Of a DNA stretch of 33,620 bases, positions 1 to 33,620 are shown in pieces. Position numbers and translations under genes: made by a program. Below the pieces are notes generated by a model that was given only the letters and a program-made list of their open reading frames with translations, did not search any database and was not told the origin of the DNA. This stretch comes from Clostridia bacterium. GTDB lineage: Bacteria; Bacillota; Clostridia; Oscillospirales; Acutalibacteraceae. Position 1 is the stretch's first letter. Each line of letters begins with the position of its first letter. Where the stretch lies: contig JAUMXZ010000007.1 in assembly GCA_030528905.1 (NCBI GenBank), forward strand, positions 1 to 33,620. Reading direction: 5' to 3'.

Positions 1-1
1 T

Positions 2-613
2 GTCAGGAGTACGGGCAAAGACGGACTTATAAAGTTAAATAAATACCTGAAAAATTTACCTACGGTAACAGTTAAGGGAAAGACATATTTTTTCATAAAT
101 GGAATAGGTCTTGGACTTGATGGCCATTGTTGTGCACAAAAGGAGATAGCAAACAAGAACCAAAAGAAAGCTAACTATGCCTCAATAGCATTAAAGGGAT
201 TTATGTATAAATTCTCGCCTATGAATGCTGTAGTTACTGTTGACGGTGAAACAATAAAATATAACAATGTATGGCTTGCCTCGTCAATGTATGGGTCATT
301 TTACGGCGGCGGTTTGCCACTAGCTCCAAAGCAATACAGACTAAACCCGGAAAATAGTTTAACGTCTGTTGTAGTAAACTGCAAAAATCGTATGAGAATC
401 GTTGCGGCATTTCCGTCTATATTTAAGGGTACGCATACAAAATATGATAAATTGGTTCATATACGGACCGGACATGAGATAAAAGTTGAGCTTGAGAAGC
501 CGTCGGATATGCAAATTGACGGTGAAACAATATTCGGTGTGTCATCATACACGGTAAGATCTGCAAAATATAATGACAGATTTAGCAAAAAAGCTGCTAA
601 AGCCGCTAAATAA
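2..613 (+). CDS. Diacylglycerol/lipid kinase family protein, C-terminal part
   Basis: The gene runs in from the left edge; the frame is open from base 2, so the N-terminal ATP-binding half is outside the window. The visible ~203 residues look like the C-terminal beta-sandwich domain of the DgkB/YegS/sphingosine-kinase-like family: a FFINGIGLGLDG stretch near the start (these enzymes have an N-x-x-G-x-G-x-D-like segment here), a segment rich in small residues with GSFYGGGLPLAP (family pattern GG-x-x-x-x-P-A), and a late DGE (IDGETIFG) typical of the last strands. Such enzymes phosphorylate diacylglycerol or related lipids at the membrane, for lipid recycling. The tail is basic (KKAAKAAK). An intrinsic terminator follows directly. 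Family is fairly sure; the exact substrate is not. Confidence 0.75.
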   Translation, partial: VRSTGKDGLIKLNKYLKNLPTVTVKGKTYFFINGIGLGLDGHCCAQKEIANKNQKKANYASIALKGFMYKFSPMNAVVTVDGETIKYNNVWLASSMYGSFYGGGLPLAPKQYRLNPENSLTSVVVNCKNRMRIVAAFPSIFKGTHTKYDKLVHIRTGHEIKVELEKPSDMQIDGETIFGVSSYTVRSAKYNDRFSKKAAKAAK

Positions 614-623
614 AGTGATGACT

Positions 624-660
624 AAAGAGTGTGTCAATAAGTAAGGGCACACTCTTTTTA
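624..660 (+). terminator. Intrinsic terminator after the lipid kinase gene
   Basis: AAAGAGTGTG (624-633) pairs fully with CACACTCTTT (648-657) around a 14-base loop and runs into a T-rich end. It separates the lipid kinase gene from the typA promoter. Confidence 0.85.
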
Positions 661-686
661 TAAATTCTGAGTTTTAGGTAAGATAA

Positions 687-715
687 TTGAAAGGGAATAA
701 AAAATATGGTATAAT
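687..715 (+). promoter_or_regulatory. Sigma-A promoter of the typA operon
   Basis: TTGAAA at 687-692, a 17-base spacer and a perfect TATAAT at 710-715. It lies about 30 bases upstream of the typA ATG, with GGAGG at 736-740 as ribosome site. Confidence 0.85.
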
Positions 716-746
716 GATAGGACTTTAATAACTATGGAGGTATTAT

Positions 747-2570
747 ATGGGAGTTAGAAATGATTTAAGAAATATAGCAATAGTAGCACACGTAGATCAT
801 GGAAAGACAACCCTTGTAGATAAAATGCTCAAACAGAGTGGAATATTCAGGGAAAATGAGGAAGTATCAGATAGGGTTATGGATTCAAGTGACCTTGAAA
901 AAGAAAGAGGAATAACGATACTCTCAAAGAACACAGCGGTAATGTATAATGATGTAAAGATAAATATACTTGATACACCGGGGCACGCAGACTTTGGTGG
1001 AGAAGTCGAAAGAATCTTGCTTATGGTAGACGGAGTATTGTTATTAGTAGATGCTTTTGAAGGCTGTATGCCGCAGACAAGATTTGTTCTGAAGAAAACA
1101 TTGGATTTAGGTAAAAAAGTATTAGTAGTAATAAATAAAGTGGACAGGCCCGGGGCAAGACCGCAGGAAGTTGTAGATGAAGTATTGGATCTATTCATAG
1201 AACTTGGTGCAGATGAGGAGCAGATAGATTTTCCGGTAGTCTATACTTCAGCCAAAGACGGGACAGCTTCACTTGAAAGTGATAAAATGGAAGCTGATTT
1301 AACAGTATTATTTGAAACTATATTAGATAAAATACCGGCTCCTGAGGGTGATTTTGACAAACCACTGCAGCTGCTTTTTTCGACAATAGATTATGACGAT
1401 TATATAGGCAGAATAGGAGTGGGAAGAGTTTTAAGAGGAAGCGTAAAATCAGGCCAGATGATAACACTATGTCACGAGGGAGATGTCAACAGGAATTATA
1501 AAATAGGTAAAATTTATAAATTCGAAGGGCTAAACCGAGTTGAAGCACAAGAAGCAACAGTGGGCGATTTAGTGGCAATATCAGGACTTGCAAACCTCAA
1601 TGTGGGCGACACAGCCTGTTCACCTGATTGCATAGAACCGATAGAATTTGTAAGAATAAATGAGCCAACAGTGTCTATGATGTTTATGGTTAATAATAGT
1701 CCGTTTGCCGGAAGAGAAGGCAAGTATGTAACATCAAGGAATATAAGAGACAGATTATTCAAAGAGATAGAAACGAATATAGCTATGCGAGTGGAAGACA
1801 CCGATTCTACAGATACATTTAAGGTATCAGGAAGAGGGGAGCTTCATTTGTCGATATTGATAGAAACGATGAGAAGACAAGGCTATGAGTTTCAGGTTTC
1901 CCGCCCGACTGTAATTTATAAGGAGATAAACCAAAGACAATGTGAGCCGATAGAGCTTTTGATAATTGAAGTGCCGGATAACTATGTTGGAATAGTAATG
2001 GAGAAGCTCGGAACAAGAAAAGCAGAGTTTGTAAATATGAGCACAAGAGATAATGGAGTTACTCACCTTGAATTTAAAATACCGGCAAGAGGACTTATGG
2101 GTTATCAGTCAGAATTTTTATCAGATACAAACGGAAACGGAATACTCAATCATATTTTTGAAAGCTATGAGCCGTACAAAGGAGATATAGTACAAAGGCA
2201 GCAAGGGTCGCTTATTGTGCACGAAGCAGGAGAAACTACCGGCTATGGACTTTTTGCAGCACAGGACAGAGGCAGATTATTTGTCGGGCCCGGAGTTGAA
2301 GTTTATGAAGGAATGGTAATAGGGGCAAGTCCGAAGTCAGAGGATATAGTGGTTAATGTGTGCAAGAAAAAACACGCAACAAATACACGAGCTTCCGGCT
2401 CAGACGAAGCCTTAAAACTTGTTCCGCCGACTAAAATGAGTTTGGAAAATTCTCTTGAGTTTATAACAGATGATGAACTTGTAGAAATAACTCCGAAAAA
2501 TATAAGGATAAGGAAAAAGATATTGAATAAAGAGTTAAGGCTGAAAAAAGCAAACAAGAAAAAGAATTAG
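747..2570 (+). CDS. typA: Ribosome-associated translational GTPase TypA/BipA
   Basis: A 607-residue EF-G-like GTPase, the usual length for TypA/BipA. The G domain is complete: P-loop AHVDHGKTTL (about residues 14-23), switch region RGITILSKNTAV, DTPGHADF and NKVD. After it come the beta-barrel domain II, EF-G-like domains III and V, and the TypA-specific C-terminal domain (about 480-600) ending in a very basic tail. The family binds the 70S ribosome under stress or cold and helps 50S assembly. ATG 747 has GGAGG six bases upstream. It is the first gene of an operon with the membrane protein at 2579, nrdR and nnr. Identification is secure. Confidence 0.97.
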   Translation: MGVRNDLRNIAIVAHVDHGKTTLVDKMLKQSGIFRENEEVSDRVMDSSDLEKERGITILSKNTAVMYNDVKINILDTPGHADFGGEVERILLMVDGVLLLVDAFEGCMPQTRFVLKKTLDLGKKVLVVINKVDRPGARPQEVVDEVLDLFIELGADEEQIDFPVVYTSAKDGTASLESDKMEADLTVLFETILDKIPAPEGDFDKPLQLLFSTIDYDDYIGRIGVGRVLRGSVKSGQMITLCHEGDVNRNYKIGKIYKFEGLNRVEAQEATVGDLVAISGLANLNVGDTACSPDCIEPIEFVRINEPTVSMMFMVNNSPFAGREGKYVTSRNIRDRLFKEIETNIAMRVEDTDSTDTFKVSGRGELHLSILIETMRRQGYEFQVSRPTVIYKEINQRQCEPIELLIIEVPDNYVGIVMEKLGTRKAEFVNMSTRDNGVTHLEFKIPARGLMGYQSEFLSDTNGNGILNHIFESYEPYKGDIVQRQQGSLIVHEAGETTGYGLFAAQDRGRLFVGPGVEVYEGMVIGASPKSEDIVVNVCKKKHATNTRASGSDEALKLVPPTKMSLENSLEFITDDELVEITPKNIRIRKKILNKELRLKKANKKKN

Positions 2571-2578
2571 GAGATAAA

Positions 2579-3277
2579 ATGTTAATTGCAGATTCTTTGT
2601 TATATGGATTATATATGGGAGTAGTGGGATTTTTTGTTCCTTATATATTACCGATTTACTGTTTTTATCAAAGTATGATTAGAGAAGAAAATATCGGAAA
2701 AACTATTTTTTCCGGACGAATCCCAATCTATGCGGCTGTGTTTTTGCTGATATTTACCGGGCAAAGAGTGATAATAGAGTCACAATGGGTTTATATTGCT
2801 GTAAATATTTTATCAGCAATACTATATTTGTATATTGCGTTTAATCTTATAACAGATGTAAGAACAGACAGGATAAACAGACAGCAAAGAGAGTACGAAG
2901 CAGATATTTATGAGGATATAAATGATTTTAGTAATAGAATCAGCCGAAAAATTACAGATCCATCACCGTTTTTAATGTCGCTGATGATTACACTTCTTTC
3001 GTCAGATTTTATATATTGGTGCGATTTTTCAATTTATAGTGTAATAATAAAAATAAATTATAAAAACGAATCTATGGGCCTTATAAACATATTGATATTC
3101 ATTGTAGCTCTTATTATTACTTTATTTGTGATGGATATTATCTTTTCAAAATTTTCAAAAATATTTGGCAAGTATATAAAAAAGCTTATATACAAGCCGT
3201 TTACCATTACGCTGTCAATTTTATTTTTAATAGTTGCCGCTGTAAATGTTTATGAAGTTGCTGTGCTTTTTTGGTAA
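2579..3277 (+). CDS. Multi-pass membrane protein of unknown function
   Basis: I do not recognise this 232-residue protein. It has about five or six hydrophobic segments: residues ~5-27, ~47-63, ~70-95, a weaker one at ~138-160, ~171-192 and ~210-231. A charged cytoplasmic-type stretch (TDRINRQQREYEADIYEDINDF) lies between the third and fourth. No catalytic motif, signal peptide or binding signature is evident. It starts eight bases after the typA stop, with an AGGAG ribosome site overlapping that stop, so it is translated from the typA mRNA. The segment SSDFIYWCDFSIYS faintly recalls paired-acidic transporters, but not enough for a family call. Confidence 0.8.
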   Translation: MLIADSLLYGLYMGVVGFFVPYILPIYCFYQSMIREENIGKTIFSGRIPIYAAVFLLIFTGQRVIIESQWVYIAVNILSAILYLYIAFNLITDVRTDRINRQQREYEADIYEDINDFSNRISRKITDPSPFLMSLMITLLSSDFIYWCDFSIYSVIIKINYKNESMGLINILIFIVALIITLFVMDIIFSKFSKIFGKYIKKLIYKPFTITLSILFLIVAAVNVYEVAVLFW

Positions 3278-3302
3278 AGCACAATAGATAGGAGTGACAA
3301 AA

Positions 3303-3755
3303 TTGAATTGTCCGTATTGTAATTATAACGACACAAAAGTATTGGATTCAAGGCCTACTTCGGGCGGAAAAAAGATAAGACGACGCAGAGAATGTATATC
3401 CTGCAGGAAGAAATTCACAACTTTTGAGCAGGTGGAAACTATGCCTGTAATGATAATTAAAAAAGATAACTCAAGAGAAGCGTTCAAAAGAGAAAAACTG
3501 ATAAACGGGCTTTTAAGAGCCTGTGCAAGCAGACCTGTTTCTGTTAATGATATAGAAAGAATAGCAGATTTAATAGAGCAGAAGCTGGTAAATGATATGG
3601 AAAAAGAATATCCGTCAAGTATAATAGGTGAATATGCAATGCAGGAGTTAAAGAAGCTTGATGATGTTTCTTATGTCAGGTTTGCATCAGTATATAAGCA
3701 GTTTAAAGATATAAATTCATTTATGGAAGAACTCAAACAGCTTATAAATAATTAG
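3303..3755 (+). CDS. nrdR: Transcriptional repressor NrdR
   Basis: NrdR represses ribonucleotide reductase genes in response to (d)ATP. The 150-residue product has the N-terminal zinc ribbon with four cysteines (CPYC near the start, then CISC at about residues 31-34), the basic RRRREC region, and the ATP-cone domain beginning VMIIKKDNSREAFKREKL. I place the start at TTG 3303 rather than the GTG at 3294: AGGAGTG (3290-3296) is then about six bases upstream, and the protein begins MNCPYC, as NrdR proteins normally do. Third gene of the typA operon. No NrdR box or nrd gene was seen in the window. Identification is secure; the start is well supported but not proven. Confidence 0.95.
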   Translation: MNCPYCNYNDTKVLDSRPTSGGKKIRRRRECISCRKKFTTFEQVETMPVMIIKKDNSREAFKREKLINGLLRACASRPVSVNDIERIADLIEQKLVNDMEKEYPSSIIGEYAMQELKKLDDVSYVRFASVYKQFKDINSFMEELKQLINN

Positions 3756-3773
3756 CGTTTAAAGGTGATTTTT

Positions 3774-5321
3774 ATGTATGTTCTTAATTGTGAAAATATG
3801 AATAAGTTAGAGTATTCAGCGGTGGAAAACGGAGATAGTTTTCTGCGCCTTATGCAAAATGCGGGAAGAGCGGTTTTTGAGTTTATCATAGGCAATTTAA
3901 AAAAGGCGACTAAAAAGGTTGTAGTTCTATGCGGTAAGGGTAATAATGGAGGCGATGGCTTTGTAATCGCAGAGTTGCTGTCTGATGCCTGCGTAGATGT
4001 GAATGTAGTGCTTACAAGCGGTGAACCCGGCACAGAAATTGCTGACTTTTATTTTAAAAGAGTTTTAAAAAAATCGATTCCTGTTTTAAAATATTGCAAT
4101 GAAAATAAAGACCGCGTATTTTCTTTGATTGATGATGCAACGCTGGTAGTAGATTCAATTTTTGGCATAGGCTTTAAAGGTGAGCCAAGAGAAGATATGG
4201 CGTGTTTGTTCAAACGAGTCAATAGTTCAAAGGCAAAAGTTATAAGCGTAGATCTTCCAAGCGGGTTGAGCTGTGACGGACTTTTGGTTAAAGGAGAATT
4301 TATAAAAGCCGATTATACAGTTACATTCTCAGCACTAAAGCCTGTTAATGTGTTATATCCAACCTCGGATTATTGCGGGCAGGTTTTGGTAAGAAGTGTA
4401 GGGATAGAAGAGAATTTATACAGAGCTGTCGGATACGAAATGAAAGTTATAGACAAAGAAGTATTAGCTAATGTTTTAAAACCAAGAAAGCTAAGTGCTA
4501 ACAAGGGGAGCTTTGGCATACTTCTTAGTATTTGCGGAAAATATGGTATGGCCGGAGCAGCAATTTTAGCAGCAAAAGCAGCATTGAGAAGTGGGGTAGG
4601 GCTTGTTGAAGCAGCTGTTGTCAAGAGCATATATCAGGTTATGGCCTCAAATGTGTTAGAACCGGTCTATACAGTATTGGAAGAAACAAAAAACAAGTCG
4701 ATAAGCAAAGAAAATAAAGAGCTGATAAAAGAGCGGCTAAAGCAGGCATCTGCCTGTTTGATAGGCTGCGGCTTAGGAACAGACGACGATGTTTTAGAAA
4801 TTTTAAAGTGCGTTGTAGAAAATTCAGAAGTGCCGGTAATAATTGATGCAGATGCGATAAATGTACTTGCAAAGAATTTAGAAATATTAAAAAAAGCAAA
4901 AGCACCGATAATATTAACGCCTCACCCGGGCGAGATGGCAAGACTTTTAAAAACTACTGTGTCAGAAGTGCAGTCTGACAGAATGAATACAGCTAAAGAG
5001 TTTTCAATGAAGCATAATGTTTATCTTGTGCTCAAGGGCGCAAACACAATAGTCGCAGAACCGTGTGGGGAGGTCTATGTAAATGTCAACGGAAATCCCG
5101 GTATGGCAAAGGGCGGCTCAGGAGATGTGTTATCAGGTATAACAGCGTCATTAGCAGCTCAGAACAGTGATATAACAAGCAGTGTGTTAAGTGCTGTATA
5201 TATTCACGGGGCAATAGGTGACAGGTGTGTAGCAAAATATTCACAAATTTCTATGACGCCAAGCGATATGATAGAAGAATTAAATCAATTTTTTAGCGAT
5301 TATGAGAAAGGTAGCTTGTAA
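3774..5321 (+). CDS. nnr: Bifunctional NAD(P)HX epimerase / ADP-dependent dehydratase
   Basis: This two-domain metabolite-repair enzyme (YjeF/CARKD family) restores hydrated NADH and NADPH. Residues ~1-215 form the epimerase, with the GKGNNGGDGFV loop. Residues ~235-510 form the ribokinase-like ADP-dependent (S)-NAD(P)HX dehydratase, with TPHPGEMARL and the NPGMAKGGSGDVLSG signature. Length (515 residues) is normal for the bacterial fusion. ATG 3774 is preferred over GTG 3765 because AAAGGTG (3761-3767) is then six bases upstream, while GTG would overlap the ribosome site. It lies close behind nrdR and is the last gene of the operon; the terminator hairpin starts inside its last codons. Confidence 0.95.
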   Translation: MYVLNCENMNKLEYSAVENGDSFLRLMQNAGRAVFEFIIGNLKKATKKVVVLCGKGNNGGDGFVIAELLSDACVDVNVVLTSGEPGTEIADFYFKRVLKKSIPVLKYCNENKDRVFSLIDDATLVVDSIFGIGFKGEPREDMACLFKRVNSSKAKVISVDLPSGLSCDGLLVKGEFIKADYTVTFSALKPVNVLYPTSDYCGQVLVRSVGIEENLYRAVGYEMKVIDKEVLANVLKPRKLSANKGSFGILLSICGKYGMAGAAILAAKAALRSGVGLVEAAVVKSIYQVMASNVLEPVYTVLEETKNKSISKENKELIKERLKQASACLIGCGLGTDDDVLEILKCVVENSEVPVIIDADAINVLAKNLEILKKAKAPIILTPHPGEMARLLKTTVSEVQSDRMNTAKEFSMKHNVYLVLKGANTIVAEPCGEVYVNVNGNPGMAKGGSGDVLSGITASLAAQNSDITSSVLSAVYIHGAIGDRCVAKYSQISMTPSDMIEELNQFFSDYEKGSL

Positions 5322-5340
5322 AAGCTATCTTTTTGTTTTG
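5307..5340 (+). terminator. Intrinsic terminator overlapping the nnr stop codon
   Basis: AGGTAGCTT (5309-5317) pairs with AAGCTATCT (5322-5330), with one G-T pair, and a T-rich run follows to 5340. The nnr TAA (5319-5321) lies in the loop. Confidence 0.8.
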
Positions 5341-5354
5341 TCAGATTAAATATT

Positions 5355-5383
5355 TTGCTATATCTGATGACTTATGATATAAT
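5355..5383 (+). promoter_or_regulatory. Sigma-A promoter of the glycosyltransferase gene
   Basis: TTGCTA at 5355-5360, a 17-base spacer and TATAAT at 5378-5383. The GTG start lies 29 bases downstream, behind GAAAGAGGTG. Confidence 0.75.
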
Positions 5384-5411
5384 TTTAAAAAACGAAAGAG
5401 GTGTATAAGCT

Positions 5412-6365
5412 GTGGAAAAAATATCAATTATTATACCGGTATATTTTAACAAAGAGAGTTTAAAGCCGCTTTATGATGATATGAAAGAAAAGGTTTTAAC
5501 CAAGCTTGAGTGTGAATATGAGATAGTAATGGTCGATGACGGCTCTACAGACGGGTCATACGACGAAATTTGCAGATTAAGCAAGATTGATGATAAAATT
5601 ATACCTGTAAAGCTTTCAAGGAATTTTGGCCAGCACGCGGCTATTTTAGCAGGGCTTTCAAAATGCACAGGAACGTGTGCTACTATGAAAGCGGCCGATT
5701 TACAGGAGCCGTCTGAAATGATACTTGATATGCTCAACAAATACAAAGAGACATCGTGCAAGGTGGTATTGGGCATAAGACAAGAGCGTGATGAGTCGTT
5801 TTCAAGAGTGTTTTTCGGAGATCTGTACAGCGCGATAATGAAGAAGTTTATATTAAAGAATATGCCTAAGGGCGGATTTGACTGCTTCTTAATAGATCGT
5901 CAGGTTATAGATGTATTAAATATGATGGAAGAGAAAAACACATCACTGATGGGACAAATTTTATGGAGCGGATTTAAAACAGAGAAAGTGTACTATAAAA
6001 GGCAAAGACGAGAGATAGGAAAATCAAAATGGACATTGTCAAAGAAGGTCAAGCTGTTTTTTGACTCCATATTCGGATTTTCATATTTGCCGATAAACTT
6101 AATTTCGGTAGCAGGCGCGATATTCTTTTTATGCGCGATGATAGGTCTTATATATGTACTTATAGCAAAAGTTGTTGGGCATATAGATGTAGAAGGGTAC
6201 ACAACGATAATAATAGTTCTTTTACTTGGTTTTGGCGTTACAATGCTTTCATTAGGGGTTATAGGTGGATATATTTGGCGGCTTTTTGACGCAGTAAGGA
6301 AGCGACCACCGTTTATAATAGACGAAAGTCCTGACAAAATAACTAAAAAGAATGGGCACGAATAG
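5412..6365 (+). CDS. Family 2 glycosyltransferase, bactoprenol glucosyltransferase (GtrB/DPM1-like)
   Basis: A 317-residue membrane-anchored GT-A enzyme. The N-terminal catalytic domain has IIIPVYFN, the nucleotide-binding VDDGSTDGS, LSRNFGQHAAI and ADLQEPSEMI, the pattern of enzymes that move a sugar from a nucleotide donor to polyprenyl phosphate. The RRREIGKSKWTLSKKVKLFFDSIFGFS stretch precedes two C-terminal membrane segments (about 228-252 and 262-286), as in GtrB-type enzymes. Start is GTG 5412 with GAAAGAGGTG about eight bases upstream. It stands alone with its own promoter. The sugar donor cannot be read from sequence; roles in wall teichoic acid, lipoteichoic acid or polysaccharide decoration are all possible. 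Confidence 0.88.
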   Translation: MEKISIIIPVYFNKESLKPLYDDMKEKVLTKLECEYEIVMVDDGSTDGSYDEICRLSKIDDKIIPVKLSRNFGQHAAILAGLSKCTGTCATMKAADLQEPSEMILDMLNKYKETSCKVVLGIRQERDESFSRVFFGDLYSAIMKKFILKNMPKGGFDCFLIDRQVIDVLNMMEEKNTSLMGQILWSGFKTEKVYYKRQRREIGKSKWTLSKKVKLFFDSIFGFSYLPINLISVAGAIFFLCAMIGLIYVLIAKVVGHIDVEGYTTIIIVLLLGFGVTMLSLGVIGGYIWRLFDAVRKRPPFIIDESPDKITKKNGHE

Positions 6366-6393
6366 TTTAAAACATAGAAATCTAAACAAGATA

Positions 6394-6422
6394 TTGACTT
6401 TAAGTCATAAAAAATTTACAAT
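6394..6422 (+). promoter_or_regulatory. Promoter of the PnuC-like gene, with a palindrome on the -35 box
   Basis: TTGACT at 6394-6399, a 17-base spacer and TACAAT at 6417-6422. A 13-base palindrome, TGACTT-T-AAGTCA (6395-6407), overlaps the -35 box and looks like a repressor operator. Transcription would begin near 6429, leaving a leader of about 170 bases. Confidence 0.7.
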
Positions 6423-6429
6423 AAATATA

Positions 6430-6599
6430 AACTAAATTTTAATTTTGCGGGAAATTTTGATTATGGATTTTCTGTTATTTAAAACGGAATTTGTGTGGTT
6501 TGTTTCTCGTTAAAGTTTGTTTGTTAAGCACTTTTATTTTTAGGGAAAGGATGGTATTCTGTAAAAAAATATTTTTAAATATCGAAAGGGGTATTTTTT
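6430..6599 (+). promoter_or_regulatory. Long T-rich 5' leader of the PnuC-like gene
   Basis: About 170 untranslated bases between the inferred transcription start and ATG 6600. No known riboswitch core is recognisable. It holds a possible 16-codon reading frame (6463-6513) and a small inverted repeat ATATTT-TT-AAATAT (6569-6582) just before the ribosome site GAAAGGGG. That it regulates is inferred from its length only. Confidence 0.35.
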
Positions 6600-7409
6600 A
6601 TGTTACAAACTATGAAAAAGATCATGGGTAGTAAAGCTTGGGACATCATCTGGCTTGCTTGCGGATGGGGTACATTGATTACTGTTTCTATCCTCTCATT
6701 TGACCCGAAGGCTGGCGTAGGTATGCCTGGTTCAGCTGATGATCACTACACAGAGACAATGAATTGGGTTTGGTTTATCGTTACATTAATCGGTGCTATA
6801 CTTGCTCCGTTGATCGTTAACTTAATGGCTAACCAAAAAGTTAGATTAGGTTCTGGTATTGGAGTAGTTGGTGCAGGACTTGACGTTGCTAACTATTGGA
6901 ATATGGGAATCATTGGTTCTGTTATGACAGCTGTTTGGGCTTTCATTACATATGTTAAAGGCTTTATCTCATCAGGAAAACAAAAAGGCGAGTTCAAAGC
7001 TGCTAAAACATCTAAAAAAGACTTGATTGTCTGCGGTACAGTTGCTTTAATTGGTTGTGCTGTTGCTGTTATATTATATTTTGCTCCTGCTTCAATGTTC
7101 GCAGGAACATTTATGGAAGACAATGTTATTAATATCCAAAACGATCCAATGTGGATAAAAATTTGCAACATCATCCTCATCGTATCAATGATGATTTCAC
7201 AATATTTGCTTACAGCTGGAAATGCCAGTGCTTGGTTTGCTTGGATCATAACAAATATCCTCCAAATTATAACAGCAGGATATGTTGCTTTTGGTTCTGC
7301 AGAAACAGGCAACCCTGCATATTTCATCGTTGGCCTCATGTTCATCATCAACACTGTAAAAGGTTGCGTTATGTGGTATGAGCCTTCAGACAAAAAGGCT
7401 AACGCTTAA
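6600..7409 (+). CDS. PnuC-family membrane transporter (nicotinamide riboside or related vitamin)
   Basis: A 269-residue membrane protein with about six to seven hydrophobic segments (roughly 14-33, 55-76, 84-100, 104-121, 142-162, 186-206, 213-231, 240-259). The C-terminal half resembles PnuC-type vitamin facilitators: SQYLLTAGNASAWFAWIITN, with W212, W215 and N219 in a W-x2-W-x3-N arrangement, followed by a last helix with conserved-type N, G and W. PnuC proteins bring in nicotinamide riboside or, in relatives, thiamine or riboflavin; the substrate here is not assignable. The gene has its own promoter, a long leader and a strong terminator. Its codons (many ATC, AAC, GCT, TCT) differ from the ATA/GCA-rich neighbours, suggesting very high expression. 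Family is likely, not certain. Confidence 0.65.
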   Translation: MLQTMKKIMGSKAWDIIWLACGWGTLITVSILSFDPKAGVGMPGSADDHYTETMNWVWFIVTLIGAILAPLIVNLMANQKVRLGSGIGVVGAGLDVANYWNMGIIGSVMTAVWAFITYVKGFISSGKQKGEFKAAKTSKKDLIVCGTVALIGCAVAVILYFAPASMFAGTFMEDNVINIQNDPMWIKICNIILIVSMMISQYLLTAGNASAWFAWIITNILQIITAGYVAFGSAETGNPAYFIVGLMFIINTVKGCVMWYEPSDKKANA

Positions 7410-7436
7410 TTTCCTTAGTTATATAAAAGTGCTTTT

Positions 7437-7471
7437 ATGCTCTGACATATTTTATGTCAGAGCATTTTTCT
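7437..7471 (+). terminator. Strong intrinsic terminator after the PnuC-like gene
   Basis: ATGCTCTGACATA (7437-7449) pairs perfectly with TATGTCAGAGCAT (7453-7465) around a three-base loop, followed by a T run. A 13-bp stem, the strongest terminator in this part of the window. Confidence 0.93.
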
Positions 7472-7512
7472 TGTATGGAAAATATAGATAAAGAAAATAT
7501 ATTATAAAAATG

Positions 7513-7542
7513 TTGACAAAAAATTATGAAGAATAGTATAAT
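7513..7542 (+). promoter_or_regulatory. Sigma-A promoter of the signal peptidase gene
   Basis: Consensus TTGACA at 7513-7518, an 18-base spacer and consensus TATAAT at 7537-7542. The gene starts about 40 bases downstream. Confidence 0.85.
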
Positions 7543-7580
7543 ATTGAAGTGTGATGGATGTGTGCCATCCAAATTAGGAG

Positions 7581-8375
7581 GTGTTGGATATTTTAGAGGA
7601 AAATGTAAATGAGCAAACTGAGATAGTTGTTCAGGATATTGATGTCGAAGAGCTTGAGCAAGAACAGGATAAACCAGAGAAAAAAACTGTTTGGCATTGG
7701 ATTCTTGTTGTAATAGGTATAATTTTGTGTATGATATATATACCGATATTGATCATAAATGGGATATTTTTAGCTAAAACTTATATAGATCATGACAGAG
7801 TCCCGATGTTAGCAGGTTACGCTCCACTTATTGTACTATCGAACTCAATGTATCCTGATATGAAAAAAGGAGACTTGATAGTAACCAAAGAAACTAGTTT
7901 GGAAGATGTACAAGTAGATGATGTAATTACTTTCTATGCCTCAGAGGATCAGACAGATTTTGATGTTATAACTCACCGTGTTGTAGAAATTAGAGCTACT
8001 GATTCGGGGGAAATTTCTTTTGTTACTAAGGGTGATGTTAATACCGGTACAGATAGTGATCTGGTAACGCAAGCTAATTTTATCGGAAAGAGGATTGTAG
8101 TCTTTCCGGGTGTCGGAGACATCATTGTATTTCTCTCATCTCCGGCCGGCATAATAATCTGTGTTTCCATACCGTTAGTTATATTCTTGTTATATGAAAT
8201 TTTAAAAAGAAAGAGATTCTACAAAAAGAAAGACAAGGATACAGAGAAGCTGTTACAAGAGCTCGAAGAATTAAAGAGAAGTCAGTCAAGTGTTAAGTTC
8301 CTTGAAGAGTCTTATTCAGGTGAATCGAGTGAAGAATCAAAATCGGACGATAATGTAAGTAGTACACAGGAATAA
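7581..8375 (+). CDS. Type I signal peptidase of the ER/SipW type (S26B)
   Basis: A membrane signal peptidase of about 264 residues. It has an acidic N-terminal tail, a first membrane helix (~38-64), the catalytic serine box SNSMYP (Ser89 in this numbering) and THRVVE, where the SipW/archaeal/ER type carries a catalytic His (His132) instead of the bacterial Lys. Next come TKGDVN (Asp152), a second helix (~185-205) and a charged Lys/Glu tail. Relatives release exported proteins such as biofilm-fibre or camelysin-type substrates; none is encoded here. The start is unclear: AGGAGGTG (7576-7583) overlaps GTG 7581, is only two bases from TTG 7584, and is ideally spaced (eight bases) for an ATT at 7590. 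Confidence 0.92.
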   Translation: MLDILEENVNEQTEIVVQDIDVEELEQEQDKPEKKTVWHWILVVIGIILCMIYIPILIINGIFLAKTYIDHDRVPMLAGYAPLIVLSNSMYPDMKKGDLIVTKETSLEDVQVDDVITFYASEDQTDFDVITHRVVEIRATDSGEISFVTKGDVNTGTDSDLVTQANFIGKRIVVFPGVGDIIVFLSSPAGIIICVSIPLVIFLLYEILKRKRFYKKKDKDTEKLLQELEELKRSQSSVKFLEESYSGESSEESKSDDNVSSTQE

Positions 8376-8390
8376 CTCAAATAAAACAAA

Positions 8391-8426
8391 AAAGTTCTGA
8401 AGTGAAAACTTCAGAACTTTATTTTT
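8391..8426. terminator. Bidirectional terminator between sipW-like and mazF genes
   Basis: AAAGTTCTGAAGT (8391-8403) pairs perfectly with ACTTCAGAACTTT (8408-8420) around a GAAA tetraloop. T tracts follow on the plus strand and, through the A-rich left flank, on the minus strand. It sits between convergent genes. Confidence 0.9.
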
Positions 8427-8513
8427 ACATAATATTTGCCACACGGACTTTTGTCGTGTTAATACAATTTGGAGCAGATAATAATTATGCTGCGGTAGTT
8501 TTATTGTTGTAGT

Positions 8514-8882
8514 TTAAATTACTTCTTTTAAACGGGTGTCTTTTAATCCGAAACTGATTGACAGAGCTCTGTCAATACCGGACATACAATTAACGCCGAC
8601 AAAACCCATTTTTTCTCTCAAGCGGGTTTTATCAAGAGTTCTTATTTGTTCGAGAAGAACAACAGAATCTTTAGTTAAGCCGCTGGTATCAGCTTTAAGT
8701 TTTATATGAGTGGGCAGAGCAGACTTAGTTTGCTGACTGGTAATAGCAGCAGCAATAACAGTAGGGCTGAATTTGTTGCCGACATCATTCTGGATTATCA
8801 AGACGGGTCTTACGCCACCTTGTTCGCAGCCTATAACAGGGCTTAAATCCGCATAAAATATATCTCCACGCTTTATGTTCAT
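8514..8882 (-). CDS. mazF: MazF/NdoA-type endoribonuclease toxin (PemK family)
   Basis: A 122-residue single-domain protein, usual length for Gram-positive MazF. It has the family start ([31 protein letters not shown]), an AAITSQ segment near the active site, and a C-terminal region with [14 protein letters not shown]. MazF cleaves mRNA at short single-stranded motifs and is normally held in check by a small antitoxin encoded directly upstream. Here only 165 bases separate it from asnS, and no ribbon-helix-helix or AbrB-like antitoxin frame is present. ATG is at 8882 with GGAG about nine bases before it. No clear promoter was found, so read-through from asnS is possible. Confidence 0.93.
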
Positions 8883-9047
8883 TTTTCACACTCCGAATCA
8901 TTGATAAATAATTTTTAAGACAATAATATTATTTACAGTAAAAATAAATTTTAATCAGAAAAGGAGTAAATAATTTTGCTTAATTTCATAATATTTAAGA
9001 ATGATTCAAATTGACATTATTAAGAGAGGGAAAACGAATAAAAATTT

Positions 9048-10442
9048 TTAAAATTCAGCAACGCCGGTAGTTCTGGGGAAAGGCAGAACATCTCTTATAT
9101 TTTGGATACCGGTAAGGTACATAATAAGTCTTTCAAAGCCAAGGCCGAAGCCTGAGTGTTTAGTACCGCCGAAACGACGAAGATCGATATACCACCAATA
9201 GTCATTCGGGTCAAGGTTGAGCTCATTCATACGCTCAAGGAGTAAATCGAGTCGTTCTTCACGCTGACTTCCGCCGATAATCTCACCGATACCGGGAACA
9301 AGAAGATCCATAGCAGCAACAGTTTTCTGGTCGTCATTCTGGCGCATATAGAAAGATTTTATTTCTTTTGGATAATCTGTTACAAAGACTGGTTTTTTAA
9401 ACACCTGTTCTGTGAGATATTTTTCGTGTTCTGTTTGCAAGTCAGCGCCCCAGGAGGCCTTATATTCAAAATTATCATTATTTTTCTCTAAAATTTCAAT
9501 AGCCTGTGTATAAGTAATTTTAGCAAAGTCAGAATTTACAATGCTGTTAAGTCGATCAAGAAGACCCTTGTCGACAAATTGATTAAAGAATTTAAGTTCT
9601 TCAGGGCAATTTTCGAGTACATATTTTATAACGAACTGTATCATATCTTTTGCTATGTCCATATTTTCCTGCAGGTCTGCAAAAGCGATTTCAGGTTCAA
9701 TCATCCAAAATTCGGCAGCGTGTCTTTGAGTATAAGATTTTTCAGCTCTAAAGGTAGGGCCGAAGGTATAAACCTTACCAAAAGCCATAGCCATACATTC
9801 TGCTTCAAGCTGCCCGGAAACAGTCAGGGAAGTATGTTTTTCAAAGAAGTCCTGTTTGTAGTCTGTTTTACTATCGTCATTTAAGGGGATATCATCAAGA
9901 TTAAACGAGGTCACAGTAAACATTTCGCCGGCACCTTCGCAGTCGCTTCCGGTGATGATAGGGGTATGGGCATAGATAAATCCGCGATCGTTAAAAAATT
10001 TGTGTATTGCAAAGGCTGCAACTGAGCGCACTCTGAAAGCAGCGTTAAAGGTGTTGGTTCTTGAGCGAAGATGGGCAATAGTTCTTAAATACTCAAGAGT
10101 GTGTCTTTTTTTCTGGAGTGGATAATCCGGAGTAGAAGCGCCTTCTATTTCTATTTTTTCAGCGTGGATTTCAAAGGGCTGTTTAGCGTTAGGAGTAGCA
10201 ATAAGAGTACCGGTAACGATAATAGCAGCACCGACATTAAGTTTTGTTATTTCTTTAAAGTTGTCGATTTTACCGTCCTCAAAAACCACCTGCAGACAAG
10301 GAAATGTACTTCCGTCGTTAATTTGGATAAACCCAAGAGCCTTTGAATCTCTTAAAGTTCTGATCCAGCCGCAAACGGTAATTGTTTTTTGGTCATAGAG
10401 ATTTATGTTATCACAAATATCTTTAATGTATGTTTTTTTCAA
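9048..10442 (-). CDS. asnS: Asparaginyl-tRNA synthetase
   Basis: A 464-residue class IIb synthetase charging tRNA-Asn. Residues ~1-110 form the OB-fold anticodon-binding domain. The catalytic core carries motif 2 ([21 protein letters not shown]) and motif 3 ([15 protein letters not shown]), and the protein ends RTTGVAEF as AsnRS proteins do. The start is TTG at 10442, supported by AAAGAGGT eight bases upstream on the minus strand. It stands alone between the terminator at 10514-10559 and mazF. No T-box leader is visible in the short upstream region. I see no clear hairpin terminator before mazF. Confidence 0.96.
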
Positions 10443-10513
10443 AAATAATACCTCTTTTCATAAAAAATAAATAAGCGTATACAAACAGTTTAAAATAAAA
10501 ACAGGAAAAAATC

Positions 10514-10559
10514 AAGTACAGCTTTTTGATTAAACAGACATATTCAAAAAGCTATACTT
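10514..10559 (-). terminator. Intrinsic terminator after the dCMP deaminase gene
   Basis: A 16-base stem with one mismatch (10514-10529 against 10544-10559) around a 14-base loop. On the minus strand it is followed by GATTTTTT, so it ends the XRE-deaminase transcript before asnS. Confidence 0.8.
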
Positions 10560-10596
10560 AAACAGAAGTTAATATTAGTAAAAAGATAAGGGATAG

Positions 10597-11085
10597 TTAA
10601 TAGCCCATTTGGCCGAAGAGAGATTCGTCATTTTTAATCCAATCTTCGACATTGATGGTTGTGAAATTATCATCATCATTTCTTATTATGACTTTATCAA
10701 TACCGGCATTTATGATAAGTCTTTTACACATAGAGCAGGGTGCGGCATTTTCGACATAGTTTCCGGTTTTTGCATCTTTACCTACTAAGTAAAGGGTCGC
10801 ACCTATCATATCGGTTCTTGAAGCACTTATAATGGCATTTGCCTCAGCGTGAACAGAGCGGCAAAGTTCATATCGTTCGCCGCGGTTGATATTAAGTTTT
10901 TCTCTGATACAAAATCCTCTATCGATACAATTTTCTCTTTTTCTGGGTGAGCCGACATAACCGGTAGAAACGATGCGATCGTTTTTTACGATTATAGCGC
11001 CATAATTGCGTCGCAAACAGGTACCTCTTTCAAGAACAGTCGAGGCTATATCCAGATAATAATTATCTTTATCTCGTCTTTTCAT
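10597..11085 (-). CDS. Deoxycytidylate (dCMP) deaminase, ComEB-like
   Basis: A 162-residue zinc-dependent deaminase that converts dCMP to dUMP for thymidylate synthesis. The zinc and proton-shuttle motifs are complete: HAEANAI (His and Glu) and APCSMCKRLI (two cysteines). The CLRRNYGAIIVKNDRIVSTGYVGSP block and a cysteine/histidine-rich insert (NCIDRGFCIRE) are typical of dCMP deaminases rather than cytidine deaminases. ATG 11085 has GGAGG about nine bases upstream. It follows the XRE regulator gene by 59 bases on the same strand, so the two are probably co-transcribed. Similar to B. subtilis ComEB, but no competence genes are nearby. Confidence 0.92.
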   Translation of the reverse strand: MKRRDKDNYYLDIASTVLERGTCLRRNYGAIIVKNDRIVSTGYVGSPRKRENCIDRGFCIREKLNINRGERYELCRSVHAEANAIISASRTDMIGATLYLVGKDAKTGNYVENAAPCSMCKRLIINAGIDKVIIRNDDDNFTTINVEDWIKNDESLFGQMGY

Positions 11086-11144
11086 ACATAAAACCTCCGG
11101 TAAGAATAATTTAACGAAAATAACATTTATAGATATCGGACAAA

Positions 11145-11855
11145 TTATTTAGATAAGTCGTCAGAAACATTTTTTTCTACATTTTTTATCAGATTATTTA
11201 GAGAAGAAGCCAAAACAGGATATTCTTTAGATATTATTTCAGGGGACAGGTTAATAGAATCCCTTTGAGTTTTAGAGAGACCTTTTTCATTGTTTACATT
11301 ATTTCCGTTAGCAAGAGTCTGAGCTTTAGCCTCATTTATATTTTCATAAGCAGAAACAAGACCCTTATACATATCTGAATTGATAGAGAAGAAGGATGTT
11401 GGGTTTTTAGAGTTAGCAGAGAATATAATTCTGAAAATCTTGTATATGGAGGAGAACAGGAAATCTGAAACGACCTTGATAAAAGCCTTATTATTGATTT
11501 TTTGGAGTATATCGAATATAATGTGAATGGAGTTTATTATGAGTTTTTTATTAAGGGTAGCAACGATATTTCCTTTAAACTTTTTATCAGAAGTATTACT
11601 ATCGAACTCAGGAATATCCTCTACAGATAAAACAAGGCCGTTTTTCTCAGGGGAACGACCTAAAAGATAATCTATTGAAACATTATAGTAATCAGCAATT
11701 TTAACAACAAAGTCGAGTTTACATTCTCTTATTCCTTTTTCATAGTGAGAAAGAAGAGCCTGAGATATACCTAAATCTTTAGAAGCTTGTTTTTGGCTTA
11801 GATTCTTCTCAACTCTTAAAAGAGTGATAACTCTTGCGAAGCTATTTTTTGAAAT
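11145..11855 (-). CDS. XRE-family transcriptional regulator, apparent ATT start
   Basis: A 236-residue protein if read from ATT 11855. Residues ~6-66 are a textbook Cro/C1-type helix-turn-helix (RVEKNLSQKQASKDLGIS, then QALLSHYEKGIRECKL, then DYYNVSIDYLLGRS). The middle (~95-160) is hydrophobic and basic; the Ser/Asn-rich C-terminus resembles nothing I know. Upstream in frame is a TAG (11865-11867), and there is no ATG, GTG or TTG before a methionine near residue 162. AGGGGG (11869-11864) sits eight bases before ATT 11855 and five before ATC 11858. A good promoter lies upstream. Probably co-transcribed with dCMP deaminase. The domain is sure; the start codon is inferred. Confidence 0.85.
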   Translation of the reverse strand: MSKNSFARVITLLRVEKNLSQKQASKDLGISQALLSHYEKGIRECKLDFVVKIADYYNVSIDYLLGRSPEKNGLVLSVEDIPEFDSNTSDKKFKGNIVATLNKKLIINSIHIIFDILQKINNKAFIKVVSDFLFSSIYKIFRIIFSANSKNPTSFFSINSDMYKGLVSAYENINEAKAQTLANGNNVNNEKGLSKTQRDSINLSPEIISKEYPVLASSLNNLIKNVEKNVSDDLSK

Positions 11856-11863
11856 GATAAAAA

Positions 11864-11869
11864 CCCCCT
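11864..11869 (-). promoter_or_regulatory. Ribosome site deciding the XRE regulator start
   Basis: AGGGGG read on the minus strand. It is the only purine-rich site before the open frame and lies eight bases from ATT 11855, normal spacing in this window. Confidence 0.6.
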
Positions 11870-11920
11870 ATATATCACATATTACATCATTAACCGATAA
11901 ATAATTTTAACACAATGTAA

Positions 11921-11949
11921 ATTATAATAAAAAAAAAACCCTTTGTAAA
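11921..11949 (-). promoter_or_regulatory. Promoter of the XRE regulator gene
   Basis: On the minus strand, TTTACA (11949-11944), a 17-base spacer and a perfect TATAAT (11926-11921). The -35 box lies inside the palindrome CCTTTGTAAAGG (11940-11951), a candidate operator. Confidence 0.75.
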
Positions 11950-11992
11950 GGAATTTTTTTCTGAAAAACAAACAAAAATACCACACATTTTA

Positions 11993-12001
11993 TGATATAA
12001 T
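11993..12001 (+). promoter_or_regulatory. Extended -10 promoter of the histidine-phosphatase-like gene
   Basis: TGATATAAT: a TG one base before a perfect TATAAT (11996-12001). No good -35 box is seen at 17-18 bases, which fits an extended -10 promoter. It is divergent from the XRE promoter. Confidence 0.6.
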
Positions 12002-12032
12002 TTGACAAATAGCAGTTTAAAGGAGAGATTCG

Positions 12033-12653
12033 ATGAAATCGTATGTAATACACTTTATTCGTTCAGGGCTTACACAGGCCAATGAAGAGGGTATATATGC
12101 AGGAACTACGGAATATGAGTTATCTGAAAGAGGAAAAGAAGCTTTATACAGTTTAAAAGAAAGATATACCTATCCTGAAGCACCGATTTTATATTCAAGT
12201 CCTATGAAAAGCTGTATAAATACAGCAAAGATTATATATCCTGATAAGACACCGATAATTATAGATCAAATAAGAGAATGTTCTTTTGGCGACTGGGAGG
12301 GGAAAAGTTACAAAGAGATTGAAAATGACCCTGAATATTACAGTTGGATTAGAAACAGAGAAAACACAACTCCGCCCAACGGGGAAAGCGGCAAAGAATT
12401 CACAAAAAGAGTTTGCACAGCGTTTGATTTAATAGTAACAGGAATGATGAAAACCGGTAATACAGAAGCGATAATGGTAACACACGGAGGAGTTATAGTG
12501 ACGCTTCTTTGCGCATTAGCTTACCCGAAAGCTGAGTTTTACGACTGGATAGTTGATAATGGCTGTGGATATTCCGTAAGAATAATTCCATCCTTGTGGA
12601 TGCGTGGCAGAGTAATGGAAGTATTTGATAAAGTGCCAAAAGAAAAAGATTAA
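12033..12653 (+). CDS. Histidine-phosphatase-fold protein lacking the catalytic His
   Basis: A 206-residue member of the phosphoglycerate mutase/CobC-like superfamily by layout: a first strand with FIRSGLTQANEEGIYAG, SSPMKSCINTA (~55-65), the acid motif RECSFGDWEG (Glu82) and the second histidine in MVTHGGV (His151). Active members have RHG-x-T at the first site, where the His takes the phosphate, and Arg in SPL-x-R. Here the codons give Arg10-Ser11-Gly12 (CGT TCA GGG) and Ser60, so two core residues are missing. Either a non-catalytic paralogue or an altered enzyme. ATG 12033 follows AAAGGAGAG. It is alone, divergent from the XRE gene; no clear terminator follows. Confidence 0.85.
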   Translation: MKSYVIHFIRSGLTQANEEGIYAGTTEYELSERGKEALYSLKERYTYPEAPILYSSPMKSCINTAKIIYPDKTPIIIDQIRECSFGDWEGKSYKEIENDPEYYSWIRNRENTTPPNGESGKEFTKRVCTAFDLIVTGMMKTGNTEAIMVTHGGVIVTLLCALAYPKAEFYDWIVDNGCGYSVRIIPSLWMRGRVMEVFDKVPKEKD

Positions 12654-12723
12654 ATAAACAGCGACTTTGATTTATTATAGATAAGCTTAAAAATAAATAA
12701 TAGAGTATATTCAAGAGTAATTA

Positions 12724-12752
12724 TTGACGAAAATTGTTTAAAGGTATAAAAT
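12724..12752 (+). promoter_or_regulatory. Promoter of the pduL-like gene
   Basis: TTGACG at 12724-12729, a 17-base spacer and TAAAAT at 12747-12752. The gene starts 54 bases downstream behind AAGGAGGAAA. Confidence 0.65.
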
Positions 12753-12806
12753 TATCTTAGTAGGAAAAATAAAATTTTAAATATTTTAATCAAGGAGGAA
12801 ACAGTA

Positions 12807-13379
12807 ATGTCTAAGATTTTAATTGAAACTTCTGCAAGACATATTCACGTAACAGAAGAAGACTTGCAAACTTTATTCGGAGAGGGAGCAAAGCTTACCT
12901 TAAAAAAAGATCTTTCTCAGCCGGGTCAGTTTGCCTGTTTTGAAAGAGTAGACTTAGTAGGTCCAAAAGGAGAGCTTAAAGGTGTGTCAATATTAGGTCC
13001 TACAAGACCGGCAACACAAGTGGAACTTTCTTTGACAGATGCAAGAAAAATAGGTATAGCAGCACCGATAAGAGAATCAGGAGATATAGAAGGGACTCCG
13101 GGATGTAAAATAGTAGGCCCTAAAGGTGAAGTTGTGATAGATAAAGGCGTAATTGCAGCTAAAAGACATATACACCTCACACCTATAGATGCAGAGAATC
13201 TTGATGTAAAAGATAAGGATATAGTTTCTGTTAAAATTGATACAGAGGGCCGCAGTCTTATTTTTGGAGATGTTGTTTGCAGAGTAAGCGATAAATTTGC
13301 ATTAGCTATGCACATAGACACAGACGAGTCAAATGCAGCAGCAGCTGCAGGAAAGGTTTTCGGAGAGATAGTAAAATAG
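12807..13379 (+). CDS. pduL: PduL-type phosphate acyltransferase (phosphotransacetylase)
   Basis: A 190-residue protein of the PduL family, which swaps CoA for phosphate on acetyl- or propionyl-CoA. Both tandem beta-barrel halves carry a zinc-binding His motif: ARHIHVTEEDLQTLFG near the N-terminus and KRHIHLTPIDAENL around residue 118. LGPTRPATQVELS is also typical. It lacks the N-terminal encapsulation peptide of microcompartment PduL and no pdu or eut gene is near, so it is probably a cytosolic enzyme in acetate or propionate metabolism, in place of Pta. No acetate kinase gene is seen here. Single gene with its own promoter and terminator. Confidence 0.93.
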   Translation: MSKILIETSARHIHVTEEDLQTLFGEGAKLTLKKDLSQPGQFACFERVDLVGPKGELKGVSILGPTRPATQVELSLTDARKIGIAAPIRESGDIEGTPGCKIVGPKGEVVIDKGVIAAKRHIHLTPIDAENLDVKDKDIVSVKIDTEGRSLIFGDVVCRVSDKFALAMHIDTDESNAAAAAGKVFGEIVK

Positions 13380-13422
13380 TTTTTTTAGAATAGATTATTT
13401 GTAATACATAAAAAATTGCATT

Positions 13423-13452
13423 AAAGGCCGGTGTTTAGCACCGGTCTTTTTT
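13423..13452 (+). terminator. Intrinsic terminator after the pduL-like gene
   Basis: AAAGGCCGGTG (13423-13433) pairs with CACCGGTCTTT (13439-13449), one G-T pair, loop TTTAG, then a T run to 13452. Confidence 0.92.
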
Positions 13453-13489
13453 AGCAGTTATAAAATTTAAAATTCCATAATTATTATCA

Positions 13490-13518
13490 TTGACATAATA
13501 ATAAAATATAAGTAGAAT
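13490..13518 (+). promoter_or_regulatory. Sigma-A promoter of the xpaC-telA-lemA-like operon
   Basis: Consensus TTGACA at 13490-13495, a 17-base spacer and TAGAAT at 13513-13518. Confidence 0.8.
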
Positions 13519-13575
13519 TATTATAAGAGTAAGTTTTCATACTTGGTATTTTCAGCATAAAGGAGGGGATTGAGC

Positions 13576-14670
13576 TTGTCATCGTGGAATTTTAATTCTT
13601 GGGATTTTAAAGATTCTTTTACCTATAAAATGGTAAAAAAGGCCAGAAAGAGTGCCCATAAAACAGTTAAATCAGCGGTAAAAATGGACGCAAAAAGTGC
13701 AGAAAAGATTTTAAAAGAAGCTTTTTTTAAGAACTCTTCAAACGACAATCAGCAGGAAATAGATTCACAAAAAAGAACTCCGCCGGGAACTCATAATACA
13801 GCATACAGAAAAAGTGAATCAGACAGCACAAATTATACAAATCAATCGAAAAAAGACTATGACAAGGGATATTATAGATATAGCTATGTTAATAACAAGA
13901 AAGATAATGAAAATTATGAGGATGTAACTCAAAATAATTTTAATAAGGCGCGAAAAAGCAGTGATAAATTCAAGAAAAATAATACTAATAAATCAAAGTA
14001 TGTGAAAAAGCAGGACTCCGTAGTGACCGATGTAATAGTGGTAAGAGAAAAATCTTGTGTACCATTTTACAGCGTAATGTTTTTTTGGATCATAAGCGCG
14101 TTATTGATGAATTTATATAACATCAGAGATATACTCATCACAGCCGGTATATCCGTTTTAGTGTTTTTCATCTTTTCTAAAATATTTAAAGGCAAGAAGA
14201 AATATATAAATATAGAAAAAGAGGCAAAGGAAACAGGAGATGAAAAAGCAGATAAGATAATAAAAAGCGGAATTGAATTTGCAAAGAAAATTCACGAGGC
14301 TAATATAGCTATTGAAAATGATATATTATCAGAACAAATCAGCAGACTTGAGGAAGTATGCCTGAAAATAACAGATTTTATAACGGAGAATCCGTCAAAA
14401 GCTTCAAGAGTAAGGAAATTTATGAATTACTATCTTCCAACAACTATGAAGCTGCTTGACTCATACGATACTCTTGAAGAACAAGAGGTTAATGGTAAAA
14501 ATATAAACGAAACAATGAAGAGCATAGAAGATGCAATGGGAACAATAGTTTTGGCTTTTGAAAGACAGCTTGACAGTCTGTTTGAAGATGCTGCTATGGA
14601 TATATCAACGGATATATCAGTTCTTGAGAATATGCTCGAGCAAGAAGGACTTATAAATTCTAACGAGTAA
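13576..14670 (+). CDS. XpaC-domain membrane protein
   Basis: A 364-residue protein. The N-terminal ~145 residues are hydrophilic, rich in Lys, Asn, Ser and Tyr and probably disordered. Two close hydrophobic segments (~153-174 and ~178-196) anchor it. The C-terminal half matches the XpaC (5-bromo-4-chloroindolyl phosphate hydrolysis) domain, including FMNYYLPTTMKLLDSY and a helical end with MDISTDISVLENMLEQEGL. The molecular role of XpaC is not established, but it is commonly encoded beside TelA, as here. I use TTG 13576, seven bases after AGGAGGGG (13561-13568); TTG 13570 is too close to that site. First gene of a three-gene operon. Confidence 0.88.
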   Translation: MSSWNFNSWDFKDSFTYKMVKKARKSAHKTVKSAVKMDAKSAEKILKEAFFKNSSNDNQQEIDSQKRTPPGTHNTAYRKSESDSTNYTNQSKKDYDKGYYRYSYVNNKKDNENYEDVTQNNFNKARKSSDKFKKNNTNKSKYVKKQDSVVTDVIVVREKSCVPFYSVMFFWIISALLMNLYNIRDILITAGISVLVFFIFSKIFKGKKKYINIEKEAKETGDEKADKIIKSGIEFAKKIHEANIAIENDILSEQISRLEEVCLKITDFITENPSKASRVRKFMNYYLPTTMKLLDSYDTLEEQEVNGKNINETMKSIEDAMGTIVLAFERQLDSLFEDAAMDISTDISVLENMLEQEGLINSNE

Positions 14671-14696
14671 AAATAATAAAAGGATGTGTGATTATT

Positions 14697-15842
14697 ATGT
14701 CAGATTTTACAATGCCTGAGATTGAATTAACTTTAGATACTGAACCGGAGGCTCCAAAGCCTGAGCTTGTCGTGCCGGAGACAAAAGCAAAAGAACTTGT
14801 CAAAGAAGTTGTCCAGCAGCAGACCTTCACCCCGGAAGAACAGAGAATGATAGATAGTTTTGCTGAAAAAATCAATATAAAGGACAGCAATATGGTTTTA
14901 AAGTATGGATCTAATTCTCAAAAGAAGATTGCAAGTTTCTCAGAAACAGCATTACAAAATGTGAGAACAAAAGATTTAGGCGAAGTAGGAGGATTAGTAA
15001 CAGATCTTGTAAACGAGCTTAAAGGTTTCTCAACAGAAGAAAAAGAGCGCGGTATTTTAGGCTTTTTCAAAAGACAGGGAAATAAAATAGCAGCGTTAAA
15101 AACAAAGTATGACAAAGTAGAAGTGAATGTAGACAAAATAGCTGAGGTCTTAGAGGGCCATCAGCTAAAGCTGATGAAAGATATTGCTATGCTTGACAAG
15201 ATGTATGATCTTAACCTTATCTATTTTAAAGAGCTTACAATGTATATAGCAGCAGGCAAGAAGAAATTAGAGCAGCTCTTAGCAACAGAACTGCCAAGGC
15301 TTAAAGAAAAAGCAGCAAAATCAGGACTGCCCGAAGATGCACAGGCAGCAAATGACTTTGCAGCAAAATGTAATAATTTCGAGAAAAAGATTCACGACCT
15401 TGAGCTTACTCGTATGATATCAATTCAAATGGCACCGCAGATAAGACTTATACAAAACAATGATTCGATGATGACAGAAAAGATACAGTCCACTATAGTA
15501 AATACCATTCCGCTTTGGAAAAGCCAAATGGTCTTAGCCCTTGGTCTGGCACATTCACAGGAGGCAATAAAGGCTCAACGCGAAGTAACAGATATGACTA
15601 ACGCACTCCTGAGAAAAAATGCAGATGCACTTAAAATGGGTACAATAGAGGCAGCTAAAGAATCAGAAAGAGGAATTGTCGATATAGAAACACTAAAACA
15701 CACCAATGAGTCGCTTATTTCTACATTAGATGAAGTTTTAAGAATTCAGGACGAAGGCCGCCAGAAAAGACGCGATGCGGAAAATGAACTTGGTCGAATT
15801 GAAAATGAGTTAAAGCAAAAACTTTTGGAAGTAAGAGGATAG
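14697..15842 (+). CDS. TelA/KlaA-family toxic anion resistance protein
   Basis: A 381-residue, mostly helical cytoplasmic protein of the TelA family, linked to tellurite and membrane-active antimicrobial resistance. Family hallmarks: a central region GILGFFKRQGNKIAALKTKYDKVEVNVDKI, then DIAMLDKMYDLNLIYFKELTMYIAAGKKKL, a QMAPQIRLIQNND segment, NTIPLWKSQMVLALG, and a coiled-coil C-terminus. The acidic, proline-rich N-terminus (~1-40) is a variable tail. ATG 14697 is preferred; GTG 14688 is only three bases from AAAGGA. It follows the xpaC-like gene by 26 bases. The biochemical activity of TelA proteins is not established. Confidence 0.93.
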   Translation: MSDFTMPEIELTLDTEPEAPKPELVVPETKAKELVKEVVQQQTFTPEEQRMIDSFAEKINIKDSNMVLKYGSNSQKKIASFSETALQNVRTKDLGEVGGLVTDLVNELKGFSTEEKERGILGFFKRQGNKIAALKTKYDKVEVNVDKIAEVLEGHQLKLMKDIAMLDKMYDLNLIYFKELTMYIAAGKKKLEQLLATELPRLKEKAAKSGLPEDAQAANDFAAKCNNFEKKIHDLELTRMISIQMAPQIRLIQNNDSMMTEKIQSTIVNTIPLWKSQMVLALGLAHSQEAIKAQREVTDMTNALLRKNADALKMGTIEAAKESERGIVDIETLKHTNESLISTLDEVLRIQDEGRQKRRDAENELGRIENELKQKLLEVRG

Positions 15843-15874
15843 AGCTAACAAACAGATAAAAGGGGGCAGATAGA

Positions 15875-16420
15875 TTGTCTAAAGTTATAAAAAACAGATA
15901 TTTTGCCTGTGCCATTATGTTACTGAGCATTATTTTATGTATAGGATTTGATACATATTTTTCTTTGAATAAGATGCATTCTCAAACCGAACAAAGTTTT
16001 TATAAACCGGAAAATACTGCAATACAGACGCAGTTAGATAATAAAGCGAGCAGTGCTAATAAGATTTCAAATTTAGCAAAGAAGTATTATCAAACAACGG
16101 AACTGATAATTTCTGATATCGTAAATGCTGCTAATGAGCTTGCCAATGCAGATACTATTTCAAAAAAATATGAAATAAACAATTCGCTTAATCGTGCTGT
16201 TGACGCCTTATATTATGCTATGAATAATAACTCAAGCGTAAACAGAGGCGATTTGACAACATTATCAAGTCTATATAACGAGTATAACTCATATAATGAT
16301 GCTATTTTAAAAAGTGGCTATAACCAGTCAGCAGATGAATATAACGCAATATTATCGCGTTTCCCGGCAAATATAGTACAAAATATAACAAACTTAAAGT
16401 CAGCAGAAGTTTTCAAATAG
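15875..16420 (+). CDS. LemA-like membrane-anchored protein
   Basis: A 181-residue protein with a short basic N-terminus, one membrane segment (~10-28, signal-anchor type) and a helical extracytoplasmic domain. The end of the domain carries the LemA-like pattern YNEYNSYNDAI followed by DEYNAILSRFPANIV and a final AEVF, matching the YN-x-x-v-x-x-YN-x-x-i-x-x-FP signature of LemA proteins; the first half is divergent. The start is TTG 15875, about eight bases after AAAGGGGG. It is the third gene of the xpaC-telA operon. LemA proteins are associated with envelope functions but their activity is not defined. A moderately confident family call. Confidence 0.7.
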   Translation: MSKVIKNRYFACAIMLLSIILCIGFDTYFSLNKMHSQTEQSFYKPENTAIQTQLDNKASSANKISNLAKKYYQTTELIISDIVNAANELANADTISKKYEINNSLNRAVDALYYAMNNNSSVNRGDLTTLSSLYNEYNSYNDAILKSGYNQSADEYNAILSRFPANIVQNITNLKSAEVFK

Positions 16421-16443
16421 GATTATTTTATTATTAAACAAGA

Positions 16444-16478
16444 AAAAAGCCCTTAGTCATTATGATTAAGGGCTTTTT
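16444..16478. terminator. Bidirectional terminator between the lemA-like gene and ruvX
   Basis: AAAAAGCCCTTA (16444-16455) pairs with TAAGGGCTTTTT (16467-16478), and the stem continues a few pairs inward. A and T tracts on both flanks serve both convergent transcripts. Confidence 0.92.
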
Positions 16479-16498
16479 ATTTATAACACAGATAGTTT

Positions 16499-16921
16499 TT
16501 ACGAGGGATTATTTTTTCTATAGTCAAGATAACTTTGCAGTATAACAACAGCGGCTACAGCATCCACAATATTTTTTCTTTTTTTACCTCGTGTATTAGT
16601 CTGATTAAGATAATTATGAGCAGTAACAGTACTCATTCTTTCGTCGTGGAAAGTTATATCGCAGTTTATAGAGGGACTGAGTTTTTCAGCGAAATCTCTG
16701 ACATAGTTTGCACTATCGCCTTCAGAATTATCCATATTTTTAGGCAGGCCGAAAACAACAAGTCCTGGAGCGTGTTGGGTTATTGCATCGGATAGCTCGA
16801 CAAGAAGCTTATCAGGGTCTTTCTGAAAAATAACACCTATAGGGTAGGCAAGGACCTCATTTTGATCGCATAAAGCGACACCGGTTCTTGACATGCCCAG
16901 ATCTACAGCTAAGATTTTCAT
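16499..16921 (-). CDS. ruvX: Putative Holliday junction resolvase / pre-16S rRNA nuclease YqgF
   Basis: A 140-residue RNase H-fold protein. The family acidic residues are visible in ILAVDLGMSRTGVALCD near the start, then FGLPKNMDN, FHDERMSTVTAHNYL (Glu in DER) and a final DAVAAVVILQSYLDYR. YqgF/RuvX is implicated in 16S rRNA 5'-end maturation and Holliday junction processing. ATG 16921 has GGAG about six bases upstream, inside the end of the preceding methyltransferase gene, 12 bases away. Last gene of the ddl-to-ruvX operon. Confidence 0.94.
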   Translation of the reverse strand: MKILAVDLGMSRTGVALCDQNEVLAYPIGVIFQKDPDKLLVELSDAITQHAPGLVVFGLPKNMDNSEGDSANYVRDFAEKLSPSINCDITFHDERMSTVTAHNYLNQTNTRGKKRKNIVDAVAAVVILQSYLDYRKNNPS

Positions 16922-16933
16922 TTAGTGCTCCAA

Positions 16934-18160
16934 TCAATATATAATAGCGCCATATTTTGCGGCGAAATTTTTAAGTATAAATTTATCAATACTGCAGTCC
17001 ATATTAACGATTAGTCTTCCCTGATAGTTTTTAAGAGTATATTCAACAATATTAGCATCATCGCAATATATGGCGACGGGCATTTTTATCATATGTACAT
17101 TTTCTAAGAAAAGGTCAGCATCATCAATACTGTTTATATCAATAAGAAGAATTTTTTTGCCGTCATCTTCAATGTCGAGTATGTCATCAATCATATCATA
17201 GTTGCAGGCGATATGTTCAGAGAACTCATTTTCGTCATTTAAGAACATAGCAGTTCCGTTAATTACGCAGATGTTATAGACTTTTGCAGTAGGAGTAAAG
17301 ACATATTTGGGTTTACTGATGGTGATGTTTTTTAATTTTTTTATATAATCAGGGTTAGTACCACAGCAGCCGCCTAAGATATGAATACCCATATCAAAAG
17401 CCTTAGACATTTGCCTTGCAAACTCATCAGGAGAGATATCATATTCAAAGGGGTTATCTTTGCAAGGAATTCCGGCATTTGGTTTAGCGATTAGAGGAAC
17501 ACGGGCAAAGTCAACAAGTCTGTGCAGTTGTTTGATAAGCTTATCAGGGCCGCAAGAACAGTTAATTCCTATAGCATCAGCGCCCATAGCCTGGAGAACA
17601 ATCATAATAGCAAGAGGGTCCTCACCCATAATAGTTCTGCCGTTTTCCTCGATCGTCATAGAAACAAAGACAGGCAAATCTAATTGTTTTGCAGCTAAAA
17701 CACCGGCTCTCATATCACTGAGGAACATCTGGGTTTCAAAAAAGAGCAGATCAACACCGGCAAGTTTTAAAGCATAGGCTTGATCGTAATAGATCTCATA
17801 GATCTGATCAAAAGAGGCTTCGCCATAAGGCTTGACCATAAGGCCTGAAGTTGAGAGATCGCCGGCAATTAAAGCAGACTTACCTACATTTTTTCTTGTA
17901 AGGTCGACAAGTTTTTTATTTATTTGTTCAACTTGTTGTTCAAGACCGTAGTCTTTAAGTTTTTGGCGATTAGCTCCGAAAGTAGGCGCAAGAATAATAT
18001 CAGAGCCGGCACTCAGGTAATCTTTTTGGAGTTTTGTTAATATATGTGGATTTTCAAGGATCCACTGTTCAGGACAAACTCCATTTTCAAGTCCGTTTGC
18101 CATCAGGTAAGAGCCGGTAGCACCGTCTAAAACAAGAGGCAGTTTAAACGGAAAATTCAT
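16934..18160 (-). CDS. Homocysteine S-methyltransferase domain protein with shortened C-terminal domain
   Basis: A 408-residue protein. Residues ~1-285 are a homocysteine-binding methyltransferase barrel like the N-terminus of MetH/BhmT: LDGATGSYLMANG, LAPTFGANRQKL, GINCSCGP (zinc Cys201) and LGGCCGTNP (Cys265, Cys266). The zinc site is intact. Residues ~335-408 resemble the middle of a MetH pterin-binding domain (LLIDINSIDDADLFL, MPVAIYCDD, LKNYQGRLIVNMD) but are compressed and stop at AAKYGAIIY, where a full domain would continue. No B12 domain is present. It may use S-methylmethionine or be one subunit of a split enzyme. ATG 18160 follows GGAGG. Confidence 0.88.
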   Translation of the reverse strand: MNFPFKLPLVLDGATGSYLMANGLENGVCPEQWILENPHILTKLQKDYLSAGSDIILAPTFGANRQKLKDYGLEQQVEQINKKLVDLTRKNVGKSALIAGDLSTSGLMVKPYGEASFDQIYEIYYDQAYALKLAGVDLLFFETQMFLSDMRAGVLAAKQLDLPVFVSMTIEENGRTIMGEDPLAIMIVLQAMGADAIGINCSCGPDKLIKQLHRLVDFARVPLIAKPNAGIPCKDNPFEYDISPDEFARQMSKAFDMGIHILGGCCGTNPDYIKKLKNITISKPKYVFTPTAKVYNICVINGTAMFLNDENEFSEHIACNYDMIDDILDIEDDGKKILLIDINSIDDADLFLENVHMIKMPVAIYCDDANIVEYTLKNYQGRLIVNMDCSIDKFILKNFAAKYGAIIY

Positions 18161-18189
18161 AAATAAATCCTCCTTAAAGGGTGTAAAAA

Positions 18190-19884
18190 TTACATTTCAT
18201 CGGGAGCAGAGATATTAAACATATTCAAAACATTTTTTAAGACTATAGCAGTACAGGAACACAGAAGAAGTCTTGCGCGCATAAGAGATTGATTACTGTT
18301 TTTTACCCTGTGGGCATTATAGAACTTATGGAACAGTGTAGCCAAAGTGATGACATATTTTGTAATTTTTGTGGGGTCATAACTTTTTGCTGAAGCGATA
18401 ATTTCATCGGTATATGAGGCTAAATGTTTAATAAGTTCGCGTTCTTCTTTAGAGTCGAGCAAATAAAGGTCAGATTTAGAAGCTGTCAGAGAATCGTTAA
18501 ATTCTTCTTTAATTTTACGCTCGATACTTTTTATTCTTGCGTGAGCATATTGGACATAGTAAACAGGGTTTTGAGAATCTTGTTTCAGGGCTAAATCCAG
18601 GTCAAAATCCATTTGAGTAGCAGCTTCGCGCATATTGAAGAAAAATCTTGCAGAATCTATAGGGACTTCATCAAGAAGGTCAGCAAGCTGAATAGCTTTA
18701 CCGGTTCTCTTGCTCATTTTAACAGTTTGCCCATCTTTTACAAGGCGAACAAGCTGCATTAAAATAACATCTAATTTATCGCCCTGCAAGCCTACAGCAT
18801 CGATAGCACCTTTAAGTCTTGCAACATGACCGTGATGATCTGCGCCCCAAATATTTATACACTTATCAAATTTACGGTCTCTTATTTTATTGATATGATA
18901 AGCAATATCAGCAGTAAAGTAAGTCATAGTAGAATTTTTGCGGATAAGCACCTCGTCTTTTTCAAAACCGAGGGCTGTTGCCTTATACCAAACAGCGCCG
19001 TCTTTTTCATAAGTAAGGTTTTTAGCCTTTAGTATATCTACAACTTCCTTAACAGCGCCGCTATTATGCAAATCACTTTCTTTAAACCAGACATCGTAAA
19101 AAATTTTATATTTTTCAAGATCTTTTTGCATACGGGAAATATTTTTGGGCAAAGCAAACTCCACTAATTGTTTCTGACGCTCAGACTCAGGTAATAAGAG
19201 GAGTTTATCAGAGTGGATTTCAGCATAAGCTTTTGCAAGGTCGAGTATATCTTCACCTTGATAGCAGTCTTCAGTAAGAGCCGGAGCCTTATCTTTTAGG
19301 AAAATTTGCAAATAGCGTATATCAAGAGATTTTGCGAATTTATCTATTTGGTTGCCGGCATCATTTATATAGAACTCACGGCAGACATCAAATCCGGCAG
19401 TTTGCAAAACAGAGGCAAGGCAGTCGCCTAAAGCGCCGCCTCTGGCGTTACCCATATGCATAGGGCCTGTAGGGTTAGCGGAAACGAACTCAAGATTGAT
19501 TTTCTTAGCCTGACCGAAGTTTGATTTTCCGTAATTTTCTTTAAGGTTAATTATATCGAGAAGAACATCTGAAAAGATATCCTTACCGAAGAAGAAGTTG
19601 ATAAAACCCGGTGCAACGACTTCAATTTTTTCAAACATACCATTTGGAAAATCAAAATTCCGGACTAAAAGGTCTGCAATTTTCACAGGTGCGGTTTTGA
19701 AAACCTTAGCGCATACCATTGCGACGTTAGAAGAATAATCTCCGTGTTTTGGGTCAGCGGGGGTTTCGATATTGAAGTTAGGGATATTATTTGATGGCAG
19801 CAGAGAATTTTCAAAAAGTCTGTTAAAGGTGTTATGTATTTCATTTTGAATATTAGTCTTTATTTGTTGTACTATTTTTGACAT
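18190..19884 (-). CDS. argS: Arginyl-tRNA synthetase
   Basis: A 564-residue class I synthetase. The ArgRS N-terminal domain (~1-110) is followed by the HIGH-like motif in NPTGPMHMGNARGG, the core with WGADHHGHVARL, the KMSKS-like VKMSKRTG, and a helical anticodon-binding end finishing LNMFNISAPDEM, close to the usual terminal M of ArgRS. The start ATG 19884 lies inside the preceding DUF1934 gene (32-base overlap), with AGGAG nine bases before it, so the two are translationally linked. The ywiB-argS pairing is known from Bacillus. Identification is secure. Confidence 0.97.
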   Translation of the reverse strand: MSKIVQQIKTNIQNEIHNTFNRLFENSLLPSNNIPNFNIETPADPKHGDYSSNVAMVCAKVFKTAPVKIADLLVRNFDFPNGMFEKIEVVAPGFINFFFGKDIFSDVLLDIINLKENYGKSNFGQAKKINLEFVSANPTGPMHMGNARGGALGDCLASVLQTAGFDVCREFYINDAGNQIDKFAKSLDIRYLQIFLKDKAPALTEDCYQGEDILDLAKAYAEIHSDKLLLLPESERQKQLVEFALPKNISRMQKDLEKYKIFYDVWFKESDLHNSGAVKEVVDILKAKNLTYEKDGAVWYKATALGFEKDEVLIRKNSTMTYFTADIAYHINKIRDRKFDKCINIWGADHHGHVARLKGAIDAVGLQGDKLDVILMQLVRLVKDGQTVKMSKRTGKAIQLADLLDEVPIDSARFFFNMREAATQMDFDLDLALKQDSQNPVYYVQYAHARIKSIERKIKEEFNDSLTASKSDLYLLDSKEERELIKHLASYTDEIIASAKSYDPTKITKYVITLATLFHKFYNAHRVKNSNQSLMRARLLLCSCTAIVLKNVLNMFNISAPDEM

Positions 19885-20332
19885 CTTTATTATCTCCTGT
19901 TAAATTATCATTTTTTGGTTTTACGGATACAAACAGTTCATTTTTTGAAGCAAATTCAGAGTTAAAGTCCAAGCTGTAACCGGCATATAAATTTCCGCCG
20001 TCAGAATTAAAATCGTAGTGCATTTTATAAGTAAAGACACCTATTTGAATGACGCCCATAAATGTGTGATAAAAGCATCTGTGATGTTTTCCGGCTTCGA
20101 GGACAAGAGAATCTGTAGCATCGCCGATTTTTCTAAGGGTCAGAACATTGTCGTGGATAGACAGAACGGTAAGAGTACTTTTGGCAGAATTTTTCTCATC
20201 AAATTCTCTGTAGGTTATATATTTTTTGTTTCCCCTGTTAATATAGGAACCGACAGTTTTAAGATCGATAGAATCCTTTTGGCCGTTCACGGTTTGTATC
20301 CCTTTTATAGAAATAAGAAAGTCTTCTTTCAT
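19853..20332 (-). CDS. DUF1934 (YwiB-like) beta-barrel protein
   Basis: A 159-residue soluble protein of the DUF1934/YwiB family, a calycin-like beta-barrel with no proven function. Seen here: the start FLISIKGIQTVNGQKDSIDLKTVGSYINRGNKKYITYREFD, then the central GKHHRCFYHTFMGVIQIGVFTYKM, and a strand-rich end GGNLYAGYSLDFNSEFASKNELFVSVKP. The extra C-terminal ~20 polar residues (NDNLTGDNKDVKNSTTNKD) read through the argS start. ATG 20332 follows GGAGG. It lies 17 bases after murI and overlaps argS, matching the usual ywiB-argS arrangement. Confidence 0.85.
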   Translation of the reverse strand: MKEDFLISIKGIQTVNGQKDSIDLKTVGSYINRGNKKYITYREFDEKNSAKSTLTVLSIHDNVLTLRKIGDATDSLVLEAGKHHRCFYHTFMGVIQIGVFTYKMHYDFNSDGGNLYAGYSLDFNSEFASKNELFVSVKPKNDNLTGDNKDVKNSTTNKD

Positions 20333-20349
20333 TTTGCCTCCTGTTATGG

Positions 20350-21177
20350 TTAATAATTCTCGATATTTATTTGCTGCACATTATCATTTAATTGAGTTTG
20401 CAAAAACAAGCCGGCAATTTGTTTAAATTCGTCAGCGGTATCGCTGATATAGTAAAACTGGTTTCCTTTAGTGGCAGAAGGGTTAAGAAGATTACTTTGT
20501 TTAAGCATTTTTCTTGTATAAAGAGCTGTTTCCTTGCCGGAATTTATAAGAGTAACATCAGAACCCATATAATCAGAAATAATGTGGCTGATAAGAGGGT
20601 AATGAGTACAGCCGAGGATAAGGGTATCGACATCTGAGTTTTTAAGTTCTTTTAGGTAATGTGCAACAGTTAATTTTGTTATTTGATTATCAGGTGTAAC
20701 AAATCCGTTTTCGACTAACGGAACAAAGAGGGGGCAGGATTTAACAAAGACACTGACATTTTTATCAAGCAGTTTGATCTGCTGTTCATAAGATTTACTT
20801 TTGATGGTAGCACTTGTTCCGATAACTCCGATTCTGCCGTTTTTAGTAGAATTGACAGCTTTCATACAAGTAGAAGTAAGGACGCCGAAGAAAGGGATAT
20901 TAAGATCGGAATCGGGTTTATAAACAGAACTGACAGTACCGCAGGCGGCAACGACGGCTTTCACACCTTTTGAGAGCAGGAAAGCGATATCCTGTTTAGC
21001 ATATCGTATAACGGTAGTGTTACTTTTATTGCCATAGGGTACACGGCCGGTATCGCCGAAATAGACAATATCTTCGTTAGGCAGTATTTTTATAAGTTCC
21101 CGTACAGCACTTAATCCGCCAAGACCCGAGTCAAAAACTCCGATAGGTTTTTTTCTGATGTTTTCATTGTTAGGCAT
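20350..21177 (-). CDS. murI: Glutamate racemase
   Basis: A 275-residue two-domain racemase making D-glutamate for peptidoglycan. The FDSGLGGLSAV loop near the start supplies Asp and Ser, and both catalytic cysteines are present: Cys79 in AACGTVSS and Cys190 in LGCTHYPLI. The residue after the first cysteine is Gly80, where most glutamate racemases have Asn (C-N-T); the codons are TGC GGT ACT. The start ATG is five bases after the ddl stop and has no close ribosome site of its own (GAGGGAG is about 15 bases away), which suggests coupling to ddl translation. The fold and role are sure from motifs and neighbours. Confidence 0.94.
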   Translation of the reverse strand: MPNNENIRKKPIGVFDSGLGGLSAVRELIKILPNEDIVYFGDTGRVPYGNKSNTTVIRYAKQDIAFLLSKGVKAVVAACGTVSSVYKPDSDLNIPFFGVLTSTCMKAVNSTKNGRIGVIGTSATIKSKSYEQQIKLLDKNVSVFVKSCPLFVPLVENGFVTPDNQITKLTVAHYLKELKNSDVDTLILGCTHYPLISHIISDYMGSDVTLINSGKETALYTRKMLKQSNLLNPSATKGNQFYYISDTADEFKQIAGLFLQTQLNDNVQQINIENY

Positions 21178-21182
21178 AATTA

Positions 21183-22256
21183 TCAGTTCGCTCCCTCGAT
21201 TGCTAAGCTTATTAAGCGGTCAAGTAATTGATCAATAGGAATACCTTTGTGTTCCATCAATTTAGGGTACATACTGATGCTTGTAAAGCCGGGAATAGTG
21301 TTGATTTCATTAACAAAGAACTCACCGTCTTCAGTTAAGAAGAAGTCAACTCTTGCAAAGCCTGAACAGCCAAGCAGCATATAAGTTTCTTTAGCAATAG
21401 CAATAAGCTCATTTGTTTGCTGCTCGGTTAAATCAGCAGGCAGTATGAGTTTAGAATCGCTTATATATTTTGCATTATAGTCATAGAACTCGTTAGCAGA
21501 AACGATTTCGCCGCCGACAGAAGCTTCGAGATCGCCCTCGTTGCCAAGAACAGCACATTCTATTTCGCGGCCGTTGATATTAGCCTCTATTAAGATTTTA
21601 TTATCAGCATTAGCAGCTATAAGCAGGGCTTTTCTTAATTCTTTGGTGTTGTTGACTTTGCTGATACCGACAGAAGATCCTGATTTTGCAGGCTTTATAA
21701 ATACCGGATAGCCGCTTATATTGTTTTCAATATAAGTTACGCATATATCCATATGATTTTTGACATTGTAGGAGTAGATCCAAAGGAAGTCAGCTTGTTT
21801 TATACCTGCGTGATCGAGTAAAATATTTGTAAGAGTTTTGTCCATACACACAGCAGATGAAGTTAAATCTGAGCCTACGCAAGGAATGTTTGCAAGCTGC
21901 AAAAGACCTTGAACAGAGCCGTCCTCACCATTTTTGCCGTGAAGAACAGGGAACACAGCATCTAATTTGAATTTTTCAAAGGAACCGTCGTTGTTTAAGA
22001 CGATAAGGCCCTTATTTTGAGAATCCGGAGATATGAAAGCACTTTTGGTGTTACCTGATTTTTCCCATTCTCCTGTTCTGATTTTATCCACATCGCCGTC
22101 ATATAAAAGCCATTCTCCCTGTTTTGTAATGCCTATCATTTTGACATTATAACGACTTGTAGGGATATTTTTTATTATGTAGGATGCAGATTCGAGTGAA
22201 ACATCGTGTTCAGAGGAATTACCTCCGAAAATAACAGCAATTTTTTTCTTTGACAT
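21183..22256 (-). CDS. ddl: D-alanine--D-alanine ligase
   Basis: A 357-residue ATP-grasp ligase forming D-Ala-D-Ala for the MurF reaction. It opens with IAVIFGGNSSEHDVSLESA. The core has FIKPAKSGSSVGISKV, EANINGREIECAVLG, the omega-loop EFYDYNAKY and a C-terminal NEINTIPGFTSISMYP with metal-binding residues. The tyrosine in FYDYNAKY is the type found in true D-Ala-D-Ala enzymes rather than VanA-like D-Ala-D-Lac ligases. First gene of the minus-strand set ddl-murI-DUF1934-argS-methyltransferase-ruvX. I found a TATACT box upstream (22283-22278) but no convincing -35. Confidence 0.96.
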   Translation of the reverse strand: MSKKKIAVIFGGNSSEHDVSLESASYIIKNIPTSRYNVKMIGITKQGEWLLYDGDVDKIRTGEWEKSGNTKSAFISPDSQNKGLIVLNNDGSFEKFKLDAVFPVLHGKNGEDGSVQGLLQLANIPCVGSDLTSSAVCMDKTLTNILLDHAGIKQADFLWIYSYNVKNHMDICVTYIENNISGYPVFIKPAKSGSSVGISKVNNTKELRKALLIAANADNKILIEANINGREIECAVLGNEGDLEASVGGEIVSANEFYDYNAKYISDSKLILPADLTEQQTNELIAIAKETYMLLGCSGFARVDFFLTEDGEFFVNEINTIPGFTSISMYPKLMEHKGIPIDQLLDRLISLAIEGAN

Positions 22257-22319
22257 ATAGATTACTCCTTAATTTAAAGTATATAAAATTTATTTGGGAT
22301 TTAATTTTATGGATTATTA

Positions 22320-22349
22320 TTGACTTTATTATTCTTACAGTAGTAAAAT
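22320..22349 (+). promoter_or_regulatory. Possible promoter of the 40-residue membrane protein
   Basis: TTGACT at 22320-22325, an 18-base spacer and TAAAAT at 22344-22349, 32 bases before ATG 22382. Confidence 0.55.
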
Positions 22350-22381
22350 GGTCTTAAAATTCTTTTGAAAGGTGAATAAAG

Positions 22382-22504
22382 ATGAAGAATAAGAGAGGGT
22401 CAAGCAGTGGCCACAGCAAATTTGTAAGAATAGTTGCGATAATATGTGCAATATTGATGGCCGGGTCAGTGTTATCAGTGATAGGGGTTAGTCTTGCACA
22501 ATAG
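22382..22504 (+). CDS. Small single-pass membrane protein, 40 residues
   Basis: A short frame with all the marks of a gene: promoter-like boxes, ribosome site GAAAGGTG eight bases before ATG 22382, and an intrinsic terminator 40 bases after the TAG. The product has a basic polar head (KNKRGSSSGHSKFVR) and one hydrophobic helix (about residues 16-38), ending SLAQ, so it is a small inner-membrane protein with the positive end inside. It faintly recalls the tiny DUF4044-type Firmicutes proteins, which I cannot confirm. It lies alone, divergent from ddl and convergent with the DhaM-like gene. Function unknown. Confidence 0.7.
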   Translation: MKNKRGSSSGHSKFVRIVAIICAILMAGSVLSVIGVSLAQ

Positions 22505-22539
22505 TAAAGAAGTGAATATTGAAGCATTAAAGTTCAAAA

Positions 22540-22580
22540 AAACAGACCGAAACTTTACATAAAGAGTTCGGTCTTTTTAT
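22540..22580. terminator. Terminator between the small membrane protein and the dhaM-like gene
   Basis: AGACCGAA (22544-22551) pairs with TTCGGTCT (22567-22574), with further partial pairing inside. T run on the plus strand and A run on the left flank, so it can serve both convergent genes. Confidence 0.88.
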
Positions 22581-22616
22581 TTGTTAGAATAAGTAAAAGT
22601 TGCAATTATGTAAAGA

Positions 22617-23000
22617 TCATTTGGGGATGGTTTTTATATCTTCGAGGATTTCCACTATATGTGGGAGATCTTTTTTCATCTGAGCCTCTATAGCGGCAAC
22701 TATAGTACCTTCCATCAAAGGGCAGTCCACAAGCTGAACATCACAAGAGAAGTCTGAGCTGTCGATTATTTCTCTTGCGGTAGTAACAGTGCTGCCCATA
22801 TCAGCAATAACGATAACACCGTCTTTACTGTTAGAAAGTTTTGTTATAGCTTTTTTAATTCTTTTTTTACTTGAGCCGAATTTATCTTCATCGGTTCCGC
22901 CGGTAGCAACCACCTTAGCTTTAGGAGCCATATAAAGAGCAAATTCCTCAACACTTTTAGCAATTTTTTTACTATGAGAGATTACAACGATACCAACCAT
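22617..23000 (-). CDS. DhaM-like PTS EIIA phosphocarrier domain protein
   Basis: A 127-residue single EIIA-Man-type domain like DhaM, the subunit that passes phosphate from HPr to the DhaL-bound nucleotide in PTS-dependent dihydroxyacetone kinase. Seen here: GIVVISHSKKIAKSVEEF with the phospho-accepting His9, ATGGTDEDKFGSSKKRIKKAI, GVIVIADMGSTVTTAREI, and CPLMEGTIVAAIEA. No dhaK or dhaL gene is next to it; the neighbour is the DUF212 membrane protein gene, 48 bases upstream. It may serve a kinase encoded elsewhere or be regulatory. ATG 23000 has GAGG seven bases before it. Domain is sure; partner unknown. Confidence 0.88.
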   Translation of the reverse strand: MVGIVVISHSKKIAKSVEEFALYMAPKAKVVATGGTDEDKFGSSKKRIKKAITKLSNSKDGVIVIADMGSTVTTAREIIDSSDFSCDVQLVDCPLMEGTIVAAIEAQMKKDLPHIVEILEDIKTIPK

Positions 23001-23048
23001 TTCATTACCTCAACGACTATTGAATTATAAAACACAATTACTTGGTGT

Positions 23049-23462
23049 TCAGAAGCAAAACAAAGAGAAGAAAACACCCACACCTACTCCGAGGATAAGA
23101 CCGCCGATGACTTCAAGAGGGGTATGTCCCAAGATTTCTCTGAGGGCTTCATTTTTAGATTCATCATCAAGTAATTGATTGATTTTTTTGGCTTGCAGGC
23201 CGACAGCACGACGCACACCGACAGCATCATACATAACTATACAAGCGTTAACAGAAGCCAAAGCAAAGAAAGGGCTTTCAAATCCATAGAGCAGACCTAT
23301 TTGTATAGCTAAAGAAGACACAAGGGCAGTATGAGAGCTGGGCATTCCACCGGAGGAGAAGAAGTCATAGAGAGTTAATTTTTTCTTTTTTATGAATATA
23401 AACAAAACCTTTAAAACCTGAGCTAAAAACCAAGCTCCGACAGAAACAAAAAGAATTTGCAA
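23049..23462 (-). CDS. DUF212/YuiD divergent PAP2-family membrane protein
   Basis: A 137-residue membrane protein with about four hydrophobic segments. It matches the divergent PAP2 (acid phosphatase/vanadium haloperoxidase-related) family: SSGGMPSSHTALVSSLAIQIGL, containing the G-G-M-P-S-S-H core, then YDAVGVRRAVGLQA and a late LGHTPLEVIGGLILGVGVGV. PAP2 relatives act on lipid phosphates, but the activity of this subgroup is not established. The start is TTG 23462, eight bases after AAAGGAG. It has its own strong promoter, divergent from the rsmH promoter, and probably drives the DhaM-like gene too. Confidence 0.9.
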   Translation of the reverse strand: MQILFVSVGAWFLAQVLKVLFIFIKKKKLTLYDFFSSGGMPSSHTALVSSLAIQIGLLYGFESPFFALASVNACIVMYDAVGVRRAVGLQAKKINQLLDDESKNEALREILGHTPLEVIGGLILGVGVGVFFSLFCF

Positions 23463-23498
23463 ATTGAAATTCTCCTTTCAACGAATTCATTCCAATAC

Positions 23499-23527
23499 AT
23501 TATAAACGATATTTATTATATTTTCAA
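23499..23527 (-). promoter_or_regulatory. Sigma-A promoter of the DUF212 gene
   Basis: On the minus strand, TTGAAA (23527-23522), a 17-base spacer and a perfect TATAAT (23504-23499). Confidence 0.8.
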
Positions 23528-23598
23528 GATATAAACAAACAAATAGAAATTTTTTTAAATTATATTGTTATAAAGAGAGTTATTTACAATTAAAAGAC

Positions 23599-23627
23599 TT
23601 GATTTATTGGGATAAAAATAATATAAT
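23599..23627 (+). promoter_or_regulatory. Sigma-A promoter of the division and cell-wall cluster
   Basis: TTGATT at 23599-23604, a 17-base spacer and a perfect TATAAT at 23622-23627. Transcription would start near 23634, about 80 bases before the rsmH start, which rules out a start codon at 23628. Confidence 0.8.
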
Positions 23628-23714
23628 TTGAAAATAAGTAAGTGTAATGATAACTGTTATAAAGAGGTTAGGGTAAAGTCGAGTATAGAAATTCTTTTCA
23701 AAGAGGTAATGATT

Positions 23715-24641
23715 GTGGATTTTGTTCATATACCGGTACTATTAAATGAAAGTATTAAAGCGTTAGATATAAAGCCGGATGGCAAATATCTTGATGCGAC
23801 AATGGGTGGCGCAGGTCACTCTGAGCAAATTGCTAAACTGCTGACTACGGGCAGGCTGTTCTCTGTGGACAAGGACCCTGATGCGATAGCAGCGGGTAGC
23901 AAGAGGCTTAAAAAGTATAGCTGTGTGACGATAATAGAAAGCGACTTTTCTCAGGTGCATAACCACAAAGACAAATATGATATAACAGATTTAGACGGAA
24001 TACTTATGGACTTGGGTGTGTCGTCTCATCAGCTTGATACTCCGGAAAGAGGATTTTCATATCACAACGATGCTTTTTTGGATATGAGAATGAGTAAATC
24101 AGGAGTAAGTGCGTATGACCTTATCAATAATTTAGAGAAGGATGAGATAAGCAGAATTTTATTTGAATATGCAGAAGAGAGCTTTGCAGGAAAGATAGCT
24201 CGGAATATAGTGGAGTACAGGAAGAAAAAAGCGATAGAAACAACAGGTGAGCTTGTTGAGATTATTAAAAATTCGCTTCCTGAAAAGGTGAAAAGGAAAG
24301 AAAAGCATCCGGCAAGAAAGACCTTTCAGGCTTTAAGAATAGCTGTTAATGACGAAATGGGCGTTTTGGAAAGAGGTCTTGACAGTCTTTTTTCACTCTT
24401 AAAGCCGCAGGGACGCTTAGCGGTAATAAGCTTTCATTCAATAGAGGATAGAATAGTAAAAAGAAAGATGGCCTACTGGGCAAAACCGTGTGTGTGTCCG
24501 CCGAGTTTTCCGATATGCGTTTGCGATAAGGAGAAGACAGCAAAGCTAATAAGCAGAAAGCCTATTGTGGCCGGTGATGACGAGCTTAGCCAAAACAGCC
24601 GCAGCAGAAGTGCAAAACTGAGAGTGTGTGAGAAGATTTAA
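23715..24641 (+). CDS. rsmH: 16S rRNA m4C1402 methyltransferase RsmH
   Basis: A 308-residue SAM-dependent enzyme that N4-methylates C1402 of 16S rRNA. Motifs: HIPVLLNESI, LDATMGGAGHSEQIA (SAM-binding loop), DGILMDLGVSSHQLDTPERGFSYH, HPARKTFQALRIAVNDEM and AVISFHSIEDRIVKRKM. A CVCPPSFPICVC cluster near the end is usual in Firmicutes. The frame extends upstream to 23628, but that lies at the promoter; GTG 23715 is seven bases after AAAGAGGT and gives the family's normal N-terminus MDFVHIPVLL. First gene of the cluster; mraZ is not in front of it. Confidence 0.95.
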   Translation: MDFVHIPVLLNESIKALDIKPDGKYLDATMGGAGHSEQIAKLLTTGRLFSVDKDPDAIAAGSKRLKKYSCVTIIESDFSQVHNHKDKYDITDLDGILMDLGVSSHQLDTPERGFSYHNDAFLDMRMSKSGVSAYDLINNLEKDEISRILFEYAEESFAGKIARNIVEYRKKKAIETTGELVEIIKNSLPEKVKRKEKHPARKTFQALRIAVNDEMGVLERGLDSLFSLLKPQGRLAVISFHSIEDRIVKRKMAYWAKPCVCPPSFPICVCDKEKTAKLISRKPIVAGDDELSQNSRSRSAKLRVCEKI

Positions 24642-24687
24642 GTTGATTCTTTCAAAATGAGAGATGTGTATTTAGAGGTGATATAAA

Positions 24688-25173
24688 ATGAGTGAGAATC
24701 GCGCATATGATTTTTCATTATTTGAAGAACATGAAAAACAAAATGAAAGAAAAGAAACCAATAAGACAATAAAATTAGATGAAGAACAGCTACTTAAAAA
24801 CCAGCGTATAAAATATAAGCCGGCAGCTGTAATAGGTATGATATGTTTAGCATTGATAACAGTTGCAGTGATAAGCTCGTCTATTGTAGGACAAGTAAGA
24901 TTAACAGAGCTTACATCTGAGATAAATGCACTTGAAGCACAGTATGAGGAGAGTAAGAGTGTCTATACGCAGCTTGAAATGCAGGTAGAAACAAAGCTTT
25001 CTCTTGATAAAATAGAAGAATATACGACACAGCAACTAAATATGGATCAGCTTAAAAATTCACAGATAACATATGTAAATCTTTCAGATGGAGATGCAGT
25101 TTTGGTCAAAAGTGAGCCGGATGCTATATGGATCGCGGCAATAAAGGAAGCAATTTCCAATTTTATGTCATAA
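24688..25173 (+). CDS. ftsL: FtsL-like cell division protein
   Basis: A 161-residue bitopic protein between rsmH and the PBP gene, where ftsL is found in Firmicutes. A charged cytoplasmic head (~1-45) is followed by one membrane helix (~46-68) and a coiled-coil stretch (~70-108). The end has the FtsL pattern LDKIEEYTTQQLNMDQLKNSQITYVNL (residues about 109-135). FtsL forms the septal FtsQLB complex that activates FtsW-PBP synthesis. Sequence identity in this family is always low, so the call rests on position and topology. Confidence 0.82.
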   Translation: MSENRAYDFSLFEEHEKQNERKETNKTIKLDEEQLLKNQRIKYKPAAVIGMICLALITVAVISSSIVGQVRLTELTSEINALEAQYEESKSVYTQLEMQVETKLSLDKIEEYTTQQLNMDQLKNSQITYVNLSDGDAVLVKSEPDAIWIAAIKEAISNFMS

Positions 25174-25211
25174 CGGATAGGCCTGAAAAATAGATATTAT
25201 TAGACGGAGGT

Positions 25212-25246
25212 AAATTAAGAGTTAAGTTACTTAACTCTTAATTTTT
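25212..25246 (+). terminator. A+T-rich hairpin with T run between ftsL and the PBP gene
   Basis: AAATTAAGAGTTAAG (25212-25226) pairs perfectly with CTTAACTCTTAATTT (25230-25244) around a three-base loop, ending in TTTTT. It has the form of an intrinsic terminator or attenuator inside the cluster, just before the PBP ribosome site AAGGAGGG. Confidence 0.6.
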
Positions 25247-25262
25247 GATAAAGGAGGGTTTT

Positions 25263-27497
25263 ATGTCAAAGGGAACAACTGTCAGAATGTGGCGACGCAC
25301 AGCAATAATGCTTGGAATAATTTTAGTAATAGGATTCGGCACATTGATAATCGGACTTTTCAAACTACAGATAATAGATGGTAATTCTCTTTATCAAATG
25401 GCAGCAGAGCAGCAGTTAAATGATACGAAAATAGAGGCAAAACGCGGAACGATATATGACTGTAATATGAAGCCGCTTGCGATAAGTGCAACTGTTTGGG
25501 ATGTTGTTTTAGAGCCTGCATACATAACAACAGAGGAAGAAAAAGCGCTTATTTCAAACGCATTGGCAGAAATCTTATCAATGGACAGTCAGGAGATAAG
25601 AGATAAGATAGAGAAAAATTCAAAATCTTATTATTGCATAATAAAGAAGAAAATCGAGGTGCAGCAAAGAGATGCGATACTTGAATTTGAAAGCAATAAT
25701 AATATAACACAGGGAATAAGGCTTATTGAGAGCAACAAAAGATACTATCCATATGGTTCTTTTGCATCAAGATTGATAGGTTTTACAGGAAACGATGCCC
25801 AAGGTTTGTCGGGTTTGGAAAATTATTATAACGATTCCCTGTCAGGAATAGAAGGAAGAATGGTAACGGCAAGAAATGCAATAGGAACAGATATGCCGTT
25901 TGAGTATGAGCAGATGGTTCCGGCAACAGACGGATATAGCTTAGTGCTCACAATAGATGAAGTTATCCAGCATTTTCTTGAGAAAAGCCTGGAAGAAGGA
26001 ATAGCTGCCAATGATGTAAGAAACGGTGCTACGGCGATTATGATGGATGTAAATACCGGAGCGATACTCGGAATGGCAGTAAAAGACAAATATGACTTTG
26101 ACTTAAACAATCCCTATGAAATAGCAGATCCGGATATAAAAGCAGAGATAGAAGCATTACCGGAGGAACAACAGGGCGAACAAACAACAAATGCTTTGAT
26201 GAAACAGTGGAGAAACAAGGCAGTAAGTGATACTTATTATCCGGGTTCTGTTTTTAAAATGGTTACAGCATCAATGTGTTTGCAGGAATCTTTGTACAAT
26301 GAAGACAGTATGTTTGTGTGCGGAGGATCTATAAGAGTGGGAAGCCACGATATAGGCTGTCACTACAGAGCAGGACACGGCTCAGAGAATTTTGTAAGAG
26401 CCTTATGTAACTCCTGTAACCCGGCATTTGCAACAATGGGCTTAACTTTGGGTAATGATAAGTTTTATCAGTATTATTCAGCATTTGGATTTTCCGAAAG
26501 AACGGGAATTGATTTACCCGGTGAAGCAGAAGACATATTTTTCAGCAAAGATGGAACAATGAGCGAAACAGACTTAGCTGTAGCATCATTTGGACAGAAC
26601 TTCAGTATAACACCGATACAGATGTTAACAGCAGCCGCAGCAATAGCAAACGGTGGAAATCTTGTTACTCCGCACGTAGTGGAAAAAGTCGTAGATAATG
26701 CGGGTAATATAATCAGTACAGCATCAACACATTCAAAAAGACAGGTTATTTCAAAAGATGTCTCAGACCGTATGTGCGCAATACTTCAGCAAAATGCAAT
26801 AGACGGTTCGGGCGCAAACGGATATATAGAAGGCTACAGGATAGCAGGTAAGACAGGAACATCTGAAAAAATAGCAGACTATAACGAAACCGGAGTAATG
26901 ACATATATAGCTTCTTATTGTGGATTTGCACCGGCAGATAATCCTCAAGTGGCAATGCTTGTCTATTACGACAACCCGCAGGGCGGAAATTATTACGGAG
27001 CAATGGTAGCAGCGCCTACATTTAAAAGTGCGATGCAGGAGATACTGCCGTATCTCGGTGTTGAAAAACAATATACCGATGAGGAGCTTGAAGAAGTAGA
27101 TATAAAAACTCCGAATGTTATGGGTAAGGATTTGCAAACAGCAATAAGTGACATAATAAATAACGGACTTAATTATGTTGTAAACGGATCAGGCAGCACT
27201 GTTGTGGCACAGATTCCGAAAACTACTCAGTCAATACCAAGAGGCGGAAAGGTTATATTGTATACAGACCAGGCATCATATGATGCGGCAGCAAAGGTTG
27301 CAGTACCGAATTTTGTTAATATGACAATGGCACAGGTTAACGAGCTGGGTATGAGTTCTAACTTGAATATAAGCATATCCGGGTCAAGTTTGTCAGGAGA
27401 TGTGGTCTCAGTAAAACAGAGCATACCGGAAGGAACACAGGTAGAGCCGGGTACGGTTGTTACAGTAACATTTGCAGCAAGAGACAGCGTACTTTAA
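25263..27497 (+). CDS. Class B penicillin-binding protein with two PASTA domains (SpoVD/FtsI type)
   Basis: A 744-residue membrane-anchored transpeptidase that cross-links septal or spore peptidoglycan. A signal anchor (~12-36) precedes the PBP dimerisation domain (AKRGTIYDCNMKPLA). The transpeptidase domain holds SVFK (active Ser329), SCN in CNSCNPAF and KTGTSEK (Lys530). Two PASTA domains form the C-terminus (about 615-670 and 675-744), each beginning with a PNV/PNF segment. PASTA-tailed class B PBPs in dcw clusters are SpoVD or PBP2X types; which role applies here is open. ATG 25263 follows AAGGAGGG. The frame extends to TTG 25245, but that is upstream of the ribosome site. Confidence 0.94.
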   Translation: MSKGTTVRMWRRTAIMLGIILVIGFGTLIIGLFKLQIIDGNSLYQMAAEQQLNDTKIEAKRGTIYDCNMKPLAISATVWDVVLEPAYITTEEEKALISNALAEILSMDSQEIRDKIEKNSKSYYCIIKKKIEVQQRDAILEFESNNNITQGIRLIESNKRYYPYGSFASRLIGFTGNDAQGLSGLENYYNDSLSGIEGRMVTARNAIGTDMPFEYEQMVPATDGYSLVLTIDEVIQHFLEKSLEEGIAANDVRNGATAIMMDVNTGAILGMAVKDKYDFDLNNPYEIADPDIKAEIEALPEEQQGEQTTNALMKQWRNKAVSDTYYPGSVFKMVTASMCLQESLYNEDSMFVCGGSIRVGSHDIGCHYRAGHGSENFVRALCNSCNPAFATMGLTLGNDKFYQYYSAFGFSERTGIDLPGEAEDIFFSKDGTMSETDLAVASFGQNFSITPIQMLTAAAAIANGGNLVTPHVVEKVVDNAGNIISTASTHSKRQVISKDVSDRMCAILQQNAIDGSGANGYIEGYRIAGKTGTSEKIADYNETGVMTYIASYCGFAPADNPQVAMLVYYDNPQGGNYYGAMVAAPTFKSAMQEILPYLGVEKQYTDEELEEVDIKTPNVMGKDLQTAISDIINNGLNYVVNGSGSTVVAQIPKTTQSIPRGGKVILYTDQASYDAAAKVAVPNFVNMTMAQVNELGMSSNLNISISGSSLSGDVVSVKQSIPEGTQVEPGTVVTVTFAARDSVL

Positions 27498-27550
27498 AAC
27501 ATTTATATTTTCATAAGATTTTAAAAAGCTGAAAAGGAGTTTTGAGGAAA

Positions 27551-28570
27551 ATGGAAGGAATATGGATATTTATTGCGGCGGTAATTTCATTTATCATAGC
27601 ATCATTATCAGGAATAAAGCTGATACCCTTGCTGCATAAGTTAAAATATGGCCAAACGATATTGGAAATAGGACCGTCGTGGCATAAAGATAAGCAGGGT
27701 ACACCGACAATGGGAGGCATTATGTTTATAATTTCCTCAATAGTCAGTGCGCTGATATGTATACCGCTTTACTATATTTTTTCAACAGGGCCAAGTGAAA
27801 TAACCGTAGCCCCGATACTTGTTAACACAAAAATTATAGCAGGAGTTGTAATGGCACTTTGTTACGGAGTAATCGGATTTTTTGATGACTATATAAAAGT
27901 TGTCAAAAGAAGGAATATGGGGTTAAGCGCAAAACAAAAACTTATATTGCAATTTTTAGTAGCGGCGGCATATCTTGCAACGCTATATATATCGGGATCA
28001 ACATCAAAAACAATAATCCCGTTTATAGGATATGTAGACTTAGGGATATTTTACTGGATTATAGCTGCAATAGTAATAGTAGGGTTTGTAAATGCAACAA
28101 ACTTAACAGACGGAATAGATGGCCTTAACGGTTCTGTGACATTTTTTGCAGCAGCATTTTTAATGATGATAGCAAGTTATATAGGAATAGAGGGAATAAG
28201 CATACTCTCAGCAACTTTAGCCGGCGGCTGTTTAGGATATCTTGTATGGAATTTTCATCCGGCAAAAGTATTTATGGGAGATACAGGTTCTTTGTTCATA
28301 GGCGGATTTTTATGTGCGTTAGCATTTGGACTTGACATACCAATAATACTGATACCGATAGGAATTGTTTATATAATAGAGATGTTCTCAGTTATCCTTC
28401 AGGTAAGCTACTTTAAAATAACAAAGGGCAAACGACTTTTTAAAATGAGTCCGATACATCATCATTTTGAGATGTGCGGATGGAATGAGATAAAGATATG
28501 TATAGTGGCAAGTATGGTTACTGTTGTTATGGGAGTAGGATCGTTGTTTATGGTATTGTTTGGAGTATAG
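27551..28570 (+). CDS. mraY: Phospho-N-acetylmuramoyl-pentapeptide transferase MraY
   Basis: A ten-helix membrane enzyme of 339 residues that makes lipid I from UDP-MurNAc-pentapeptide and undecaprenyl phosphate. Catalytic motifs are complete: KQGTPTMGG, FFDDYIKV (Asp pair), NATNLTDGIDGLNG, FMGDTGS and SPIHHHFE. The ribosome site AAGGAG (27534-27539) is two bases from TTG 27542 and eleven from ATG 27551; I favour the ATG, which gives a normal MraY N-terminus. It follows the PBP gene by about 50 bases, with no murE or murF between as many clusters have. Confidence 0.96.
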   Translation: MEGIWIFIAAVISFIIASLSGIKLIPLLHKLKYGQTILEIGPSWHKDKQGTPTMGGIMFIISSIVSALICIPLYYIFSTGPSEITVAPILVNTKIIAGVVMALCYGVIGFFDDYIKVVKRRNMGLSAKQKLILQFLVAAAYLATLYISGSTSKTIIPFIGYVDLGIFYWIIAAIVIVGFVNATNLTDGIDGLNGSVTFFAAAFLMMIASYIGIEGISILSATLAGGCLGYLVWNFHPAKVFMGDTGSLFIGGFLCALAFGLDIPIILIPIGIVYIIEMFSVILQVSYFKITKGKRLFKMSPIHHHFEMCGWNEIKICIVASMVTVVMGVGSLFMVLFGV

Positions 28571-28595
28571 CCTCAGCACAAGAAGGAGGAAAATT

Positions 28596-29810
28596 TTGAA
28601 CAGCAAAAGTAATCAGGGAAAGAAGACATCTTCATTGTCAGGAACGCACAATATTAGCGGGATGAAGAAAAGAAGTCATAAGAAATTCAGAATGTTCTCC
28701 ATAAGGGCAGGACTTGACTTACCGTTTTTGATAATAGTTTTGGTTTTAGTAGCAACAGGTCTTGTAATGTTATTTTCAGCAAGCTATGCTAATGCTTACT
28801 ACCTGTATGGAGATAGTTATTATTTTATAAAAAGCCAGTTACCTATGGCGATTTTTGGAATAGCGGGTATGATATTTGTATCGTATTTTGATTATCACCA
28901 TCTTCACAAATTTGCATTGTTGTCAGTGGCATTATCGTTTGTACTTTTAGTATTGGTTCTGTTTATGCCGGCTGTTAATGATGTTCACAGATGGGTACAG
29001 TTAGGAAGCTTTTCATTTCAGGCCTCTGAAATAACAAAGTTTGCAGTAGTGCTATTCTTTGCACATAGCATATCAGTAAACTTCAAGAAGATGGGTACAT
29101 TTAAGTATGGAATTTTACCATATATGTGTTTGCTTATTCCGACGATAATACTTCTGCTTTTGGAGCCGCATATATCCTGTGTTGTAATTGTGGTAACACT
29201 TGCGGTAATAATGCTTTTTATAGGCGGAGTAAAGCTCAGATGGTTTGCATTAGCCCTTATTGTGTTATTGGTAGCAGCATATATACTCTATGCAGCAGGA
29301 AAATTTGGTTATGCAAACACAAGAATAATGGGTTGGCTTGACCCGTTTAATAAGGATATATGGCAAGAGACCTGGCAGACGAGAAATTCGCTGTATGCAA
29401 TAGGTTCAGGCGGATTACTCGGCTTAGGACTTGGTAATTCAAGACAGAAGTATTTATATTTACCTGAGCCGCAAAATGACTTTATCTTTGCGGTTGTATG
29501 TGAAGAATTAGGATTTATAGGCGCAGTGATAATACTGCTGCTTTTTGCACTGCTTGTGTGGAGAGGAATAACGATATCAATAAGATCAAAAGATAAATTC
29601 GGGTCACTTTTAGGAATAGGTTTAACAGTTCAGGTAGGACTGCAGGCGGTACTTAATGTTGGAGTTGTAACGAATATTTTACCGAATACCGGAATAAGTT
29701 TACCGTTTTTCAGTCACGGAGGAACCTCTCTTATAATACTGTTGCTTGAAATGGGAGTAGTTCTTTCGATATCAAGAACATCGCGAATAGAAAAAGCATT
29801 TGCAACATAG
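28596..29810 (+). CDS. ftsW: SEDS-family peptidoglycan glycosyltransferase FtsW
   Basis: A 404-residue polytopic SEDS protein polymerising lipid II at the septum with its partner PBP. The basic cytoplasmic head (~1-45, many Lys, Arg and Ser) precedes about ten membrane helices. Motifs: LVATGLVMLFSASY, DVHRWVQLG, SEITKFAVVLF, the large loop with TRNSLYAIGSGGLLGLGLGNS and PEPQNDFIFAVVCEELGF, and NTGISLPFFSHGGTSLI. The start is TTG 28596, six bases after AGAAGGAGGA; the frame overlaps mraY further up, but has no ribosome site there. Position next to mraY and murG argues for FtsW rather than RodA. Confidence 0.94.
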   Translation: MNSKSNQGKKTSSLSGTHNISGMKKRSHKKFRMFSIRAGLDLPFLIIVLVLVATGLVMLFSASYANAYYLYGDSYYFIKSQLPMAIFGIAGMIFVSYFDYHHLHKFALLSVALSFVLLVLVLFMPAVNDVHRWVQLGSFSFQASEITKFAVVLFFAHSISVNFKKMGTFKYGILPYMCLLIPTIILLLLEPHISCVVIVVTLAVIMLFIGGVKLRWFALALIVLLVAAYILYAAGKFGYANTRIMGWLDPFNKDIWQETWQTRNSLYAIGSGGLLGLGLGNSRQKYLYLPEPQNDFIFAVVCEELGFIGAVIILLLFALLVWRGITISIRSKDKFGSLLGIGLTVQVGLQAVLNVGVVTNILPNTGISLPFFSHGGTSLIILLLEMGVVLSISRTSRIEKAFAT

Positions 29811-29860
29811 GTATAAAAATGCTTATCGAATAAATTTATTTACTTGAGGAAGGTGTTTGA

Positions 29861-30982
29861 GTGAGAATTTTAATCAGCGGAGGCGGCACAGCAGGACATA
29901 TAAATCCTGCACTTGCAATAATAGGATATGCAAGGAAAATGGAAGAAGATTTAGAAGTGCTGTATGTAGGAAAAGTTGACGGTATGGAGCAAAGATTAGT
30001 AACTAAAGCAGGATATAATATGGAAACAATAGAAATATCAGGTTTTAGCAGAAAGATAACTCCCAAAGGATTAAGACATAATATAAAAACACTGAAGCTT
30101 ATAAATGAATCACAGAAGAAGTCACAGAAGATAATAGAAGATTTTGATCCGGATATTTGCATAGGAACCGGAGGGTATGTAAGCGGACCTGTGATAAAGC
30201 AGGCTCAGAAGATGAATATACCAACGCTGATTCACGAGCAAAACGCATTTCCGGGAGTAACCAATAAAATGCTGTCAAGAAAAGCCTCTGTAGTGATGTT
30301 AGCAGTAGAAGATGCAAGACAATATATGTCGCCTAAGGCAACCTTTGAAGTAGTAGGAAATCCGCTAAGGCAGGATATATTGAGAGCAGACAAACAAAAG
30401 GCAAGAGAAAAATTAGGGCTTGATGAAAGACCGGTCATTTTGTCATTTGGAGGCAGCTTAGGAGCAAGAGCGATAAATGAAGCTATGGCAGAGGTAATAA
30501 AAAAGACCTGCAAAGATGACGAATACCAGCATATACACGGATATGGACAGTATGGCAAATGGTTTGAAAAACGCTTGAAAGAATCAGGCGTAGACATAAA
30601 AGCGCACAAAAATCTTATGATAAATGAGTATATAAACAATATGTCAGACTGTATGGCGGCAGCAGACTTGGTTATATGTCGCTCAGGAGCAATAACAATA
30701 AGTGAGCTGCAGGCTATGAAGAAGGCGTCAATTCTTATTCCGTCGCCGAATGTAGCGGAAAATCATCAGTACCATAATGCAATGGCACTTGTAAACAGAC
30801 AGGCTGCAGATATTTTAGAAGAGAAGAACCTGACAGGGAAGGCTCTTTATGAAAAAATCGAAAATATATTATCAGATAAGAAACTGCTCAAACGATTAGG
30901 CGAGAATGCAGGAGAAATGGCGATACTTGATTCAAATGAGAGAATATATAACATTATAAAAAGAGAAAGCCTGAAAAGATAG
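29861..30982 (+). CDS. murG: UDP-GlcNAc--lipid I N-acetylglucosaminyltransferase MurG
   Basis: A 373-residue GT-B enzyme turning lipid I into lipid II on the inner face of the membrane. It begins ILISGGGTAGHINPALAI (the glycine-rich lipid I-binding loop), then GTGGYVSGPV, IHEQNAFPGVTNK, LSFGGSLGARAINEAM, and the donor site with CRSGAITISELQAMKK and PSPNVAENHQYHNA. Length is typical. GTG 29861 follows GAGGAAGGTG. It is 50 bases after ftsW in the same transcript. Confidence 0.97.
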   Translation: MRILISGGGTAGHINPALAIIGYARKMEEDLEVLYVGKVDGMEQRLVTKAGYNMETIEISGFSRKITPKGLRHNIKTLKLINESQKKSQKIIEDFDPDICIGTGGYVSGPVIKQAQKMNIPTLIHEQNAFPGVTNKMLSRKASVVMLAVEDARQYMSPKATFEVVGNPLRQDILRADKQKAREKLGLDERPVILSFGGSLGARAINEAMAEVIKKTCKDDEYQHIHGYGQYGKWFEKRLKESGVDIKAHKNLMINEYINNMSDCMAAADLVICRSGAITISELQAMKKASILIPSPNVAENHQYHNAMALVNRQAADILEEKNLTGKALYEKIENILSDKKLLKRLGENAGEMAILDSNERIYNIIKRESLKR

Positions 30983-30989
30983 AATAAAT

Positions 30990-31045
30990 TTTCACCTAAA
31001 ATATAAATATAACATAATATATGCTATAAATTATTTCAGGTGAAA
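30990..31045 (+). promoter_or_regulatory. Stem-loop in the murG-murA gap
   Basis: TTTCACCTAAAATA (30990-31003) pairs with TATTTCAGGTGAAA (31032-31045), 13 of 14 positions, around an A+T-rich loop with an extended -10-like TGCTATAAA (31022-31030). The right arm ends at the murA ribosome site. It may regulate translation or mark an internal promoter; it lacks a T run, so it is not an ordinary terminator. Confidence 0.45.
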
Positions 31046-31057
31046 GGGTGATGGCAC

Positions 31058-32317
31058 TTGTCGAAGTTCATAATTGACGGTGGAAAAAAGTTATACGGGG
31101 ATGTCAATATACACGGGGCAAAGAACAGTGCCTTGCCTATTTTAGCTGCGACAGTTTTGTGTCAGGGAAAAAGCGTGATACATAACTGTCCTGATTTATC
31201 AGATGTAAAGGTGAGTCTTAAAATACTGAAAAATTTGGGCTGTAAAGCAAAATATTATGATTCTTCAGTTTTTGTTGATTCAGAAAGTATAAGTAACTTT
31301 TGCATAGAAAAAGAACTTATGAGCCGGATGCGTTCATCGATTATTTTTTTAAGCGTAATGCTTGCAAAATTAAAAAAAGCTAATGTATATTTGCCGGGAG
31401 GCTGTGAATTAGGAGCAAGGCCTATTGATTTACATATAAAGGGCTTAGAAAAGATGGGAGCCGTAATTTTAAAGGACAAAGACTGTCTGTTGTGTTCATT
31501 ACCCAAAGGGCATTTTAACGGAGCAAAGATATCGTTGTCTTTCCCAAGCGTAGGCGCAACGGAGAATATAATTTTAGCAGCAGCTACGGCAAAAGGCAGA
31601 ACAGTTATAGAAAATGCAGCAAGAGAGCCGGAGATTTGTGATTTAGCAGCATTTCTTAATAAATGCGGAGCAAAGATTAAGAATGCAGGAAAGCCGATTA
31701 TAACAATAGATGGCGTAGAAAGGCTTTTTGCAGCAGAATACAGTGTTATTCCGGACAGAATAGAGGCTGTAAGCTTTATGGCTTTCACAGCATTAAATCA
31801 GGGTAAGGTAACGATAAAAAATATAAATGTATCACATTTAGCACCGGTCATAGAATTACTGAAAGAATCAGGGTGCAGGATTAAAATTTATAAGAATATT
31901 TTAAGTGTCGAGTCAAATGACAGACTAAAGGCTGTTAAAGAAATAATAACTATGCCGTATCCGGGTTTCCCAACAGATGCTCAGGCACCGGTTATGGCGA
32001 TGCTGACAATGGCAAAGGGAAAGAGTAAATTTATTGAAAATATTTTCAAGAGCCGATATAAGCATATAAAAGAGCTTGAGAAAATGGGTGCAAAGATAGC
32101 TGTAAAAGGTAAAACAGCTGTTGTTGACGGAATATGCAAACTGTCTGCGGCAAATTTAAAATGCACCGATTTACGAGGCGGAGCGGCTGTTGTAACAGCT
32201 GCTTTGGCAGGAGAGGGAAGAAGTACTGTATCAGATATATACCATATAGAACGAGGCTATGAGAATATAGATCTGAAATTGGTGAGTTTGGGAGCTAAAA
32301 TAAAAAGGATTGATTAA
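31058..32317 (+). CDS. murA: UDP-N-acetylglucosamine 1-carboxyvinyltransferase MurA
   Basis: A 419-residue enzyme for the first committed step of peptidoglycan synthesis, the cytoplasmic transfer of enolpyruvate to UDP-GlcNAc. The start has the conserved HGAKNSALPILAA (Lys and Asn of the active site); the mobile loop PGGCELGARPIDLHIKG carries the catalytic cysteine that fosfomycin alkylates. PGFPTDAQAPVMA and DLRGGAAVVTAALAG are also typical. The start is TTG 31058, seven bases after AAAGGGTG. The Cys rather than Asp at the loop predicts fosfomycin sensitivity of the enzyme itself. Followed directly by ftsQ/divIB. Confidence 0.96.
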   Translation: MSKFIIDGGKKLYGDVNIHGAKNSALPILAATVLCQGKSVIHNCPDLSDVKVSLKILKNLGCKAKYYDSSVFVDSESISNFCIEKELMSRMRSSIIFLSVMLAKLKKANVYLPGGCELGARPIDLHIKGLEKMGAVILKDKDCLLCSLPKGHFNGAKISLSFPSVGATENIILAAATAKGRTVIENAAREPEICDLAAFLNKCGAKIKNAGKPIITIDGVERLFAAEYSVIPDRIEAVSFMAFTALNQGKVTIKNINVSHLAPVIELLKESGCRIKIYKNILSVESNDRLKAVKEIITMPYPGFPTDAQAPVMAMLTMAKGKSKFIENIFKSRYKHIKELEKMGAKIAVKGKTAVVDGICKLSAANLKCTDLRGGAAVVTAALAGEGRSTVSDIYHIERGYENIDLKLVSLGAKIKRID

Positions 32318-32320
32318 AAT

Positions 32321-33343
32321 ATGTCTTTAAAAAAGAAAACTAAACAAGGCACAAAATCAAAAATGACATCAGTTATGAAAAAGAGTACTGATAAAAAAAG
32401 AGAAAAAAAGAAGAAAAAACCAAAATCAAATAAAATAATCAATAAAAAAGAAACACAAAGAATAAAAGGGATAAAAACAGACAAAAAAACAGTAAGAAAG
32501 AAATATAAAAACGCAAACAGAAGAAAAAGCAGTGAAAATGAGAATAGTGCAAAGAAATTTAAAATAAAGTCTAAAAACAGACTAAAAGCAAGAATCAGCA
32601 AAACACAGAGAAAAATAAGTCTTATTATCATTTATTCTGCAATCATATTGATACTCTTTTCTGCAATAGTCGGACTTGCAAGTATGCTGTTGTTTAAAAT
32701 CAGCAGTATAAATTTAGTCGGGCAATCACAGTACAGCGAAAATGAGCTCAGGGGTGCTATAGGAGTAAAAGAAGGCGACAGTCTTATTTTCTGTGATACA
32801 AATGAGATAAAGAATAATATAGAGAATAAGCTGCCCTATATTGAAGTGCTGCAGATAACAAAAGAATATCCTGAGTCACTTGTAGTGGAAGTAGAGCAGG
32901 CAAAGGTAAAATATAACATAGAATGTGATGATGGATATATATATATAAACGACGAGTTCAGGATTTTAGGTAAAGATGCGAATATAAAAGATGAGGGCAT
33001 AGTATTAAAGGGAGTAGCGCTTAAATCAGATGTGCCGTCAACATACGCTGAATTTACAGATGAAAGCAGTAATGTAATTTTACAGGAGTTTAATTATTAT
33101 CTTAATAAATATGAAGTGGAGAACATAACACAGATAAACTTAACAGATAAATTGAGCTTTGAGGCGGTTTATGATAATAGGATAACAATTAAGTTTGGAT
33201 ACCCTGCAGACCTTGATTACAAAATGAAAATGATACAGGGAGTTTTAAAGTCAGAGTCTGTATCAGGCGATATAAAAGGAGTAATAGATGCTTCTTTAGC
33301 TGTTGAGAAAAACAGAGTATATTTTAGGCCTACATACGGTTAA
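32321..33343 (+). CDS. ftsQ: FtsQ/DivIB cell division protein with very basic N-terminus
   Basis: A 340-residue bitopic protein. The first ~100 residues are a cytoplasmic tail with about 43 Lys or Arg; one membrane helix follows (~101-125). The POTRA domain begins ISSINLVGQSQYSENELRGAIGVKEGDSLIFCDT, then the FtsQ domain with LPYIEVLQITKEYPESLVVEVEQAKVKYNIE and YIYINDEFRILG. FtsQ/DivIB pairs with FtsL and DivIC at the septum. ATG 32321 is three bases after murA; the only ribosome-like site, AAAGGAT, is about eleven bases back. The family fold is clear; the long Lys-rich tail is unusual in size but such tails occur in Gram-positive DivIB. Confidence 0.9.
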   Translation: MSLKKKTKQGTKSKMTSVMKKSTDKKREKKKKKPKSNKIINKKETQRIKGIKTDKKTVRKKYKNANRRKSSENENSAKKFKIKSKNRLKARISKTQRKISLIIIYSAIILILFSAIVGLASMLLFKISSINLVGQSQYSENELRGAIGVKEGDSLIFCDTNEIKNNIENKLPYIEVLQITKEYPESLVVEVEQAKVKYNIECDDGYIYINDEFRILGKDANIKDEGIVLKGVALKSDVPSTYAEFTDESSNVILQEFNYYLNKYEVENITQINLTDKLSFEAVYDNRITIKFGYPADLDYKMKMIQGVLKSESVSGDIKGVIDASLAVEKNRVYFRPTYG

Positions 33344-33366
33344 ACGAAACAAAAAGGATGAAAGAA

Positions 33367-33620
33367 ATGAAAGAGCACAGTATCAGAGCAAAAAAAATAC
33401 TGGCCATAAACGATCTGTCGTGTGCAGGAAGGATTTCGTTGTCGGTAGTAATTCCGATATTATCAGCTATGGGTTATGAAGTATATCCCATACCGACAGC
33501 ACTTCTATCCAACCATATGGCATATAAAGATGTATATTACAGGGATTTATCGGAAAGTATAATGCCTATTGCGAAGAATTGGAAAAGTTTAAATTTAAAG
33601 TTTGATGCTATTTATTGCGG
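33367..33620 (+). CDS. Pyridoxal/pyridoxamine kinase, N-terminal part
   Basis: The gene runs off the right edge; 84 codons are visible. The start ILAINDLSCAGRISLSVVIPILSAMGYEVYPIPTALLSNHM matches the PdxK/PdxY type of vitamin B6 kinase in the ribokinase superfamily, as does the later WKSLNLKFDAIYCG. Such enzymes phosphorylate pyridoxal or pyridoxamine in the salvage route. Two ATGs are possible; ATG 33367 is eight bases after AAAAAGGA, while ATG 33358 overlaps that site. It is 23 bases after ftsQ and may be read from the cluster transcript. Confidence 0.85.
   Translation, partial: MKEHSIRAKKILAINDLSCAGRISLSVVIPILSAMGYEVYPIPTALLSNHMAYKDVYYRDLSESIMPIAKNWKSLNLKFDAIYC

Follow-up and report, generated by a model that had tools for sequence, protein, structure and literature searches.

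In the window—the whole stretch of 33,620 nucleotides analysed here, from a gut-type bacterium—a gene for an XRE-type transcription regulator has no ATG, GTG or TTG where its translation ought to begin. On balance we lean toward reading it as a working gene whose ATG was lost in this lineage, with weak translation from a near-cognate codon, AUU at 11855 or, less likely, AUC at 11858. Initiation would be directed by a strong Shine-Dalgarno sequence, and output, by analogy with published reporters, might be about a tenth of that from AUG. If real, this adds one more transcription regulator to the few AUU-type starts found outside infC, and one acquired in a single lineage, with ATG retained in hundreds of orthologues, so that its effect could be tested against the ancestral form.

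11145-11855, minus strand: XRE regulator coding frame from ATT 11855, 236 codons plus stop; orthologues align with it over their full length
11853-11855, minus strand: ATT, the preferred start, 5 codons upstream of a conserved Phe
11856-11858, minus strand: ATC, the alternative start, 6 codons upstream of the conserved Phe
11864-11869, minus strand: Shine-Dalgarno AGGGGG(T), -9.4 kcal/mol with the 16S tail
11868-11870, minus strand: in-frame TAG, closing the XRE frame upstream
11921-11949, minus strand: XRE promoter TTTACA-17-TATAAT, 11/12 match to consensus
11916-11949, no strand assigned: direct repeat TGTAAA-N22-TGTAAA, period 28, candidate operator, overlying the XRE promoter
12033-12653, plus strand: histidine phosphatase gene, divergent conserved partner of the XRE gene

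A regulator frame without a standard start

Read on the minus strand, the beginning of the gene runs ...ATA TAG GGG GTT TTT ATC ATT TCA AAA AAT AGC TTC... From here the frame continues, with no stops within, for 236 codons (counted from ATT 11855) or 237 (from ATC 11858) to its stop codon at 11147-11145. Between the TAG at 11870-11868 and residue 162 there is no in-frame ATG, GTG or TTG; the first is ATG 11372, residue 162 when numbered from the ATT. The initial annotation had claimed as much, and direct reading of the frame agrees. It had also claimed a complete helix-turn-helix (HTH), and this is borne out by a match to Pfam HTH_3 (E 1.9e-14, 53.8 bits against a cut-off of 23, residues 14-65 numbered from the ATC) that lies above the gathering score and places the protein among the XRE/Cro-C1 regulators. 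The HTH occupies the N-terminus and is followed by a helical C-terminal domain, of which the predicted model is confident for the helices; compared with the PDB by Foldseek, this domain matched only HTH domains, none of them at E <= 0.001.

Standard gene callers were expected to keep only some 75 C-terminal residues, and a standard ORF lister does retain just 75 aa, so that for annotation purposes the DNA-binding domain is lost. That these 75 residues alone are the product, made from ATG 11372, is very improbable; this ATG is the first standard start, but the coding signal spans residues 1-161 (0.35, versus 0.42 for the whole frame), the HTH is intact, and every orthologue is full length.

The initial annotation also had AGGGGG lying eight bases before the ATT and five before the ATC, exactly as the sequence reads. 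AGGGGGT pairs with the 16S tail at -9.4 kcal/mol, compared with a median of -5.4 for the orthologues, and only 6% of 130 ATG frames in the same genome have a Shine-Dalgarno as strong. Spacings peak at 6-9 nt among the orthologues and at 8-9 among infC starts, and the 8 nt of the ATT is near the mode. The leader RNA is no more stable in structure than its shuffles (z -0.35). The gene has the sequence characteristics of genes with near-cognate starts: where the N-termini of its homologues lie it has no standard start, and a near-cognate codon stands at a suitable distance from a Shine-Dalgarno.

A hexamer coding model was applied to a 226-kb sample of the same genome, composed of 20 stretches from 20 contigs (~190 kb), the window and the infC locus, and containing ~216 coding frames of at least 100 codons. 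Only in the XRE frame does a long coding stretch (165 codons, score 0.34) precede the first standard start. What else was listed comprises antisense shadows, short stretches and a single short coding frame (L186:3491-3841, minus strand), which has 33 codons without a standard start and stops nearby upstream, and may be a broken gene.

Where the orthologues begin

Protein searches covered 60 related genomes, 398 genomes of the same family, and a genome collection, and found many full-length orthologues, none more than 56% identical to the protein of the window. Their starts were compared using as anchor the conserved Phe at the beginning of the HTH (FARVITLLR in the window). In a first set of loci, ATG, GTG or TTG occurs 3-7 codons before this Phe in 131 of 132 readable loci, the exception being the window itself; in 113 loci it is an ATG at 4 codons, and otherwise an ATG sometimes falls at 3 or 5. 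In a further set, all 79 readable loci have a standard start at the expected place. Together, 210 of 210 readable orthologues—some species may occur twice, in two collections—have the standard start that the window lacks; one locus, L238, was left out of the count as its contig ends at the start codon.

Because all 210 begin at this place, no upstream part of the protein appears to be missing. A longer N-terminus, which would have spoken against an ATT start, occurs in none of the homologues, and can be ruled out. The homologues do not share the odd codon, either: aligning them had been suggested as a check for the same start, and none of the 210 has it. By this comparison, the non-standard start is a change peculiar to this lineage, or to this one genome, since no homologue shares it. 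Several orthologues (L005, L024, L034 and L058, for example) have ATC-ATG or ATT-ATG where the window has ATC-ATT, and the latter looks like a derivative of ATC-ATG by one third-base change. Apparent initiation at ATT (or ATC), as originally proposed, remains the best-supported reading, given where the homologues start and that gene, promoter and Shine-Dalgarno all look preserved, although it is a start that no homologue has in common with it.

An error of one base, or a minority variant in the assembly consensus, might instead conceal an ordinary ATG. A single substitution turns either codon into ATG, at 11858 or at 11855, and a standard start is present in each of the 210 orthologues; the assembly is of the metagenome type and fragmented (145 contigs, 2% contamination), the genus is represented by one genome, and the odd codon has been seen once. 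Against this, the local error rate looks low, because those genes of the 33-kb contig that were checked match Pfam families over their full length and show no evident frameshifts, and an error would need to have hit the start codon. We regard a concealed, ordinary ATG as unlikely, but a possibility to be taken seriously. Insertion or deletion error alone is ruled out; between the Shine-Dalgarno and the HTH there is no ATG, GTG or TTG in any frame.

Maintenance or decay

The change might, alternatively, be a genuine and recent mutation that abolished the start, and the gene might be at the onset of decay. The change is private to one genome, the genome is small (1.4 Mb), and the protein differs at four further, otherwise invariant positions, compared with 0-2 for 20 aligned homologues, although in this 21-sequence alignment it is also the most distant member. 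What opposes decay is the full frame, the average divergence, the strong Shine-Dalgarno and the conserved promoter. Mean identity was compared against 54 genomes that have both the XRE and the phosphatase genes, and the divergence of the XRE gene is what would be expected from the phosphatase (residual +0.017, sd 0.040, rank 37 of 55). Because of this match the gene, on this measure, has not been evolving freely, and its coding score in the hexamer model is on a par with those of other genes. With its frame whole, its divergence average, its Shine-Dalgarno strong, and its promoter, repeat and partner retained, the gene looks alive. These arguments bear on old decay only; very recent loss would be traceless. 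Incipient decay seems to us quite unlikely, but with the odd codon known from a single genome, neither it nor a base error is a negligible prospect.

Near-cognate starts and IF3

Translation from a near-cognate codon, the reading we prefer, appears to have company in the same genome. The infC gene (L139, C30:8561-9064 and upstream) has no ATG, GTG or TTG at the expected start, where the sequence is GGAGGTGCTTTGTC and then ATA AGT AGC; it appears to begin with ATA. In nearly all relatives the infC start is ATT, ATC or ATA, following GGAGGTG. Codons of this kind are an established route of IF3 autoregulation in E. coli; infC begins with ATC in Streptomyces (PMC5472188) and with ATT in B. subtilis (PMC6097659). 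Judging from these start codons and the established autoregulation, it is very probable that this lineage, too, has near-cognate initiation and the brake that IF3 puts on it. Sensitivity of the XRE start to IF3 is plausible for the same reasons—an apparent ATA in the genome's own infC, and ATT, ATC or ATA in those of its relatives—and the level of IF3 might then set the output of the regulator. A larger proposal, that the change of ATG to ATT together with the strong Shine-Dalgarno has put the regulator under IF3 fidelity control, such that its level and that of the divergent phosphatase track the state of the translation machinery, strikes us as unlikely. The near-cognate start itself has precedents in ccpN (AUA), sigR (GTC) and pcnB (AUU); the fidelity-linked role is one that we infer.

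Among the nearest known systems is ccpN. Work on S. aureus published in 2026 mapped an AUA start for this HTH repressor, conserved with B. subtilis, and an AUU start for cvfC1; reporters gave ~10% of AUG output, and ccpN up to 30% in rich medium, and the near-cognate starts all had extended Shine-Dalgarno pairing (PMC13009471). Both ccpN and the XRE gene encode HTH regulators in Firmicutes, and combine a near-cognate start with a strong Shine-Dalgarno, but the two belong to different regulator families, and the ccpN start is conserved across species and demonstrated by Ribo-Ret and reporters, whereas that of the XRE gene is read from the sequence of one genome. The infC starts belong to the same codon class and have a Shine-Dalgarno spacing of 8-9, and the genome's own is apparently ATA; infC differs in encoding the very factor that discriminates among codons, and in having an unusual start that is conserved throughout the order. 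Streptomyces sigR, with a GTC start repressed by IF3 (PMC5472188), is likewise a transcription regulator, and an inefficient start codon would keep the level of the XRE regulator low, too; sigR differs in its codon, in its translational coupling with rsrA, and in that control by IF3 has been shown experimentally. E. coli pcnB, as cited from Binns and Masters 2002 in PMC13009471 and PMC9410913, has an expression-limiting AUU start outside infC, but encodes poly(A) polymerase rather than a DNA-binding regulator. Among these genes the XRE gene would be set apart by the acquisition of its start in one lineage only.

Promoter, repeat and divergent phosphatase

The promoter claimed upstream, TTTACA-17-TATAAT, is present at 11949-11921; exact matches of this type are expected by chance 0.09 times per window. 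Diverging from it is the histidine phosphatase gene, and the same divergent pair, which the window also has, occurs in 122 of 135 loci. By full-length similarity and by this neighbor the XRE gene belongs with its orthologues; by a standard start it does not. A box resembling TTGTAAAG, corresponding to the -35 of the XRE promoter as read on the opposite (plus) strand, is present in 110 of 123 intergenic regions, and in 35 there is a second GTAAA copy exactly 28 bp away; both copies are present in the window. Outside the Ruminococcus flavefaciens-like group, 34 of 55 regions have the 28-bp GTAAA pair, versus 0-1 in shuffles. From its position, the repeat is likely to be an operator for autoregulation of the XRE gene and for control of the phosphatase. 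Binding of the regulator to this repeat, over the promoter of its own gene, is probable, and a weak start would reduce its steady-state level. The pair and the 28-bp TGTAAA repeat offer a concrete regulon for what is apparently an uncharacterized family of regulators in this order.

A phage or mobile origin for the locus was considered and rejected: megablast against phage records returned no match, and the neighbors are housekeeping genes. The window also carries a gene for a MazF/PemK-like toxin, at 8514-8882 on the minus strand. The conserved divergent pair and, at the frequencies given above, the TGTAAA direct repeat of period 28 were noted in the intergenic region of the window (11856-12032) and across loci L004-L138.
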